This document shows, piece after piece, positions 1 through 64,000 of a stretch of DNA of 64,000 nucleotides. The stretch spans positions 186,001-250,000 of the forward strand of contig NZ_JAJLRA010000007.1 of assembly GCF_020991365.1 (NCBI RefSeq), written 5' to 3'. The DNA comes from Streptacidiphilus sp. ASG 303. GTDB taxonomy: Bacteria; Actinomycetota; Actinomycetes; Streptomycetales; Streptomycetaceae. Every line of letters starts with the position of its first letter. Within the stretch, counting starts at the first letter, position 1. The notes below the pieces were generated by a model. It did not search any database, was not told where the DNA came from, and worked only from the letters and a program-made list of their open reading frames with translations. The position numbers and the translations under genes were made by a program.

Positions 1-204
1 CAGGCCCACCCCGAGTACGCCGACCGGCACCGCGTCCCGGCCGGCCTCACCGGCCTCGCCCAGGTCCACGGGCTGCGCGGCGACACCTCCATCGAGGACC
101 GCACCCGCTTCGACAACCACTACATCGAGAGCTGGAGCCTGTGGCAGGACGTCAAGATCCTGCTGCGCACGGCCGCCTCGCTGATCCGCCCGGACGGGAG
201 CTGA
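1..204 (+). CDS. Sugar transferase, C-terminal 67 residues (5' end outside window)
   Basis: This is the end of a membrane-bound priming glycosyltransferase of the bacterial sugar transferase family (WbaP/ExoY type), which moves a sugar phosphate onto undecaprenyl phosphate to start a polysaccharide repeat unit. The visible part carries the family's C-terminal hallmarks: a [12 protein letters not shown] block, then D-T-S-x-E-D-R, then the [19 protein letters not shown] stretch that lines the membrane face. The frame is open from base 1, so the start lies upstream. It stops 5 bases before the next gene's GTG, so it is probably the first visible member of the polysaccharide operon. Donor sugar and acceptor cannot be read from this fragment. 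Confidence 0.9.
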
Positions 205-209
205 CCGCC

Positions 210-1676
210 GTGCAGGCCGCCGCCACCGCACCCGCGCCGCCCCGGGGCCTCCCGGAGCCGCCCCCCGCGTGCGCCCCCTCCGCACACGCCTCCTCCTCGC
301 CCGCGCCCACCGTGCACGCACCCGCTCCCGGCCCCCTCCGGGACCTGGCCCTCGACCTGCTGCGCCGGCCCGCCCTGGCCGCCGCCGCGACCGTCCTGCT
401 CGTCTGCCTCCCCGCCCCCGGCGGGGCGCAGGACGTCGCCGCCGCCGTCCACGTCACCGCCGCCGACGTCGCCTCCCTCGTCCTGGTCGCGCTCACCGCC
501 GTCCCGCTGCTGCGCGGCCGGTCCCGCACCGCGCCGCCCCCGCTCGCCTGCCTGCTCCTCGGAGGCGTGGCGGCCGCCGCGGCCGCCGCCACCGCCACGG
601 CCCTCGACCCCGCCGCCGCGCTCACCGGCTTCGTCCGCCTGGTCCAGGTCTTCGTCCTCGTCCCCGCCGCCGTGCTGCTGGCGCTGCGCGACCGGCGCGA
701 CCTCCATCTCGTCCTCGGGGCCCTCGTCGCCGCCGCGCTGGCCGAGGGCGCCGTCGGCGTCCACCAGTACCTGACGGGCACCGGCGCCTCCTACGCGGGG
801 CGGCCCGTCCGTGCGGTGGGCACCTTCGGCGCCCTCGACGTCATGGCGATGTCCGGTGTGGTCTCCCTCGGCCTGCTGGCCGCCCTCGGCCTCGCCCTCG
901 GCCTGCGCGGCACGCCCGGCCACCGGTGGCCCCGCCGCGCCCTGTACGCGGCCGCGGCGCTGCTGACGCTGCCGCTGGCGTTCTCCTTCAGCCGCGGCAG
1001 CTGGATCGCCTGCGCCGCCGCCGTCGCCGTCGTGCTGCTCCGCACCGACGCCCGCCTCGCCCTGCGCGCCGCCGCGTCCGCGGCGGCCGCCGCCACCGTG
1101 CTGCTGGGCGTGTCCGGCGGCGTCGGCGGCGTCGGCGGCGGGCAGGACGGCGTCGGGGCGCGGCTCGCCAGCATCGCCACCGTCTCCGCCGACCCCGACC
1201 AGTCCGTGAGCGACCGCTACGACCTGTGGACCACCGCCGGGCGCATCTGGCTCGACCACCCCGTCACCGGGACCGGCCCCAAGGGATTCCCGCAGGAGCG
1301 CGACGGCCACGCCCCGCTGCGGCTCTCCTCCGGCAGCGACACCGAGGACGCCGCGTCCGGCTTCCGGCGCGAGCCGCTGCTCTCCCCCCACAACATGTAC
1401 CTGCTGGTGCTGAGCGAGCAGGGCCTGCTCGGCCTCCTCGCCCACGCCGCGCTCTGCCTGGTGCTGCTCGTGCGCTGCCTGCGCCGGACCGGCGGCGGCG
1501 TGCGCGGCGCCGCCGGTCCGGCCGCCACCGGGCTGCTGGTCTGGCAGCTCGTGGACTTCCTGTACGCGGACATCGGCGGCACCACCACGGTCCTCACCTC
1601 GGTCGTGCTCGGCCTCGCCGCCCGGTGGGCGCTGCCCGCGGCGCCCGGACCGGCGGGGGAGGACGCCCTCCGGTGA
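210..1676 (+). CDS. O-antigen ligase/polymerase-like (Wzy_C) membrane protein
   Basis: A 488-residue multi-spanning membrane protein of the O-antigen ligase/Wzy family, which polymerises or transfers undecaprenyl-linked repeat units at the outer face of the membrane. I chose GTG at 210 because an upstream ATG in frame would run deep into the sugar transferase; the first 45 residues are Pro/Ala-rich and precede the first membrane segment. About ten hydrophobic segments follow. The diagnostic loop is near residue 394, where SPHNMYL is followed by a serine/glutamate-rich turn and a hydrophobic helix, as in Wzy_C proteins. The stop overlaps the next start by 4 bases. Whether it acts as polymerase or ligase is not decidable from sequence. 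Confidence 0.85.
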   Translation: MQAAATAPAPPRGLPEPPPACAPSAHASSSPAPTVHAPAPGPLRDLALDLLRRPALAAAATVLLVCLPAPGGAQDVAAAVHVTAADVASLVLVALTAVPLLRGRSRTAPPPLACLLLGGVAAAAAAATATALDPAAALTGFVRLVQVFVLVPAAVLLALRDRRDLHLVLGALVAAALAEGAVGVHQYLTGTGASYAGRPVRAVGTFGALDVMAMSGVVSLGLLAALGLALGLRGTPGHRWPRRALYAAAALLTLPLAFSFSRGSWIACAAAVAVVLLRTDARLALRAAASAAAAATVLLGVSGGVGGVGGGQDGVGARLASIATVSADPDQSVSDRYDLWTTAGRIWLDHPVTGTGPKGFPQERDGHAPLRLSSGSDTEDAASGFRREPLLSPHNMYLLVLSEQGLLGLLAHAALCLVLLVRCLRRTGGGVRGAAGPAATGLLVWQLVDFLYADIGGTTTVLTSVVLGLAARWALPAAPGPAGEDALR

Positions 1677-3583
1677 CCGCCCGTCCGAACCCGCCCGCGT
1701 CCCCGCTCCCCGTCCCGGCCGCCGCCGGGACGGCCCCGGAGGAAGCCCCGGTCCCGGCACCGGCCCCGGCCCCCGTCCCGGCCGCCGCCCCCGCGCCGGA
1801 GGACGCCGCACCGCCCGCCGCACCCGCCGCCCCCGGCCCGCCGCCCGCCGCCGCGGGCCAGCCCGCGTCCGCCGCCGACCCGGCGGCGTCCGCAGCCCCG
1901 GATCCGGCCGCGCCGACCGCCGGCGCGTCCTTCGTCGCCCGCGCCTTCGGTGTCACCGCGCTGCTGACCGCCGCCGGCTCGCTGCTGGGGATGCTGCGCG
2001 ACCTGCTCCTCGCCCGCTACTTCGGCGCCGACGAGGGCACCGACGCGTTCCTCGTCTCCTGGACCGTGCCCGAGACCGCGTCCCCGCTGCTCATCGAGGA
2101 CGCCATGGCCTTCCTCATGGTCCCCGCCTTCAGCCTCGCGCTGGCCGCCCGCGGCGACCGCGCCGCGCGCCCCGGCGCACCCGACCCGGTCCGCGCCCTG
2201 GTCGCCGCCACCCTGCCCCGCCTCTGCCTCGCCCTGGCCGCCCTCTCCGGGGCGGTCGCCGCCGGCGCCCCGCAGCTCGTCCACCTGCTCGCCCCCGGAC
2301 TGCCCGACCCCGCGCTCGCCGTCCGCTGCACGCGGATCACCGCGCTCACCGTGCTGCCCTTCGGCGTCACCGGCTACCTCAGCGCCGCCCTGCGGGCCCA
2401 CCACCGCTTCACCGCCCCCGCCGCGGTCACCGTCGTCTACAACCTCGGCATCCTCGGCCTCCTGGCCGCCTGCCACCGGCGGTTCGGCGTCACCGCGGCC
2501 GCCGCCGGCGTGGCCCTCGGCAGCGTGCTGATGACCGCCCTGCTCCTGCCGCCCTTCCTCCGCCGGCTGCGCGGCACCGGCACCGGCACCGGCCCGGCGC
2601 CCGGGATCCCGGCGGCCCGCGCCGCCGGCCGCCCGGCGGGGCCGCTCTCGCTCAGCCCGCTGGTACTGCTGCCCGTCGTCGCCTTCTCCCTCGCGCGGCA
2701 GTCCCAGGTGTTCGTCGAGCGGTACCTCGGCTCCGAGCTGCCGCCCGGCACCATCTCGCACCTCAACTACGCGGCCAAGATCGCCCAGCTGGCCATGACC
2801 GCCTCCCTGCTGATCTGCACCGTCACCTTCCCGCTCGTCGCCCGCGCGGTCGCCGACGGCGACCTGCGGGCCGCCCGCGACCGGGTCGAGAAGGACCTCG
2901 GCCTGGTCGGCGCCGTCGTCCTGTGCGGCACGGCCTTCCTGCTGGCCTGCGCGCCCGCCGTCGTGGCGGTCGTCTTCCAGCGCGGCGCCTTCGGACCGCA
3001 GGACACCGCCGCCACCGCCGGCGTGATGCGCGTGTACAGCCTCGGCCTGCTCGCCCAGGCCATGACCGGCGCCCTGGTCCGGCCGTTCTTCTCCACCCGG
3101 CCCGCCGTCCGGATCGCCGGCACGCCCGAGCCGCCGGGCGCGGCCCGGCCGCGCCTGGACTGGTACCCGGTCGCCGCCATGCTGCTCGGACTGGTCGTCA
3201 CGGCGGGCGTCGGCGCCGCCGCCGCGCCCCGGGCCGGGGCGCCCGGCGTGGCCGCCGCCGACGCGGCGGGCATCGCGGTCACCGCCGCCCTCCTCCTGCA
3301 CGGGCTGCGGCTGCGGGGCATCCCGTTGCGCCTGCGCGCCGTGCTCGCCGGGCAGGCCCGGCTGGCCGCCGCCGCCGCGGCCGCTGCGGCCGCCGGCACC
3401 GCCGCCGCCTCCCTCGCCGGGCCCCGCCCGGTGCCCGCCGTCCTGCTGGGCGGCGCCGCCGTCGCCGCCGTCTTCACCGCCACCGCCGCCGCGCTCGGCG
3501 CACCCGAGCTGCGCACCCCGCTGCGCGCCGCCGGGCGCGTCCTGCGAACCGCCGCCGAGAGGGGCCGCCGCCATGGCCGCTGA
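1673..3583 (+). CDS. MurJ/MviN-family lipid-linked sugar flippase
   Basis: A 636-residue protein of the MOP exporter superfamily, MurJ branch. It begins at GTG 1673 inside the previous gene's stop. Residues 1 to about 85 are a Pro/Ala-rich cytoplasmic extension; the flippase domain then starts with ARAFGVTALLTAAGSLLGMLRD and continues with DAFLVSWTVPE, a close match to the MurJ opening. About 14 hydrophobic helices follow. MurJ flips lipid II; the position inside a polysaccharide operon suggests that this paralogue flips the lipid-linked repeat unit instead, doing the job of Wzx. The housekeeping murJ is expected elsewhere in the genome. The next gene's ATG lies 11 bases before the stop. Confidence 0.85.
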   Translation: MTARPNPPASPLPVPAAAGTAPEEAPVPAPAPAPVPAAAPAPEDAAPPAAPAAPGPPPAAAGQPASAADPAASAAPDPAAPTAGASFVARAFGVTALLTAAGSLLGMLRDLLLARYFGADEGTDAFLVSWTVPETASPLLIEDAMAFLMVPAFSLALAARGDRAARPGAPDPVRALVAATLPRLCLALAALSGAVAAGAPQLVHLLAPGLPDPALAVRCTRITALTVLPFGVTGYLSAALRAHHRFTAPAAVTVVYNLGILGLLAACHRRFGVTAAAAGVALGSVLMTALLLPPFLRRLRGTGTGTGPAPGIPAARAAGRPAGPLSLSPLVLLPVVAFSLARQSQVFVERYLGSELPPGTISHLNYAAKIAQLAMTASLLICTVTFPLVARAVADGDLRAARDRVEKDLGLVGAVVLCGTAFLLACAPAVVAVVFQRGAFGPQDTAATAGVMRVYSLGLLAQAMTGALVRPFFSTRPAVRIAGTPEPPGAARPRLDWYPVAAMLLGLVVTAGVGAAAAPRAGAPGVAAADAAGIAVTAALLLHGLRLRGIPLRLRAVLAGQARLAAAAAAAAAAGTAAASLAGPRPVPAVLLGGAAVAAVFTATAAALGAPELRTPLRAAGRVLRTAAERGRRHGR

Positions 3584-4454
3584 ACCCGCCGCACCCGCCG
3601 CACCCGGCGTGCCGCCCGCTCCCGGGCCCGCCGTCCCGCCGCCCGCGTCCGCGCCCGCCGCGGAACCGCGCCCCCCGCTCGCCGCGCCGCCGTGGACGCC
3701 GGGGACGCCGTGGACGCTGATGTACCACTCCGTCGCCCCCTACGAGGAGGACCCCTACCTCCTCACCGTGTCCCCCGGGCGGTTCGCCGCCCAGATGCGC
3801 TGGCTGCACACCCGCGGCCTGCGCGGCGTCGGCGTCGGCGAACTGCTGCGGGCGGCGGCGGACGGCCGCGCCCGCGGCCTGGTCGGCCTCACCTTCGACG
3901 ACGGCTACGCCGACCTCCTCGACCACGTCGTGCCCGTCCTGCGCGCCCGCGGCTTCACCGCCACCGTCTACGTCGTCGCCGGCCGCCTCGGCGGCGACAA
4001 CGCCTGGGACCCCGACGGCCCCCGCAAGCCCCTGCTGACGGCGGACCAGGTCCGTGAGGCCGCCGCGGCCGGGGTCGAGATCGGCTCCCACGGCCTGCTC
4101 CACACCGACCTGACCGGCCTCGGCGACGACGCGCTCGCCGCCGAGACCGCCCGCAGCCGCGAGCTCCTGGAGGACGTCGCCGGCGTCCCCGTCACCGGCT
4201 TCTGCTACCCCTACGGCGCCGTGGACGCGCGGGCCGCCGCCGCCGTCCGCGCTGCCGGCTACGACCACGCCTGCGCCATCGCCCACGGACCGCTCACCGG
4301 CCGCCACGCCCTGCCCCGCACGTACGTCGGCGACCGCGACGGGCCGCTGCGCCTGCACGCCAAACGGGCCCGGCACCTGCTGCGCGACCTGCGCGGCGCG
4401 GCCGGCCGCCTCCGCCCGGACGGCGGCGCCGGGCCGGAGGGCGGCGCCCGGTGA
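3573..4454 (+). CDS. Polysaccharide deacetylase (NodB-like, CE4)
   Basis: A 293-residue carbohydrate esterase family 4 protein that removes N- or O-acetyl groups from sugars. Residues 1-45 are Pro/Ala-rich without a clear signal peptide, so it may act on a lipid-linked or membrane-proximal substrate. Motif 1 (TFDDG) places catalytic and metal-binding aspartates at 109 and 110; motif 2 (SHGLLH) gives metal-binding histidines 173 and 177; motif 3 is the CYPYG stretch near 210. The order and spacing match active NodB domains. It overlaps the flippase gene by 11 bases and the following glycosyltransferase by 4, so translation is probably coupled. Confidence 0.9.
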   Translation: MAAEPAAPAAPGVPPAPGPAVPPPASAPAAEPRPPLAAPPWTPGTPWTLMYHSVAPYEEDPYLLTVSPGRFAAQMRWLHTRGLRGVGVGELLRAAADGRARGLVGLTFDDGYADLLDHVVPVLRARGFTATVYVVAGRLGGDNAWDPDGPRKPLLTADQVREAAAAGVEIGSHGLLHTDLTGLGDDALAAETARSRELLEDVAGVPVTGFCYPYGAVDARAAAAVRAAGYDHACAIAHGPLTGRHALPRTYVGDRDGPLRLHAKRARHLLRDLRGAAGRLRPDGGAGPEGGAR

Positions 4455-5620
4455 GGGTCCTCCACGTCATCACGGGACTGCGGGCCGGCGGCGCCGAGCA
4501 GCAGCTGCGGCTGCTGCTGCGCCACCTGCCGGGTCACCACCGGTGCGAGGTCGCGGTGCTCACCGCCCCCGGTGCGGTCGCCGACGGCATCCGCGCCGAC
4601 GGCACGCCCGTCCACCACCTCGGCATGCGCGGCAACCGGGACGCGGCCGTGCTGCCCCGCCTCACCGGGCTCGTCCGCCGCGGCCGCTTCGACGTCGTGC
4701 ACACCCACCTCTACCGGGCCTGCCTGTACGGGCGCCTCGCCGCCCGCCTCGCCGGAGTGCGGGCCGTGGTCGCCACCGAGCACTCCCTGCTGGACGGGTG
4801 CATCGAGGGCCGCCCCGCCACCCGGGGCGTCCGGGCCCTGTACCTGGCCGCCGAACGGCTCGGCAGCACCACCGTCGCCGTCTCCGACGACGTCCGCGAC
4901 CGGCTCGCCGCCTGGGGCGTGCCGCCGCACCGGCTGGAGGTGCTGCCCAACGGCGTCGACGCCGCCCGCCACGTCCGCCCGGACGCCGCCCGCGCCGCAC
5001 TGCGGCGGACGCTCCGCGACCGGCTCGGCCTGCCGCAGGAGGCCCACGTGGTCGGCGCGGTCGGCCGGCTCGTCCCCGGCAAGCGCTTCGACGTGCTGGT
5101 CGACGCCCTGGCCCTGCTCGCCGCCCGCCGTCCGGCCGGCGGCGGCGCCGCGGGCCGCGAGCCGTGGCTGCTGCTCGTCGGCGACGGGCCGGGACGCGCC
5201 CCCCTGGAGGCCCGCGCTCGCGCCGCCGGCGTGGCCCGGCGCACCGTGTTCGCCGGGGAGCGCGACGACGTGCCCGACCTGCTCACCGCCGTGGACGTGC
5301 TGGCCGCGCCTTCCGACGCCGAGACCTTCGGGCTGGCCGTCCTGGAGGGCCTCGCCGCCGGACTGCCCGTCCGCTACGGCAGCTGCCCCGCCCTGGACCG
5401 GCTGCCGCCCGGCGCCGCCCCCGGCGCGCGGCGGCTGCCCCCCGACCCGGCGGCGTACGCGGACGCCCTCGCCGCCCCCGCGGGCCGCCGCCCGCCGCCG
5501 CTGCCCCAGCCGCCGGCGGTGCACCACTACGACATCGCCCGCACCGCCGCCGGGCTCGGCGCCCTGTACGACCGGGTCGGCGCCCCGCGCCGCCCGGCAC
5601 CCGCGCCGGCCCGCCGCTGA
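4451..5620 (+). CDS. Family GT4 glycosyltransferase
   Basis: A 389-residue GT-B fold retaining glycosyltransferase. The N-terminal GLRAGGAEQQL motif is the acceptor-side glycine-rich loop typical of GT4; the second Rossmann domain begins near residue 195 with VVGAVGRLVPGKRFD. The nucleotide-sugar motif E-x7-E is at residues 291 and 299 (AETFGLAVLE). It would add one sugar to the lipid-linked repeat unit on the cytoplasmic side. Start is GTG 4451, overlapping the deacetylase stop as GTGA. Only this transferase plus the primer enzyme is visible, so either the repeat unit is short or further transferases lie upstream. Confidence 0.9.
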   Translation: MRVLHVITGLRAGGAEQQLRLLLRHLPGHHRCEVAVLTAPGAVADGIRADGTPVHHLGMRGNRDAAVLPRLTGLVRRGRFDVVHTHLYRACLYGRLAARLAGVRAVVATEHSLLDGCIEGRPATRGVRALYLAAERLGSTTVAVSDDVRDRLAAWGVPPHRLEVLPNGVDAARHVRPDAARAALRRTLRDRLGLPQEAHVVGAVGRLVPGKRFDVLVDALALLAARRPAGGGAAGREPWLLLVGDGPGRAPLEARARAAGVARRTVFAGERDDVPDLLTAVDVLAAPSDAETFGLAVLEGLAAGLPVRYGSCPALDRLPPGAAPGARRLPPDPAAYADALAAPAGRRPPPLPQPPAVHHYDIARTAAGLGALYDRVGAPRRPAPAPARR

Positions 5621-5692
5621 GCCGGCCCGCTCCCGGACCGGCCCGCCGACCCACCCCGACCCTGCCGACCCCCCACCCGACGAGGACCCGAC

Positions 5693-7009
5693 ATGACCGC
5701 CGAACCCCGCGACCCCGCCGGCCGCCCCGCCCGCCGCTGGTGGCCCGTCCTGCTCGCCGTGCCGCTCGGCGCCGCCGCCGGCGGCACCTACGCGATGGCC
5801 GCGCCCCCCTCCTACAGCGCCAGCGCCTACGTCCTGGTGGTGCCGCAGAACGCCACCGACCCCGCCGCGGCGGTGAACTACGCCCAGGCGTACGGCCGCC
5901 TCGTGACGCAGCCCCAGGTGCTGTACGGCGCCGCCGCCGAGATCGGCACCACGAGCGCCGCCCTCGCGGACCAGGTGGGCGGCACCACCTCCCCGGACGC
6001 CCCGGTGATCGAGGTCCGGGGCACCGCGCCGAGCCCGCAGGCCGCCGCCGGGTCCGCCAACGCCGTGGCCCGCTCCCTGGTCCGGTTCGGCAACGGCACC
6101 ACGGGGGAGACCCGGGTGAAGCTCGTCGACTTCGCCCCGGCGGCCTCGCCCACGGAGCCCTCCTCGCCCGCGGCGCCGATCGACGTCGCGGTGGGCGCGG
6201 CGGCCGGACTGCTGCTCGGCGGGCTGGTGATGGCGGCCCGTCAGGGCGCGGGCTCCGGGCCCGCCACCGCGCCGGCCGGGGCCGCGCCCGCGGCCGTGCC
6301 CGTCCCGCGGCCGGCGGCCGCGGCACCGGAGCCCGCGGTGCCGGCGGCCGGGTCCGCCGCCGGGCCGGCCGGGGAGGCATCCCCCTCGGCAGCCGTCCGG
6401 GCGGCCGGGGAGCCCGCCGCCCAGACGTCCGCCGCGATGGACGGGGCGAGGACCCCGGCCGCCGGGCCGACGACCGGGAGGGCGGCGGGGAGGGCGGCCG
6501 CCGCGAAGCCGGAGCCCGCGCCGTCCGAGCTCGCGCCGTCCGAGCTCGCGCCGTCTGAGCTTGCGCCGTCCGAGCCCGCGCCGTCCGAGCCGGCGAAGGG
6601 TCCGGCCCCGAAGTCCCGCTCCGTGAAGCCGTCCGCCGCGAAGCCGTCCGCCGCGAAGCCGTCCGCCGCGAAGCCCGCCGTGAAGTCCGCTGCCGTGAAG
6701 GCCGCCGCCGAGGCGCCGGCTGCCGCGAAGTCCGTCGCCGCTAGGTCCGCCGCCGTGAAGCCCGCCGCCGAGAGGCCCGCGAAGCCCCGGGTCCCGAAGC
6801 GGCTCTCCACGGGCACCCCCGTCGCCCAGCCGGCCCTCTCCGGGACGCCCGCCGCCAAGCCGGTCCTCGGGAAGGACGCCGCGCCCGGGGCCGGCACCGC
6901 CCCCGTCCCCGTCCCCGACGGGCAGCAGGCGCCCCCGGCCGCCGACGCGCCCTCCGCCACCCGCACCCGCGCCGCCGGGGCGGCCGCCCGCACCCGGAGC
7001 CGCGCGTGA
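5693..7009 (+). CDS. Wzz-like chain-length/tyrosine-kinase-adaptor type membrane protein
   Basis: A 438-residue protein. A first membrane segment (about residues 17-40) is followed by YSASAYVLVV and an extracytoplasmic domain of roughly 130 residues, then a second membrane segment near 165-182 (VAVGAAAGLLLGGLVMA). This is the topology of Wzz/CapA polysaccharide co-polymerases, which set chain length. The remaining 250 residues are low-complexity Ala/Pro/Lys-rich sequence with two short repeats (PSELA and AAKPS units) and would lie in the cytoplasm. I see no Walker motifs, so there is no fused kinase. The stop overlaps the next GTG by 4 bases. The long basic tail is unusual for the family. Confidence 0.75.
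   Translation: MTAEPRDPAGRPARRWWPVLLAVPLGAAAGGTYAMAAPPSYSASAYVLVVPQNATDPAAAVNYAQAYGRLVTQPQVLYGAAAEIGTTSAALADQVGGTTSPDAPVIEVRGTAPSPQAAAGSANAVARSLVRFGNGTTGETRVKLVDFAPAASPTEPSSPAAPIDVAVGAAAGLLLGGLVMAARQGAGSGPATAPAGAAPAAVPVPRPAAAAPEPAVPAAGSAAGPAGEASPSAAVRAAGEPAAQTSAAMDGARTPAAGPTTGRAAGRAAAAKPEPAPSELAPSELAPSELAPSEPAPSEPAKGPAPKSRSVKPSAAKPSAAKPSAAKPAVKSAAVKAAAEAPAAAKSVAARSAAVKPAAERPAKPRVPKRLSTGTPVAQPALSGTPAAKPVLGKDAAPGAGTAPVPVPDGQQAPPAADAPSATRTRAAGAAARTRSRA
6512..6595 (+). repeat. 15-bp coding tandem repeat (about 5.5 copies)
   Basis: The unit is close to GAGCCCGCGCCGTCC, starting at 6512, 6527, 6542, 6557, 6572 and 6587. It encodes repeated Glu-Leu/Pro-Ala-Pro-Ser in the tail of the Wzz-like protein. 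Copies differ at one or two bases, so the array is young and likely to vary in number between strains. Confidence 0.85.
6626..6670 (+). repeat. 15-bp coding tandem repeat, three perfect copies
   Basis: AAGCCGTCCGCCGCG is repeated exactly at 6626, 6641 and 6656, encoding Lys-Pro-Ser-Ala-Ala three times in the same tail. The result is a positively charged stretch next to the acidic Glu-rich repeat. Confidence 0.9.
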
Positions 7010-8325
7010 CCGAGGACGCCACGGCCCTGCTCCCCGGCCGCACCCCCGCCCCGGCCGGCGCCGTCCGCCCGCGCCCCGCGGACGCCGCGCCGCCGGACGG
7101 CACGCCCGCAACCCGCTGGACCGCCGAGGTGCGCCGCGACGACGGCGCCCTCGACGAGCTGGCCGCCGAGTGGGACGCCCTGGCGGCCCGCTGCCGCACC
7201 GCGACCTCCTTCCAGTCCGCCGCCTGGCTGGCGTCCTGGTGGCGCGCCTACGGCCGCCCCGGCCGGCTGCGCCTGCTGCTGGTCCGCCGCGACGGGCGCC
7301 TGGTCGCCGCGGCCGCCCTGACGGTCCGCCGGACGCCGTACCGGGTGCTGGTCCCGGTGGGGGCCGGGGTGAGCGACTACAACGACGTGCTGCTGGACGA
7401 CGCCTGCGCCGACCGCGCCGCCGCCGAGCTCGCCGCCGCCCTGCGCGCCCGCTTCCCCCGCACCGTCACCGACCTGCGCGAGCTGCGGCCCGACGGCGCC
7501 GCCCAGCGGCTGCCCGCCCACTGGCCGGGCCGGGTCCGCCGCCTGCCCGACTCGGTCTGCCAGCACCTGCCCGCCCTCCCCATGGAGGAGCTGCTGCGCC
7601 GCCTGCCGGGCCGCACCGCCCAGCGCAACCGGGTCAAGCAGCGCCGGATCGCGGAGGCGGGGGTCGAGGTCCGCGAGGTCCCCGCGGACGGGGCGCCCGC
7701 CGCCGTCGACGCCATGCTGCGCCTGCACGAGCTCCAGTGGCGCGGGCGCGGCGCCACCCCGGAGCACCTCGGCGAGCGCTTCGGCGGCCACCTGCGGGAG
7801 GCCGTCCGGGGCATGGTCGCGGCCGGCCGCGCCTCCGTCCAGGAGTACCGCCTGGACGGCGAGCTGGTCGCCGTCAACCTCCTGCTGCTGTCCCCCGCCG
7901 TCGCGGGCCTCTACATGTACGGGGCCCACCCGAGCCTGCGGCAGCGCCTGGACATCGCGGGCCTGCTCTTCGGCGAGTCCCTGGCCCGCACCCTGCGGGA
8001 CGGCGTGCCGGTGCTCAGCCTGCTGCGCGGCACCGAACCGTACAAGCAGCGCTGGCGCCCGGACCTGGACCGCAACGAGCGCCTGGTCCTCGGCGGCCGC
8101 CTCGCCCCCGCCGCCGCGCTCCACGCGGGCGCGGTGCGGCTGCGCTGCGCCGCCGCCCGGGCGGCCCGCACCCGCCTGCCGTGGCTGGAGGCGCTCCGCA
8201 CCCGGCTGCGGGAGCTGCGCGCCCCCCGCCGGGGGGACGGGACGGCTCAGGGCCGCGGGCCGGGGGAGGCCTCCGGGGGAGCCGCCGCCGACGCCCCCGG
8301 CCGCGCCGACAGCAGCTCGCGGTAG
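7006..8325 (+). CDS. CelD/BcsL-type acyltransferase (GNAT, Acetyltransf_6)
   Basis: A 439-residue protein with a double-GNAT fold of the FemAB-like CelD family, found in many polysaccharide clusters, where members acylate a sugar or a carrier. Visible landmarks are SFQSAAWLASWWRAYG near residue 67, the basic RNRVKQRRIAEAG stretch near 208, and the C-terminal core with QEYRLDGELVAVNLLLLS, LYMYGAHPSLRQ and RGTEPYKQRW, the acyl-CoA site region. Start is GTG 7006 overlapping the Wzz-like stop. The last 79 bases overlap, on the opposite strand, the end of the glycosidase gene. The acyl donor cannot be named. Confidence 0.8.
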   Translation: MTEDATALLPGRTPAPAGAVRPRPADAAPPDGTPATRWTAEVRRDDGALDELAAEWDALAARCRTATSFQSAAWLASWWRAYGRPGRLRLLLVRRDGRLVAAAALTVRRTPYRVLVPVGAGVSDYNDVLLDDACADRAAAELAAALRARFPRTVTDLRELRPDGAAQRLPAHWPGRVRRLPDSVCQHLPALPMEELLRRLPGRTAQRNRVKQRRIAEAGVEVREVPADGAPAAVDAMLRLHELQWRGRGATPEHLGERFGGHLREAVRGMVAAGRASVQEYRLDGELVAVNLLLLSPAVAGLYMYGAHPSLRQRLDIAGLLFGESLARTLRDGVPVLSLLRGTEPYKQRWRPDLDRNERLVLGGRLAPAAALHAGAVRLRCAAARAARTRLPWLEALRTRLRELRAPRRGDGTAQGRGPGEASGGAAADAPGRADSSSR

Positions 8326-9515
8326 ACCTCGCTGGAGCGGGGGTTCTCACCGCACTGCCAGAAGCCGTGCGGGCAGTAGTCGGTGGCGGTCTGGTAGAGG
8401 GTGTCGTGGGTGCGGATCCACCCCACCATGCGGCGGACGAACTCCGGGTCGTCCCCGTGGCGGAAGAGCCCCCACTCCGGGTAGGACACCGGCTTGCGGT
8501 GGGCCGCGGCGAACTCCACCTGCCGGCGCAGCCCGTACGGCTGCGCCACGTAGTCGTCGAAGGTGTCGCCGGGGTCCTGGTCGTAGCTGTCCATGCCGAT
8601 CACGTCGACCACGTCGTCGCCCGGGTAGCAGTGCGTCCACGGCACCGCGTCCAGGCCGCGGCTCGGCGCGAAGTCGAAGCGGAACCGCTGCCCGGGCACC
8701 GAGCGCATCACCCCCACGACGCGCCGCCAGTAGGCCCGCCACGCCTCGGGGTCGGGCCCGCAGCGGTGGTTGTAGGTGGTGCCGTTCATCTCCCAGCCGA
8801 GCACGAGGACGGTGTCGCCCGCGCCCAGGTCCACCAGCCTGCGGGCCAGCGTCAGAAAGTGCCCGTCGAACTCCCCGTCCGCGCCGCGGTGGATCAGGTC
8901 CCGGACCTCGTCGTCGCCGGCGCCGTCCTCGTTCCCGGCCTGCAGGGGCACGTTGAGCACCAGCATCCGGTCCGGCTCGGCCTGCCGCCACCGGCTCCAC
9001 AGGGCGAGTGCGGGGGTGTCGCCCTCGATGTCGGACCAGTCGTTGCCCGCCAGGTAGGTGTGGCCCACCCGGACGTCGGCCCCGTGCAGCCACTGCGCCA
9101 GCGGCCCGATGGACCGGACGCCGTCCTCCCAGGAGCCCAGGAAGGCGCCGAAGGGGACGTCGTGGTCGGGCACCGCCGTGAGGTCGGGGCCGTCGGAGGA
9201 GGGCAGGCCGTCGGCGGACACGGCCGGGTCGGCGGCCTGCGGCCCCGGGGCGCGGTCCGCCACGAGGGCGAGGGGCACCGCGGCGGCGGCGAGCAGCAGC
9301 AGGGCGGCGGCGACCCGCGCCGGACGGCCGGAGGGCGCCCGGAGCGCGGCCCGCCGCCACGGGGACGGGCGTCCGGACGGCCGGCCCCCGGGCGGGCCGT
9401 CCTCGGGCGCGCGGTCCCCGGGCGAGTGCCCCGGGAGCGGCCGGTCCGGGGTGGGGCGGTCCGGGGTGGGGCGGTCCGGGGTGGGGCGGCCCGGGAGCAG
9501 ACGGCCCAGCGGCAT
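8247..9515 (-). CDS. Membrane-anchored or secreted GH26-type glycoside hydrolase
   Basis: A 422-residue protein. Residues 1-60 are polar with three PTPDR repeats, followed by one hydrophobic segment (about 68-86) acting as signal anchor. The catalytic domain resembles family GH26 beta-mannanases: the acid/base glutamate fits E242 in GWEMNG and the nucleophile E347 in YPEWG, with a WTHCYPGDDVVDVIGMD block between them as in that family. It would cut a beta-linked polysaccharide outside the cell. Its position, convergent with the polysaccharide operon, suggests trimming, release or turnover of that polymer; this is inference. The 3' end overlaps the acyltransferase gene by 79 bases. Confidence 0.85.
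   Translation of the reverse strand: MPLGRLLPGRPTPDRPTPDRPTPDRPLPGHSPGDRAPEDGPPGGRPSGRPSPWRRAALRAPSGRPARVAAALLLLAAAAVPLALVADRAPGPQAADPAVSADGLPSSDGPDLTAVPDHDVPFGAFLGSWEDGVRSIGPLAQWLHGADVRVGHTYLAGNDWSDIEGDTPALALWSRWRQAEPDRMLVLNVPLQAGNEDGAGDDEVRDLIHRGADGEFDGHFLTLARRLVDLGAGDTVLVLGWEMNGTTYNHRCGPDPEAWRAYWRRVVGVMRSVPGQRFRFDFAPSRGLDAVPWTHCYPGDDVVDVIGMDSYDQDPGDTFDDYVAQPYGLRRQVEFAAAHRKPVSYPEWGLFRHGDDPEFVRRMVGWIRTHDTLYQTATDYCPHGFWQCGENPRSSEVYRELLSARPGASAAAPPEASPGPRP
9442..9486 (-). repeat. 15-bp coding tandem repeat, three copies
   Basis: On the + strand the unit CGGTCCGGGGTGGGG occurs at 9442, 9457 and 9472. It encodes the PTPDR repeats at the N-terminus of the GH26-type protein, before the membrane segment. 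Confidence 0.85.
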
Positions 9516-9575
9516 CGGGACTCCTCGGTGACGGGTGCTGCGGACCGGCGCCGGGCGCCGCGGACCGCCCTCACG

Positions 9576-9581
9576 ACCCTA
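9576..9581 (-). promoter_or_regulatory. Possible -10 element for the GH26-type gene
   Basis: TAGGGT on the minus strand fits the TANNNT consensus, 60 bases before the start codon. I see no convincing -35 element. Confidence 0.3.
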
Positions 9582-9761
9582 ACCGCCGTACCGGACAGAG
9601 GGCGTGATTTCCCCTCACGGGGGACATCCGGCGACACCTTCGCGTGAACCGCCGCACCCGGCCGTCACCCGTCGCCCCCTGCCGCGCCCCTCCGGCTCCA
9701 CCGGATGCACGGCCCCGGTGAACCTGGCCCCGGCCGCGCTGCCCGTCCCGCCCCCGGCGGT

Positions 9762-9767
9762 TACGGT
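9762..9767 (+). promoter_or_regulatory. Possible -10 element for the M20 peptidase gene
   Basis: TACGGT fits TANNNT and would give a leader of about 30 bases that includes the GAGGGGA ribosome-binding site at 9792. No clear -35 is seen. Confidence 0.35.
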
Positions 9768-9805
9768 GGCCGGGAGCGAGCAGCCACGACCGAGGGGACC
9801 GCGGC

Positions 9806-11209
9806 ATGACCGAGACCGTCCGCCCGACCGGGACCGTCCGCCCGACCGGGGCCGCCCCGGCGGCCCGGCCCGCCGCCGACGGCGCGCCGACGTGCGAGGA
9901 GGCCGTCCGCTTCACCTCCGAGCTGATCCGCATCGACACCAGCAACCGGGGCGGCGGCGACTGCCGGGAGCGCCCCGCCGCCGAGTACGTCGCGGGCCTC
10001 CTCGCCGAGGCCGGGCTCGACCCCCTGCTGCTGGAGTCCGCCCCCGGCCGGGCCAACGTGGTCGCCCGCGTCCCGGGCGCCGAGCCGGGTCTGCCCGCCC
10101 TGCTGGTCCACGGCCACCTGGACGTCGTCCCGGCCGAGGCCGCCGACTGGAGCGTCCCGCCCTTCTCCGGCGAGGTCCGCGACGGCGAGGTGTGGGGGCG
10201 CGGCGCCGTCGACATGAAGGGCACGGTCGCGGTGACGGCCGCCGTGGTCCGCGCCTGGGCCCGCGAGGGCCGCCGCCCCCGCCGCGACGTGGTGCTGGCC
10301 TTCACCGCCGACGAGGAGGACAGCGCCGCCGCCGGCTCCGCCTGGCTGGCCGGGCACCACGCCCACCTCTTCGAGGGCTGCACGGAGGGGATCGGCGAGT
10401 CCGGCGGCTACACCGTGCACACCGCGGCCGGGCAGCGCCTCTACCCGGTGGCGGCGGGGGAGCGCGGCACCGCCTGGCTGCGGCTCACCGCCACCGGCCG
10501 CGCCGGCCACGGCTCCAAGCCCAACGGTTCCAACGCCGTCACCCGGCTCTCCGCCGCCATGGCCCGGATCGGCACCCACCGCTGGCCGCTGCGCCTCACC
10601 CCCACGGTGCGGGCCGCCCTGCTCGCCCTCGCCGAGGCCACCGGGACCCCGCTCGACCCCGCCTGCCTGGACGACCCGTCGGGCGCGGGGGTGGACGCCT
10701 TCGTGGCCCGCCTCGACCCGGAGGCCGCCGCCCTGGTCGCCGGCACCCTGCGCAACAGCGCCGCGCCCACCGTCCTCCAGGCCGGCTACAAGGTGAACGT
10801 CATCCCCGGCTCCGCCACCGGCGCCGTCGACGGACGGGTGCTGCCCGGCGGCGAGGAGGAGTTCAGCGCCGTCCTCGACGAGCTCACCGGGCCCGACGTG
10901 GAGTGGGCCTTCCAGCACCGGGAGGTCCCGCTCCAGGCGCCCGTCGACGCCCCCGTCCTCGCCGCCATGCGCGACGCGCTGCTCGCCCACGACCCGGGCG
11001 CCCACGTGGTGCCGTACTCCATGTCGGGCGGCACCGACGCCAAGCAGTTCTCCCGGCTGGGCATCACCGGCTACGGCTTCTCCCCGCTGCGGCTGCCGCC
11101 CGGCTTCGACTACCACGGCATGTACCACGGCGTGGACGAGCGGGTGCCGGTGGACGCCCTGCACTTCGGCGCCCGCGTCCTCGACAGGTTCCTGACCACC
11201 GCGGGCTGA
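9806..11209 (+). CDS. M20-family metallopeptidase/deacylase
   Basis: A 467-residue cytoplasmic zinc hydrolase of the M20/M25/M40 family (dipeptidase, ArgE/DapE relatives). The metal and catalytic residues are in order: H104 and D106 in VHGHLDVV, D136 in GAVDMKG, the EE pair 170-171 in ADEED, and a late GTDAKQF and HGMYHGVDE region near 415-445 that provides the last histidine. The middle part (about 225-350) is the dimerisation lid. Substrate is unclear. ATG 9806 follows a good ribosome-binding site. It lies 180 bases before the LD-carboxypeptidase, so a link to peptide recycling is possible. Confidence 0.88.
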   Translation: MTETVRPTGTVRPTGAAPAARPAADGAPTCEEAVRFTSELIRIDTSNRGGGDCRERPAAEYVAGLLAEAGLDPLLLESAPGRANVVARVPGAEPGLPALLVHGHLDVVPAEAADWSVPPFSGEVRDGEVWGRGAVDMKGTVAVTAAVVRAWAREGRRPRRDVVLAFTADEEDSAAAGSAWLAGHHAHLFEGCTEGIGESGGYTVHTAAGQRLYPVAAGERGTAWLRLTATGRAGHGSKPNGSNAVTRLSAAMARIGTHRWPLRLTPTVRAALLALAEATGTPLDPACLDDPSGAGVDAFVARLDPEAAALVAGTLRNSAAPTVLQAGYKVNVIPGSATGAVDGRVLPGGEEEFSAVLDELTGPDVEWAFQHREVPLQAPVDAPVLAAMRDALLAHDPGAHVVPYSMSGGTDAKQFSRLGITGYGFSPLRLPPGFDYHGMYHGVDERVPVDALHFGARVLDRFLTTAG

Positions 11210-11388
11210 CCCCGCGTCCGGACCGCCGCCGCACCGCACCGCACTCCCGCACCGCCCCCGCACCGCACCGCCCCCGCACCGCCGCCCGGCGGCCCGCGGC
11301 CCGGACCGCACCGGCGCCGTCCCGCCGTCGGTGGCACGATGGCCCCCACACCCGGACACCCACACCCGGACCCCCACGGCAGGAGCCC

Positions 11389-12327
11389 ATGACCGCCCCC
11401 CTCCGCCCGCTCGCCCGCCCCCGCCGCCTCGTCCCCGGCGACCGGGTGGCCGTCGTCGCCCCCAGCGGGCCCGTCCCCGCCGACCGCCTGGCGCTGGGCT
11501 GCGGCCTCCTGCGCTCCTGGGGCCTGGAGGTCGAGGTGGCCCCGCACACCACCGACGTCGACCCCGGCCGCCCCTACCTGGCGGGCACCGACGCCGACCG
11601 CGCCCGCGACCTGGAGCGCGCCTGGCTCGACCCCGGCACGGCCGCGGTGGTCTGCGCCCGCGGCGGCTACGGCGCCCAGCGCATGGTGGACCTGCTGGAC
11701 TGGGACGCCCTGCGCGCCGCCCCGCCCAAGGCGTTCGTCGGCTACAGCGACGTCACCGCCCTGCACGAGGCCTTCGCCGTCCGCCTCGGCCTGGCCACCC
11801 TCCACGGGCCGATGGCCGCCGCGCTCACCTTCGTCAAGGACGGGCCCACCGCCGAGGGGCTGCGCCGCGCCCTCATGGAGCCGGAGTCGGCGCTGGTCCT
11901 CACCTCGCCCACCGCCGCGACCCTCGTGCCCGGACGCGCCCGCGGCATCACCGCGGGCGGCTGCGCCAGCCTGCTGGCGGCCGAGCGCGGCACCCCGCAC
12001 GCCCGCCCGTCCTTCGCGGGGGCGGTCCTGCTGCTGGAGGACGTCGGCGAGGAGCCGTACCGGCTGGACCGGATCCTCACCCAGCTGCTGCGCTCCGGCG
12101 TGTTCGACGGCGTCGCGGGCGTCGCCCTCGGCTCCTGGCAGGACTGCGGGCCCGCCGAGGCGGTCCGCGCCCTGATGCTGGACCGCCTGGGGCCGCTCGG
12201 CGTCCCCGTCGTCGAGGAGCTGGGCTTCGGGCACGGCCCGTCCACCCTCACCGTGCCGCTCGGCGTGCCCGCCGTCCTGGACGCCGACGCCGCCACCCTC
12301 ACCCTGGAGGCGCCCGGCCTCGTCTAG
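11389..12327 (+). CDS. S66-family LD-carboxypeptidase
   Basis: A 312-residue serine peptidase of family S66 (LdcA/MccF), which cleaves the L,D bond of murein tetrapeptides or detoxifies peptide antibiotics. Start ATG 11389 follows AGGAG. The nucleophile serine lies in the GYSDVTALH motif near residue 116, preceded by the ARGGYGAQRMVD block near 88-99; the downstream glutamate and histidine of the Ser-Glu-His triad fit E in LLLEDVGEEPYRLDRIL and H in LGFGHG. No signal peptide, so it acts in the cytoplasm as expected for LdcA. The 180 bases upstream are filled with irregular CCGCACCGC repeats. Confidence 0.9.
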   Translation: MTAPLRPLARPRRLVPGDRVAVVAPSGPVPADRLALGCGLLRSWGLEVEVAPHTTDVDPGRPYLAGTDADRARDLERAWLDPGTAAVVCARGGYGAQRMVDLLDWDALRAAPPKAFVGYSDVTALHEAFAVRLGLATLHGPMAAALTFVKDGPTAEGLRRALMEPESALVLTSPTAATLVPGRARGITAGGCASLLAAERGTPHARPSFAGAVLLLEDVGEEPYRLDRILTQLLRSGVFDGVAGVALGSWQDCGPAEAVRALMLDRLGPLGVPVVEELGFGHGPSTLTVPLGVPAVLDADAATLTLEAPGLV

Positions 12328-12408
12328 CGGGCCGGGAGGACAGGAGGCCGGGAGGTCAGGGCGCCGGCGGGCCGGGGGAGCGGCAGGCCCGGGGGCCCGG
12401 CAGTCAGG

Positions 12409-12804
12409 TCAGGAGGCCGCGGCGGGGGCGCGGGGCAGCCGCTGCCGCGTCCCCGGCACCTCCGCCATGGGGTCGCCCCGCCGCTCCGCCCGCTCCAGCA
12501 CGTCCGGCGCGGTGAACCGCAGCTCCTCCGCCTCCCGGCAGGCCTCCACCTCGTCCCACGCCAGGGGCGTGGAGACGGTCGGCAGGGCGCGGGCGCGCAG
12601 CGAGCAGGGGGCGACGGTGGTCCTGGCCGCGTTGTTCCGGGCCCAGTCCACCAGCACCCGGCCGCCGCGCAGCGAGCGGTCCGTCCGCGACACCACCAGC
12701 CCCGGGTGCCTGCGCTCCAGCAGCTCGGCGACGGCCCGCGCGTACGCCACCGTCCGCCCGTCCGCGCGCAGCTCCGGCGCGTCCGGGCCGCCGTCCCGTC
12801 CCAC
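12409..12804 (-). pseudogene. Truncated LigD polymerase-domain remnant
   Basis: An open frame of 131 codons (GTG 12804) whose middle closely matches the C-terminal third of actinobacterial LigD/PrimPol polymerase domains: YARAVAELLERRHPGLVVSR, then GGRVLVDWARNNAARTT, SLRARALPTVSTPLAWDEVE and LRFTAPDVLER. Full domains are about 290 residues; the N-terminal two thirds, with the active-site aspartates and nucleotide-binding residues, are absent. The frame can be read a little further upstream, but what I translated there looks unlike LigD. It starts 7 bases after the metallopeptidase stop. It is most likely a decayed copy; a stand-alone small protein remains possible. Confidence 0.65.
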
Positions 12805-12811
12805 GGCGGGC

Positions 12812-13702
12812 TCAGCGGCCGCCGAAGGTGTCGCAGCGGGCCATGTCGCCGGTGGTGTAGCCGGTGGTGAACCACTGCTGCCGCTGCGCCGAGGAGCCGT
12901 GCGTCCAGGTGTCCGGGGTGACGCGGCCCTGGTAGCGCTGTTGGATGCGGTCGTCGCCGACCGCCGCCGCCGCGTCGAGCCCGTCGGCGATGTCGGCCCG
13001 GGTGATGCCGCTGATCAGCGGCCGCCCGGTGGAGGGCTGCGGGGTGTCCTCGGCGTGCTTCGCCCACACCCCGGCGTAGCAGTCGGCCTGCAGCTCCAGC
13101 CGGACCGAGGCGCTGTCGGCGCCCTGCCGGTCGCCGCCGACCCGGTCCATGGTGCCCAGCAGGTCCTGCACGTGGTGGCCGTACTCGTGGGCCACGACGT
13201 ACGCCTGGGCGAACGGGCCGCCGTTCGCCCCGAAGCGGCTGTGCAGCTCGTCGAAGAAGCCGAGGTCCAGGTAGACCTTGCGGTCGCCCGGGCAGTAGAA
13301 GGGGCCCACGTCGGAGCCGGCCGTGCCGCACGCGGTGTTGACGCTGCCGGTGAAGAACACCGTCGGCGCGGGGCTGTAGCGGTAGCCGCGCCGGTTCAGC
13401 TCGCCGGTCCAGAAGGCCTGGACGCTGTTGACGACGGCGACGATGCGGCAGTCCTCGCGCCGCTCGGCGTCGGCGCCGGTGCGGCAGGTCTGCGACAGCT
13501 CCCCCGCCGTCGTCGGCTGCGCGGGGCCGCCCGGGGAGCCGCCGGTCAGCCCCAGCTGGTCCGGCCCGACGCCGAGCAGCAGGGCGAGCAGCAGCCCGAC
13601 GATCCCCACCACGCCGCCGCCCACGGCGACCCGCCCGCCGGACATCCCGCGCCGGTCCTCCACCTGGGAGGTGTCCAGTCCCGCCTGGTCGTCGAACTGC
13701 AT
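12812..13702 (-). CDS. Neutral zinc metallopeptidase (YpfJ family)
   Basis: A 296-residue membrane-anchored peptidase of the YpfJ/KPN family. A short cytoplasmic N-terminus ([19 protein letters not shown]) is typical; one membrane segment covers about residues 26-46. The zinc motif HEYGH is at H172, E173 and H176, preceded by AQAYVVA and followed by [10 protein letters not shown]. Four cysteines (TC, DC, AC, YC positions between about 70 and 135) could form disulfides outside the membrane. Physiological substrates of the family are not known to me. ATG 13702 is the family's usual start. Confidence 0.9.
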
Positions 13703-13882
13703 CCTGCACCGCCTCGTCAGCGGCCCGCACCGGTGCGGGCGTTCCTCCCGCCCCGTCTACCCCGGGCCGCCCGCCGCGATCCCCGGCCGACTCCCGGGCC
13801 TTCCCCGGCCGTTCGCCGGGCGTTCCCCGGACCGGCCGCCGCAGGCCGCCGTAATCCGCCTGACGGACCCCCGGGCCGCCGG

Positions 13883-13888
13883 TACGCT
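13883..13888 (+). promoter_or_regulatory. -10 element, probable leaderless start
   Basis: TACGCT lies 6 bases before GTG 13895, the spacing expected when transcription begins at the start codon. The divergent metallopeptidase begins 180 bases upstream. Confidence 0.45.
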
Positions 13889-13894
13889 CCGCCC

Positions 13895-14905
13895 GTGCCC
13901 CGCATACCGCTGCGCCGCCCGTCCCTGCCGCGCCCACGGCCGCGCGGCCTGCGCCCCCGGGCGGCCCTGCCCCCGGCCGCCGTCCTGCTGGTGCTGCTCG
14001 CCGGGGCCGCCGCCCACGCCCACCGGCCCGCCCCCTACGGCGACCGGATCGCCGCCCCCGGGGCCGCCGGCGTCCTCCCCGCCGGCTCCGCGGGCGCGTC
14101 CGCCGGTGGCCCGGGCCCGGACGGCCCGGCCACGGGCCGTCTGGCCGTCGACGGGCTGGACCTGCGGATCGGCCCCGGCCTGGAGGCGTACGACGCCCGC
14201 ACCGGCCGGCACCTGTGGTCCTACCGCCGCCGGGGCGCCGCCGCCCTGCACGCCGTGCGGTCCGGCGGCGACGCCGTGGTGGTCTGGGACGACGGCCTGC
14301 TCACGGCGGTGCGGCCCGCCGGCCACCGGGTGCGCTGGCACCGCGCCGTGCCCGGCCTCGCCGCGTGGCTGCGCGGCGGCCCCGGCGGCTCCCCCGGCCC
14401 CGGCGGCACGCCGGCCGCGGTGGGCCGGGCCCGGACCGTCCTGCAGCCGGTGGACGGCCCCGAACCGTGGCTCGGCGTCTTCACCCCCGCGCTGGCCATG
14501 GGCTTCCGCGACCGCGACGGCGACCTGCGCTGGATCCTCGCCCCGCCGCGCGGCTGCGCCTTCGCCCCCGACCGGGCCGCCCGCACCGACGGCGCCGCCG
14601 TGGTCGCCCGGCCGTGCACGGGCACCGGCGACGGCGGCCGGGCCCGGACGGGGGAGGTGGCCGGCTACGGCATCGGCGGCCGCCTGTGGAGGCTCACGGC
14701 GGGCCCGCAGGCGCGTCCCGACCGGCTCGACGGCCGGCGGGTCGCGGTGTGGGACGGCCCGGTCCTCGGCGTGCGGGTGGTCGACGCCGTGCGCGGCGCC
14801 CCGGTACCGGCCTGCGGCGACCCCGCCCTGCGGCTCGCCGCCGAGGCCCCGGCGGAGCGCTGCCCGGCCGGACGACCCCCGGGGGCCTCCCCGGCCGACC
14901 GGTAG
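13895..14905 (+). CDS. Secreted PQQ-like beta-propeller protein, uncharacterised
   Basis: A 336-residue protein with a basic N-terminus and one hydrophobic segment (about residues 24-42, ALPPAAVLLVLLAGAAAHAH) that serves as signal or anchor. The rest contains weak PQQ-enzyme-type repeats such as LEAYDARTGRHLWSYRR, which build a beta-propeller. I cannot assign a function. Start GTG 13895 is 6 bases after TACGCT (13883-13888), so the mRNA is probably leaderless. Its TAG stop is shared with the -10 element of the downstream short ORF. Confidence 0.7.
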   Translation: MPRIPLRRPSLPRPRPRGLRPRAALPPAAVLLVLLAGAAAHAHRPAPYGDRIAAPGAAGVLPAGSAGASAGGPGPDGPATGRLAVDGLDLRIGPGLEAYDARTGRHLWSYRRRGAAALHAVRSGGDAVVVWDDGLLTAVRPAGHRVRWHRAVPGLAAWLRGGPGGSPGPGGTPAAVGRARTVLQPVDGPEPWLGVFTPALAMGFRDRDGDLRWILAPPRGCAFAPDRAARTDGAAVVARPCTGTGDGGRARTGEVAGYGIGGRLWRLTAGPQARPDRLDGRRVAVWDGPVLGVRVVDAVRGAPVPACGDPALRLAAEAPAERCPAGRPPGASPADR

Positions 14906-14908
14906 ACT
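14903..14908 (+). promoter_or_regulatory. -10 element upstream of the heptapeptide ORF and ABC-F gene
   Basis: TAGACT fits TANNNT and ends 7 bases before ATG 14916. Its first three bases are the stop codon of the preceding gene. Transcription from here would give a leader of about 135 bases before the ABC-F start. Confidence 0.5.
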
Positions 14909-14915
14909 GGCCCGC

Positions 14916-14939
14916 ATGGCTGTTCTCTCCGGGCATTAG
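14916..14939 (+). CDS. Leaderless heptapeptide ORF (MAVLSGH), candidate leader peptide
   Basis: ATG at 14916 with seven codons (Met-Ala-Val-Leu-Ser-Gly-His) and TAG, in the 5' leader of the ABC-F gene. It starts where a transcript from the TAGACT element would begin. GTT, CTC and TCC are ordinary codons; CAT is rare in this genome. Short leaders in front of ABC-F genes often control them by ribosome stalling, so this is a plausible regulatory peptide. No protein evidence is available, and chance occurrence of seven codons cannot be excluded. Confidence 0.35.
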   Translation: MAVLSGH

Positions 14940-15050
14940 CGGCGCGCGGCCCGCACCCCGTCCCCCCAGGCCCGCCGTCCGTCCGGTCCCCGCCGAGCCG
15001 CGCCCCCGTGCGCGCCCGGGGCCGATCCGCTTGCAGGAGTCACCACCGCC

Positions 15051-16649
<1,599 letters not shown>

Positions 16650-16690
16650 GTCCGGCGCAGGTCCTTCGTCCGGCGCAGCGGAGCGCATAT

Positions 16691-16734
16691 CCGGGGGTGT
16701 CGGTGCCTTCTTTCGGGGGTACCGGCACCCCCGG
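16691..16734 (+). terminator. Terminator hairpin after the ABC-F gene
   Basis: Arms 16691-16707 and 16718-16734 pair over 17 positions with only two G-U wobbles (RNA), around a 10-base loop, and an AT-rich stretch (TTATTTCG) follows. It lies 42 bases after the stop codon. Confidence 0.8.
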
Positions 16735-16751
16735 GAGTTATTTCGCTTCCG

Positions 16752-16773
16752 TTTTACTGGTAAAAGCGCGTTG
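16752..16773. promoter_or_regulatory. Palindrome TTTTAC-TG-GTAAAA upstream of gbn
   Basis: A perfect 14-base inverted repeat at 16752-16765 in an unusually AT-rich island (16738-16790), followed 8 bases later by TGATCA (16772-16777). A second TGATCA is at 16919-16924, 38 bases before the gbn start. The palindrome looks like an operator; the TGATCA sites are candidates for autoregulation by the GATC-binding product of the next gene. Confidence 0.5.
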
Positions 16774-16961
16774 ATCAGCAATTTCTTCGCCGCGGCGCAC
16801 CCCTTCGGGGGCGTGCGGGGCAAGGGTGGGCGCCCTTGTGGGAGACGGCCACCACCGGTCGTGCGCACTTTCCCGGTATCGACCTTGCGGAATGGGTGGC
16901 CAGGATGCCCCCCATGGGTGATCATGGGAATCCGACCGAGCACTGCTACGAGGAGGCACGG

Positions 16962-17195
16962 GTGGCCGAGACTCTGAAAAAGGGCAGCCGGGTGACCGGT
17001 GCCGCGCGTGAGAAGCTCGCGGCCGAGTTGAAGAAGAAGTACGACTCCGGGGCGAGCATTCGCGCGCTCGCGGAGGAGACCGGCCGCTCCTACGGCTTCG
17101 TGCACCGCATGCTCAGTGAGTCCGGGGTGACCCTTCGGGGCCGGGGCGGTGCCACGCGCGGCAAGGCCAGGACGGCGGCGGTCGCGGGCTCCTGA
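16962..17195 (+). CDS. gbn: Gbn-like small helix-turn-helix nucleoid-associated protein
   Basis: A 77-residue basic protein beginning at GTG 16962, five bases after a perfect AGGAGG. Longer frames from 16836 lack a ribosome-binding site. The sequence has an N-terminal basic helix (TLKKGSRVTGAAREKLAAELKKKYD), a helix-turn-helix (SIRALAEETGRSYGFVHRMLSESG, about residues 27-50) and a basic arginine/glycine tail. From memory it matches S. coelicolor SCO1839 (Gbn), a small protein that binds GATC sites across the chromosome and affects development. The ABC-F gene before it and the crotonase after it fit that neighbourhood. GATC sites lie in both flanks. Confidence 0.85.
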   Translation: MAETLKKGSRVTGAAREKLAAELKKKYDSGASIRALAEETGRSYGFVHRMLSESGVTLRGRGGATRGKARTAAVAGS

Positions 17196-17562
17196 CGGAC
17201 CCGACGCACCTCCGCCGCACCGGCGCGGACGCCCCGGACCGGCCGGGTCCGTCGCACCGGTGACCGTACTGCACTGCACCGCACCGCCGACCGGTACGCA
17301 CCACGGCCCGGCGTGCGGCGCGACCCGTACCGCGCCACGGCGCCGTCCGTCCACGGGGCGGCCGTCCGCGGCACGGTCCCCGTCCGCCGCACGGACCTCT
17401 CCCCGGGCGGACCGGCGGCGGTGCGGCGCCCGCCCGATCCGATCCGCCCGATCCGATCCGCCCGACCCGCACGGTGCCCGGCCGCCCGACGCCCTGCCCT
17501 CCGTGCGCCCCGTCCCGGTGGTTACTCTTCGGTAGCGTCCCCTTCCGGGGACGGACGCGACC
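17196..17562. other. Intergenic region between gbn and the crotonase gene
   Basis: 367 bases without a credible gene. It holds the GATC-rich tandem repeat at 17436-17463 and two possible -10 elements for the crotonase gene, TACTCT (17523-17528) and TAGCGT (17533-17538). The rest is GC-rich sequence with short irregular CCGCAC-type repeats. Confidence 0.6.
17436..17463 (+). repeat. 14-bp tandem repeat carrying four GATC sites
   Basis: GATCCGATCCGCCC occurs twice without a mismatch (17436-17449 and 17450-17463). GATC therefore begins at 17436, 17441, 17450 and 17455, four times in 23 bases, in a genome where this tetramer is expected only about once per several hundred bases. It is located 240 bases downstream of the gene for a GATC-binding protein. 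Confidence 0.85.
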
Positions 17563-18417
17563 ATGGAGGCTGCCGTGACCATCCCCGCCGACCGAACCGC
17601 CGCCACCTCCGGAGCCGTGACCGGCGCGCAGGACCATGCGCAGGAGTGGGAGCAGGCGGGCGTGCGCCTCCTGGTGGAGGACGCCCTCGCCACCGTCACC
17701 CTCTGCCACCCGCAGCGCCGCAACGCCCAGACCCCCGCCATGTGGCGTGCGCTGGCGGCCGTCGGCCGCTCCCTGCCCGGCACGGTCCGGGTCGCCGTGC
17801 TCCGCGCCGAGGGCGTCTCCTTCTCCGCCGGGCTCGACCGCGCCATGTTCACCCCCGAGGGCATCCCCGGCGAGCCGAACCTGATCGCGCTGGCCCACGC
17901 CGACGACGCCGACCTCGACGCGACCATCGCCGGCTACCAGGAGGCGTTCACCTGGTGGCGCCGCCCCGACCTGGTGACCGTGGCGGCGGTCCAGGGCCAC
18001 GCGGTCGGCGCGGGATTCCAGCTCGCCCTCGCCTGCGACCTGCGCGTGGTCGCCGACGACGTGCAGTTCGCCATGAAGGAGACCTCGCTCGGCCTCGTCC
18101 CGGACCTGGCCGGCACCAAGCCGCTCACCGACCTCGTCGGCTACGCCCGGGCCCTGGAGATCTGCGCCACCGGCCGCTGGGTCGGCGCCGACGAGGCCGT
18201 CCGCACCGGCCTGGCCAACCTCGCGGTGCCCGCCGCCGACCTGGACGCCGCCGCCCGCGACCTGGCCGCGGCCCTGCTGGCCGCGCCCCGCGACGCGGTG
18301 ATCGAGACCAAGGCGCTGCTCCGGGGCGCGGCGGGCCGCGACCACGACGCGCAGCGGGCCGCCGAGCGGGCCGCCCAGGCCCGGCGCATGCGCGACCTGG
18401 CCGGCCTGGGCGACTGA
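17563..18417 (+). CDS. Enoyl-CoA hydratase/isomerase (crotonase) family protein
   Basis: A 284-residue crotonase-fold protein. The CoA-binding/oxyanion-hole segments are visible as VSFSAGLDRAMF near residue 86 and GHAVGAGFQLALACDLRV near 145; the two catalytic glutamate positions of hydratases fit E in MKETSLGLVPD and E in RALEICATGR. It hydrates or isomerises an acyl-CoA in fatty-acid breakdown or a related pathway; substrate unknown. ATG 17563 gives an N-terminal extension of about 35 residues compared with rat crotonase; a GTG four codons later is an alternative. It is probably transcribed alone. Confidence 0.88.
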   Translation: MEAAVTIPADRTAATSGAVTGAQDHAQEWEQAGVRLLVEDALATVTLCHPQRRNAQTPAMWRALAAVGRSLPGTVRVAVLRAEGVSFSAGLDRAMFTPEGIPGEPNLIALAHADDADLDATIAGYQEAFTWWRRPDLVTVAAVQGHAVGAGFQLALACDLRVVADDVQFAMKETSLGLVPDLAGTKPLTDLVGYARALEICATGRWVGADEAVRTGLANLAVPAADLDAAARDLAAALLAAPRDAVIETKALLRGAAGRDHDAQRAAERAAQARRMRDLAGLGD

Positions 18418-18540
18418 CGGCCGCGCCCCCGGGCGTGCGGCGCCCGCCGCACGCCCGGGGGACCGGACCCCCGGCGCACCGGCCGCCCGTCACCGGCCCC
18501 GCACGGCCGCGGGCCCCTTACCGCCCCAGGCCCCGTACGG

Positions 18541-19302
18541 TCACAGGCCCCGCATCGCGCCGCCGTCCACCGGCACCATCACGCCCGTGAGGTAGGACGC
18601 CGCGGGTGACAGCAGGAACGCCGCGACCCTGCCGAACTCCTCCGGGGTCCCGTAGCGGCGCAGCGGGATGGCCGCGCTGTTGCGCTCCCGCTCGGCCTGC
18701 GGGTCCCCGCCCAGGGCGTCCAGCTCCCGCACCCGGTCGGTGTCGATCCGGGCCGGCAGCAGCCCCACCACGCGGATGCCGCGCGGGCCCAGCTCGTCGG
18801 CCATGGTCTTGGCGGCCATGGCCAGCCCCGGCCGCAGGCCGTTGGAGACCCCCAGGCCGCCGATGGGCTGCCGGACGGACGAGGACAGCACGAAGCCGAT
18901 CACGCCGCCCTCCTCCAGCGCGGCCGCCGCCGACCGGGCCAGCCGCAGCGCCCCGAGGAAGACCGACTCGAAGGCGTCCCGCCACTGGTCGTCGTCGATC
19001 GCGGTGACCGCGCCCGCGGGCGGCCCGCCGACGCTGACCAGCACGCCGTCCAGCCGCCCGAACCGGGCCTGGGCGGCGGCGACCAGCCGCTCCGGGGTGC
19101 TGCTGTCGGCGTTGTCCGCCACCACCCCGAGGGCGCCGGGCGACCCGCCCAGCTCGGTGACGGCCTTGTCCACCGCCTCCTGCCCGCGGCCGGTGACCAC
19201 GACCCGCGCGCCCTCGGCCACCAGCTGGCGGGCGGCGGCCAGCCCCAGGCCCCGGGTGGAGCCGGTCACGATGAAGACTCTGTCCCGCAGTCCAAGATCC
19301 AT
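18541..19302 (-). CDS. Short-chain dehydrogenase/reductase
   Basis: A 253-residue classical-length SDR. The NAD(P) motif GSTRGLGLA is near residue 13; NADS near 65 stands for the usual NNAG-type stretch. The serine of the catalytic set fits LSSSV near 125, but the usual Tyr-x-x-x-Lys position reads GVSNGLRPGLAMAAKTMA, where a tyrosine is not obvious and a lysine is present. The C-terminus (LTGVMVPVDGGAMRGL) is typical of FabG-like enzymes. It may therefore be a divergent or non-oxidoreductase member. Start is ATG 19302; an upstream open frame is not coding-like. Confidence 0.82.
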   Translation of the reverse strand: MDLGLRDRVFIVTGSTRGLGLAAARQLVAEGARVVVTGRGQEAVDKAVTELGGSPGALGVVADNADSSTPERLVAAAQARFGRLDGVLVSVGGPPAGAVTAIDDDQWRDAFESVFLGALRLARSAAAALEEGGVIGFVLSSSVRQPIGGLGVSNGLRPGLAMAAKTMADELGPRGIRVVGLLPARIDTDRVRELDALGGDPQAERERNSAAIPLRRYGTPEEFGRVAAFLLSPAASYLTGVMVPVDGGAMRGL

Positions 19303-19363
19303 GGACCCATAGTGCCCCCCGCCGCCCGGCGGGCGCCGCCCCGCCGCACCGCGAGCCGTCCGA

Positions 19364-19409
19364 AGCCGTGCCGGAGCCGCACCGCGAGCCGTGCCGGAGC
19401 CGCACCGCG
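19364..19409. repeat. 23-bp perfect tandem duplication
   Basis: The 23-base unit at 19364-19386 is repeated exactly at 19387-19409, in the gap between the SDR start and the SURF1 stop. A partial third copy precedes it. No function is apparent. Confidence 0.85.
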
Positions 19410-19449
19410 GGCCCGGCCGGGGGCCCCCGCGCGGCCCCGGGCACGGCGA

Positions 19450-19485
19450 GGGGCCGTGCGGGAGGTCAGGTGCCCGCACGGCCCC
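19450..19485 (-). terminator. Hairpin downstream of the SURF1 gene
   Basis: Arms 19450-19462 and 19473-19485 are perfectly complementary over 13 bases (GGGGCCGTGCGGG and its complement) with a 10-base loop. It lies about 110 bases past the SURF1 stop and before the SDR gene. Confidence 0.65.
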
Positions 19486-19597
19486 ACAGCGACACTTCCC
19501 CGGGTGCGGCGCCGCTATCCCCCTCCGCGCCATCCCCCTCCGCCCGCGGCGGGTCCGCCCGCCGGACCGCCCCGGGTCCGCTCCGGCGGTCCCCGGT

Positions 19598-20563
19598 CTA
19601 CTCCCCGGCCGCCGACGCCCGGGCGGCCGGCTCCGGCTGCCCGGACCGTCCGCCCTCCCCGCCGCCGGCGCCCCCGGCCCGGGCGGCGTCCTCGGCGGCC
19701 GTGCCTCCGCGGTCGGTGCGGTCGGCCCCCTCCGGGCGGCCGGCACCGGACCCGGTCCCCTCGGGGTCCGGGCCGCCCCCGGGGGCGCCCTCCCCGTCCG
19801 CGTCCGCCGCCTGCGCGCGCAGGTCCGCCGCCTCCCGCCGCGCCAGCACCACCCAGCCCACCGGGACCATCGCGGCGAAGAGCCACCACTGCACCGCGTA
19901 CGCCATGTGCGGGCCGATGTCGGAGTGGTTCGGCTCGGGCAGCAGCTGGGCGTGGGCCCGCGGCTCGGGCGAGGTCGAGACCAGCTCGACGTAGCCGCCG
20001 AGCACCCGCTCGCCGGTCCGCCCGGCCTGCTGCCCGCTGTTGATCAGCATGTACTGGCGGGCGGGCAGCCCGCCCCGGTCGCGGATGCCGCTGGTGCCCG
20101 GCGTCTCGTCGGCGCGGAGCCGCCCGGTGACGGTGACCGTCCCCGAGGGGGCGGCCGGCACCTTCGGGTAGGCGGTGGCGTCGTCCCCGGAGTCCACCCA
20201 TCCGCGGTTGACCAGCACGGTGCCGCCGTCCGCCGTCACCAGCGGGGTGACCACAAAGTAGCCGATGGTGTCGCCGCCCGCGTCGGTGCGCTGGCGCACC
20301 ACGAACTCGTGCGCGGCGTCGTAGCGCCCGGTGGCGCTGACCGTGCGCCAGACGAGGTCGCCGGGCACCCGGCGGCCCGGCCCGGTCAGCGACCCGATCG
20401 GTACCGGCCGCGCCGCCAGGTTGCCGGCGATCAGGGCGTTGCGGGCCACCCGGGCCTCGTGGCGGTGCAGCTGCCAGAAGCCCAGCCGGACCATCACCGG
20501 CACGAGCACCAGCGCCAGCAGCGTGAGGGCCAGCCACCGCCGGGAGAGCAGAAAACGGTACAC
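19598..20563 (-). CDS. SURF1-family cytochrome oxidase biogenesis protein
   Basis: A 321-residue protein with two membrane helices: about residues 7-25 and 222-240. Family hallmarks are GFWQLHRHEAR after the first helix, GYFVVTPLVTADGGTVLVNRGWV in the external domain and the late PHMAYAVQWWLFAAM entering the second helix. SURF1 helps haem a insertion into cytochrome aa3 oxidase. The C-terminal 75 residues are a Gly/Glu/Pro-rich low-complexity tail absent from short homologues. GTG 20563 follows TACCGT (20575-20570) by 6 bases, so the transcript is probably leaderless; GTACCGTT occurs twice there. Confidence 0.9.
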   Translation of the reverse strand: MYRFLLSRRWLALTLLALVLVPVMVRLGFWQLHRHEARVARNALIAGNLAARPVPIGSLTGPGRRVPGDLVWRTVSATGRYDAAHEFVVRQRTDAGGDTIGYFVVTPLVTADGGTVLVNRGWVDSGDDATAYPKVPAAPSGTVTVTGRLRADETPGTSGIRDRGGLPARQYMLINSGQQAGRTGERVLGGYVELVSTSPEPRAHAQLLPEPNHSDIGPHMAYAVQWWLFAAMVPVGWVVLARREAADLRAQAADADGEGAPGGGPDPEGTGSGAGRPEGADRTDRGGTAAEDAARAGGAGGGEGGRSGQPEPAARASAAGE

Positions 20564-20569
20564 ACCGGA

Positions 20570-20575
20570 ACGGTA
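20570..20575 (-). promoter_or_regulatory. -10 element of the SURF1 gene, leaderless spacing
   Basis: TACCGT on the minus strand, 6 bases before GTG 20563. The octamer GTACCGTT is repeated once over the -10 and once over the start codon. Confidence 0.45.
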
Positions 20576-20630
20576 CCCCTGCCGCCGCGGTCCGCCCCCG
20601 CCGGGGCGGTCCGCCCCCGCCCCGCGGGGG

Positions 20631-21701
20631 TCAGCGGTCCGTGCCGCCCGCTCCGCCCGCTCCGCGGTCCGCCCCCGGCCCGGGGGCCGTGCCGTGCGGC
20701 GCCACGTCCCGCAGCAGCTGCAGGAACCCCTGCTCGTCCAGGACCGGCGTGCCCAGCTCCCGGGCCCGCCGGGCCTTGCCGCTCCAGCTGCCGGGCTCGT
20801 TGGTGACCAGCAGGCTGGTCAGCCTGCTGACCGACGAGGCGACGTGCAGCCCGGCCTCCACGGCCCGGTCCTCCAGCAGCTCGCGGTCGGTGGCGGTGTC
20901 GCCGGTGAACGCCACCCGCATCCCCTGGACCAGCGGCCCGCCGTCCTGCCAGCGCCCCGGGTTCGGGTACGGGCAGGCCGTGCGGCGGCGCGAGGGCCGG
21001 TACGGGCCCCAGGAGGACCCGCCGCCGCGCACCCCCGGCGCGGGCCGCCCGGCGGCCGGCCGGTCCTCGGACTCCACCGGCGCCACGCACGCGGTCAGCG
21101 GCAGCGCCAGGCCCGCCGCGGCCGCCAGGTGCAGGCTGGGCCGGAAGGCCTCGGCCAGGACGCGGGCGTCGTCCAGCGCGTGGTGGGCCCGCTGCTGGGC
21201 CACGCCGAAGTGCGCGGCGAGCGACTCCAGCTTGTGGTTGGGCAGCGGCAGCCGCAGGTCGCGGGAGAGGACGATGGTGCAGAGCCGCTGCTCGACCGGG
21301 GCCGTGAGGCCCGCGCGGAGGAACTCGCGGGCGATCATGTTCCAGTCGAAGAGCGCGTTGTGCGCGACCAGCACCCGCCCGGCCAGCCGGGCGCCCAGCT
21401 CCTCCGCCACCTCGGGGAAGGTCGGGGCGCCCTCCAGCGCCTCGCTGGTGAGGCCGTGGATCCACACCGGACCGGGGTCGCGCTCGGGGTTGACGGGGCT
21501 GTACCAGTGGTCGACCACCGCGCCGCGGGCGTCCAGCCGGTACACGGCGGCGGAGACGATCCGGTCGCTGCGGCCCAGTCCGGTGGTCTCCACGTCGACG
21601 ACCGCGTACCCCTCGGGGTACGCATCGGGCCAGGAGGACTGCGGGTCGGCGAAGGGGGCGGCCCAGGCGGCGCCCCCGCCCCGGGGCTGGATCGCGTGCA
21701 T
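20631..21701 (-). CDS. DEDDh 3'-5' exonuclease with C-terminal BRCT-like domain
   Basis: A 356-residue protein. The exonuclease domain (about residues 30-210) has ExoI DVETTG, ExoII HNALFDWNM and ExoIII HHALDDARVLAEAF, with all acidic residues and the DEDDh histidine, as in the DNA polymerase III epsilon family. A linker follows, then a BRCT-like domain from about 265 (GMRVAFTGDTATDRELLEDRAVEAGL and LLVTNEPGSWSGKARRARELGTPVLDEQGFLQLL). The architecture suggests a DNA repair or recombination nuclease rather than the replicative proofreader. ATG 21701 lies 8 bases after TAAAGT, indicating a leaderless mRNA. Confidence 0.9.
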   Translation of the reverse strand: MHAIQPRGGGAAWAAPFADPQSSWPDAYPEGYAVVDVETTGLGRSDRIVSAAVYRLDARGAVVDHWYSPVNPERDPGPVWIHGLTSEALEGAPTFPEVAEELGARLAGRVLVAHNALFDWNMIAREFLRAGLTAPVEQRLCTIVLSRDLRLPLPNHKLESLAAHFGVAQQRAHHALDDARVLAEAFRPSLHLAAAAGLALPLTACVAPVESEDRPAAGRPAPGVRGGGSSWGPYRPSRRRTACPYPNPGRWQDGGPLVQGMRVAFTGDTATDRELLEDRAVEAGLHVASSVSRLTSLLVTNEPGSWSGKARRARELGTPVLDEQGFLQLLRDVAPHGTAPGPGADRGAGGAGGTDR

Positions 21702-22111
21702 GGGGGACCACTTTAGGGGCAGCCGCCGACAGGCGCCGGGGCGGCACCGGTGTCCGCTGCCGCCCCCCTTGGCCGGGAGTGCCCGTTCCGGCCTCCTCCG
21801 GGCCTTCCGTGCCCGGATGTCCGCCGTCTCCTCCCCGCCCCCGTCGACCGGCCGCGGCGCCGGTCACCCCCGGTGGCGGCGCGCGTCCGCCCGGGCCGCA
21901 GCCGATCGTGTCCGAGGCCTGTCACCGGATGGTCCACGGCTCTACGATGCGGCGGATGCACAAAGGAGCGCAAAGGAGTGGCGTACGTCACATGACGCAG
22001 CGTCACCCCGTGGCTGCGCCACGCCCTCCGACGGGCGGTCACCACCCGCCGCCCCGGCCTCCGCCGCACCGCTCAGGACGACCCGCCCAGGACGACGTCA
22101 GGAGAGACCGA
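21702..22111. other. Divergent intergenic region before the DUF485-symporter operon
   Basis: 410 bases. It contains the exonuclease -10 on the minus strand and, on the + strand, a possible -10 TACGAT (21943-21948), two AAAGGAG motifs (21962-21980) and the inverted repeat CGTCA-CA-TGACG (about 21984-21995). A transcript from TACGAT would start near ATG 21956, which is in frame with the DUF485 gene, so a longer N-terminus is possible. Confidence 0.5.
21710..21715 (-). promoter_or_regulatory. -10 element of the exonuclease gene
   Basis: TAAAGT on the minus strand, ending 8 bases before ATG 21701, in an otherwise GC-rich context. The spacing predicts a leaderless transcript. Confidence 0.5.
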
Positions 22112-22519
22112 GTGGACACCACCCCGCAGCCGGACGCCCCGCCGCCCGGCGACCCCGGGACCTTCGCGCGCATCGAGGAGGGGGAGGAGTTCCGCGGCCT
22201 GCGCCGCTCCTTCCGCGGCTTCGCCTTCCCCCTCACCGCGGCCTTCGTGGCCTGGTACCTGCTCTACGTGCTGCTCTCCGGCTACGCCCCCGGCCTCATG
22301 GGCGCCACCGTGGCCGGCCACGTCAACGTCGCGCTGGTGATGGGGCTGCTCCAGTTCGCCACCACCTTCGCCATCGCCTGGCTCTACGCCCGCCATGCGG
22401 CCCGCCGGCTGGACCCGGCCGCCGCGGCCCTGCGCGGGCACGCCGCGGGCGGCACCGCCGCCGTCCCGGCCCCCGCCGCCTCCCCGTCCGCCGCGCCGCA
22501 GGAGGGTGCTGCCGAATGA
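22112..22519 (+). CDS. DUF485 membrane protein, symporter partner
   Basis: A 135-residue protein with two membrane helices (about residues 42-60 and 75-95) and the family sequence EEFRGLRRSFRGFAFPLTAAFVAWYLLYVLL. DUF485 proteins are encoded directly before acetate/solute:sodium symporters and are thought to be their small subunit. GTG 22112 has GGAGA 7 bases upstream; in-frame ATGs at 21956 and 21992 are alternatives that would add a proline/arginine-rich extension. The stop overlaps the symporter start as ATGA. Confidence 0.85.
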   Translation: MDTTPQPDAPPPGDPGTFARIEEGEEFRGLRRSFRGFAFPLTAAFVAWYLLYVLLSGYAPGLMGATVAGHVNVALVMGLLQFATTFAIAWLYARHAARRLDPAAAALRGHAAGGTAAVPAPAASPSAAPQEGAAE

Positions 22520-24150
22520 CCGCCCACGCCGTCACCGCACCGGCCCTGCTCGCCTCCGCGGCGACCCAGCACCGCGGCCTGACCGTCGCCCTCTTCACCG
22601 TCTTCGTCCTGGTCACCCTCGGCATCACCGTGTGGGCCGGCCGGCAGACCAGGGACGCCACCGACTTCTACGCCGGCGGCCGCTCCTTCACCGGGTTCCA
22701 GAACGGCCTGGCCATCTCCGGCGACTACATGTCCGCCGCGTCCTTCCTCGGCATCGCCGGCGCCATCGCCCTCTTCGGCTACGACGGCTTCCTCTACTCC
22801 GTGGGCTTCCTCGTCGCCTGGCTGGTCGCCCTGCTGCTGGTCGCCGAGCCGCTGCGCAACTCCGGCCGGTACACCATGGCCGACGTCCTCGCCTTCCGGA
22901 TGCGGCAGCGCCCGGTGCGCACCGCCGCGGGCATCTCCACCATCGTCGTCTCCGTCTTCTACCTGCTGGCCCAGATGGTCGGCGCCGGCTCGCTGGTCGC
23001 CCTCCTGCTCGGCGTCACCGGGGACGCCCCCAAGCAGTGGACGATCGTCGCCGTCGGCGCGCTGATGGTCCTCTACGTCACCGTCGGCGGCATGAAGGGC
23101 ACCACCTGGGTGCAGATCGTCAAGGCGGTGCTGCTGATCGCGGGCACCCTGCTGCTCACGGTCCTGGTGCTGGCCAAGTACCACTTCAACCCGTCCGCGC
23201 TGCTCGGCGCGGCCTCCGAGGCCAGCGGCAAGGGCTCGGCGTTCCTGGAGCCGGGCCTCAAGTACGGGGCGACCGGCACCACCAAGCTGGACTTCCTCAG
23301 CCTGGCCCTGGCCCTCGTGCTCGGCACCGCGGGCCTGCCGCACATCCTGGTCCGCTTCTACACGGTGCCGACCGCCCGCGCCGCCCGCACCTCCGTCCTG
23401 TGGGCCATCGGCATCATCGGCGGCTTCTACCTGATGACCCTCGCGCTGGGCTTCGGCGCCGCCGCCCTCGTCGGCCCGGACGCCATCAAGGCGTCCAACC
23501 CTGCGGGCAACACCGCGGCCCCCCTGCTCGCCCAGGAGCTCGGCGGCGGCGCCGGGTCCACCGGCGGCGCGGTCCTGCTCGCGGTGATCTCGGCGGTGGC
23601 CTTCGCCACCATCCTGGCCGTCGTCGCCGGCCTCACCCTCGCCTCCTCGGCGTCCTTCGCCCACGACCTGTGGGCCAACGTCGTCCGCCGCGGCAGGGCG
23701 GGGGAGAAGGAGGAGGTCGGCGTCGCCAGGATCGCCGCCGTCGTCATCGGGGCGGTCGCCATCCTGCTCGCCATCTTCGCCGACAAGCTCAACGCGGCCG
23801 CCCTGGTCGCCCTGGCCTTCGCGGTGGCGGCCTCCGCGAACCTCCCCACCCTCCTGTACAGCCTCTTCTGGAAGCGGTTCACCACCGCCGGCGCCGTCTG
23901 CTCCGTCTACGGCGGCCTGGCCGTCTCGGTGCTGCTCGTCGTCTTCTCCCCGGTGGTCTCGGGCCGGCCCACCTCGCTGGTCCCCGGTGCCGACTTCGCC
24001 TGGTTCCCGCTGGAGAACCCCGGCCTGGTCTCCATCCCCGCCGGCTTCCTCCTGGGCTGGCTCGGCACCCTGCTCTCGAAGGAGACCGCCGACCCCGCCA
24101 AGTACGCGGAACTGGAGGTGCGCTCCCTCACCGGCCTCGGCGCCCACTGA
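22516..24150 (+). CDS. Sodium:solute symporter (ActP/MctC-like monocarboxylate permease)
   Basis: A 544-residue integral membrane protein with about 13 helices, of the SSS family. Characteristic stretches are DFYAGGRSFTGFQNGLAISGDYMSAASFLGIAG near residue 50, the GRYTMADVLAFRMR segment and LPHILVRFYTVPTARAARTSV near 275. These match acetate/pyruvate permeases of the ActP and MctC type. Translation is coupled to the DUF485 gene by the ATGA overlap. Substrate (acetate, propionate or pyruvate) is inferred from the family. Confidence 0.9.
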   Translation: MTAHAVTAPALLASAATQHRGLTVALFTVFVLVTLGITVWAGRQTRDATDFYAGGRSFTGFQNGLAISGDYMSAASFLGIAGAIALFGYDGFLYSVGFLVAWLVALLLVAEPLRNSGRYTMADVLAFRMRQRPVRTAAGISTIVVSVFYLLAQMVGAGSLVALLLGVTGDAPKQWTIVAVGALMVLYVTVGGMKGTTWVQIVKAVLLIAGTLLLTVLVLAKYHFNPSALLGAASEASGKGSAFLEPGLKYGATGTTKLDFLSLALALVLGTAGLPHILVRFYTVPTARAARTSVLWAIGIIGGFYLMTLALGFGAAALVGPDAIKASNPAGNTAAPLLAQELGGGAGSTGGAVLLAVISAVAFATILAVVAGLTLASSASFAHDLWANVVRRGRAGEKEEVGVARIAAVVIGAVAILLAIFADKLNAAALVALAFAVAASANLPTLLYSLFWKRFTTAGAVCSVYGGLAVSVLLVVFSPVVSGRPTSLVPGADFAWFPLENPGLVSIPAGFLLGWLGTLLSKETADPAKYAELEVRSLTGLGAH

Positions 24151-24219
24151 CACCGCTTCCGGCCGCCTCCCTGCCCCGCCGCCCCGCCGTCCGGCCTCCT
24201 CGCTGTCGGACGCGGCGAC

Positions 24220-24225
24220 TAAGCT
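24220..24225 (+). promoter_or_regulatory. Possible -10 element of moaA
   Basis: TAAGCT fits TANNNT and would give a leader of about a dozen bases containing AAGGGA and GGGAGG ahead of GTG 24245. Confidence 0.35.
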
Positions 24226-24244
24226 GGGCGCAAGGGACAGGGAG

Positions 24245-25243
24245 GTGGCCACCGTTCTCATCGACTCCTTCGGCCGCAAGGCCGTCGACCTGCGGGTCTC
24301 GCTCACCGACCGCTGCAACCTGCGCTGCACGTACTGCATGCCCGAGGAGGGCCTGCAGTGGCTGGCCAAGCCGCAGCTGCTGACCGACGACGAGATCGTC
24401 CGGCTCGTCCGGATCGCCGTCACCGGCCTGGGCGTCACCGAGGTCCGCTTCACCGGCGGCGAACCCCTGCTGCGGCCCGGCCTGGTGTCCGTCGTGGAGC
24501 GGTGCGCGGCCCTGGAGCCCCGGCCCGAGCTCTCCCTCACCACCAACGGCATCGGCCTGGCCCGCACCGCCGCCGCCCTGGCAGACGCCGGGCTCGACCG
24601 GGTCAACGTCTCCCTCGACACCCTCGACCCCGCGGTCTTCCGCACCCTGACCCGCCGCGACCGCCACCGCGACGTGCTCGACGGCCTCGCCGCCGCCGAG
24701 AAGGCCGGCCTCACCCCGGTCAAGGTCAACAGCGTGCTCATGCGCGGCGTCAACGACCACGAGGCCCCCGACCTGCTCGCCCACTGCCTGGAGCAGGGCT
24801 ACGAACTGCGCTTCATCGAGCAGATGCCGCTCGACGCCCAGCACGGCTGGGACCGCTCCTCGATGGTCACCGCCGAGGAGATCCTGGAGCGCCTCTCCGC
24901 CCGCTTCACCCTCACCCCCGAGCCCGGGGCGCTGCGCGGTGCGGCACCCGCCGAGCGGTGGACCGTGGACGGCGGGCCGGGGACCGTCGGCGTGATCGCC
25001 TCGGTCACGCGTCCCTTCTGCCGCGCCTGCGACCGTACCCGGCTCACCGCCGACGGCCAGGTCCGCACCTGCCTCTTCGCCCGCGAGGAGACCGACCTGC
25101 GCGGCGCCCTGCGCGGCGGCGGCTCCGACGCGGAGATCGCGGAGCTGTGGCGGGCCGCCATGTGGGGCAAGAAGGCCGGCGCGGGGATCGACGACCCCGG
25201 CTTCCTCCAGCCCGACCGCCCGATGTCGGCCATCGGCGGCTGA
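24245..25243 (+). CDS. moaA: GTP 3',8-cyclase MoaA
   Basis: A 332-residue radical SAM enzyme making the first intermediate of molybdenum cofactor. The N-terminal 4Fe-4S/SAM cluster cysteines are C24, C28 and C31 (DRCNLRCTYC); FTGGEPLLRPG follows. The second, GTP-binding cluster uses C259, C262 and C276. The C-terminus ends in Gly-Gly (SAIGG), the motif needed for activity in this family. GTG 24245 gives the family's usual length; a GGGAGG abuts it and AAGGGA lies 8 bases upstream. No other moa genes are in the window. Confidence 0.95.
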   Translation: MATVLIDSFGRKAVDLRVSLTDRCNLRCTYCMPEEGLQWLAKPQLLTDDEIVRLVRIAVTGLGVTEVRFTGGEPLLRPGLVSVVERCAALEPRPELSLTTNGIGLARTAAALADAGLDRVNVSLDTLDPAVFRTLTRRDRHRDVLDGLAAAEKAGLTPVKVNSVLMRGVNDHEAPDLLAHCLEQGYELRFIEQMPLDAQHGWDRSSMVTAEEILERLSARFTLTPEPGALRGAAPAERWTVDGGPGTVGVIASVTRPFCRACDRTRLTADGQVRTCLFAREETDLRGALRGGGSDAEIAELWRAAMWGKKAGAGIDDPGFLQPDRPMSAIGG

Positions 25244-25286
25244 CCGGCCCGGGCCCCCGGGCCCCTGCCGGACCGCCGGGCTTCCG

Positions 25287-25323
25287 CCGGACCCGGGGCC
25301 CGGGGCCCGGGCCCCGGGTCCGG
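25287..25323. terminator. Bidirectional terminator between moaA and the NmrA-like gene
   Basis: A 37-base near-perfect palindrome: 18-base complementary arms around a single central base, all G/C except for one A/T pair. The two flanking genes converge on it. Confidence 0.75.
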
Positions 25324-25405
25324 CCGTCCGGGAGGGTGAGGGCGGCCGTGCGGGGAGGGGCGGGGAACGCCTCTGCGGCGGGAGGGGGCCCGACGGCCGG
25401 CCGGC

Positions 25406-26098
25406 TCACTTCTTCCTCACGCCCTCGTTCCAGATCAGTTTGGCGATGTTCGGCTTCACAGCCGTGGTGATGACGCCCATGGCCGTACGGACGTACCGCC
25501 GCTCCCCCAGCTCGCGCAGCATGCTCGCGGCGAGATCGGCGCGGGCGGTGAAGAGGCCGTCGGCACTGGTCTCGGCGGTGCGGTAGTCCGTGACGACGGG
25601 GTGTTCGAAGAGGCCCGAGGGCCGGACGAGGGTCCAGTCGAGGGCCGTCCCGCGGACCACGTCCTCCATGCGGCGCATGTCCTCGTGGAGGGTGCGGCCG
25701 AGACGCCGGTTCACCAGCGGGTCGAGCACGTGGTTGAAGAAGTGCGCGCCTGTGGGACGCCAGTGCGGGTCGGCGACGCTGGAGCTGACGACGAGCAGTC
25801 GCCTGACGCCGTGGCGGGCCATGGCCCCCGTGATGGCCGTGGCGCTCGTCGAGTACGTGGTGACGGCATCCCTGCTGAAGCGCGCGCCCAACGAGGAGAG
25901 GACGGCGTCCGTCCCGCCGATCGCGGCGTCGACGGCCGCCGGGTCGGTGGCGTCGGCGACGGCCACGGCGAGGCCGGGCCGTGCGGTGATGGAGCCGGGG
26001 CGGCGGGTCACGGCGACGACCTCGTGGCCGGCCGCGAGGGCCTGGTCCGTGAGGTGGCGGCCGGTCGGTCCGTTGGCGCCGAAGACTGCGATACGCAC
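25406..26098 (-). CDS. NAD(P)-binding NmrA-like reductase
   Basis: A 230-residue Rossmann protein of the atypical SDR/NmrA group, starting with VRIAVFGANGPTGRHL (glycine motif GxxGxxG at residues 8-13). VVSSSVADPHW near 110 and LDWTLVRPSGL near 160 are typical of this group. It may be a sensor or an NAD(P)H-dependent reductase. GTG 26098 was chosen because the Rossmann strand begins there; upstream in-frame sequence is not coding-like. It is divergent from a TetR gene, which probably regulates it. GC is clearly below its neighbours (about 65 percent in 25441-25500), suggesting recent acquisition. Confidence 0.8.
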   Translation of the reverse strand: MRIAVFGANGPTGRHLTDQALAAGHEVVAVTRRPGSITARPGLAVAVADATDPAAVDAAIGGTDAVLSSLGARFSRDAVTTYSTSATAITGAMARHGVRRLLVVSSSVADPHWRPTGAHFFNHVLDPLVNRRLGRTLHEDMRRMEDVVRGTALDWTLVRPSGLFEHPVVTDYRTAETSADGLFTARADLAASMLRELGERRYVRTAMGVITTAVKPNIAKLIWNEGVRKK

Positions 26099-26124
26099 GG
26101 TGTCGGAACATCCCTTCGTGTGGT

Positions 26125-26132
26125 TTCCGGAA
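26125..26132. promoter_or_regulatory. Small palindrome in the NmrA/TetR divergent promoter
   Basis: TTCCGGAA is centred in the 76-base gap between the two divergent starts; CGGAAC is repeated directly at 26104 and 26128. TTGACT at 26139-26144 may be a -35 for the TetR gene. A TetR dimer would be expected to bind here. Confidence 0.35.
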
Positions 26133-26174
26133 CGCCCTTGACTCTGCCGGTCGTGAAACGCAGGCTCAACGCCG

Positions 26175-26831
26175 ATGAATAACGCCGCCCCCGCCCCCGC
26201 CCGCAGCCGGGGCCGCCCCCGAGGCAACCCGCCGACCCGTGAGTCGATCGTCTCGGCGGCCCGGACGCTGTTCCTGGAGCGCGGCTACCGGCGTACCACC
26301 CTGCGCGCGGTGGCCGGTGCCGCCGGGGTCGACCCGGCGCTGATCGCGTACCACTTCGGCTCGAAGAAAGGCCTGTTCGCGGACGTCATGCAGGTCCACT
26401 GCGCCGACGCGCTGGCGGTGGACGACGTCCTCGGCGGGGATCCGGACACCCTCCCCGACCGCCTGGTCGACGCCGTGACCGGCCTGTGGGAGGACGCCGA
26501 CTTCATCCGGCTCACCACCCGGGGGGAGGAGCCCGCCGAGGTGGTCCGCGAGTACCTGGAACGCGAACTGCTGGCCCGGCTCGTTGAATTCCTCGGCGGC
26601 CGGGACGCGACCGCCCGCGCCACGGCGGTGGTGACGATCCTCGGCGGCCTCATCTACACCCGCTACCTCAACCCCCTCCCCACCCCCGCCGCCCTCACCC
26701 CGTCCGAGACCCGCCGCGTCCTCGGCCCGGCGCTGCGCGCGGCACTGGCCCCGCGGCCCCGCACCGCGGGAACCGCCGGAGCGGGCCGTCGGGTCTCACC
26801 GACCCCCGGCCGGGGCACGGTCCGGCCCTGA
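26175..26831 (+). CDS. TetR-family transcriptional regulator
   Basis: A 218-residue repressor. After a basic arm (ARSRGRPRG) the helix-turn-helix covers about residues 20-65: TRESIVSAARTLFLERGYRRTTLRAVAGAAGVDPALIAYHFGSKKGLFADVM, a canonical TetR N-terminal domain. The C-terminal domain resembles the TetR_C_17-like ligand domain with LTTRGEEPAEVVREYLERELL. The ligand is unknown. It is divergent from the NmrA-like gene and likely controls both. ATG 26175 has a weak ribosome-binding site. Confidence 0.9.
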   Translation: MNNAAPAPARSRGRPRGNPPTRESIVSAARTLFLERGYRRTTLRAVAGAAGVDPALIAYHFGSKKGLFADVMQVHCADALAVDDVLGGDPDTLPDRLVDAVTGLWEDADFIRLTTRGEEPAEVVREYLERELLARLVEFLGGRDATARATAVVTILGGLIYTRYLNPLPTPAALTPSETRRVLGPALRAALAPRPRTAGTAGAGRRVSPTPGRGTVRP

Positions 26832-26890
26832 CCGCCCCGGCGCCGCCTGGCAGCCGACGGCAGGGCCGCCCGCACGGGCCTGCGCCCCGG

Positions 26891-27175
26891 CTACGGCCGC
26901 GGGGCCGCGTCCTCCCCGTGCCAGTCGGCGAGCGGCACCACGTCCTTGAGGAATCCCCGGACGCCCAGGAACTGCGACAGGTGCTCGCGGTGCTCCCCGC
27001 AGGCCAGCCACGTCTTGCGGCGGTCCGGGGTGTGCAGCTTCGGGTTGTTCCAGGCCAGCACCCACACCGCCTCCGCCCGGCAGCCCTTGGCCGAGCAGAC
27101 CGGGGCGCCGTCCGCGGTCCCTGCCGCCGACGGGGCGGTTCCGAGGAGGGACGGGGGCTGCTGCGGGGTGCTCAT
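26891..27175 (-). CDS. Conserved small protein, possible zinc-binding, unknown function
   Basis: A 94-residue soluble protein. A 27-residue flexible N-terminus is followed by CSAKGC (Cx4C), the aromatic stretch AVWVLAWNNPKLHTPDRRKTW and then CGEHREHL (CxxHxxH), which together could bind one zinc ion. The end is HLSQFLGVRGFLKDVVPLADWHG. I recognise it as a conserved actinobacterial hypothetical but know no function. Start ATG 27175 fits the conserved length. The stop (TAG at 26891) faces the TetR stop 59 bases away. Confidence 0.7.
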   Translation of the reverse strand: MSTPQQPPSLLGTAPSAAGTADGAPVCSAKGCRAEAVWVLAWNNPKLHTPDRRKTWLACGEHREHLSQFLGVRGFLKDVVPLADWHGEDAAPRP

Positions 27176-27561
27176 CGGGCGCTTCCTGACGGTGCCGGGG
27201 GAGGGAGGGGGCGTGCCGCCAGTCTGCCATCCGCTCCGCCCGCCCGGGGCCGAGGGGCCGGTGCGCCGGTCCGCGTCCGCGGCCGCCCGGCCCTCCGGAC
27301 CCCACCGCCCCTGACCGGCGCGTACGGGCCCTCGTGCCGCGCCGGGGAGCACCGGGCCCGGACATGGCGACGCCGGGCAGCCACGGGGGGAGCTGCCCGG
27401 CGTCGGTCCATCGCTCCGACGGGGGATGCGGAGCGTGTGAGCAGTATGGCACGCGCGGCACCCGCCGGAACCACGGAACCCCCCGATTGATTTGAGCTTC
27501 TCCTGAGGTTTCCCGTGGGGTGCCCTTCCGGGCAGAACGGACCGCCGGACCGGGCAGGTGC
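27176..27561. other. Intergenic region between two minus-strand small genes
   Basis: 386 bases. It holds a strong hairpin (27368-27405), a possible minus-strand -10 CATACT (27448-27443) and an AT-richer stretch near 27484-27500. No coding frame here looks real. Confidence 0.55.
27368..27405 (-). terminator. Hairpin: DUF3099 terminator or leader attenuator
   Basis: Arms 27368-27381 and 27392-27405 are perfectly complementary over 14 bases (CGACGCCGGGCAGC and its complement) with a 10-base loop. It is 157 bases past the DUF3099 stop. If the CATACT element at 27448-27443 is a promoter, the hairpin instead lies in the 260-base leader of the 94-residue protein gene. Confidence 0.6.
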
Positions 27562-27963
27562 TCAGCCCTGCCCGCGCCGGGTCTCCCGGCGCACCTCCTC
27601 GGCCTCGCCGACCAGCGTCACCGGCTCCCGGGGCTGCTCCGCGTCCTGCTCCCCGGCGGCCTCGGGGGCCCCGAGCATCGGCTTCGGCTGCGCCCCGACG
27701 AAGCTGTCGGGCAGCCCGGGGGCGTTCTCCCGCCCGGCGTTGGCGATCACCACCGCGACGTACGGCAGGAGCGCGCCGCCCACCAGGGCCACCCACGCCA
27801 GCGGGCGCTCCACGTTCCACAGCACCACCGCGAGGATCACGCACAGCGTGCGGATCGACATGGAGATGATGTAGCGGCGCTGCCGCCCCCGCACGTCCTC
27901 GCTGAGGCCGGTCCGCGCCCCGGTGATCCGGATGGCCTGGCCGTGCCCGCTGCTCTTGCCCAT
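27562..27963 (-). CDS. DUF3099 membrane protein
   Basis: A 133-residue protein matching DUF3099: ITGARTGLSEDVRGRQRRYIISMSIRTLCVILAVVLWN, with two closely spaced membrane helices (about residues 34-50 and 56-74) and a Glu/Pro-rich soluble tail. The family is confined to actinobacteria and uncharacterised. ATG 27963 matches the conserved N-terminus; an upstream frame is open but unlike the family. Confidence 0.88.
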   Translation of the reverse strand: MGKSSGHGQAIRITGARTGLSEDVRGRQRRYIISMSIRTLCVILAVVLWNVERPLAWVALVGGALLPYVAVVIANAGRENAPGLPDSFVGAQPKPMLGAPEAAGEQDAEQPREPVTLVGEAEEVRRETRRGQG

Positions 27964-28172
27964 CACCCTCGCCACCCCATCTCCACGCCGGACCCCCGGG
28001 ATCGCCGGGCCTCCGGTGTCATCGGGTCCCCTACAACGGTACGCCGCGTTCCGGACGGGGACGACGGCGCCCCGGCGCGGTTGCGACATCCGGGGAGTAG
28101 GAGTTCGGCGCGAGGGCAGATGCCGGATGCACCCGGCAGGGGTCCGGGTCAGCAGCGAGAGGGAGACAGCGC

Positions 28173-28433
28173 ATGTCCTTCGTATGGGCCATCATCGCGG
28201 GCCTCATCATCGGTGTCATCGCCAAGCTCGTCCTGCCCGGCCGGCAGCCGATCCCGATCTGGCTGACCATCATCCTCGGCATCGTCGGCGCCCTGGTGGG
28301 CAACGCCCTCGCCACCGCCTTCGGCGTCCGCGACACCGGCGGCTTCGACTGGATCCGCCACATCCTCCAGGTCGGCGTTGCCGCCCTGCTGATCGCCGTC
28401 GTCACCCCCATGTGGGGCCGTCGGCGGGTGTGA
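28173..28433 (+). CDS. GlsB/YeaQ/YmgE-family membrane protein
   Basis: An 86-residue protein with three hydrophobic helices and the family signature WAIIAGLIIGVIAKLVLPGRQPIPIWLTIILGIVGALVGNALA. Members are small stress-associated membrane proteins, once called transglycosylase-associated. ATG 28173 follows GAGAGGGAGA. It is a single-gene unit ending at a strong terminator. Confidence 0.92.
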   Translation: MSFVWAIIAGLIIGVIAKLVLPGRQPIPIWLTIILGIVGALVGNALATAFGVRDTGGFDWIRHILQVGVAALLIAVVTPMWGRRRV

Positions 28434-28451
28434 CCGCGGTCCACAGCGGTC

Positions 28452-28497
28452 CACAGCGGTGCGGCCGGGCGGAGATCCGCCCGGCCGCACCGCTGTG
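28452..28497. terminator. Bidirectional terminator between GlsB-like gene and kptA
   Basis: A 46-base inverted repeat: 22-base perfect arms (28452-28473 and 28476-28497) around a two-base centre. It separates convergent genes. The decamer GGTCCACAGC is also directly repeated just before it. Confidence 0.85.
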
Positions 28498-28575
28498 CGC
28501 GGGCCCGGGCCGCAGCCGCGGCCCGGGCCCGCGCCGTCCCCGGCCGCCCTGTCCTCCCCGGCCGCCCCGCCGTCC

Positions 28576-29121
28576 TCAGCCGGGGGAGAGGTACTGCGGC
28601 GGGACCGCCGCCGCCAGCCAGACCCCGTTGGCGCTCACCCGGAAGACGTGGCCGGCGGCGGCCATCGCCGCCGCGTCCACCACCAGCACCACCGGCCTGC
28701 CGTGCCGGGAGCCGACCCGGACCGCGGTCGCCCGGTCGGCCGACAGGTGCACGTCCTGCCGGGACATGGGGCGCAGCCCCTCCCGGAGGACCGTCCCCAG
28801 GGTGCGCCCGGTGGTCCCGTGGTAGAGCACCGGCGGTGGGTCGGCGGGCGGCAGTCCGAGGTCCACCGCGACCGAGTGCCCCTGGCTGGCCCGGATGCGC
28901 AGGCCGTCCTCCGAGTAGGCGAAGCGGCGCTTGTCGTTGGAGGCCACGACGTGGTCGAGCTGCTCCCGGGTGAGCGGCCGTCCGTGCCGGGCGAGGGCGG
29001 CCAGCAGCACCTCGACCTCCACCCACCCGGCGGGGTCCAGCTCGACGCCGGCCGCCGCCGGGTCGTGCCGCAGCACCCGGCTCAGGAACTTCGACGCCCT
29101 GACCGTGGTCCGCTCGTCCAC
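28576..29121 (-). CDS. kptA: RNA 2'-phosphotransferase (Tpt1/KptA)
   Basis: A 181-residue enzyme that removes an internal 2'-phosphate from RNA using NAD+. Family landmarks: SKFLSRVLRHDPAAAG at the N-terminus, IRASQGHSV near residue 85, LYHGT near 102, VHLSADRATAVRVGSRHG and VVLVVDA in the ADP-ribosyltransferase core. The Arg-His-Arg-Arg catalytic set fits R in VLRHDP, H in QGHS and later arginines. Start GTG 29121 has GGGAGG upstream. Bacteria have no known tRNA-splicing substrate, so the role is unclear; KptA can also use phosphorylated RNA 5' ends. Confidence 0.92.
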   Translation of the reverse strand: MDERTTVRASKFLSRVLRHDPAAAGVELDPAGWVEVEVLLAALARHGRPLTREQLDHVVASNDKRRFAYSEDGLRIRASQGHSVAVDLGLPPADPPPVLYHGTTGRTLGTVLREGLRPMSRQDVHLSADRATAVRVGSRHGRPVVLVVDAAAMAAAGHVFRVSANGVWLAAAVPPQYLSPG

Positions 29122-29183
29122 GCCGCCTCCCCCTCGTCCTCTCCGCCCGCGCCGCTCGCCCGTCCCCCTCGGTGCCGGGCCCC

Positions 29184-30589
29184 TCAGGAGGCCTGGCTGA
29201 CCGAGCTCATGTTGAAGTCGCGCACCCGCAGCGGCGGCATGGCGGCCCGGGTGAACCAGTCGCCCCACTCGCGCGGCAGGCACCGCTCGGTGCGGCCCGC
29301 CTCGGCGACCCGGCCCAGCAGGTCCACCGGCGACTCGTTGAACCGGAAGTTGTTCACCGCGCCGACCACCTCGCCGCCCTCCACGAGGTACACGCCGTCC
29401 CGGGTGAGGCCGGTGAGCAGCAGCGTCGCCGGGTCCACCTCGCGGATGTACCACAGGCAGGTGAGCAGCAGCCCGCGCTCGGTGCGGGCGACCATCTCCT
29501 CCAGCGTCGGCCCGTCGCTCCCGCCGCCCGCCTCCAGTACGAGGTTGTCCACGGAGGGGGCCACCGGGAGGCCGGTCAGCCCGGCCGTGTGGCGGGTCGT
29601 CAGCAGGTTCGCCAGCTCCCCGTCGCGGATCCAGTCGGTCGCCGCGAGCGGCAGCCCGTTGTCGAACGCCGACTGGTTGCCGCCGGAGGAGTGCGCGACC
29701 ACGAACGGCGCCGCCTCCAGGCCCGGCTCCGCCGGGTCCGACCGCAGCGTCAGCGGCAGCGCCGACAGCCGTTCGCCCACCCGGGTGCCGCCGCCGGGCC
29801 GGCTGAAGACGGTGCGGCCCTCGGCCGCGTCCCGCCCGCCGAGCGACCAGCCCAGGTAGACCATCAGGTCGGCGACGGCCGACGGGGGCAGCAGCGTCTC
29901 GTACCGCCCGGCGGGCAGGTCGATCCGCCGCTTGCCCCACTCCAGGCGCCGCCGGAGGTCCTCCTCCATGGCGCCCGGGTCGACGTCGCGGAAGTCCCGG
30001 GTGGCCGCGCCCGCCCAGGCGGAGCCCGACAGGTCGGCGGTCTTGGCGTTCAGCTCCACGGTGCCGGTCGGCTGGTCGTGGCGCAGCCGCAGGCCGGTGG
30101 AGGTCCCCAGGTAGGTGGAGGCCATCTCGTGCCGGGCGAACCCGTACAGCAGCCGCCCGCCGTCGCGGCAGCGGGCGAACGCCTCGCCGAGCGCGGGCGC
30201 GAAGTCGCCGAAGACGCCGATGCCGGTCTCCGCGGGGGCCTCGGTGAAGGCCGCGTCGGTGCGGCCGCCCGCGACCAGCGGCTGCGCGTCCTCGGCCGGG
30301 CCCGCCTCGCGGGCGGCGGCCTCGGCGGCCCGGACCAGCGCCTCCAGCTCGTCGGCGGTCACCGCCTCCCGGGAGACCACGCCGGAGGCGGTGCCCTCGG
30401 CGCCGTCCACGGTGGCGATCACGGTGAGGGTGCGGCTGCGGGTGACGCCGTTGGTGGTGAGCGCGTTGCCCGCCCAGCGCAGGTTGGCGGAGGACTCCTC
30501 GTCGGCGATGACGACGCAGCCGTCGGCGCGGGAGAGCTCCAGCGCCCGCTCGACGACCTCGTGCGGCGCGGTGCCGTGGGTGGACTGCA

Positions 30590-30590
<1 letters not shown>
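29184..30590 (-). CDS. tldE: TldE/PmbA-family protein, TldD partner
   Basis: A 468-residue protein of the PmbA/TldE family, which forms a heterodimeric metalloprotease with TldD and degrades unfolded peptides or trims antimicrobial peptides. It has the N-terminal domain (DGCVVIADEESSANLRWAGNALTTNGV) and the C-terminal TldD/E barrel (SVDNLVLEAGGG and EVDPATLLLTGLTRDGVYLVEGGEVV), but lacks the HExxxH zinc motif, as expected for the TldE subunit. The start ATG 30590 overlaps the tldD stop, so the two are co-translated. Confidence 0.9.
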
Positions 30591-32137
<1,547 letters not shown>

Positions 32138-32387
32138 GGGGCTCCCTGTCCGGGTCGGTGGTGTCCGGGCCGACGGTGTCGCGCCGCCGCCCCGGGGTGC
32201 GCCCGGACGGCGGCGTGCGGGCGCCCCCGGCACAGGGGCGCCCGCACGGCATCATCGCGTGTCCACCCGTTTGCTGCCAGCGGGTTTCCCGGCGCGCCGC
32301 CGCGGCCCCGTCCGTGCACGGACCGTGGTCCGCCCCCGCGCCGTCGGACCCGGCCCCGGCCCGGCGGTCCGGGACGGGGGAGCGCCG

Positions 32388-32708
32388 TCAGCCGGCGCGG
32401 CGCCTGCGCCAGGCTGCCGCCAGGACGCACACCACCGTCAGCTCGGCCGCGGCGAAGGCCACGGCCCCGAAGGCGGTCATCGCCCGGTCGTGCCCGGCGA
32501 CGCCGGCCGAGAACAGCGCCACCCCCAGCAGGAACGCCAGCCCCGCCCCGATCACGACCGTGCCCAGCCAGACGTCCCGGGCGGCCGCCCGGACTCTGCT
32601 GCGGCGGTCGCCGAAGGAGGCCAGCAGGCGCGCCAGCACCGGGTCGCGCTCGCTCAGGTGCCGCTCGATGTCGGCGAGGACCCGCCTGTCGTGCATGGAG
32701 AGACCCAT
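32388..32708 (-). CDS. DUF3040 small membrane protein
   Basis: A 106-residue protein of the DUF3040 family: a soluble N-terminus (LSMHDRRVLADIERHLSERDPVLARLLASF) and two membrane helices (about residues 45-66 and 75-97), ending in basic RRRRAG. Function unknown. ATG 32708 has GGGAGGTGG five bases upstream. Confidence 0.85.
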   Translation of the reverse strand: MGLSMHDRRVLADIERHLSERDPVLARLLASFGDRRSRVRAAARDVWLGTVVIGAGLAFLLGVALFSAGVAGHDRAMTAFGAVAFAAAELTVVCVLAAAWRRRRAG

Positions 32709-32888
32709 GGGCCACCTCCCGTGTTCGGCGCCGTGTGCGACCCCGTCGCAGGCCCTCCGCGGAACCGGCGGCGGCTCTCGTGCCGCACCCCTCCTCCATC
32801 GTCCCACGGTCCGCCCCGCCGGGCCCGTCAGGACCTCCCGTCCGCCCGTCCGCCCGGCCCGCCTGCCCGGTCCGTCCCGCCGGTCCCC

Positions 32889-33749
32889 TCAGTCCGCCTC
32901 GGGGGAGCCGGTGATCCGCAGCTTGCGCTGGACCCGCTGGTAGAAGGTGGTCCGGCCGAGCCGCACCACCCGCGAGGCCCCCGGCAGCACGGCGACGCCG
33001 ACGCTGTCGCCGGGCCCCACCCGCCCCACCACGCGCCCGTCGGCCTCCACGGCGAGCTCCCCGCTGCGCGGCAGCACGTCCAGCTCCAGCTTCTCGCCGC
33101 CCGACAGGTACAGGGCCCGGTTGAACGCCGAGTGCGGTGCCACCGGCGTCACCAGCACCCCCTCGGCGCCGGGCGAGACGATCGGCCCGCCCGCCGAGAA
33201 GCTGTACGCCGTCGAACCGGTGGGCGTCGCCACGATCACCGCGTCCGCCGCGTAGCTCACGAAGGCGTGCCCGTCGACCCGGATGCCGACCGCCGCCGAG
33301 CGGTCCCCGGGCACCCGCACCAGGGCGATGTCGTTGAAGGCCAGCTCCTCGCAGCCGCCGCCGACCGCCCGGACGCCCGAGCGCTCCTCCACGGTGAAGC
33401 GGTGCTCGTCGATCGCGCACAGCGCCTCCGGCACCTCCGGGATGTCCACCTCCGCGAGGAACCCCAGCCGGCCGACGTTGACGCCCAGGACCGGCGTGCC
33501 GACGCCCGCCGCCAGCCGCATCGCCCGCAGCATGGTGCCGTCCCCGCCCAGGCTGAGCACCAGGTCCGCCCGCCGGACGAGCTGCCCGGCCTCCACGGCC
33601 ACCGCCGCCCCGTCCAGCCGCGCCGCCTCCCCGGGCGAGGCCAGGACCGTCCCGCCGCGCGACCGGGTCCACTCCACGATCGTCGCGACCGTCTCCGCGC
33701 ATTCCCGCTCCGGGTGCAGTACCAGGCCCACCGTGTTGACCAGTCCCAT
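32889..33749 (-). CDS. nadK: NAD kinase
   Basis: A 286-residue enzyme phosphorylating NAD to NADP. The catalytic GGDGTML motif lies near residue 69, NDIAL near 140 and the glycine-rich TPTGSTAYSFSAGGPIVSP region near 180. Length and order match actinobacterial NAD kinases. The usual neighbours (recN, tlyA) are absent, so this is either a second isoform or a relocated gene. ATG 33749 is well placed after GGGAGCCGGCGGC. Confidence 0.92.
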   Translation of the reverse strand: MGLVNTVGLVLHPERECAETVATIVEWTRSRGGTVLASPGEAARLDGAAVAVEAGQLVRRADLVLSLGGDGTMLRAMRLAAGVGTPVLGVNVGRLGFLAEVDIPEVPEALCAIDEHRFTVEERSGVRAVGGGCEELAFNDIALVRVPGDRSAAVGIRVDGHAFVSYAADAVIVATPTGSTAYSFSAGGPIVSPGAEGVLVTPVAPHSAFNRALYLSGGEKLELDVLPRSGELAVEADGRVVGRVGPGDSVGVAVLPGASRVVRLGRTTFYQRVQRKLRITGSPEAD

Positions 33750-33967
33750 GCCGCCGGCTCCCGTGCTCGCTCCGACCCGTCCACCCTCCAGTCACGCACA
33801 CCCGGCCCCCGGCCACAAGGCGCCCCCGCGGGCGCCGGGGTCCGCCGCCCGGGCCCCGCGGCGGGCGGCGCGCGGTAGCGTGGTCCGCCGGAGGCGGATT
33901 CCTGCCGAACACGCCCCGCACGCAACGCCGTTGACGTCCGGGACCGGGCCGAGGTGCGGAGGTGCGG

Positions 33968-34243
33968 ATGACGGGGCGGGAGCTGTCGCCGGCGGACCAC
34001 ACCAGGAAGGAGGTCCGCGAGGTCCTCCAGCGGCTCGTCTGCGACCGGGGGTGGACGCTGCGCAAGGGCGGGCACTGGGGCGTCCTGCACTGCTCCTGCA
34101 GTCCGCTCTGCACCCGGGTCCTGGTGCCGGGGACCCCCCGGAGCGCGAGCACCGCGGCCCGCCGGATCGCGCAGGCCGCGGCCCGCTGCCCGAAGCCCGA
34201 GGACGACCCCAGCCGTCCCCCGAGAGGCGGCGTTGTCGTTTGA
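33968..34243 (+). CDS. HicA-like small protein, candidate toxin
   Basis: A 91-residue protein with GGAGG five bases before ATG 33968 (GTG 33962 is an alternative). The core (VREVLQRLVCDRGWTLRKGGHWGVLHCSCSPLCTRVLVPGTPRS) resembles the HicA mRNA interferase fold, a small dsRBD-like domain with a catalytic histidine after glycine; H36 in KGGHW would be that residue. The three cysteines (C44, C46, C50 approximately) are extra. It precedes an HTH protein by 90 bases, the order of hicA then antitoxin. The relation to HicA is by eye only. Confidence 0.6.
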   Translation: MTGRELSPADHTRKEVREVLQRLVCDRGWTLRKGGHWGVLHCSCSPLCTRVLVPGTPRSASTAARRIAQAAARCPKPEDDPSRPPRGGVVV

Positions 34244-34248
34244 CAACG
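34231..34248. promoter_or_regulatory. Inverted repeat between the HicA-like gene and the HTH gene
   Basis: CGTTGTC-GTTT-GACAACG, perfect 7-base arms around four bases, overlapping the stop codon of the HicA-like gene. It is relatively AT-rich for this genome and is a candidate operator of the HTH protein encoded downstream. Confidence 0.5.
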
Positions 34249-34332
34249 GCGGCCCGCTGGGCGAAGCTGCGGCGGGGGACGGCGGACCCCGGTGCCCCGG
34301 TCCGGGCGGCACCGTCCGGGAGAGCGGGGCGT

Positions 34333-35250
34333 ATGGAGTTCGAGTTCACCTTCGTCGTCGACGGCGTCACGCCGGACGACGAGGCGGCCGCGACGGTCCT
34401 CGTCGAGCGGTTCGACGGGCTGCTCGCCGAGCACCGCGGCCGGTGCCTGCTCACCGTCTCCGCCGAGGCCGGCACCGCCCTGGAGGCCGCGCACGCCCTC
34501 GTGACCGGTCTGCGACGCGCCCTCCCCGGTCTGCGCGTGCTGCGGCTCGACCCCGAGCTCGTCGGGGTCTCCGACATCGCGGAGCGCTGCGGGCGCAGCC
34601 GCCAGAACGTCGCCCAGTGGGTCGGCGGGGAGCGCCGGGCCGCGGCCGAGGCGCCCTTCCCCGAGCCCGAGGGCACGGCCGGGCACTCCCTCGTCTGGCG
34701 CTGGGCCGAGGTCAACGCCTGGCTGGCGCGGGTCGGCGCCGACGACGGCATGGCGCGCGCCAGCCGCGACGAGGCGCTGCTCGTCGACCTCTCGCTGCGG
34801 TTCTGGCAGGAGCCGGAGGGCCCGCACGCGGCGCCCGGGCAGACCCTGGAGATCACCGTGGTCGCGGACGGCGACGAGCACCGCGAGGACCGCGAGTACG
34901 TCCGCACCCACCTGGACCGGATGATCGCCGAACGGCCCGAGGTGCTGAGCCACCTCGCGGGGCTGCCCCGGGGCGACGCCGGCCGGCTCGTGGTCGTCTG
35001 CGCGGTGCCCTTCGACCGGCTGGACAGCGTGGTGCGGCTGCTCGGCCCGCACACCGCCTCCGGCGCCCTGGCCGTGCGCACGGGCGACTCCGAGCTCCAC
35101 CTCACCGCGCTCTCGGCCGTCCCGCTCCCGGGCACCGTGCCGATCGACCGGCTCGGCCTCGGCGAGGGGGCCACCGTCGCCGACCTGGTCCTGCTCCAGC
35201 GCAATGGGTCGGTCGCCCCGCCCACCTCGCTGGCCCTGCCCGTCGGCTGA
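34333..35250 (+). CDS. HTH DNA-binding protein with long C-terminal extension, candidate antitoxin
   Basis: A 305-residue protein. Residues 1-75 (MEFEFTFVVDGVTPDDEAAATVLVERF) look like a small alpha/beta domain seen before AlpA/MerR-like HTH in actinobacterial regulators paired with HicA-like proteins. The HTH is near residues 76-100 (VGVSDIAERCGRSRQNVAQWVGGER), then SLVWRWAEVNAWLAR to about 136. Related proteins that I know end there; this one has about 165 more residues, with LEITVVADGDEHREDREYVRTHLDRMIAERP and a DRLDSVVRLLGPH segment that I cannot assign. It probably regulates or neutralises the preceding gene product. Confidence 0.65.
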   Translation: MEFEFTFVVDGVTPDDEAAATVLVERFDGLLAEHRGRCLLTVSAEAGTALEAAHALVTGLRRALPGLRVLRLDPELVGVSDIAERCGRSRQNVAQWVGGERRAAAEAPFPEPEGTAGHSLVWRWAEVNAWLARVGADDGMARASRDEALLVDLSLRFWQEPEGPHAAPGQTLEITVVADGDEHREDREYVRTHLDRMIAERPEVLSHLAGLPRGDAGRLVVVCAVPFDRLDSVVRLLGPHTASGALAVRTGDSELHLTALSAVPLPGTVPIDRLGLGEGATVADLVLLQRNGSVAPPTSLALPVG

Positions 35251-35366
35251 CCGGCCGCTGCCGCGGGGCGCCCGGCACGCGCCGCCGGCCGGTCCGGGGG
35301 CGGAGGGGAGGGTCCGGGCGGCTCCGGCGGCGCGGGCCCGGGCGGCGGACGGCCCGGGCGGCGGGC

Positions 35367-38180
35367 TCAGGCGGCGGCCGGTGCGGGGAGGGGGCCGTCG
35401 GGGAGGGGCTGCTCGGTCCAGATGACCTTGCCGCGGGGGGTGTAGCGGGTGCCCCAGCGCTGGGTGAGGCGGGCCACCAGGAAGAGCCCGCGGCCGCCCT
35501 CGTCGCCGGAGTCGGCCCGGCGCAGCCGGGGGGAGGTGCTGCTGCCGTCGGCGACCTCGCAGACCAGGGCGCGGTCGCGGAGCAGCCGCAGCCGGATCGG
35601 CCCGGTGGCGTGGCGGATGGCGTTGGTGACCAGTTCGCTGAGGACCAGCTCGGTGGTGAAGGCGAGGTCGTCCAGCCCCCACGCGGTGAGCTGCCGCAGC
35701 GCCGTGGCCCGCATGGCGGAGACCGCGGCCGGGGCGGCCGGGACCTCCCACTCGGCGACCTGCGCCGGCCCGAAGGCTCGGGTGCGGGCGACGAGCAGCG
35801 CGACGTCGTCGTGCGGGTCGGTGGCGGGCAGGGCGTCGAGCACCGCGTCCCTGGTCTGCCGGGCGGTGGGGCCGGCGTGGCGCAGCGCCCCGCGCAGCCG
35901 CTCCAGCCCGAGGACGGGGTCGTGTGCGCCGCCCTGCAGCAGGCCGTCGGTGTAGAGGACCAGCCGGCTCCCCTCGGGCAGGTCCAGCTCGGCGGTCTCG
36001 AAGGGCATCCCGCCCAGGCCGAGCGGGGGCCCGGCGGGGAGCTCGGGGAAGTCGACCGTGCCGTCGGGGGCCACCAGCGCGGGGAGGGGGTGGCCGGCGC
36101 GGGCCAGGGTGCAGCGCCGCGCGACCGGGTCGTAGACCGCGTACAGGCAGGTCGCGCCGATGACGCCGTCGCCCCCGCCGCCCCCGTCGCCGCCCCCCGC
36201 CTCCTCGTCGAGGCGGCCGACCAGGTCGTCGAGGTGGGTGAGGAGCTCGTCGGGCGGCAGGTCGAGGGCGGAGAAGTTGTGGACGGCGGTGCGCAGCCGG
36301 CCCATGGTGGCGGCGGCGTGCAGGCCGTGCCCGACGACGTCGCCGACGACCAGGGCCACCCGGCCGCCGGACAGCGGGATCGTGTCGAACCAGTCCCCGC
36401 CGACGGCGGCGTGGGAGGGCAGGTAGGAGTGGGCGACCTCCACGGCGTTGTGCCCGGGGAGCCGGTGCGGCAGCAGGCTGTGCTGCAGGGCCAGGGCGGT
36501 GGCGTGCTCCCGGGTGTACCGGCGGGCGTTGTCGATGCAGACGGCGGCACGCGCCACGAACTCCTCGGCCAGGGAGAGGTCGTCGTCCTCGAAGGGCTCG
36601 GGCCTGCGGAGCCGGTAGAAGCTCGCCACGCCCAGCACCACGCCGCGGGCGCGCAGCGGGACGGACATCAGGGAGTGCACCCCGAACCCCAGGATCCGCC
36701 CCGACTCCTCGGGGCGCTGGGCGGTCCACCCGGAGGACTCGGCCAGCCGGGGCTCCAGCACCGCCCGCCGTCCGGTGTAGGCGCGGGCCTGCGGGCTGTC
36801 GGGGATGAACCGCACCAGCTCGCCGACGGCGTAGAAGGGGCAGTCGCCGGCGAGGCCGACCGCCGCCGTGCGGCGCAGCTCGGCGTCCGGTCCGGCAGGA
36901 CCGGGCTCCTCGCCCTCCAGGACGCAGTCCGGCAGGTCCACCGTGACGTGGTCGGCGAGGCCCGGCACGGCGACCCGGGCCAGCTCCTCGGCGGTGCGCC
37001 GCAGGTCGAGGGTGGTGCCGATGCGCACCCCGGCCTCGTACAGCAGGTCCAGCCGCCGGCGGGCTGCGACGGCGAGGCTGCCGACCCCCGGCTCGCCCAC
37101 GAGCAGCAGCCACCGGCCGGCCGCACCGCCGGTGCCCGTGTCGTCCGTCCCCGTGCCGTCCGTGGCCGCGCTGCCCGTGGCCGCGCTGCCCGTGCCGGGG
37201 GTCCCACCGTGGCCCCCGGAGCCGTTCGCGGAGCTGTTCGCACCGCCGTCCGCGACCGCCGGGCCGGTCCCCGCGGCCGGGGTGGGGGAGACGCTGGCCT
37301 CCACCGCCACGCCCGCGATCCCGCCGGGACCGCTCACCGGCCGGGAGTGCAGCACGGCCGCGCCGCCGCCCGTGAGCGGCACCTCGACCGCCCCCCGCCC
37401 GGGCGCCGAGATCAGCCGGGTGGCCTGCTCACGGAGCCGTACCAGGTCCCCGGAGCCGACCGCCGCGTCCGGGGTGAGGAGCGTCGCGGGCCCGGGGTCC
37501 GCCGGCCGTACGCGGCTCCCGGCCCGGGCGTACGCCCGCAGCAGGGCCTGCTCCCGCTCCCGGTACCGGGCGAGCAGCCGCCCCTCGATGTCGGCCGCGA
37601 TCCGCCGGACGAGCGCCTCCATCTGCGGGTTGGCGTCGTCCTGCCGGCAGGTGATGTCCACGGCGCCCTCGATGCGGCCGCTGACGGGGTCGCGGATCGG
37701 GGCGGCCGCGCAGGCGTAGGGGCGCAGCCGCTCGGCGAAGTGCTCCGCGCCCAGCACCAGGCACGGCCGCCGCTCCACGAGGGCGGTGCCGCAGGCGTTG
37801 GTGCCGACGTCGGACTCGGCGTAGCTGAAGCCCGGTACGACCAGCAGGTCGTCGAGGACCGCGCGCAGGGAGGGGTCGCCCGCCCGGCGGTGCAGCACGG
37901 TGGCGTCCGCGTCGGTGAGGGCCACCGCCACACGGCTGTCGGCGATGGTCGACTCGAAGCGGTCCAGGACGGGCGCGGCCGCGCGCAGCAGCCGCTCGGC
38001 GGCCGCCGGGTCGCCGCGGAAGGGGATCTCGGGCCAGTCGGGCAGGAGGCCCAGGGAGCGGCACCGGCGCCAGGAGTCGAGGATCGGGGGGCGTACGTAC
38101 GTCGTCAGGGGCTCTCCGGCGAGGAACCTGTCGTAGGTGTCGACGGTGAGCCGGGCGGTACCCCCCAGGACGTCCGCCAT
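35367..38180 (-). CDS. GAF-GAF-PP2C (SpoIIE/RsbU) phosphatase with HATPase anti-sigma domain
   Basis: A 937-residue cytoplasmic signalling protein. Order: AcoR-like N-terminus with ILDSWRRCRSLGLLP and a GAF domain (about 70-210, DVGTNACGTALVERRPCLVLGAEHF); a short PAS-like part (260-300); a Gly/Thr/Ala-rich linker (315-360); a second GAF (375-540); a PP2C/SpoIIE phosphatase (565-765) with GGDWFD, GDVVGHG and LVLYTDGLLQ keeping the metal aspartates; and an RsbW-like HATPase (810-925, ELVTNAIRHATG). It should dephosphorylate anti-sigma-antagonists and may phosphorylate them itself. Start ATG 38180 follows GAGGGAAG; ATG 38243 in frame is an alternative. Confidence 0.88.
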   Translation of the reverse strand: MADVLGGTARLTVDTYDRFLAGEPLTTYVRPPILDSWRRCRSLGLLPDWPEIPFRGDPAAAERLLRAAAPVLDRFESTIADSRVAVALTDADATVLHRRAGDPSLRAVLDDLLVVPGFSYAESDVGTNACGTALVERRPCLVLGAEHFAERLRPYACAAAPIRDPVSGRIEGAVDITCRQDDANPQMEALVRRIAADIEGRLLARYREREQALLRAYARAGSRVRPADPGPATLLTPDAAVGSGDLVRLREQATRLISAPGRGAVEVPLTGGGAAVLHSRPVSGPGGIAGVAVEASVSPTPAAGTGPAVADGGANSSANGSGGHGGTPGTGSAATGSAATDGTGTDDTGTGGAAGRWLLLVGEPGVGSLAVAARRRLDLLYEAGVRIGTTLDLRRTAEELARVAVPGLADHVTVDLPDCVLEGEEPGPAGPDAELRRTAAVGLAGDCPFYAVGELVRFIPDSPQARAYTGRRAVLEPRLAESSGWTAQRPEESGRILGFGVHSLMSVPLRARGVVLGVASFYRLRRPEPFEDDDLSLAEEFVARAAVCIDNARRYTREHATALALQHSLLPHRLPGHNAVEVAHSYLPSHAAVGGDWFDTIPLSGGRVALVVGDVVGHGLHAAATMGRLRTAVHNFSALDLPPDELLTHLDDLVGRLDEEAGGGDGGGGGDGVIGATCLYAVYDPVARRCTLARAGHPLPALVAPDGTVDFPELPAGPPLGLGGMPFETAELDLPEGSRLVLYTDGLLQGGAHDPVLGLERLRGALRHAGPTARQTRDAVLDALPATDPHDDVALLVARTRAFGPAQVAEWEVPAAPAAVSAMRATALRQLTAWGLDDLAFTTELVLSELVTNAIRHATGPIRLRLLRDRALVCEVADGSSTSPRLRRADSGDEGGRGLFLVARLTQRWGTRYTPRGKVIWTEQPLPDGPLPAPAAA

Positions 38181-38244
38181 CCGGATCACTTCCCTCAGGG
38201 CGGATCGGGCCGTGTGCAGCAGGCCATCTTCAGGATAGGCCATA

Positions 38245-38260
38245 GGGGGACAAGTCCCCC
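38245..38260. promoter_or_regulatory. 16-base palindrome upstream of the phosphatase gene
   Basis: GGGGGAC-AA-GTCCCCC, perfect 7-base arms, 65 bases before the phosphatase start and near an AT-richer TATCCT on the minus strand. Candidate operator or promoter element. Confidence 0.4.
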
Positions 38261-38449
38261 TGCCGGGCCACCCCTGCCGTGCCGCCTCCACGCGTGCCGC
38301 CTCCACGCGTGCCGTCCGACCCGTGCCGGCCGCGGCCGGGCGGGCGCACCCCCGGCCCCCGCCCCCGCACCGCGCGGTGGAGGGCCGCTCCGGCCCGGGG
38401 CCGGATTTCCGGTTGGCGGACGCTCCGCGGTCGGGCAGACTGCGCGGCG

Positions 38450-40033
38450 ATGGACATGATCGTTGACACGTCGGGCGGACGGGTGCGCGGGTTCGAGGCC
38501 GCCGAGGGGGTGGCGGCCTGGCTCGGCGTGCCGTACGCCGCGCCGCCCTTCGGGGAGGCGCGGTTCCGGGAGCCGCAGCCGGCCGAGCCCTGGCGCGGCG
38601 TCCGGGACTGCCTGCGGTTCGGTCCGACCGCCCCCCAGTCCGCCGAGCTGCCCGGCATGCCCCCCTGGTCGCCCGGCGACGAGGACGTGCTCACCCTCAA
38701 CGTGTGGGCCCCCCTCGTCCGTGAAGGGGACGTCCGTGAGGGCGGCGCCCGTGGAGGCGGCGGCCGGGGCGGGGAGCGCCGGGGCGGTGCGCTGCCGGTC
38801 CTGGTGTGGATCCACGGCGGCGCGTACACCTTCGGCTCCTCCTCCCAGCCCGACCACGACGGCACCGCCCTCGCCCGCGCCGGGCTGGTCGTGGTGACCT
38901 GCAACTACCGGGTGGGCTTCGAGGGGTTCGGCCACGTCCCCGGGCACCCGCACAACCGCGGGCTGCTCGACCAGGCCGCGGCGCTGCGCTGGGTCCGCGA
39001 CAACGCCGCCTCCTTCGGCGGCGACCCGGGGAACGTCACCGTGGCCGGGCAGTCCGCCGGCGGCGGCGCGGTGCTCTGCCTGACCGTGATGGAGCAGGCC
39101 CGCGGCCTGTTCCGCCGGGCGGTCGCGCACAGCGTCCCCGACAGCTACGAGCCCGTCGCGACCGCCGCCGCCGTCACCGCGCGGATCGCCGCGGCGGCCG
39201 GGGTGGCGCCCACCGCCGAGGGTCTGCGCTCCGCACCGCCCGAGGCCCTGGTCGCGGCCGCCGACCGGGTCGCCGCCCACCGGGACCGGACCCCGGACGG
39301 CGCCCAGGACGGCGCACCCGGCCCGGAACGCACCGACGTGCTCTTCGGCCCGGTCGTGGACGGGGACGTCCTGCCCGCCGCGCCCCTCGACGCGCCCGCC
39401 GACCCGGCCCTGGACCTGCTGCTCTGCCACACCACCGAGGAGTGGTGGCTCTTCGACGCGGTGGGGCAGGCCCTCCCGGCCGCCACGGAGGCGGACCTCG
39501 CCGCGACGGCGGCGGCGCTCGGCCTCCCCCGGGAACTCGCCGACGGGTACCGGGCGCTGATGCCGGACGCCCCGGTCGCCGACGTCTCCCTGGCCCTCAC
39601 CGGCGACGCGGTCTTCTCCGAGCACACCTGCCGCCTCGCCGAGCACCACGCCCGGGGCGGCGGCCGGGCGTACCTCGCCCGCTTCGACCGGCGCCGCGAC
39701 ACCCCCCGCGGGCGGGTCCGGGCCTGGCACGCCGCCGACGTGCCGTTCGCCTTCGGCACCCTGGACCGGCCCGAGCTCGCCTTCCTGGTCGGCGGCCCGC
39801 CCGACGACGCGGACCGGGCGCTCTCCGACCGCATGGTGCGGTCCTGGGCGGCCTTCGCCGCCGACGGCGACCCCGGCTGGCCGCCGCTCACCGCCGACGG
39901 AGGACCCGTGCACGTCTGGTCCGTACCGCAGGACGCCCTCGTCCCCGGCACCGGGACGCCCGTGCGGGCCCTGTGGCGGACGGCCGTCCCCGGCCCGACC
40001 CGCTCCTCGCGCCTGCCGGACCCGCAGGGCTGA
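38450..40033 (+). CDS. Type-B carboxylesterase
   Basis: A 527-residue alpha/beta-hydrolase of the carboxylesterase/cholinesterase family. YAAPPFGEARFREPQP near residue 30 and EDVLTLNVWAP near 78 are family signatures; oxyanion WIHGGAYTFG near 121; nucleophile S202 in GQSAGGGA; the catalytic histidine fits WHAADVPFAFG near 425. No signal peptide, so it acts in the cytoplasm on an unknown ester. A Gly/Arg-rich insertion (about residues 88-115) is unusual. ATG 38450 gives the family N-terminus. Confidence 0.9.
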   Translation: MDMIVDTSGGRVRGFEAAEGVAAWLGVPYAAPPFGEARFREPQPAEPWRGVRDCLRFGPTAPQSAELPGMPPWSPGDEDVLTLNVWAPLVREGDVREGGARGGGGRGGERRGGALPVLVWIHGGAYTFGSSSQPDHDGTALARAGLVVVTCNYRVGFEGFGHVPGHPHNRGLLDQAAALRWVRDNAASFGGDPGNVTVAGQSAGGGAVLCLTVMEQARGLFRRAVAHSVPDSYEPVATAAAVTARIAAAAGVAPTAEGLRSAPPEALVAAADRVAAHRDRTPDGAQDGAPGPERTDVLFGPVVDGDVLPAAPLDAPADPALDLLLCHTTEEWWLFDAVGQALPAATEADLAATAAALGLPRELADGYRALMPDAPVADVSLALTGDAVFSEHTCRLAEHHARGGGRAYLARFDRRRDTPRGRVRAWHAADVPFAFGTLDRPELAFLVGGPPDDADRALSDRMVRSWAAFAADGDPGWPPLTADGGPVHVWSVPQDALVPGTGTPVRALWRTAVPGPTRSSRLPDPQG

Positions 40034-40121
40034 CCGGACCGGCGGCGGCCGGGCCGCAGCTGCCCGGCTGCCCGGCGGCCCCGCAGTCCGGCGGCCCCCG
40101 CGCCCCGGCGGTCCGCAGGTC

Positions 40122-41060
40122 TCAGCGGCCCGCGCCGCCCCCGGCCGTGCGGACGGCCCAGCCGGTCACCAGCGCGGTCACCCGCGGGTCCAGCGGCAGG
40201 CGTGCCTCCCGCCGGTAGGCGCGCAGCGACGGCGGGCCGGACCGGGCGCGCAGGGTGTGGGTGACGTCGGGGAGCCGGTGGGTCTCCACCGGCCCCCGCA
40301 CCAGTCCGGCGATCACCGCGAGGTCGTCCGGGTCCACCTGGAGGTCCTTCTCCCCGGTGACCGCGAGCACCGGCACGCGGACCCGGGCCAGGTCCGCCGC
40401 CGGGTCGTACGCCAGGTACTCGCGCACCCAGCGGGCGTTGAGGCGGACCCCGCCGATCCGGGCCGTGTCGCCGGTGGTGGCCCTCACCCGTGCGTGGTTG
40501 GCCGCGACCCTGGCCTCCAGGTCCGTCCGCAGGAGCCGCAGGACCGCCCGCACCGGGGCGGGCAGCGTCGGCGCGATCCGCCGGGCCTGCCACCGCAGCA
40601 CCTCCTCGCCCGGCCGGGCCGCCCCGCAGAGCAGGCCGAGGCCCGCCACGTCCGCGCCACGGCCGGCGAGCGCCGTCGCGAGGACGGCGCCCTCGCTGTG
40701 GCCGAGCAGCAGCAGCCGTCCGGCGTCCACCTCCCCGCGGGCGGCCAGGGCGGCGAGGGCGGCCTGCGCGTCGTCGACGTTGTCGTGCAGCCCGGCGCGG
40801 CGCCAGTCCCCGGGGCTGGCGCCCACGCCCCGCTTGTCGTAGCGGAGCGAGGCCAGGCCGGCGCCGGCCAGGGCGTGCGCGAGCAGGCGGGTCACGCCGA
40901 GCGGCATCCGGCGGTGGTCGGAGTCGCGGTCGACCGGCCCCGAGCCGGGCAGCAGCAGGACGGCCGGGTGCGGCCCGGGGCCGTCGGGGAGGGCGAGCGT
41001 GCCGGAGAGCCGCCGGCCGCCGCAGGCGAAGGGGAGCGGGAGCTCGCGCACCCCCGTCAC
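40122..41060 (-). CDS. Alpha/beta-hydrolase (esterase/peptidase-like)
   Basis: A 312-residue hydrolase. LLPGSGPVDRDSDHRR near residue 38 (oxyanion loop), LRYDKRGVGAS near 78 and nucleophile GHSEGAVLA near 118 are clear; the acid fits D in TGEKDLQV and the histidine LPDVTHTLR near 272. It belongs to the YqiA/BAAT-like serine hydrolases; substrate unknown. GTG 41060 overlaps the stop of the upstream PH-like gene by 4 bases, so they form an operon. Confidence 0.85.
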   Translation of the reverse strand: MTGVRELPLPFACGGRRLSGTLALPDGPGPHPAVLLLPGSGPVDRDSDHRRMPLGVTRLLAHALAGAGLASLRYDKRGVGASPGDWRRAGLHDNVDDAQAALAALAARGEVDAGRLLLLGHSEGAVLATALAGRGADVAGLGLLCGAARPGEEVLRWQARRIAPTLPAPVRAVLRLLRTDLEARVAANHARVRATTGDTARIGGVRLNARWVREYLAYDPAADLARVRVPVLAVTGEKDLQVDPDDLAVIAGLVRGPVETHRLPDVTHTLRARSGPPSLRAYRREARLPLDPRVTALVTGWAVRTAGGGAGR

Positions 41061-41404
41061 CGGCCGAGGGCGGCCGCGAGGGCCGCCGCGTCGTCGGTGC
41101 CGAGCAGCAGCTCGTCCCAGGGCTGCCCGGTGAGCCGCACCCGCAGGGCGGGCTGCCCGCGCCGGACGGAGACCAGGGCCTTGCGGCCGCGGCCGCGCCA
41201 GGTACCCAGCCTGCGCACGCCGGGCACCCCGAGCCCCGGGGCCCGCAGCCCGCGGACCGCCGCGAGGCTGTCGGCCGCGGGTACGGCCTCCGCGCCGGTG
41301 ATGGCGGCCAGCGGCACGCGCACGTCGCGCACCAGGCCGAGGGCCTTCTCCCACGCGGTGAAGCGGACGTCGAGCCCGGTTGCGGTGAGGCGCACAGTGG
41401 TCAT
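41057..41404 (-). CDS. Small PH-like domain protein, unknown function
   Basis: A 115-residue protein, MTTVRLTATGLDVRFTAWEKALGLVRDVRVPLAAITGAEAV..., with alternating beta strands that look like a bacterial pleckstrin-homology-like fold (RGRKALVSVRRGQPALRVRL). No membrane segment. I know no function. It is co-translated with the alpha/beta-hydrolase and divergent from a winged-helix regulator whose operator palindrome lies 14 bases before its start. Confidence 0.7.
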   Translation of the reverse strand: MTTVRLTATGLDVRFTAWEKALGLVRDVRVPLAAITGAEAVPAADSLAAVRGLRAPGLGVPGVRRLGTWRGRGRKALVSVRRGQPALRVRLTGQPWDELLLGTDDAAALAAALGR

Positions 41405-41417
41405 GGATCGATTCTTA

Positions 41418-41433
41418 TCATTATCGAGAATGA
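41418..41433. promoter_or_regulatory. 16-base near-palindrome operator between divergent genes
   Basis: TCATT-A-TCGA-G-AATGA: all positions pair except one. It sits in an AT-rich 70-base gap between starts at 41404 and 41475, beside ATTCT...AGAAT. Palindromes of this shape are typical for dimeric winged-helix or metal-responsive repressors. Confidence 0.6.
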
Positions 41434-41474
41434 AGTCAATTGTGAGAGCATGGGACCCGGAGGTGGACGAGACG

Positions 41475-42062
41475 ATGGCTTCGGCGGACCTTCTGCTGCA
41501 CCCGGTGCGGCTCCGCATCGTCCAGGCGCTGCTCGGCGGCAGGGAGATGACCACGGCCGACATCCGGGCGGAGGTCACGGGCGTGCCCCCGGCGACGCTC
41601 TACCGGCAGATCGCCGCGCTCGCCGACGGCGGCGTGCTGGAGGTGGCCGCCGAGCGGAAGGTGCGGGGCGCCGTCGAGCGGACCTACCGGCTGCGCACCG
41701 AGGCCGCGTCCGTCGGCCCCGAGGAGGCCGCCGGGATGACCCGCGAGGGGCACGCGCGGGCCTTCCTCACCTTCGTCTCCGGCCTCCTCGCCGACTTCGA
41801 CCGCTACCTCGCCGCCGCCGGGCCCGAGCCCGGCGCCCAACCCGGGGCAGAACCCGGCGCCGCCGGTGTCGACCTCGCCCGCGACATGGTCGGCTACCGC
41901 CAGGCGGCGCTGTACCTCACCGACGAGGAGCTGGCGGACCTCCTCGCCGACCTGCGCGCCGTCCTGGAGCCCCGGCTGGCCCTGCGGCCGGGCGGCGACC
42001 GGGTCCGACGCCTGCTCACCACCGTCCTCATGCCCGCGCCCGAGGGGCCCCGGCCGCACTGA
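41475..42062 (+). CDS. Winged-helix (ArsR-like) transcriptional regulator
   Basis: A 195-residue regulator beginning MASADLLLHPVRLRIVQALLGGREMTTADIRAEVTGVPPATLYRQIAALADGGVLEVAAERKVRGAVERTYRL, a winged helix-turn-helix over residues 5-75, followed by a helical ligand or dimerisation region containing a GAQPGAEPGA repeat. ATG 41475 is 11 bases after GGAGG; GTG 41463 is in frame but overlaps that site. It most likely controls the divergent PH-like/hydrolase operon and itself. Confidence 0.88.
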   Translation: MASADLLLHPVRLRIVQALLGGREMTTADIRAEVTGVPPATLYRQIAALADGGVLEVAAERKVRGAVERTYRLRTEAASVGPEEAAGMTREGHARAFLTFVSGLLADFDRYLAAAGPEPGAQPGAEPGAAGVDLARDMVGYRQAALYLTDEELADLLADLRAVLEPRLALRPGGDRVRRLLTTVLMPAPEGPRPH

Positions 42063-42098
42063 CGGCCCCGCCGTCGGAGCCCCGCCGCCGGTGCCCGG

Positions 42099-42117
42099 AC
42101 TGTGGGGAACCCACAGT
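42099..42117. promoter_or_regulatory. Inverted repeat upstream of fabG
   Basis: ACTGTGGG-GAA-CCCACAGT, perfect 8-base arms around three bases; a third half-site CTGTGGG occurs at 42133-42139. A possible -10 TAGCGT is at 42172-42177. Candidate operator of the fatty-acid operon, alternatively a short terminator for the upstream gene. Confidence 0.5.
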
Positions 42118-42259
42118 TCGACGCCGTGCGAGCTGTGGGAGGCGGAGGCACGTGAGGCCCCGGCGGCCGGATAGCGTCACAATGCGCGCCCTCGCCGCGC
42201 CCGTCCCGCCGCCTCGGGGGGACACCCGGCCGGGGCATCCGGCCGGTCCGCCCGGCCGG

Positions 42260-42297
42260 CCCCGTACGACCAGGAAAGCCCCGTACGACCAGGAAAG
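42260..42297 (+). repeat. 19-bp perfect tandem repeat containing the fabG ribosome-binding region
   Basis: CCCCGTACGACCAGGAAAG occurs twice, at 42260-42278 and 42279-42297. The second copy ends in the AGGAAAGAGG that serves TTG 42308, so the translation-initiation region has been duplicated. Confidence 0.9.
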
Positions 42298-42307
42298 AGG
42301 TGGACCG

Positions 42308-43027
42308 TTGAGCCGCTCGGTTCTCGTCACCGGAGGAAACCGGGGCATCGGCCTCGCGATCGCCCTAGCCTTCGCGGAGGCCGGCGACAAGGTCGCCGTC
42401 ACCAGCCGCTCCGGTGAGGTCCCCGAGGCGCTCGCCGGGCACGACGTGCTCGCCGTGAAGTGCGACATCACCGACTCCCGGCAGGTCGAGGACGCCTTCA
42501 AGGAGATCGAGGAGAGGCACGGCCGGGTCGAGGTGCTGGTCGCCAACGCCGGCATCACCCGGGACACCCTGCTGCTGCGCATGTCGGAGGAGGACTTCAC
42601 CTCCGTCCTGGACACCAACCTCACCGGCACCTTCCGCGTCGTCAAGCACGCGGCCAAGGGCATGCTGCGCCTGCGGAAGGGGCGGATCGTCCTGATCTCC
42701 TCCGTCGTCGGCCTGCTGGGCTCCCCGGGCCAGGCCAACTACGCCGCCTCCAAGGCCGGACTGGTCGGCTTCGCCCGCTCCCTCGCGCGCGAGCTGGGCT
42801 CGCGCAACATCACCGTCAACGTCGTCGCCCCGGGCTTCGTCGACACCGACATGACCGCGGTGCTCGACGAGGAGCGCCGCGCGGAGATCCTCGCGGGCGT
42901 GCCCCTCGGCCGCTACGCCGCGCCCGCCGAGATCGCCTCCGCGGTGCGCTTCCTCTCCTCGGACGACGCCGCGTACATCACCGGAGCCGTCGTTCCCGTC
43001 GACGGCGGATTGGGCATGGGTCACTGA
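42308..43027 (+). CDS. fabG: 3-oxoacyl-ACP reductase FabG
   Basis: A 239-residue SDR. TTG 42308 is the start: it follows AGGAAAGAGGTGG and the protein opens LSRSVLVTGGNRGIGLAIA, as in its S. coelicolor counterpart (SCO1815 from memory). Cofactor motif TGGNRGIG, NNAG-type VANAGIT, catalytic Ser in LISSV, Tyr and Lys in YAASK. It reduces 3-oxoacyl-ACP in fatty-acid elongation with NADPH. inhA follows after 5 bases in the same operon. In-frame ATG 42182 upstream lacks a ribosome-binding site. Confidence 0.95.
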   Translation: MSRSVLVTGGNRGIGLAIALAFAEAGDKVAVTSRSGEVPEALAGHDVLAVKCDITDSRQVEDAFKEIEERHGRVEVLVANAGITRDTLLLRMSEEDFTSVLDTNLTGTFRVVKHAAKGMLRLRKGRIVLISSVVGLLGSPGQANYAASKAGLVGFARSLARELGSRNITVNVVAPGFVDTDMTAVLDEERRAEILAGVPLGRYAAPAEIASAVRFLSSDDAAYITGAVVPVDGGLGMGH

Positions 43028-43032
43028 TCACC

Positions 43033-43800
43033 ATGAGCGGACTTCTCAACGGCAAGCGGATCCTGGTCACGGGCGTCCTGCTCGAGTCCTCCATCGCCTT
43101 CCACACGGCCAGGCTGGCGCAGGAGCAGGGCGCGGAGATCGTCCTCACCGGCTTCGGCCGGATGAGCCTGGTCGAGCGGATCGCCAACCGGCTGCCCAAG
43201 CCGGCCCCCGTGATCGAGCTCGACGTCCAGAACACCGAGCAGCTGGACAGCCTCGCGGACCGGGTGCGCGAGCACCTGCCCTCCCTCGACGGCGTGGTGC
43301 ACTCCATCGGCTTCGCGCCGCAGGACGCCCTGGGCGGCAACTTCCTGAACACCCCGTGGGAGTCGGTCGGCACCGCCGTCCACGTCTCGGCGTACTCGCT
43401 GAAGTCGCTCACCATGGCCTGCCTGCCGCTCATGGAGAACGGCGGCTCGGTGGTGGGCATGGACTTCGACGCCACCGTCGCCTGGCCGCAGTACGACTGG
43501 ATGGGCGTCGCCAAGGCCGCCCTGGAGTCGACCTCCCGCTACCTGGCGCGCGACCTGGGCGAGCGCAACGTCCGGGTGAACCTCGTCTCGGCCGGCCCCA
43601 TCAAGTCGATGGCCGCCAAGTCGATCCCCGGCTTCGAGGAGCTGGCCTCCGTCTGGGAGACCCGCGCCCCCCTCTCCTGGGACCTCAGCGACCCGGAGCC
43701 CGCCGCGCGCGGCGTCGTGGCGCTGCTGTCCGACTGGTTCCCCAAGACCACCGGCGAGATCGTCCACGTCGACGGCGGCCTGCACGCCATCGGCGCCTGA
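43033..43800 (+). CDS. inhA: Enoyl-ACP reductase InhA/FabI
   Basis: A 255-residue NADH-dependent enoyl-ACP reductase, the last step of each elongation round. It has the InhA-type glycine region GKRILVTGVLLESSIAFHTA, VVHSIGFAP near residue 93 and the late YDWMGVAKAALEST with the FabI-type Tyr-x6-Lys catalytic pair (about Y154 and K161). ATG 43033 lies 5 bases after the fabG stop. The fabG-inhA arrangement is the same as in mycobacteria, where InhA is the isoniazid target. Confidence 0.95.
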   Translation: MSGLLNGKRILVTGVLLESSIAFHTARLAQEQGAEIVLTGFGRMSLVERIANRLPKPAPVIELDVQNTEQLDSLADRVREHLPSLDGVVHSIGFAPQDALGGNFLNTPWESVGTAVHVSAYSLKSLTMACLPLMENGGSVVGMDFDATVAWPQYDWMGVAKAALESTSRYLARDLGERNVRVNLVSAGPIKSMAAKSIPGFEELASVWETRAPLSWDLSDPEPAARGVVALLSDWFPKTTGEIVHVDGGLHAIGA

Positions 43801-43915
43801 CGCCCCGTCCCCGACCGCGGCCCGGCGGCCCCGCCCCCTCACCGGGGCGGCGCCGCCGGGCCGCGGCGCGTCCCGGGCCGGACGCGCCGTCCGGTCCGCG
43901 CCGGCGGCCCCGGAC

Positions 43916-43921
43916 TACGCT
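43916..43921 (+). promoter_or_regulatory. Possible -10 element of the NUDIX gene
   Basis: TACGCT fits TANNNT, with a predicted leader of about 30 bases carrying GGAAGGGGG ahead of GTG 43957. Confidence 0.4.
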
Positions 43922-43956
43922 GGGAGCGCCCGTCGCCGTCTGGAAGGGGGTCCGCC

Positions 43957-44523
43957 GTGGAGCACGAGGCCGCCGTCGACCCCGGGCCGCCGGAGGAGCA
44001 GGCCCGCCCCCTCGCCGGGGCGGCCCCGTCCGAGCCGGTCGAGCACGTCGACGCGCACGACCGCCCGCTCGGCGTGGTGGACCGGGCCGAGGCGGCCCGG
44101 CGCGGACTGCTGCACCGCCTGGCGACCACCGTCTGCCGCGACCCGGCCGGCCGGTACCTGGTGTACCGGCGGCCCCCCTCCGCCCCCCGCTTCGCCGGGC
44201 TGTACGACGTGATGGTCGGCGGCGCCGTCGCCGTGGGGGAGGGGTACGCCGAGGCCGCCGCCCGGGAGCTGGCCGAGGAGCTCGGCGTCCTGGTGCCCGT
44301 CCGCCCGGTCGCCCGGTTCCTGGTGCGCGGCGCCCTGTGCCCGTACTGGCTCGGCCTGCACGAGGCCGTGATCACCACCGGGGTCCGCCCGGACCCGGCC
44401 GAGGTCGCCTGGTGCGGCTGGATGACCGCCGCCGAGCTGGAGCGGCACACCGCCGCGCACCCGTACGTCCCCGACGGGCTGCTGGCGCTCGCCCGCTACC
44501 GGGCCGCCGCCGGGGCGCCCTGA
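43957..44523 (+). CDS. NUDIX hydrolase
   Basis: A 188-residue protein with a complete Nudix box, GGAVAVGEGYAEAAARELAEELGV (G-x5-E-x7-RELxEEL-G) near residue 88, which binds magnesium and cleaves nucleoside-diphosphate-linked compounds. The N-terminal EHVDAHDRPLGVVDRAEAARRGLLHR stretch resembles the YfcD/IPP-isomerase-like group. The substrate is not predictable. GTG 43957 has GGAAGGGGG upstream. Confidence 0.9.
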   Translation: MEHEAAVDPGPPEEQARPLAGAAPSEPVEHVDAHDRPLGVVDRAEAARRGLLHRLATTVCRDPAGRYLVYRRPPSAPRFAGLYDVMVGGAVAVGEGYAEAAARELAEELGVLVPVRPVARFLVRGALCPYWLGLHEAVITTGVRPDPAEVAWCGWMTAAELERHTAAHPYVPDGLLALARYRAAAGAP

Positions 44524-44681
44524 CCGCACGCCCGGCCGGTCGCCGGGCCGGATGCGCCCGCCCGGTCCGTTCACCCGTACGGCGGTACGCCGCCGCGCGG
44601 ATCCCCGCCTCCCGTGCGCACGATGGTGGGACACGTGGCCACCCACAGCCGGCTCCCGCGGCCGGCGGGAAGCGGGCAGCG

Positions 44682-45530
44682 ATGGCTGGACGCATACGTG
44701 CCTCCGGGCTGGCCGGCGAACTCGCGGCCGAGTTCGCCGGGACGATGGTGCTGCTCCTCTTCGGAGCGGGCGTGGTGGCCCAGGTGGTCGCCGGCGGCGG
44801 CCTGACGAACCCGCCCGGCGGCCTCGGCAACCACGACAGCATCGCCTGGGCGTGGGGTCTCGGCGTCACCCTCGGCGTCTACGTGGCCGCCCGGCTCAGC
44901 GGCGCCCACCTCAACCCCGCCGTCACCCTCTCCCTGGCCGCCTTCAAGGGATTCCCCTGGCGCAAGGTGGCCCCGTACGCCCTGGCCCAGACGCTCGGGG
45001 CGTTCATCGCGGCCCTGCTGGTGCGGTGGAACTACACCGAGGTGCTGGGCCGGTTCGACCCGGGGCACACCTTCAAGACGCAGATCGTCTTCTCCACCCT
45101 CCCCGGCAACGGCTCCACCACCTTCGGCGTGCACGAGTGGGGGGCCTTCCGCGACCAGGTGATGGGCACCGCGATCCTGCTGATCCTGGTCCTCGCGGTG
45201 ACCGACCTCCTCAACACCCCGCCCGGTGCCAACCTGGCCCCGTTCGTCATCGGCCTCATCGTCGTCGCCATCGGCATGGGCTGGGGCACCAACGCCGGGT
45301 ACGCGATCAACCCGGCCCGCGACTTCGGGCCGCGGCTCGCCAGCTACCTCACGGGCTACCACACGGCGTGGCGGGACCAGTGGGGGAACCTCTACTTCTG
45401 GGTGCCCATCGTCGCCCCGCTGATCGGCGGCCTGGTCGGGGCGGCCTTCTACCAGTGGGTCGTCGGGCGCTTCCTGCCCGGGGTCGAACCCGAGCCCCCC
45501 GGCCAGGTGCCCCTGCCCGACCAGCACTGA
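44682..45530 (+). CDS. glpF: Glycerol facilitator (aquaglyceroporin)
   Basis: A 282-residue MIP-family channel with six membrane helices. The two pore NPA motifs are N78-P-A (HLNPAVT) and N210-P-A (INPARD); the aspartate right after the second motif marks glycerol facilitators rather than water-only aquaporins. It starts with ATG 44682 after a weak AGCGGGCAGCG site. It leads a glpF-glpK-glpD set, which imports, phosphorylates and oxidises glycerol. No gylR regulator gene precedes it, unlike the S. coelicolor gyl operon. Confidence 0.93.
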   Translation: MAGRIRASGLAGELAAEFAGTMVLLLFGAGVVAQVVAGGGLTNPPGGLGNHDSIAWAWGLGVTLGVYVAARLSGAHLNPAVTLSLAAFKGFPWRKVAPYALAQTLGAFIAALLVRWNYTEVLGRFDPGHTFKTQIVFSTLPGNGSTTFGVHEWGAFRDQVMGTAILLILVLAVTDLLNTPPGANLAPFVIGLIVVAIGMGWGTNAGYAINPARDFGPRLASYLTGYHTAWRDQWGNLYFWVPIVAPLIGGLVGAAFYQWVVGRFLPGVEPEPPGQVPLPDQH

Positions 45531-45590
45531 ACCCGCCGGCACCGAACCCGCCGGCACCGAACCCACCGGGACCGGACCCACCGGGACCGG
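45531..45590 (+). repeat. 15-bp tandem repeat between glpF and glpK
   Basis: Four adjacent 15-base units: two exact ACCCGCCGGCACCGA copies (45531, 45546) and two exact ACCCACCGGGACCGG copies (45561, 45576), with a partial fifth. It starts right at the glpF stop and may affect relative expression within the operon. Confidence 0.85.
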
Positions 45591-45671
45591 ACCGGCCGGG
45601 GCAGCGAGCCCCCGCAGGATCCCGTGAGACCCGGCGACAGCCCGGCGAGAGCCCGGAGAAAGGCGGCACCC

Positions 45672-47189
<1,518 letters not shown>

Positions 47190-47323
47190 CGCCCGGCCCC
47201 CCGCCCGCACCGCCCGCCCCTGCCGGCCGCCCACACCCCGCCGCCGCGGCGGCCCGCGCGCCCGCCCGCACCGGCACCCGCCGCACGAACGACCCCACGA
47301 GCGACCCCACGAGGAGCTGACCC

Positions 47324-49036
47324 ATGGTGAAGCCGGTGGCACTCTCGCCCCAGACCCGCGCCGACGCGCTCGCCCGCCTCGGCGAACGCGAACTCGACAT
47401 CCTCGTCGTCGGCGGCGGCGTGGTCGGCGCCGGAGCCGCCCTCGACGCCGCCACCCGGGGCCTGAGCACGGGCCTGGTCGAGGCCCGGGACTGGGCGTCG
47501 GGCACCTCCAGCCGCTCCAGCAAGCTCATCCACGGCGGCCTGCGCTACCTGGAGATGCTCGACTTCCGCCTGGTCGCCGAGGCCCTGCGCGAGCGCGGCC
47601 TGCTCATCCAGCACCTCGCCCCCCACCTGGTGCGGCCCGTCCCCTTCCTCTACCCCCTGCAGCACCGCGTCTGGGAGCGCCCCTACGTCGGCTCCGGCGT
47701 CCTGCTGTACGACACCATGGGCACCACCTCGGGCACCGCCCGCGGACTGCCCCACCACCGCCACCTCACCCGCCGCGGGGCCCTGCGGGAGGCCCCCGCG
47801 CTGCGCTCCGACGCCCTGGTCGGCGCCGTCCAGTACTGGGACGCGCAGGTCGACGACGCCCGCCACACCATGCTCATCGCCCGCACCGCCGCCGCCTACG
47901 GCGCGCTGATCGCCAACCGCGCCCGGGTCTCCCGCTTCCTGCGGCAGGGCGAGCGGGTGGTCGGCGCGGTCGTCACCGACCTGGAGACCGGGACCGAGCA
48001 CGAGGTCCGGGCGAAGCAGGTGATCAACGCCACCGGCGTGTGGACCGACGACACCCAGGGCATGGCCGGCACCCGCGGCCAGTTCCACGTCCGCGCCTCC
48101 AAGGGCATCCACCTGCTGGTGCCGCGGGACCGCATCAACTCCCGGACCGGGCTGATCCTGCGGACCGAGAAGAGCGTCCTGTTCGTCATCCCCTGGGGCC
48201 GGCACTGGATCATCGGCACGACGGACACCGACTGGGACCTCGACAAGTTCCACCCCGCGGCCAGCGCCAAGGACGTGCGGTACCTGCTCGACCGGGTCAA
48301 CACGGTCCTGGTCACCCCGCTCACCCCCGAGGACGTCGAGGGCGTCTACGCCGGCCTGCGGCCGCTGCTGTCCGGCGAGGCCGCCGAGACCAGCAAGCTC
48401 TCCCGCGAGCACCTGGTCGCCCACCCCGTGCCCGGCCTGGTCGTCATCGCCGGGGGCAAGTACACGACCTACCGGGTGATGGCCAAGGACGCCGTGGACG
48501 AGGCCGTGCGCGGCCTGGACGAGAAGGTGCCGGAGTGCACCACCCGCAGCGTGCCGCTGCTCGGCGCCGACGGCTTCCAGGCGCTGTGGAACGCCCGCCA
48601 GAACCTCGCCCGCGAGTCCGGCCTGCACGTGGCCCGCATCGAGCACCTCCTGCACCGCCACGGCTCCCTCGTCCACGAGGTGCTGGACCTGGTCGCGGCC
48701 GACCCCTCCCTCGGCGACCCGCTGCCCAGCTCCGACGACTACCTGCGGGCCGAGGCCGTCTACGCGGTCACCCACGAGGGGGCCCGGCACCTGGACGACG
48801 TCCTCGCCCGCCGCACCCGCATCTCCATCGAGTCCTGGGACCGCGGCGTGGACGCGGCCCGGCCCGTCGCGGAGCTGATGGCCGGGCACCTCGGCTGGGA
48901 CGCGGCGCAGGTCGACCGGGAGGTCGACCACTACCTCAAGCGGGTGGAGGCCGAGCGCGAGGCGCAGGAGCAGCCCGACGACCACACCGCCGACGCGGCG
49001 CGCCTCGGCGCCCCGGAGATCGTGCCGCTCGCCTGA
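47324..49036 (+). CDS. glpD: Glycerol-3-phosphate dehydrogenase, FAD-dependent
   Basis: A 570-residue membrane-associated flavoprotein that oxidises glycerol-3-phosphate to dihydroxyacetone phosphate and feeds electrons to quinone. DILVVGGGVVGAGAALDAATRGL near residue 25 is the FAD site; SSRSSKLIHGGLRYLE near 62 and IIGTTDTDWD near 300 are GlpD signatures, with a C-terminal helical cap. ATG 47324 follows AGGAGCTGACCC. A 134-base gap separates it from glpK. Confidence 0.96.
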   Translation: MVKPVALSPQTRADALARLGERELDILVVGGGVVGAGAALDAATRGLSTGLVEARDWASGTSSRSSKLIHGGLRYLEMLDFRLVAEALRERGLLIQHLAPHLVRPVPFLYPLQHRVWERPYVGSGVLLYDTMGTTSGTARGLPHHRHLTRRGALREAPALRSDALVGAVQYWDAQVDDARHTMLIARTAAAYGALIANRARVSRFLRQGERVVGAVVTDLETGTEHEVRAKQVINATGVWTDDTQGMAGTRGQFHVRASKGIHLLVPRDRINSRTGLILRTEKSVLFVIPWGRHWIIGTTDTDWDLDKFHPAASAKDVRYLLDRVNTVLVTPLTPEDVEGVYAGLRPLLSGEAAETSKLSREHLVAHPVPGLVVIAGGKYTTYRVMAKDAVDEAVRGLDEKVPECTTRSVPLLGADGFQALWNARQNLARESGLHVARIEHLLHRHGSLVHEVLDLVAADPSLGDPLPSSDDYLRAEAVYAVTHEGARHLDDVLARRTRISIESWDRGVDAARPVAELMAGHLGWDAAQVDREVDHYLKRVEAEREAQEQPDDHTADAARLGAPEIVPLA

Positions 49037-49175
49037 CCGGCCCCTCCCGGCAGCCCCCGCCGGGCCGCCCCGCCCGACCGGTCCGGCACGGACCCTCCCG
49101 CCCGTGCCGGACCGCCGCACGCCGCCGCAGGCCGGTCCACGCCGCCGTGCGGTACCGCCCGGCGGCCGCCCCGGC

Positions 49176-49181
49176 TAGGGT
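49176..49181 (+). promoter_or_regulatory. Possible -10 element of kynU
   Basis: TAGGGT fits TANNNT, with a leader of about 55 bases before GTG 49243. No clear -35. Confidence 0.35.
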
Positions 49182-49242
49182 GCGGCCAGCGGCGCGCGAC
49201 CCGCGCCGTCCCCGCACCCCACCCCTCACGGAGGCGAACCCG

Positions 49243-50505
49243 GTGACCACCGCCACCGACGCCCTCACCGCCCTCGCGTCCCGCGCCGCCGCCCTGGACG
49301 CCGCCGACCCGCTGGCCGCCCTGCGCGACCGGTTCCTGCTGCCCGAGGGCGTCGTCTACCTCGACGGCAACTCCCTCGGCGCCCTCCCCGCCGCCGTCCC
49401 GGCCGCCCTGGAGGACGCCGTCCGGCGCCAGTGGGGCACCGACCTCATCCTGTCCTGGAACGACAACGGCTGGTGGCAGGCCCCCCAGCGGGTCGGCGAC
49501 GCCGTCGGCCGCCTCCTCGGCGCCGCCCCCGGCCAGGTGCTGGCGGGGGAGTCCACCAGCGTCCAGCTGTTCAACGCCCTCACCGCCGCTGCCCGGCTGC
49601 GCCCCGGCCGGCCCCTGCTGCTGACCGACCCGGACCAGTTCCCCACCGACCAGTACATCGCCGACTCCGTCGGCCGCCTGCTCGGCCTGGAGGTGCGCCG
49701 CGTCCCCGCCCGGGAGCTGGCCGCCGCCCTGGCCGCCGACGGCGACCGGGTCGCCGTCACCGCGTACGGCCCGGTCGACTACCGCACCGGCGAGCTGTAC
49801 GACGTCGCGGCCCTCACCGCCGCCGCCCACCGGGCGGGCGCGCTCGCCCTGTGGGACCTGTGCCACGCCGCCGGCTGCCTGCCGCTGGAGCTGGACGCCC
49901 ACGGGGTCGACCTCGCCGTCGGCTGCGGCTACAAGTACCTCTCCGGCGGCCCCGGCGCCCCGGCCTTCCTGTACGTCGCCCACCGGCACCAGGACGCCTT
50001 CGACCAGCCGCTCACCGGCTGGAACGGCCACGCCGAGCCCTTCGCCATGGAGGGCTCCTACCGGCCCGCCCCCGGCATCGGCCGCGCCCGCGTCGGCACC
50101 CCGCCGATGCTGTCGCTGCTGGCGCTGGAGGCGGCGCTCACCGCGTTCGACGGCGTGGACACGGTGCAGGTGCGGGCCAAGAGCGTCTCGCTTACGGAGT
50201 TCCTCCTGGAGTGCGCGGACCGGCTGCTGGACGGCCTCGGCTTCACCGTCGCCACCCCGCGCGAGGCCGGCCGCCGCGGCAGCCAGGTCTCGCTGCGCCA
50301 CCCCGACGCGTACCCGCTGGTGCAGGCCCTGGCCGCGCGGGGCGTCATCGGCGACATGCGGGCGCCGGACCTGGTGCGCCTCGGCGTCAACGCGCTGTAC
50401 GTCTCGCACGCCGACGTGCTCGCGGCGGTGCGGGAGCTGCGGGAGGCCGCGGTCTCGGGGGAGTACCGCGACGAGCGGTTCCGGCGGCGGGCCGCGGTGA
50501 CCTGA
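49243..50505 (+). CDS. kynU: Kynureninase
   Basis: A 420-residue PLP enzyme cleaving kynurenine to anthranilate and alanine. YLDGNSLGALP near residue 37, the FPTDQYIA block and the PLP lysine K231 in GCGYKYLSGGPGAPAFLYV match the family; GHAEPFAMEGSYRPAPGIGRARVGTPPMLSL is a further signature. GTG 49243 has GGAGG 8 bases upstream. The usual partner, tryptophan 2,3-dioxygenase, is not in the window, so this copy stands alone beside a FadR-type regulator. Confidence 0.94.
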   Translation: MTTATDALTALASRAAALDAADPLAALRDRFLLPEGVVYLDGNSLGALPAAVPAALEDAVRRQWGTDLILSWNDNGWWQAPQRVGDAVGRLLGAAPGQVLAGESTSVQLFNALTAAARLRPGRPLLLTDPDQFPTDQYIADSVGRLLGLEVRRVPARELAAALAADGDRVAVTAYGPVDYRTGELYDVAALTAAAHRAGALALWDLCHAAGCLPLELDAHGVDLAVGCGYKYLSGGPGAPAFLYVAHRHQDAFDQPLTGWNGHAEPFAMEGSYRPAPGIGRARVGTPPMLSLLALEAALTAFDGVDTVQVRAKSVSLTEFLLECADRLLDGLGFTVATPREAGRRGSQVSLRHPDAYPLVQALAARGVIGDMRAPDLVRLGVNALYVSHADVLAAVRELREAAVSGEYRDERFRRRAAVT

Positions 50506-50533
50506 CCGGCCCGCCCCGGCTGCCCGCCGACCC

Positions 50534-50556
50534 GCCCGCCGGCCGGGCCGGCGGGC
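50534..50556. terminator. Bidirectional terminator between kynU and the FadR-type gene
   Basis: A 23-base palindrome with 11-base perfect arms (GCCCGCCGGCC and its complement) around one base, in the 58-base gap between convergent genes. Confidence 0.65.
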
Positions 50557-50563
50557 CCCGGCC

Positions 50564-51238
50564 TCAGCCCGCCTCGACGCGGCAGGACCGGACGGCGCCG
50601 GCGGCCTCGGCCGACGCCGCCTCCGGGTCGCCGCGGCGGACGGCGGCCACGATCCGGCCGTGGTCGACGTACCGGTCGGCGGAGAGGACCGGGCCGACGT
50701 CGCGGCGCAGGTACGCGCGGAGGACCTCGCCGAGGTCGGCGTAGAGCGCGGCCAGCACCTCGTTGTGGGCGGCGGCCACCACGGCCTGGTGGAAGGCGGC
50801 GTCGGCCTGCACGAACGCCTCGGGGTCGCCGGAGCGCCAGCCCTCCTCCCGCCGCCGCAGCGCGGTGTCCAGCAGGTCCAGGTCGCGCTCGGTGCGGCGG
50901 CGCGCGGCCAGCCCGGCGGCCGACGCCTCCAGCGCCTCCCGCAGCTCGGCCACCCGGTCCGGGTCCGCCTCGGAGAACCGCCGGTGCATCACCCCCGCGA
51001 GCTCGCTGGTGGCCAGCACGTAGGTGCCCGAGCCCTGCCGGATGTCCAGCAGCCCGTTGTGCGCCAGGGCCCGGACGGCCTCGCGGACGGTGTTGCGGGC
51101 CACGCCCAGCTGCTCCACCAGTTCGGCCTCGGTCGGGATGCGCGAGCCGACCGGCCACTCGCCGGAGGTGATCTGGGCGCGCAGCTGGGCGATCACCTGG
51201 TCGGACAGCGGTGTGCGCCGGGCGGACGACAGCACCAT
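50564..51238 (-). CDS. FadR/GntR-family transcriptional regulator (FCD domain)
   Basis: A 224-residue regulator. The GntR winged helix covers about residues 8-75 (LSDQVIAQLRAQITSGEWPVGSRIPTEAELVEQLGVARNTVREAVRALAHNGLLDIRQGSGTYV in family order); the all-helical FCD domain follows, with metal/ligand positions such as D in FVQADAAFHQAVV and H in AAAHN. ATG 51238 has GGAGGGAG upstream. It is divergent from an MFS exporter, with a palindrome between the two, and most likely represses that exporter. Confidence 0.92.
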   Translation of the reverse strand: MVLSSARRTPLSDQVIAQLRAQITSGEWPVGSRIPTEAELVEQLGVARNTVREAVRALAHNGLLDIRQGSGTYVLATSELAGVMHRRFSEADPDRVAELREALEASAAGLAARRRTERDLDLLDTALRRREEGWRSGDPEAFVQADAAFHQAVVAAAHNEVLAALYADLGEVLRAYLRRDVGPVLSADRYVDHGRIVAAVRRGDPEAASAEAAGAVRSCRVEAG

Positions 51239-51314
51239 GGGACTCCCTCCGGGGGGGGCGGGCCTTCCCGCCGGTCCCCACATCATCCATCAGCCGCTCG
51301 GACGGCCAAGTCAT

Positions 51315-51333
51315 CCCATCATTCTATGATGGG
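51315..51333. promoter_or_regulatory. FadR-type operator overlapping the MFS gene promoter
   Basis: CCCATCAT-TCT-ATGATGGG, perfect 8-base arms around three bases. The -10 TATGAT (51325-51330) lies inside it and ends 6 bases before ATG 51337, so the exporter mRNA should be leaderless and blocked when the operator is occupied. It is 77 bases before the regulator start. Confidence 0.75.
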
Positions 51334-51336
51334 GTT

Positions 51337-52701
51337 ATGTCGACCGCCGCAGACCGCACCACCGACGGGCCCGGCCCCGCCCGCACCGGCCCCGCACCCG
51401 CCCCGCAGGACCGCCCCGCCGACCCCCGTGCCGCGGGCGCCCCCGCCCCCGGCGCCCGTGCCCGGGACGACCGCCACCGGGGCGCCCCGGCCCCCGCCGA
51501 CGGGCCCCGGGGCGGCCGCCGGCTGCGCCTGCTGCTCGTCGCCGCCGTGGTCGCCGCCGCCTTCAACCTCCGCCCCGCCGTCACCAGCCTCGGCCCCCTG
51601 CTGGAGCGGGTCCGCGCCGACCTCGGCATGAGCGCCACCCTGGCCGGACTGCTCACCGCCGTCCCCTCGCTCTGCTTCGCCGTCTTCGGCCTCGCCGCCC
51701 CGGGCCTCGCCCGCCGCATCGGCCCGGCGGCCGTCCTGGCGGCGGGCATGGGCGCCGTCACCGCCGGACTGGCGGCCCGCGCCCTCGCCGGCGGCACGGC
51801 CGTCTTCCTCCTGCTCAGCGCGGTCGCCCTGGCCGGCATCGCGGTCACCAACGTGCTGATGCCGGTGGTCGTCAAGCGGTACTTCCCCGACCGGGTCGGA
51901 CCCATGATGGGCCTCTACTCCATGGCGCTGTCGGCCGGCACCGCCGTGGCCGCCGCCGTCACCGTGCCCCTCACCTCCGCCCTCGGCGGGGGCTGGCGGG
52001 CCGGCCTCGGGGTGTGGGCGGCCGTCGCCGCCGTCGCCCTCGCGCTGTGGCTCGCGGCCGCGGCCGCCGACCGCCGCGGGCCCGCCGCCCCGGGGGCCCC
52101 GGCCGCCGGGCGCGGCCTGCGGCTGCGGCGCAGCCGCACCGCGTGGGCGCTCGCCGTCTTCTTCGGCCTGCAGTCCACCGGCGCGTACGCCACCATGGGC
52201 TGGCTGCCGCAGATCTACCAGGACGCCGGCATCTCCGCCGGGACGTCGGGCGTGCTGCTCGCCGTGACCATGGTGGTCGGCGTCCCGGTCTCCTTCCTCC
52301 TGCCCTCGCTGGCGGCCTCCCGCCCCGACCAGCGGCTCTTCGTCGTCCTCCTCGGCTCCTGCGGACTCGCCGGGTACGCCGGCCTCGCCCTGGCGCCGGC
52401 CGCCGCGCCCTGGCTGTGGGCCGCCCTGGCCGGCCTGTCGAACTGCGCCTTCCCGCTCGCCCTCACCATGATCGGCCTGCGGGCCCGCAGCGCCGCCGGG
52501 GTCGCCGGGCTGTCCGCCTTCGCCCAGAGCCTCGGCTACCTCATCTCCATCCCCGGGCCGGTCCTGGTCGGCGCCCTCTACCAGTCCACCGGCGGCTGGC
52601 ACGCGCCCGTCGGGCTGCTCGCCGCCCTGATGCTGCCGCAGATGGCGGTCGGCCTGCGGGCCGCCCGCGCCCGCCACGTCGAGGACGAGGTCCCCGCCTG
52701 A
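51337..52701 (+). CDS. MFS transporter, CynX/NimT-type
   Basis: A 454-residue major facilitator with about 12 helices after a 60-residue Pro/Ala/Arg-rich cytoplasmic N-terminus. AAFNLRPAVTSLGPLLERVRADLG is the signature of the CynX/NimT (2-nitroimidazole/cyanate transporter) group, and MGWLPQIYQDAGISAGTSGVLLAV marks the start of the second half. Function is probably efflux of a small compound sensed by the divergent regulator. It is followed by the small transporter-associated peptide gene. Confidence 0.92.
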   Translation: MSTAADRTTDGPGPARTGPAPAPQDRPADPRAAGAPAPGARARDDRHRGAPAPADGPRGGRRLRLLLVAAVVAAAFNLRPAVTSLGPLLERVRADLGMSATLAGLLTAVPSLCFAVFGLAAPGLARRIGPAAVLAAGMGAVTAGLAARALAGGTAVFLLLSAVALAGIAVTNVLMPVVVKRYFPDRVGPMMGLYSMALSAGTAVAAAVTVPLTSALGGGWRAGLGVWAAVAAVALALWLAAAAADRRGPAAPGAPAAGRGLRLRRSRTAWALAVFFGLQSTGAYATMGWLPQIYQDAGISAGTSGVLLAVTMVVGVPVSFLLPSLAASRPDQRLFVVLLGSCGLAGYAGLALAPAAAPWLWAALAGLSNCAFPLALTMIGLRARSAAGVAGLSAFAQSLGYLISIPGPVLVGALYQSTGGWHAPVGLLAALMLPQMAVGLRAARARHVEDEVPA

Positions 52702-52720
52702 CCCGCCGCGCCGGGGCGGC

Positions 52721-52795
52721 GCCCGACACGCAGCCCCGGTGCAGGGCCCGACACGCCGTCCCGGTGCGGGGCCCGACACGCCGCCCCGGTGCGGG
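52721..52795 (+). repeat. 25-bp tandem repeat, three copies
   Basis: Units begin with GCCCGACACG at 52721, 52746 and 52771; they differ at three positions. The array fills the gap between the MFS stop and the small membrane peptide gene. Confidence 0.9.
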
Positions 52796-52826
52796 TCCCC
52801 GGCCCGTGCAGTGCGACACTCGGACC

Positions 52827-52949
52827 ATGCCCGTGCTCGAACCGAACCCCACCGACGGCCAGCGCAAGCTCCTGCTGATGTTCGCGGCCATCGCCGGCAT
52901 CCTGATCCTGGTGGCCGTGATCGCCACCATCGCCTCCCGCATGGGCTGA
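52827..52949 (+). CDS. 40-residue transporter-associated membrane peptide (SGM_5486 type)
   Basis: ATG 52827 encodes a 40-residue peptide, MPVLEPNPTDGQRKLLLM then one membrane helix AAIAGILILVAVIATIA and RMG. It matches the small protein that I know as the SGM_5486 family, found next to MFS transporters in streptomycetes, probably a transporter subunit or modulator. GACACT lies 6 bases before the ATG and may be a weak -10. There is no ribosome-binding site, so a leaderless start is likely. Confidence 0.8.
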   Translation: MPVLEPNPTDGQRKLLLMFAAIAGILILVAVIATIASRMG

Positions 52950-53013
52950 CACCCACGGGTGGCGCGGGCCCGAGCACCGCGCCGACCCCGGCGATTTCTG
53001 GAAAGCTGAGCGC

Positions 53014-53541
53014 ATGAGCGTCGACACGCCCCGCAGGATCATCGTCCTCCGGCACGCGAAGGCCGACTGGCCGTCGGTGCCCGACCACGAGCGGCCCCTG
53101 GCCGACCGCGGCCGGAGGGACGCCCCCGCCGCCGGCCGCTGGCTGGCCGGCGCGGGGATCAACCCCGGACTCGTCCTCTGCTCCACCGCGCTGCGCACCC
53201 GCGAGACCTGGAAGCTCGTCGCCCACGAGCTGCCCAAGCGGTCCCGGCGCACGGTCTACGAGGACCGCCTGTACGAGGCCAGCCCCGGCGAGATCGTCGC
53301 CGTCCTCCAGGAGACCCCCGACGAGGTCTCCGACCTGCTGCTGGTCGGCCACAACCCCGGCGTCCAGGGCCTCACCGAGGTGCTGGCCGGCGACGCGGCC
53401 GAGGGCGACGCCCTGGTGCGGCTGCGCCGCGGCGGCTTCCCCACCGCGGCGGTCGCGGTGCTGTCCCACACCGGCTCCTGGAAGACGGTCGAGCCCGGCT
53501 CCGCCCGCCTCGTCGCCTTCCACGCCCCGCAGGACGACTGA
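53014..53541 (+). CDS. SixA-type histidine phosphatase
   Basis: A 175-residue phosphohistidine phosphatase of the RHG superfamily: R13-H14-A in IVLRHAKADWP with the phospho-accepting H14, CSTALRTRETW near residue 55 and the second histidine in LLVGHNPGVQ near 110. SixA removes phosphate from histidine-phosphotransfer proteins; small size and lack of extra domains fit that. ATG 53014 follows AAAGCTGAGCGC without a ribosome-binding site. Confidence 0.9.
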   Translation: MSVDTPRRIIVLRHAKADWPSVPDHERPLADRGRRDAPAAGRWLAGAGINPGLVLCSTALRTRETWKLVAHELPKRSRRTVYEDRLYEASPGEIVAVLQETPDEVSDLLLVGHNPGVQGLTEVLAGDAAEGDALVRLRRGGFPTAAVAVLSHTGSWKTVEPGSARLVAFHAPQDD

Positions 53542-53563
53542 CCGCCCGCATCCCCGGGAACGG

Positions 53564-53609
53564 CGGCGGCCCCCCGCCCGCGCGGTGAGCCGCGGGCGGG
53601 GGGCCGCCG
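53564..53609. terminator. Bidirectional terminator between sixA-like gene and serB
   Basis: Perfect 19-base arms (53564-53582 and 53591-53609), all G/C, with an 8-base loop, between convergent genes. Confidence 0.85.
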
Positions 53610-53633
53610 GTGCGTGACGGGCGGGGAGCCGGG

Positions 53634-54875
53634 TCAGCCGTCCACGGCGTCGGCCGCCTCGACCTCCTCGCGGGTGATGCCCAGCAGGTAGAGCACGGTG
53701 TCCAGGAACGGCACGTTCACGGCGGTGTCGGCCGCCCGCCGCACCACCGGCTTGGCGTTGAAGGCGACGCCCAGGCCGGCCGCGTTCAGCATGTCCAGGT
53801 CGTTGGCGCCGTCGCCGATCGCGACCGTCTGCTCCAGCGGCACCTGCGCCTCCTCGGCGAAGCGCGCCAGCATCCGCGCCTTCCCGGCCCGGTCGACGAT
53901 CCCGCCCACCACCCGGCCGGTGAACCGGCCGTCCGCCACCTCCAGGGTGTTCGCGGCGGCGAAGTCCAGCCCGAGGCGCTCCACCAGGTCGTCGGTGACC
54001 TGCGTGAAGCCGCCGGAGACGATCCCGACCTGGTAGCCGAGCCGCTTGAGGGTCCGGATCAGGGTGCGGGCGCCCGGGGTCAGCCGCACCTCCGCGCGGA
54101 CCTTCTCCACCACCCCGGCGTCCAGGCCCGCCAGCAGCGCGACCCGCGCCCGCAGCGACTCGGCGAAGTCCAGCTCGCCGCGCATCGCCGCCGCCGTCAC
54201 CGCGGCGACCTCCTCCTCGCAGCCCGCGTGGGCGGCGAAGAGCTCGATCACCTCGTCCTGGATGAGCGTGGAGTCCACGTCCATCACCACCAGCCGCTTG
54301 GCGCGCCGGTGCAGCCCGGCCCGGACCACGGCCACATCCACCTGCTGCACGGCGGCCTCGGCCGCCAGCGCGGTGCGCAGCTCCTCGGTGGGCACGCCGG
54401 ACACCGCCAGCTCCACGGCCGTCACCGGGTACTTGGCCAGGCGGAACACCCGGTCGATGTTGCCGTCGAGGTCGGTGATGCGGGAGGTGAGCGCGGCGAC
54501 GGCCCCGGCGGTCAGCGGGTGGCCCAGCACGGTGACGTGGGAGCGGCCCTCGCGGCGCGGCCGGTTGTCGCCGGTACCGGAGATGATCTCGGCCTGCAGC
54601 CTGCGGTCCTCCGCCCAGCGGTGCACCGTCGAACGCAGCTCGCCCTCCGCGCCGGGGGAGCCGCCGGACGGCGGGGTGACCAGGGCGCAGAGCGTGATCC
54701 GCCCCCGGGTCACGACCTGCTCGATGTCGATGACGTCGACGCCGAAGCCGGCGAGCGTCGAGAAGAGGCCCGTGGTGATGCCGGGCCGGTCCTTGCCGAA
54801 CACCTTGACCAGCAGGGTCCGGGGCTGCGGCGCCGGTTCGGGGAGGGGCTCAGCGGCCGGGAGCGATGCGTTCAT
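53634..54875 (-). CDS. serB: Phosphoserine phosphatase SerB
   Basis: A 413-residue HAD enzyme, last step of serine synthesis. Residues 20-185 hold two ACT-like regulatory domains (TLLVKVFGKDRPGITTGLFSTLAGFGVDVIDIEQVV). The HAD motif I aspartates are D199 and D201 in VMDVDSTLIQDE; motif II is SGGF, motif III K in GKARML, motif IV GDGANDLDML. ATG 54875 was chosen: TAGCGT precedes it with near-leaderless spacing; GTG 54887 in frame is the alternative. The gene is preceded by the streptophobe gene on the same strand. Confidence 0.93.
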   Translation of the reverse strand: MNASLPAAEPLPEPAPQPRTLLVKVFGKDRPGITTGLFSTLAGFGVDVIDIEQVVTRGRITLCALVTPPSGGSPGAEGELRSTVHRWAEDRRLQAEIISGTGDNRPRREGRSHVTVLGHPLTAGAVAALTSRITDLDGNIDRVFRLAKYPVTAVELAVSGVPTEELRTALAAEAAVQQVDVAVVRAGLHRRAKRLVVMDVDSTLIQDEVIELFAAHAGCEEEVAAVTAAAMRGELDFAESLRARVALLAGLDAGVVEKVRAEVRLTPGARTLIRTLKRLGYQVGIVSGGFTQVTDDLVERLGLDFAAANTLEVADGRFTGRVVGGIVDRAGKARMLARFAEEAQVPLEQTVAIGDGANDLDMLNAAGLGVAFNAKPVVRRAADTAVNVPFLDTVLYLLGITREEVEAADAVDG

Positions 54876-54965
54876 GGTGCTCACCACGCTACCGGGCGCG
54901 CATCGTGCGCCCCGCTCCCCGTCCGCTCCGTGGACGCCCCCGGCGCGCCCCGCCGCGCGGGTGGG

Positions 54966-56645
54966 TCACCCCTGCGGGTCGCGGCCCGGCGGGTGCGGCG
55001 GCGGAGGGGGCGCGGCGGTGGGGCCGTCGGCGTAGGGGTTGAAGCCGCCGTCCGCCAGATACGGGTTGTGCGGGTGCGCGTCCGGCGCGCGGTGCTCGGG
55101 CAGGCCCCCGTACGCGGCCGTCCCGCCCCCGCCCCCGCTCCCGCCGGGAGCCGTCCCGTCCACGGGCGCCTGCGGGACCGGACCGGCCGGCGGCACGGCC
55201 CGTCCGCCGCTTGCCTGTCCGCCGCCCGCCTGCCCGCCGCCCGGTGCGGTGGCCGCGCCCGGTGCCGCCGCCGGACGCCTCGCCGCGGCGAACCGGTCCA
55301 CCAGCAGCCACCCGGCGAACCCGGCCACGGCCCCCCACACCAGCCCGTACAGCGCCGCCAGGGGCAGGCTGCCCCCCAGCGACGCCTTGGCGCCGAACGC
55401 GTCGAAGCCCAGCACCGACAGGCTCGCGTCCACCGAGACCTCCGACAGCGCCAGCCCCGCCGGCACCGCCACCGCCAGCCCCAGCCCCAGCCGCAGCGCC
55501 GCCGCCGCGGCCTCCCGCAGCGGCGCCGGGGACGGCCGCTCCCCGACCGGCCCGCCGGGGCCCCGCCCGCCGGGGACCGGTCCGGCGACCGGGGTCCGCA
55601 CGGCGGCCAGCACCCCCGCGAGCAGGAGCAGCAGCCCGATCGCCACCGGCAGCACCCACAGCGACCCGTCCAGCTCCCGCAGCCGTCCCAGGGTGACGTC
55701 CTGGGCCGTCCCGGCGCTCAGCAGCCGGTCCAGCGGGGCCGGGACGACGTGCGCCAGCGCGCCGGTGGCCTGGCCGGTGAGCGTCGTCCCCAGCGCCACC
55801 GGCACGGCCAGGCCGATGCCGTTGGGCGTGGCGAGCAGCGCGCCGCCCGCGGCGGTGGCGGGGCTCGACCCCTCGGTCAGGGGGAGCACCACGGCGGTCC
55901 CGACCCCGGCCACCACCGCGACCAGCAGCACCGTCCCCAGGGCGGAGGCCACCGGCCGCACCGTGCGGTCCAGCGCCTCCCACCCGCGCGGCAGCGGCGT
56001 GCGGCGGGAGACGGCGAGCGCCAGCACCAGGACCGCGAGCACCCACAGCAGTCCGGCGAGCAGGGTGGGGCCGGTCCGCACCGAGTAGCCGACGGTGGCG
56101 GTGGGCTTCGCGATGCCGCCGACGATGCCGCCGAGCTTCCCGGGGTCCAGCAGCCCGCCGAGCCCGCCGTCGTCCCCGCCGCCGCTCCCCCCGCCCGCGC
56201 CGGTGAGCTTCCCGACGTCCAGCGTCGTGGTGTCGTCACCCGCCCAGCACAGCAGCCCGAGCACGGCGAGGAAGCAGACCACCGTGACGGCGGCCCGGTA
56301 CGCCAGCTCCCGCGGCGGCACCTCCGCCCGCCGCCGCAGCGGCTGCACGAACAGCCGGCCCAGCACCGCGGCGCCCACGAGGGCGACGCCCAGCGGCATC
56401 ACGTCCAGCGCGGTGTGCGCCCCCGCGACCCCGCCCGCGCCGAACACCCCGGCCGAGCCGACGGGGGTCACCGAGCCGCCGGCGCCCAGCGCCACCACGG
56501 CCGCGGTCATCGGGCCCAGCCGGGCGTACCCGTCGGCGCCCAGCAGGTGCAGCCCCAGAGCCGCGGTGCCCGCCATGGCCGTGAACGCCCAGCCCACGGC
56601 GGCCGCGGCCTGCACGGCCCACCGCACCCCGGCACTCCTGCCCAT
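54966..56645 (-). CDS. Streptophobe-family membrane protein
   Basis: A 559-residue protein with about 10-11 hydrophobic helices and Gly/Pro-rich loops. The opening VRWAVQAAAAVGWAFTAMAGTAALGLHLLGADGYARLGPMTAAVVALGAGGSVTPVGSAGVFG matches what is called the streptophobe family, restricted to streptomycetes. The C-terminal 90 residues are Pro/Gly-rich with HNPYLADGGFNPYADGP, a disordered tail. Function unknown; it faces the FHA-ABC transporter gene across a shared promoter region, which suggests a joint role at the membrane. Confidence 0.85.
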   Translation of the reverse strand: MGRSAGVRWAVQAAAAVGWAFTAMAGTAALGLHLLGADGYARLGPMTAAVVALGAGGSVTPVGSAGVFGAGGVAGAHTALDVMPLGVALVGAAVLGRLFVQPLRRRAEVPPRELAYRAAVTVVCFLAVLGLLCWAGDDTTTLDVGKLTGAGGGSGGGDDGGLGGLLDPGKLGGIVGGIAKPTATVGYSVRTGPTLLAGLLWVLAVLVLALAVSRRTPLPRGWEALDRTVRPVASALGTVLLVAVVAGVGTAVVLPLTEGSSPATAAGGALLATPNGIGLAVPVALGTTLTGQATGALAHVVPAPLDRLLSAGTAQDVTLGRLRELDGSLWVLPVAIGLLLLLAGVLAAVRTPVAGPVPGGRGPGGPVGERPSPAPLREAAAAALRLGLGLAVAVPAGLALSEVSVDASLSVLGFDAFGAKASLGGSLPLAALYGLVWGAVAGFAGWLLVDRFAAARRPAAAPGAATAPGGGQAGGGQASGGRAVPPAGPVPQAPVDGTAPGGSGGGGGTAAYGGLPEHRAPDAHPHNPYLADGGFNPYADGPTAAPPPPPHPPGRDPQG

Positions 56646-56794
56646 CGTGCCCCCGCTCCTCCGTCACCGGTGCCCCGCGACCCGCGGCGGCCGCCGCCGC
56701 AGGCCCCCTCCAGCGCACCGCCGCAGCGGTGCGCCGTCAACGTTGCCACACGGTCACAGTGTCCGCGCCGGGTTCGTCGCACGGTGATCGAGCT

Positions 56795-56830
56795 GGAATG
56801 ATTCCCCCCGTCATACGCCATCCCTAGAAT
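56795..56830 (+). promoter_or_regulatory. Promoter region of the FHA-ABC gene with a small palindrome
   Basis: TAGAAT (56825-56830) is a good -10, giving a leader of about 45 bases to GTG 56880. GGAAT-G-ATTCC (56795-56805), a perfect 11-base palindrome, lies where an activator or repressor would bind near -40. CATACG at 56812 is a weaker element. Confidence 0.5.
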
Positions 56831-56879
56831 CCCCGCAGAGGGAACACCCGGGGGACTACGTGAGTGGGGCAGGCTGAAA

Positions 56880-59474
56880 GTGCCGCAACTCGTTCTTGAA
56901 TTCAACGGGCGGAGCCGGACCCTGGAGTCCGGCCGCACGTACGCGCTCGGACGCGACCCGCAGTCGGACGTGGCGTTCGACGACGCGCGGGTCTCCTGGC
57001 GCCACGCCACCATCTCCCACGACGGCGGCAGTTGGCTGCTGGACGACCACGGCAGCACCAACGGCACCTACGTCGACGGCCGCCGCACCGCCCGCGCGCT
57101 GCTCGTGCCGGGCACCGTGGTCTGCCTCGGCAACGCCGAGAACGGGCCCCGCCTCTCCTTCGCCCCGGTGCCGGGAGCGGTCGGCGTCGGCGCGGGGGAG
57201 TGGCAGGACGCGGGCGGCCACCGCCCGGCGCAGCCGCCCGCCGCCTGGGGGCAGCAGGTCGGCGCGGGCCCGGCGGCGCAGCCCGGCTGGGGCGCGCCCC
57301 AGCCGGGAACGCCCGGCATGCCGCACCAGCAGGGCGCGGCGGCCTTCCAGGGGGGCGCACCGGTGCACGGCGGCGTGCCGCCGCAGGGCGGCGCGCCCTC
57401 CGGCCCGGGCGCGCAGGACACGGGGGTCACCCCGGTCTACGGCGACCGCAACCCCACCATGATCCGCAACCTCGCGCACGGCATGCGCACCGTGCGGATC
57501 GGCCGCTCGCTCGACAACGACCTGGTCGTCTCCGACCTCGGCGTCTCCCGCCACCACGCCGAGCTGCGGCAGCTCGCCGACGGCCGGTACGAGATCGTCG
57601 ACCTGGACAGCCACAACGGCACCTACGTCAACGGCCAGCCCGTCCAGCGCCACGTGATGGGCCCCGAGGACATCCTCGGCGTCGGCCACTCCGTCTTCCG
57701 GCTGGTCGGGGACCAGCTGGAGGAGTTCGTCGACACCGGCGAGGTCTCCTTCTCCGCCCGCCACCTCACCGTCGAGGTCGACCACAAGGGCGCGAAGAAG
57801 GTCCTGCTCAACGACGTCTCCTTCGGCGTCCCGGAGAAGTCGCTGGTCGCCGTCATCGGCCCCTCCGGCTCCGGCAAGTCGACCCTGCTGCGCGCCCTCA
57901 CCGGCTACCGCCCCGCCGACCGCGGCGACGTGCTGTACGACGGCCGCAACCTCTACAAGCAGTTCGCCGAGCTGCGCCAGCGCATCGGGCTCGTCCCGCA
58001 GGACGACATCCTGCACAAGGAGCTCACCGTCCGCACCGCGCTCAAGTACGCGGCCCGGCTGCGGTTCCCCGGCGACACCCAGGAGGCCGAGCGCGCCGCC
58101 CGGGTCGACGAGGTGCTGTACGAGCTGCGCCTGGACAAGCGCGCCGACAACCGCATCACCGCCCTCTCCGGCGGCCAGCGCAAGCGCGTCTCGGTGGCGC
58201 TCGAGCTGCTGACCAAGCCGTCGCTGATCTTCCTGGACGAGCCCACCTCCGGCCTGGACCCGGGCATGGACCGCGAGGTCATGCAGATGCTGCGCGGCCT
58301 TGCCGACGACGGCCGCACCGTCCTGGTCGTCACGCACTCCGTCGCGGAGCTGGCCCTGTGCGACCGGCTGCTGGTGATGGCGCCGGGCGGCTCGGTGGCG
58401 TACTTCGGGCCGCCGGACGAGGCGCTCCACTTCTTCGGCTACGAGGGCTGGGCCGACGTCTTCCAGGCGTTCGAGAACTACCCCGACCACGACTGGGCCG
58501 GCCGCTACCGCGGCTCGGTGCACTACCAGATGTACTCGGCCGACGTGGAGGCCGTGGCCCCGCAGTCCGCGCCGATCGTGCAGGAGCAGTCGCGGCCGCC
58601 GAAGCCGCAGAGCTGGGGCTCCCAGCTGGCGACCCTCACCCGCCGCTACCTGTCGGTGATCGCCGCCGACCGCGGCTTCCTGGCGCTGTGCGCGATCCTG
58701 CCCGTGGTGATGGGCGCGGTCAGCCTCGCGATCCCCGCGAAGTTCGGCCTGCTGCCCGCCAACCCGCCGGTGAAGGACGGCCAGCCCCAGTTCAACGTCG
58801 ACGCCGCGACCGTGCTCCTCATCGTGGCCGTGGGCACGGTGTTCACCGGCGCCGCCAACTCGGTCCGCGAGCTGGTCAAGGAGCGGGTCATCTACGAGCG
58901 CGAACGCGCCACCGGCCTGTCCCGCTCCGCGTACGTCATGTCCAAGATCCTCACCCTGGGCGCGCTCACCGCCGTCCAGTCCGTCGTACTGGCCCTGATC
59001 GGCCTCGGCACCCGCGACCTGCCCGCCGAGGGCGTGGTCCTCGGGGGCAGCCCGCTGGCCGAGATGACCCTGGCGGTGGTGCTCCTCGGCCTCACCAGCA
59101 TGATGCTCGGCCTGGTGATCTCCTCCCTGGTGAAGACCTCGGAGAAGACGATGCCGCTGCTCGTCCTCGTCGCCATCGTCAACGTGGTCTTCTGCGGCGC
59201 GCTCTTCCCGCTCTTCGGCGCGCCCGGCCTGGAGCAGCTGGCCTGGCTCGCCCCCGCCCGCTGGGCGGTCGGCGCGCTCGGCGCCTCGGTCAGCCTGGGC
59301 GCGATCTCCCCGCCCCCGGACGGCAAGAACGGGAGCACCGACCCCCTGTGGGACCACGACCTCTCGTCGTGGGCCCTGTCCACGGGCGCGCTGGTCGTGC
59401 TCGGCCTGGTCTGCGCCTTCCTCGTGGTCCGGCTGCTGCGCCGCCACGAGCCCGAGGTGATGCGCTCGCGCTGA
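56880..59474 (+). CDS. Twin-FHA ABC transporter (ABCG-like, Rv1747 type)
   Basis: An 864-residue fusion. FHA1 (about 15-85): LGRDPQSD, SWRHATI, STNGTYVDG. A Gly/Ala/Gln/Pro-rich linker (95-180). FHA2 (200-270): IGRSLDNDLVV, SRHHAEL, SHNGTYVNG. ABC domain (295-510): Walker A GPSGSGKST, signature LSGGQRKRVSVALEL, Walker B LIFLDEPTSGLD. ABC2-type six-helix permease (580-855). The order equals mycobacterial Rv1747, a transporter controlled by Ser/Thr kinase phosphorylation read by its FHA domains and linked to cell-envelope glycolipids. GTG 56880 is the start. Confidence 0.93.
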   Translation: MPQLVLEFNGRSRTLESGRTYALGRDPQSDVAFDDARVSWRHATISHDGGSWLLDDHGSTNGTYVDGRRTARALLVPGTVVCLGNAENGPRLSFAPVPGAVGVGAGEWQDAGGHRPAQPPAAWGQQVGAGPAAQPGWGAPQPGTPGMPHQQGAAAFQGGAPVHGGVPPQGGAPSGPGAQDTGVTPVYGDRNPTMIRNLAHGMRTVRIGRSLDNDLVVSDLGVSRHHAELRQLADGRYEIVDLDSHNGTYVNGQPVQRHVMGPEDILGVGHSVFRLVGDQLEEFVDTGEVSFSARHLTVEVDHKGAKKVLLNDVSFGVPEKSLVAVIGPSGSGKSTLLRALTGYRPADRGDVLYDGRNLYKQFAELRQRIGLVPQDDILHKELTVRTALKYAARLRFPGDTQEAERAARVDEVLYELRLDKRADNRITALSGGQRKRVSVALELLTKPSLIFLDEPTSGLDPGMDREVMQMLRGLADDGRTVLVVTHSVAELALCDRLLVMAPGGSVAYFGPPDEALHFFGYEGWADVFQAFENYPDHDWAGRYRGSVHYQMYSADVEAVAPQSAPIVQEQSRPPKPQSWGSQLATLTRRYLSVIAADRGFLALCAILPVVMGAVSLAIPAKFGLLPANPPVKDGQPQFNVDAATVLLIVAVGTVFTGAANSVRELVKERVIYERERATGLSRSAYVMSKILTLGALTAVQSVVLALIGLGTRDLPAEGVVLGGSPLAEMTLAVVLLGLTSMMLGLVISSLVKTSEKTMPLLVLVAIVNVVFCGALFPLFGAPGLEQLAWLAPARWAVGALGASVSLGAISPPPDGKNGSTDPLWDHDLSSWALSTGALVVLGLVCAFLVVRLLRRHEPEVMRSR

Positions 59475-59572
59475 CCCGCGGTCCGGGCGGCCGCGTCCGT
59501 ACGGACCGGCACGTCACGACACGGCACGGCCCGTCCGGCGGGGTCCCACGGCACGGCGGAGGGCGGCACGGC

Positions 59573-59606
59573 GGAGGGCGGCACCCCGGTCGGGGTGCCG
59601 CCCTCC
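59573..59606. terminator. Bidirectional terminator after the FHA-ABC gene
   Basis: Perfect 15-base arms (59573-59587 and 59592-59606) around GGTC, between convergent genes. A partial direct repeat of the CGGCACGGCGGAGGG motif precedes it. Confidence 0.85.
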
Positions 59607-59625
59607 TGTGCGTCCCGGGGCGGGA

Positions 59626-60498
59626 TCAGTACCAGTTGTGGGCCTGCCAGAAGCTCCAGGCGCCGCAGGGGCTGCCGTACCGGGAGTTCATGTAGTCCAG
59701 GCCCCACCTGATCTGGGTGGCGGGGTTGGTGCGCCAGTCGGCGCCGGCCGAGGCCATCTTGGAGCCGGGCAGCGCCTGGACGAGGCCGTAGGCGCCGGAG
59801 CCGGCGTTGGTGGCGCTCGGGTTCCAGCCGCTCTCGCGGGAGACGATCTGCGAGAAGCACGCGAACTGGCCGGCGTCGCCGATGATCTGCCGGGCGACCT
59901 GCTGCGGGCTGCCGCCGAGGACCGGGCGCTGCTCGGAACGGCTCGCGGCCGCCCGCCGGGCGGCCGCCCGGCGCTCCGCGGCCCGCTCGGCGGCGGCGCG
60001 GGCCTCGGCCCGGTCGTTGGCCGCGGCCTGGACGTGGGCGCGGTGGGCGGCGGCCCGCTTCGCGGCGGCCCTGCGGGCCGCGGCGCGCTCGGCCGCCCGC
60101 TCGGCGGCGGCGCGGGCCTCGGCCCGGTCGTTGGCCCCCGCCTGCACGTGGGCCCGGTGGGCGGCGGCCGCCGCCGCGCGCTTCGCGGCGCGTGCCTGCG
60201 CACGGGCCTCGGCGTTTGCCTTCGCCGCCAGGTGCGCGCGGTGCTCGCTGCGGCCGGCCGCCCGGTCGGCGCCGCCGGCCCTGGCCTCGGCCTGCCGGCG
60301 GGCGTCGGCGTCCTTGCGGGCGCTGTCGGCGCCGGCGGCCGGGGAGGCGGCGGTGGCGGTGGCGGTGGCGGCCTCGGCGGCGGAGACGGTGTCCGGGCCG
60401 TGCTGCGGGACGACCAGCGCCAGGGCGGTGGCGGCGGCGACGGCTCCGGTGGAGGCGCCGACGGCCAGGAGGTTGCGTCGGGACGGCGTGCGGGACAT
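59626..60498 (-). CDS. Secreted lytic transglycosylase-like protein (SLT C-terminus)
   Basis: A 290-residue exported protein. Residues 1-40 (SRRNLLAVGASTGAVAAATALALVV) resemble a twin-arginine signal. Residues 50-200 are Ala/Arg-rich helical sequence containing two near-identical copies of AHRAHVQA-ANDRAEARAAAERAAE. The last 85 residues form an SLT-type domain: IVSRESGWNPSATNAGSGAYGLVQALPGSKMASAGADWRTNPATQIRWGLDYMNSRYGSPCGAWSFWQAHNWY, with the catalytic glutamate in RESGW; only short family blocks are given here as evidence. It would cut peptidoglycan. Start ATG 60498. Confidence 0.85.
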   Translation of the reverse strand: MSRTPSRRNLLAVGASTGAVAAATALALVVPQHGPDTVSAAEAATATATAASPAAGADSARKDADARRQAEARAGGADRAAGRSEHRAHLAAKANAEARAQARAAKRAAAAAAHRAHVQAGANDRAEARAAAERAAERAAARRAAAKRAAAHRAHVQAAANDRAEARAAAERAAERRAAARRAAASRSEQRPVLGGSPQQVARQIIGDAGQFACFSQIVSRESGWNPSATNAGSGAYGLVQALPGSKMASAGADWRTNPATQIRWGLDYMNSRYGSPCGAWSFWQAHNWY

Positions 60499-60643
60499 GC
60501 GGCAGGTCCTCTTCGGTAGGGTCCGGCCGCCCGGGGAGGGGCACGGGGTGCCCGCGTCCGGGTCGGCGGCCGGCGCACCAGGAGGGGATCCGTCGGTGCG
60601 TGCGGAAGGCGCTGGGGGTGCCTCAGCGCCAGGCGACCCGGTC

Positions 60644-60673
60644 ATTCTTGGCAGGCCGTCCCAGACCGGGCAA
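60644..60673 (-). promoter_or_regulatory. Putative promoter of the transglycosylase gene
   Basis: On the minus strand TTGCCC (60673-60668), 18 bases, AAGAAT (60649-60644). This predicts a leader of about 140 bases. Confidence 0.4.
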
Positions 60674-61140
60674 ACAGGTCTCCTACGACGCCCGGTAGGA
60701 GGTCGGCGCCCCGGACGCGGACCGGTCCGCGGCCCTCTCCGGTGCTCCCGACCCTGCGAAAACGGGGAGGCCGGCCCTCCGGGCCGTCGTTCGGCGGGGT
60801 GGGGGAGGCCGCCGGGGCGGATCCGCAGGCGGCGGCCGCCCGGAGGCCTCGTGGGGCTTTTGGTACCGTATGCACGGTTTTTCGCCCTACTGTCGCGCGT
60901 CGTACGGGATCCGGGGCCTGTGGGGGGCCTCACAGCGCCGCCCCGGCCGTGTGGCCCTGTGACCCGGGGCCCTCACGCTCCGCGTCCGCGCCCCCCGCCC
61001 GCACCCCGCCCGCGCCTCCCCGCCGCGCGCGGCACCGCACACCGGCCGGGGGCCGCCCCGCAGCCCGGGCCCACCGGCCTAGGTCCGCGGTCCCGGCCCG
61101 CCCGCCCCCGCGGCCCGACGCCCCGCCGGGCGCCCGGCGG

Positions 61141-61146
61141 TACCGT
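61141..61146 (+). promoter_or_regulatory. -10 element of the sensor kinase gene, leaderless spacing
   Basis: TACCGT ends 6 bases before ATG 61153, consistent with a leaderless transcript for the two-component operon. Confidence 0.5.
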
Positions 61147-61152
61147 GGCCGC

Positions 61153-62349
61153 ATGCCGACCCCGCCCCCCGCCGACCCCGGGCCCCCGCCGCCCGTGCGG
61201 CACTGCGGCTGCCCGCCCGCGGACCCCTGCCTGGCCGGCATCGAGGCCGTCAGCGGCGCCGTCCTGGCGATGAGCCGCCGCCTGGAGGTCGGCGAGGTGC
61301 TGCGGCGCATCACCGCCTCCGCCCGCAGCCTCCTCGGCGCCCGGTACGCGGCGCTGGGGGTGCCCGACGACCACGGCGGCTTCGCCCAGTTCGTGGTGGA
61401 CGGCGTGAGCGAGGAGCAGTGGCGCGCCATCGGCCCGCTGCCCCGGCAGCACGGCGTCCTGGCCGCGATGCTGCACGAGGCCGTCCCGCAGCGGCTCGCC
61501 GACGTGCGCCGCGACCCCCGCTTCGAGGGCTGGCCCGACGCCCACCCCGAGATGTCCGACTTCCTCGGCGTGCCCATCACCGACGGCGACGAGACCGTCG
61601 GCGCGCTCTTCCTCGCCGACAAGCAGGGGCCGCACGGCTTCACCGACCACGACGAGGAGCTGGCCCGCATCCTCGCCGCCCACGCCGCCCTCGCCCTGAC
61701 CAACGCCCGCCTGTACGAGCGCAGCCGCGAGCTGACCCTGGCCGGCGAGCGCGCCCGCATCGCCCACGAGCTGCACGACGCCGTCTCGCAGAAGCTCTTC
61801 TCGCTGCGGCTCACCGCCCAGGCCGCCGCCGCCCTGGTCGAGCGCGACCCGGCCCGCGCCCGCGGCGAGCTGGCCGAGGTGGCCCGCCTCGCCGCCGAGG
61901 CCGCCGACGAGCTGCGCGCCGTGGTCGTCGAGCTGCGCCCCGCCGCGCTGGACGAGGACGGGCTGCTCCCCACCCTCGCCTCCCACGTGGAGGTGCTGAA
62001 CCGGGCCCACGCCGCCCGGGTCGCCTTCACCGCCGACGGCGTGCGGGCGCTGCCCGCCGCCCAGGAGGAGGCCCTGCTGCGGGTCGCCCAGGAGGCGCTG
62101 CACAACGCGCTGCGCCACTCCGGGGCCGCCTCCGTCTCCGTGGAGCTGCGCGGCACGCCGTCCCGCGGCGCCGTGCTGCGGGTGGTGGACGACGGCCGGG
62201 GCTTCGACCCGGCCGCCGTGCGCCGGGCGGGGCGCCGGCTCGGCCTGGTGTCGATGCGCGACCGGGCCGCCGGCGTCGGCGGCTCGCTGACCGTGGAGTC
62301 GGCCCCCGGCAAGGGGACCGCCGTGGAGATGGAGGTGCCCGGTGGCTGA
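61153..62349 (+). CDS. GAF-domain sensor histidine kinase (HisKA_3, NarL-type)
   Basis: A 398-residue cytoplasmic kinase. Residues 1-35 include HCGCPPADPCLAG, a cysteine-rich start. A GAF domain (about 40-190) contains ARYAALGVPDDHGGFAQFVVDGVS and GVPITDGDETVGALFLADKQG, as in DevS-like sensors. HisKA_3 dimerisation with phosphorylated H208 in IAHELHDAVSQKLF; HATPase with ALHNALRHS, DDGRGFD and LGLVSMRDRAAGVGG. The LuxR-type regulator overlaps its end by 8 bases, forming one two-component operon. The signal is unknown. Confidence 0.92.
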   Translation: MPTPPPADPGPPPPVRHCGCPPADPCLAGIEAVSGAVLAMSRRLEVGEVLRRITASARSLLGARYAALGVPDDHGGFAQFVVDGVSEEQWRAIGPLPRQHGVLAAMLHEAVPQRLADVRRDPRFEGWPDAHPEMSDFLGVPITDGDETVGALFLADKQGPHGFTDHDEELARILAAHAALALTNARLYERSRELTLAGERARIAHELHDAVSQKLFSLRLTAQAAAALVERDPARARGELAEVARLAAEAADELRAVVVELRPAALDEDGLLPTLASHVEVLNRAHAARVAFTADGVRALPAAQEEALLRVAQEALHNALRHSGAASVSVELRGTPSRGAVLRVVDDGRGFDPAAVRRAGRRLGLVSMRDRAAGVGGSLTVESAPGKGTAVEMEVPGG

Positions 62350-63007
62350 CGGGAACGGCGGGCGCCCCCGCATCCGGGTGCTGCTGGTCGACGACCACCA
62401 GGTGGTCCGGCGCGGCCTGCGCACCTTCCTGGAGGTGCAGGACGACATCGAGGTGGTGGGGGAGGCCGCGGACGGCGCCGAGGGCGTCGCCCGCGCCGAG
62501 GAGCTGTCACCCGACGTGGTGCTGATGGACGTCAAGATGCCCGGCACCGACGGCATCGAGGCGCTGCGGATCCTGCGCGAGCGCGGACTGCCCGCCCGGG
62601 TGCTGGTCGTCACCAGCTTCGCCGAGCACCGCACGGTCGTCCCCGCCCTGCGGGCCGGCGCGGCGGGCTACGTGTACAAGGACGTCGACCCGGACGCGCT
62701 CGCCGGGGCCATCCGCGCCGTGCACGCCGGCCACGTGCTGCTCCAGCCCGAGCTGGCCGGGGCGCTGCTCGCCGACACCGGCCCGCGGGTGCCGCAGGGC
62801 CGCGGCGGCACGCTGACCGACCGGGAGCAGGAGGTGCTCGGCCACATCGCCGACGGCCGGTCCAACCGGGAGATCGCCCGCGCGCTGCACCTGTCCGAGA
62901 AGACGGTGAAGACGCACGTCTCCAACATCCTCATGAAGCTGGACCTCGCCGACCGCACCCAGGCCGCCCTCTGGGCGGTGCGCAACGGCGCCGCCGACGG
63001 CCCGTGA
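62342..63007 (+). CDS. LuxR/NarL-type response regulator
   Basis: A 221-residue regulator: receiver domain with acidic DD at 17-18, phospho-acceptor D63 (VVLMDVKMPG), T/S in VVTSF and K in YVYKD; then a LuxR HTH (about 155-210) with LTDREQEVLGHIADGRSNREIARALHLSEKTVKTHVSNIL given in family order. GTG 62342 overlaps the kinase gene by 8 bases. It is the cognate partner of the GAF kinase. Confidence 0.95.
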   Translation: MADGNGGRPRIRVLLVDDHQVVRRGLRTFLEVQDDIEVVGEAADGAEGVARAEELSPDVVLMDVKMPGTDGIEALRILRERGLPARVLVVTSFAEHRTVVPALRAGAAGYVYKDVDPDALAGAIRAVHAGHVLLQPELAGALLADTGPRVPQGRGGTLTDREQEVLGHIADGRSNREIARALHLSEKTVKTHVSNILMKLDLADRTQAALWAVRNGAADGP

Positions 63008-63048
63008 CGTGCGCCCGGACCCGTCCCGACCCCTCCCCTACCGATGGG

Positions 63049-63054
63049 TAACAT
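63049..63054 (+). promoter_or_regulatory. -10 element of the thioesterase-fold gene
   Basis: TAACAT ends 7 bases before ATG 63062. This spacing decides between three in-frame ATGs (63044, 63053, 63062) in favour of the last, leaderless. Confidence 0.5.
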
Positions 63055-63061
63055 GGCGCGC

Positions 63062-63934
63062 ATGACCGTCACCGACACCGCAGCGCTCCCCCGGGACACC
63101 GAGTTCGACCGGGGCACCGCCGTCACCGGCCACCCCGACCTGCCCGGCGCCTACCGCGCCGACCTCGACGGCGGCTGGCGCATCGGCGGCGGCATCAACG
63201 GCGGCCTGCTGCTCGCCACCGCCGCCCGCGCCCTCTCCCGCGAGCTCGGCGGCGACTCCGGCCACGCCGACCCCTACTCCATCAGCGCCTACTACCTCTC
63301 CGCCTCGCGCCCCGGCCCCGCCACCCTGCGCACCGAGGTCGTCCGCCGCGGCCGCTCCGTCTCCACCGGCCAGGTCTCCCTGAGCCAGCAGGGCCCGGAC
63401 GGCACCGAGACCGAGCGGCTGCGCGCCCTCGCCACCTACGGCGACCTCGACGCGCTGCCCGGCGACGTCCGCACCTCCGCCGCCCCGCCCGTCATGCCGC
63501 CGCCGGAGCAGTGCATCGGCGCCGACCAGGCCCCGCCGGACTTCCTCGCCCAGGCCGACCTGCTGCACCGCCTCGACCTGCGCCTCGACCCGGCCTGCGT
63601 CGGCTGGGCCCTCGGCGCCCCCTCCGGCAACGGCCTCATCCGCGGCTGGCTGCGCCTCGCCGACGGCCGCGAGCCCGACCCGCTCATGCTGCTCCTCGCC
63701 GCCGACGCGCTGCCGCCGGTCACCTTCGACCTGGGCCTGTACGGCTGGACCCCGACCCTGGAGCTCACCGTCCACGTCCGCGCCAAGCCCGCCCCCGGCT
63801 GGCTGATGATCAGCCACGCCACCCGCAACCTCGCCGGCGGCTACCTGGAGGAGGACGCCGAGGTCTGGGACTCCGCCGGCCGCCTGGTGGCCCAGTCCCG
63901 CCAGCTCGCCGCCGCCCCGCGCCCGCAGCAGTAG
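63062..63934 (+). CDS. Thioesterase-family protein (double hot-dog, 4HBT_3)
   Basis: A 290-residue protein resembling acyl-CoA thioesterase II-like proteins. The first hot-dog (about 15-110) has WRIGGGINGGLLLATAARAL and DPYSISAYYLSASRPG with TEVVRRGRSVSTGQV; the second (about 170-280) has PSGNGLIRGWLRL, DALPPVTFDLGLYGWTPTLELTVHVRAKP and GYLEEDAEVWDSAGRLVAQSRQLA. It likely hydrolyses an acyl-CoA; substrate unknown. It is probably a single transcription unit; the window ends 66 bases after the stop. Confidence 0.88.
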   Translation: MTVTDTAALPRDTEFDRGTAVTGHPDLPGAYRADLDGGWRIGGGINGGLLLATAARALSRELGGDSGHADPYSISAYYLSASRPGPATLRTEVVRRGRSVSTGQVSLSQQGPDGTETERLRALATYGDLDALPGDVRTSAAPPVMPPPEQCIGADQAPPDFLAQADLLHRLDLRLDPACVGWALGAPSGNGLIRGWLRLADGREPDPLMLLLAADALPPVTFDLGLYGWTPTLELTVHVRAKPAPGWLMISHATRNLAGGYLEEDAEVWDSAGRLVAQSRQLAAAPRPQQ

Positions 63935-64000
63935 CACCCGGCCCGCCGCCGGCCGCCCGCCGCTGACCCCTGCCCGGGGCGCGGCGGGCCGCCCGGCCGC

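Follow-up and report, generated by a model that had tools for sequence, protein, structure and literature searches.

Relation to hicAB and PDC-M06 systems

In hicAB type II toxin–antitoxin systems of classes 3 and 4, as presented in the available part of PMC10865869, the toxin gene comes first, the toxin has a HicA fold with a conserved histidine, and the operator is palindromic. The antitoxin joins an N-terminal binding module to a DNA-binding domain, and a regulated promoter would favor its synthesis. In hicBA classes 7 and 8, the same part of that paper describes long antitoxins (216–233 residues, and 331–356 or 342–356, the text giving both ranges) beside a HicA domain; the antitoxin gene is first there, and the antitoxins carry DUF1902 or lysyl-tRNA-synthetase-like domains and no recognizable DNA-binding domain. 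A further related kind is PDC-M06 of PADLOC-DB v2.0.0, a two-gene defense candidate. PDCs are guilt-by-embedding candidates and mostly unvalidated, according to the accessible text of PMC12988326. Our full-text literature search returned no paper naming PDC-M06, and no published test of its anti-phage activity was found.

The gene pair described here lies in a stretch of 64,000 nucleotides, referred to as the window, of the 7.0-Mb genome of Streptacidiphilus sp. ASG 303. Two open reading frames that had been delimited in a sequence-only reading were confirmed. Gene A (33968..34243, + strand; ATG at 33968, stop at 34241–34243) encodes 91 residues, predicted to be a ribonuclease toxin of HicA fold, and gene B (34333..35250, + strand; ATG at 34333, stop at 35248–35250) encodes 305 residues, a predicted antitoxin and autorepressor. 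The genes lie on the same strand with 89 nt between the stop of A and the start of B, and their G+C contents (0.762 and 0.769) match that of the window (0.773). The neighbor on one side is an NAD kinase gene (PF01513/PF20143), that on the other a GAF-SpoIIE-HATPase gene; each runs on the opposite strand.

In PADLOC-DB, A matched PDC-M06A with an E-value of 2.7e-5 (no curated cut-off is given for this model) and a HicA-like model with 3.6e-5, while the adjacent B matched PDC-M06B with 5.6e-15 over residues 9–135. Both proteins match PDC-M06, a widespread family, so the kind is already catalogued, and the proposal of a new module holds only in part. The gene order is that of the relatives examined. 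In contrast to its relatives, window A matches weakly: six relatives score between 8e-14 and 7e-27 against PDC-M06A, and the PDC-M06 scores of the short-form relatives and of those in Polymorphobacter, Annamia and Escherichia phage Cyrano are far better than those of the window pair. Moreover, window B has a C-terminal domain of about 145 residues beyond the PDC-M06B match, which ends at residue 135. The Cyrano pair CYRAN_51/CYRAN_50, annotated as HicA and putative antitoxin HicB, matches the PADLOC models at 1.2e-19 and 1.3e-32 and has the operator motif in common with the window, but its B is short (187 residues) and its operator lies upstream of A, covering the −35 element of an 11/12 consensus promoter with 17-bp spacing.

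Compared with hicAB, the window pair would share the features of classes 3 and 4 named above; however, the HicA HMM misses A, and B has an extra domain after the helix-turn-helix (HTH). Collectively, the Streptomycetaceae form differs from the known kind by the C-terminal domain of B, the full intergenic operator and a four-cysteine set in A, and no description of this form was found in the literature searched (largely open-access, bioRxiv excluded). The HicA-like fold, the toxin–antitoxin organization and the unusual size of the partner, all put forward in the sequence-only reading, are supported by structure prediction and co-conservation. We consider it probable that A and B form a type II toxin–antitoxin module in which B binds A and, by means of its HTH, acts as a transcriptional repressor at GTTGWC half-sites. 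This explanation draws on what was observed here: the joint conservation of the genes, the predicted fold, the conserved motif, the modular build and the cases in which A is lost and B kept.

Whether such a module would serve phage defense is a separate matter. In an abortive-infection role, infection would inactivate B, perhaps through its C-terminal domain, and free A, as opposed to a stabilization or addiction function. The listing of the family as candidate PDC-M06, the presence of relatives in phage-plasmid and phage genomes, and the proposal, in the available part of PMC10865869, that HicA domains act in phage defense all point this way; yet the candidate status is based on genomic association, and the immediate neighbors here are NAD kinase and SpoIIE-type genes. 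We regard this role as possible, leaning somewhat toward doubt. Adephagia gp91 is reported to be toxic and to be neutralized by gp90 (PMC11797047, available part). As a precedent for toxicity in the A family it was rejected, since gp91 has, by inspection, the sequence of a canonical HicA.

Protein A and the three-part protein B

The Gly-Gly-His motif noticed earlier in A is present (G34-G35-H36), whereas the cysteines number five (C25, C42, C44, C48 and C74) and not three. Except for C25, these cysteines are invariant in 14 aligned A sequences; window A and all 14 retain these four along with H11, H36, G28 and W37. The motif histidine is found in 14/14 clade sequences (after Gly in 11, after Ala in 3) and in 13/13 rows of a wider alignment, A8 (after Gly in 10, after Ala in 3). 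In A it opens the second strand, a HicA-type feature, and in HicA the conserved histidine is catalytic. The motif histidine is missing from two distant A-like proteins (L051:1492–1710 and L052:1513–1728). Next after each comes a small protein with no visible HTH, and these pairs may represent a sister module whose chemistry differs.

The model of A is alpha-beta-beta-beta-alpha with a mean pLDDT of 78. When the 55 chains returned by Foldseek were structurally realigned, the first row was HicA of Burkholderia pseudomallei (PDB 6g26; Z 5.4, rmsd 2.9, 57/60 residues), and the second row had a Z of 2.5; Foldseek alone gave no significant match, with 6g26 at E 6.1. Based on these comparisons, A is predicted to have a HicA fold and is most likely a small RNA-cutting toxin. 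At the sequence level the relationship is faint. A falls below all Pfam and NCBIfam cut-offs, PF07927 (HicA_toxin) gives no match to it up to E 10, and no PHROG matches it. In its genome, PF07927 finds nothing at E<=0.001, while as a control it matches in 7/14 named genomes. Comparing an A profile with seven HicA sequences gives weak scores (probability 4.9%, E 0.008; 1.2% in a second comparison), and within the short aligned stretch the A-family G-H falls on the G-S-H of HicA. PDB sequence searches with the A and B family profiles returned no credible match.

Protein B comprises three parts. Residues 1–76 (34333..34560, + strand) are predicted to form a ferredoxin-like domain, proposed as the A-binding module; residues 77–136 (34561..34740, + strand) are an HTH of the AlpA/excisionase type; and residues ~161–305 (34813..35247, + strand) form a clade-specific C-terminal alpha/beta domain. 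The N-terminal topology is predicted as beta-alpha-beta-beta-alpha-beta, with ferredoxin-like matches up to Z 7.3, a middling value. The model of B is only fair (mean pLDDT 66.5, from 11 sequences): the HTH is modeled with pLDDT below 50, the C-terminal part reaches 71–90 in 10-residue blocks over residues 171–305, and matches in a Foldseek search with the whole model come mostly from the N-domain. HicB has a partial RNase H fold, whereas the N-terminus of B has no match to the HicB Pfam models up to E 10 and shows the ferredoxin-like topology in this model. Should A be a toxin that a ferredoxin-like antitoxin binds, a HicA fold would be paired with a different antitoxin fold. Pfam matches to the HTH are below cut-off, and Pfam and NCBIfam give B no assignment. 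An internal repeat relating the N-domain to the C-domain was considered and rejected (hhalign probability <1%).

Across the loci, B occurs in three builds. An N-domain without an HTH match is found in L070 and L080 by profile and in L010 by inspection, L070 ending at a stop that may mark a truncation. The N-domain with HTH occurs in, for example, L059–L065 (173–205 residues), and the third build adds the C-terminal domain. The earlier statement that usual relatives of the enlarged partner stop after the HTH broadly holds, as short-form B proteins have about 170–220 residues and, among the loci searched, the C-terminal profile matches only Streptomycetaceae long-B loci (next L069, E 0.13). The C-terminal region alone matched in 6/297 family genomes: in G283 at E 8e-4, and in five others at E<1e-16, where every match falls on a B gene. 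This search misses three long-B genomes, the most divergent ones, that the profile recovers.

Distribution and pairing of A and B

Among 297 genomes of the family, A matched at E<=0.001 in 12, eight of them at 1.1e-20 or better. B adjoins A in all eight of these clear genomes, and in one (G153) A has an in-frame TGA. Among the weak A matches, L010 is a distant A, and L009, L011 and L012 look spurious. B itself matched in 13/297, and the five additional genomes have an A match nearby in L022, L023, L024 and L025, with none near L021. A scan of the genome collection with B returned 10 Streptomyces loci, and merging it with the family search gave 17 distinct long-B loci. A looks intact in 14 of these 17. 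The other three have B with A missing (L035), reduced to a C-terminal part (L037) or interrupted by TGA (L020), the last of which could be a sequencing error.

At the phylum level, a profile of 14 A proteins matched 11/396 genomes and a profile of the N-domain and HTH of B matched 44/376, each count including the genome of the window. Pairing was assessed at the 30 loci that this B profile search returned, 14 with the N-domain and 16 with the HTH only. A stands beside 12/14 N-domain loci (the window among these) and 0/16 HTH-only loci, so A tracks the N-domain of B, in a test that is partly circular, as four profile rows come from loci found with A. Within the N-domain group, A is frameshifted in L067, a weak divergent candidate in L071 and absent from L069; for the five newly found N-domain loci (L065, L067, L068, L069 and L071), A is present in 3/5. 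A and B are a real co-inherited pair. The sequence-only reading had staked its proposal in part on A folding like HicA and on the genes being conserved together; A models as HicA, and the genes are co-conserved.

The neighboring genes vary among 11 loci compared with a crude ORF caller. Shared neighbors occur in two small groups, L039/L041/L042 and the window with L036 and L037. In the latter three genomes a tldD-like gene (window 30593–32233) lies near the pair while the other neighbors are mostly different, and its vicinity is perhaps a preferred insertion neighborhood. The NAD kinase beside the pair (window 32889–33749) has only 35–46% identity to its best matches in two same-genus genomes and so looks extra. 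No copy of A or B was found in the two other genomes of the genus searched. In the same-genus genome G001, the SpoIIE-type gene can be aligned and the flank toward A/B cannot, so that no empty site is readable.

For mobile elements, a short-form A (L050) matched 238 plasmid records and three phage records. Window A and B had no match among the plasmid records at the limits used, window A had none among phages, and window B had phage matches only at E 0.1 or worse. A 296-residue protein of Rhodococcus phage Whack gave a viral match at E 8.2e-6 and is absent from the phage-collection searches. An IMG/VR scan with the A query (A1) found no relative; one IMG/VR contig (L110:5001–5480) carries an orphan B that ends shortly after the HTH; this locus gave no match to the A profile, and an operator-like GTTGAC-N5-GACAAC stands upstream. 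In Gordonia phage Agueybana (MZ274304.1), gp45 is a B-like HTH protein beside the immunity repressor. An unannotated 96-residue ORF (L109:2149–2439) overlaps the gp45 start there. Its match to the A profile is weak (3.4e-5, in a search of 30 sequences), but the G-H is present, and it may be a missed toxin gene.

The predicted operator and its possible role

A perfect inverted repeat at 34231–34248, seen previously between A and B, was confirmed. A bare repeat of this kind is unremarkable, because the window holds 257 inverted repeats with 7-bp arms and 0–6-bp spacers. The reading of this repeat as an autoregulatory operator gains support from motif conservation. As a motif it exceeds chance: the window has a single GTTGWCNNNNGWCAAC, against none in 100 shuffles, GTTGWC-N4-GWCAAC occurs once in the 7-Mb genome (reversed-pattern control, 0), and this N4 motif is exact in 15/17 long-B loci and present in 16 when one mismatch is allowed (L015). 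The remaining locus is L035, where A is lost too, and in L019 both arms are changed together (GTTGAC...GTCAAC). The uniqueness is limited to the 4-nt spacing, since with any spacer of 0–8 the genome has two sites and the control two. The second genomic dyad, L111 (G000:C118:1060–1072), is a tight-spaced GTTGTC-T-GTCAAC and may be due to chance, the control being equally frequent. On this motif evidence, the inverted repeat is likely the operator of B (GTTGTC-GTTT-GACAAC, 34232..34247), overlapping the stop codon of A (34241–34243) and a −35-like TTGACA (34240–34245). Although the right arm carries TTGACA, no sigma-70 consensus promoter was found around the window operator; in the leader from operator to B (34248..34332, + strand), inspection reveals a partly conserved block where a −10 element is expected.

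A regulatory pair with no toxin, in which A would be a nucleic-acid-binding cofactor and B an AlpA/excisionase-type regulator of an integrated element, would fit the match of B to PHROG 2620, "excisionase and transcriptional regulator" (5.5e-9 over residues 4–136), a like annotation of the SSU5 homolog and the place of Agueybana gp45; nevertheless, we judge it improbable, as the single N4 site gives no sign of a wider regulon at that spacing, A models as HicA, and loss or breakage of A with B kept, in 3/17 loci, is common for toxins.

Upstream of A, the window has a lone left half-site, GTTGAC (33930..33935, + strand), which at 9/12 (p 0.28) does not reach significance. Some clade members have both half-sites here, as a tight-spaced dyad (0–1 nt spacer) lying 45–49 nt upstream of A. 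With spacers of 0–8, six of 15 clade loci reach p<0.05: the dyad is perfect in L016, L040 and L041 and 11/12 in L015, L017 and L036. It is 10/12 in L039 and L042 (p 0.15 and 0.19), and nothing was found in L033, L034, L038, L019 and L020, while L018 has a borderline 10/12 match elsewhere (p 0.06). The idea that the operator had simply shifted from upstream of A to the intergenic position was dropped, as the spacer-4 scan behind it had missed these tight-spaced upstream dyads. Among 19 wider relatives, the N4 motif at p<0.05 is present in nine and was not detected in ten; in contrast to the intergenic window site, it lies upstream of A in eight of the nine, and between the genes only in L068. 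Cyrano and a proteobacterial plasmid of Polymorphobacter have the site upstream of A. With spacers of 0–8, 6/19 have a site upstream of A at p<0.05.

That the locus is a degenerate or domesticated relic under the control of B with A inactive is likewise improbable, for although A is absent, truncated or interrupted in 3/17 long-B loci and window A, beside only half an upstream site, departs in places from its relatives (TPRSAS versus TPRNP), the conserved residues of A and the intergenic operator are intact.

For the type II toxin–antitoxin module that we favor, A would act as a HicA-fold ribonuclease toxin, the ferredoxin-like domain of B would bind and neutralize it, and the HTH would repress transcription at paired GTTGWC half-sites. 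RNase activity, neutralization, DNA binding, promoter logic, the trigger role and the defense function are the parts of this explanation that we infer. Because the only full site in the window is intergenic and overlaps the −35-like TTGACA before B, repression by B would fall most heavily on its own promoter; after a loss of B, or a build-up of free A, the antitoxin would be the first to be made again. A logic of this kind is reported for P2, the second promoter of Escherichia coli hicAB, which HicB represses and from whose transcript only HicB is made (PMC10865869, available part). In clade members with the tight-spaced site upstream of A, control of A is also likely, and both genes may be controlled there; control of A may extend to the window as well; exclusive control of B is thus proposed for the window alone, and the idea that B represses mainly itself is weakened by the upstream dyads in 6/15 clade loci. 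The C-terminal domain would most likely provide a trigger or control stability; sensing of a phage product is one example.

A broader reading, which we find tentative and rather unlikely, is that PDC-M06 is a toxin–antitoxin class in which a ferredoxin-like, non-HicB antitoxin holds a HicA-fold ribonuclease, beyond the 14 HicA contexts given in the available part of PMC10865869. The Streptomycetaceae form would then be a switch of three parts: the antitoxin would carry a sensor domain, a strong intergenic operator would uncouple the supply of B from that of A, and a weaker tight-spaced site upstream of A would be decaying. The toxin–antitoxin reading favored here offers a candidate defense family a concrete mechanism, one that names two toxin residues (H36 and H11) and an operator and sets apart an additional domain. 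Moreover, a single clade with both a wide-spaced intergenic operator and a tight-spaced upstream one would amount to a natural experiment in how toxin and antitoxin supply become uncoupled. In L016 (1371–1410), an imperfect second operator copy, CTGTCGTTTGACAAG, lies directly upstream of the exact copy, which suggests a double site.
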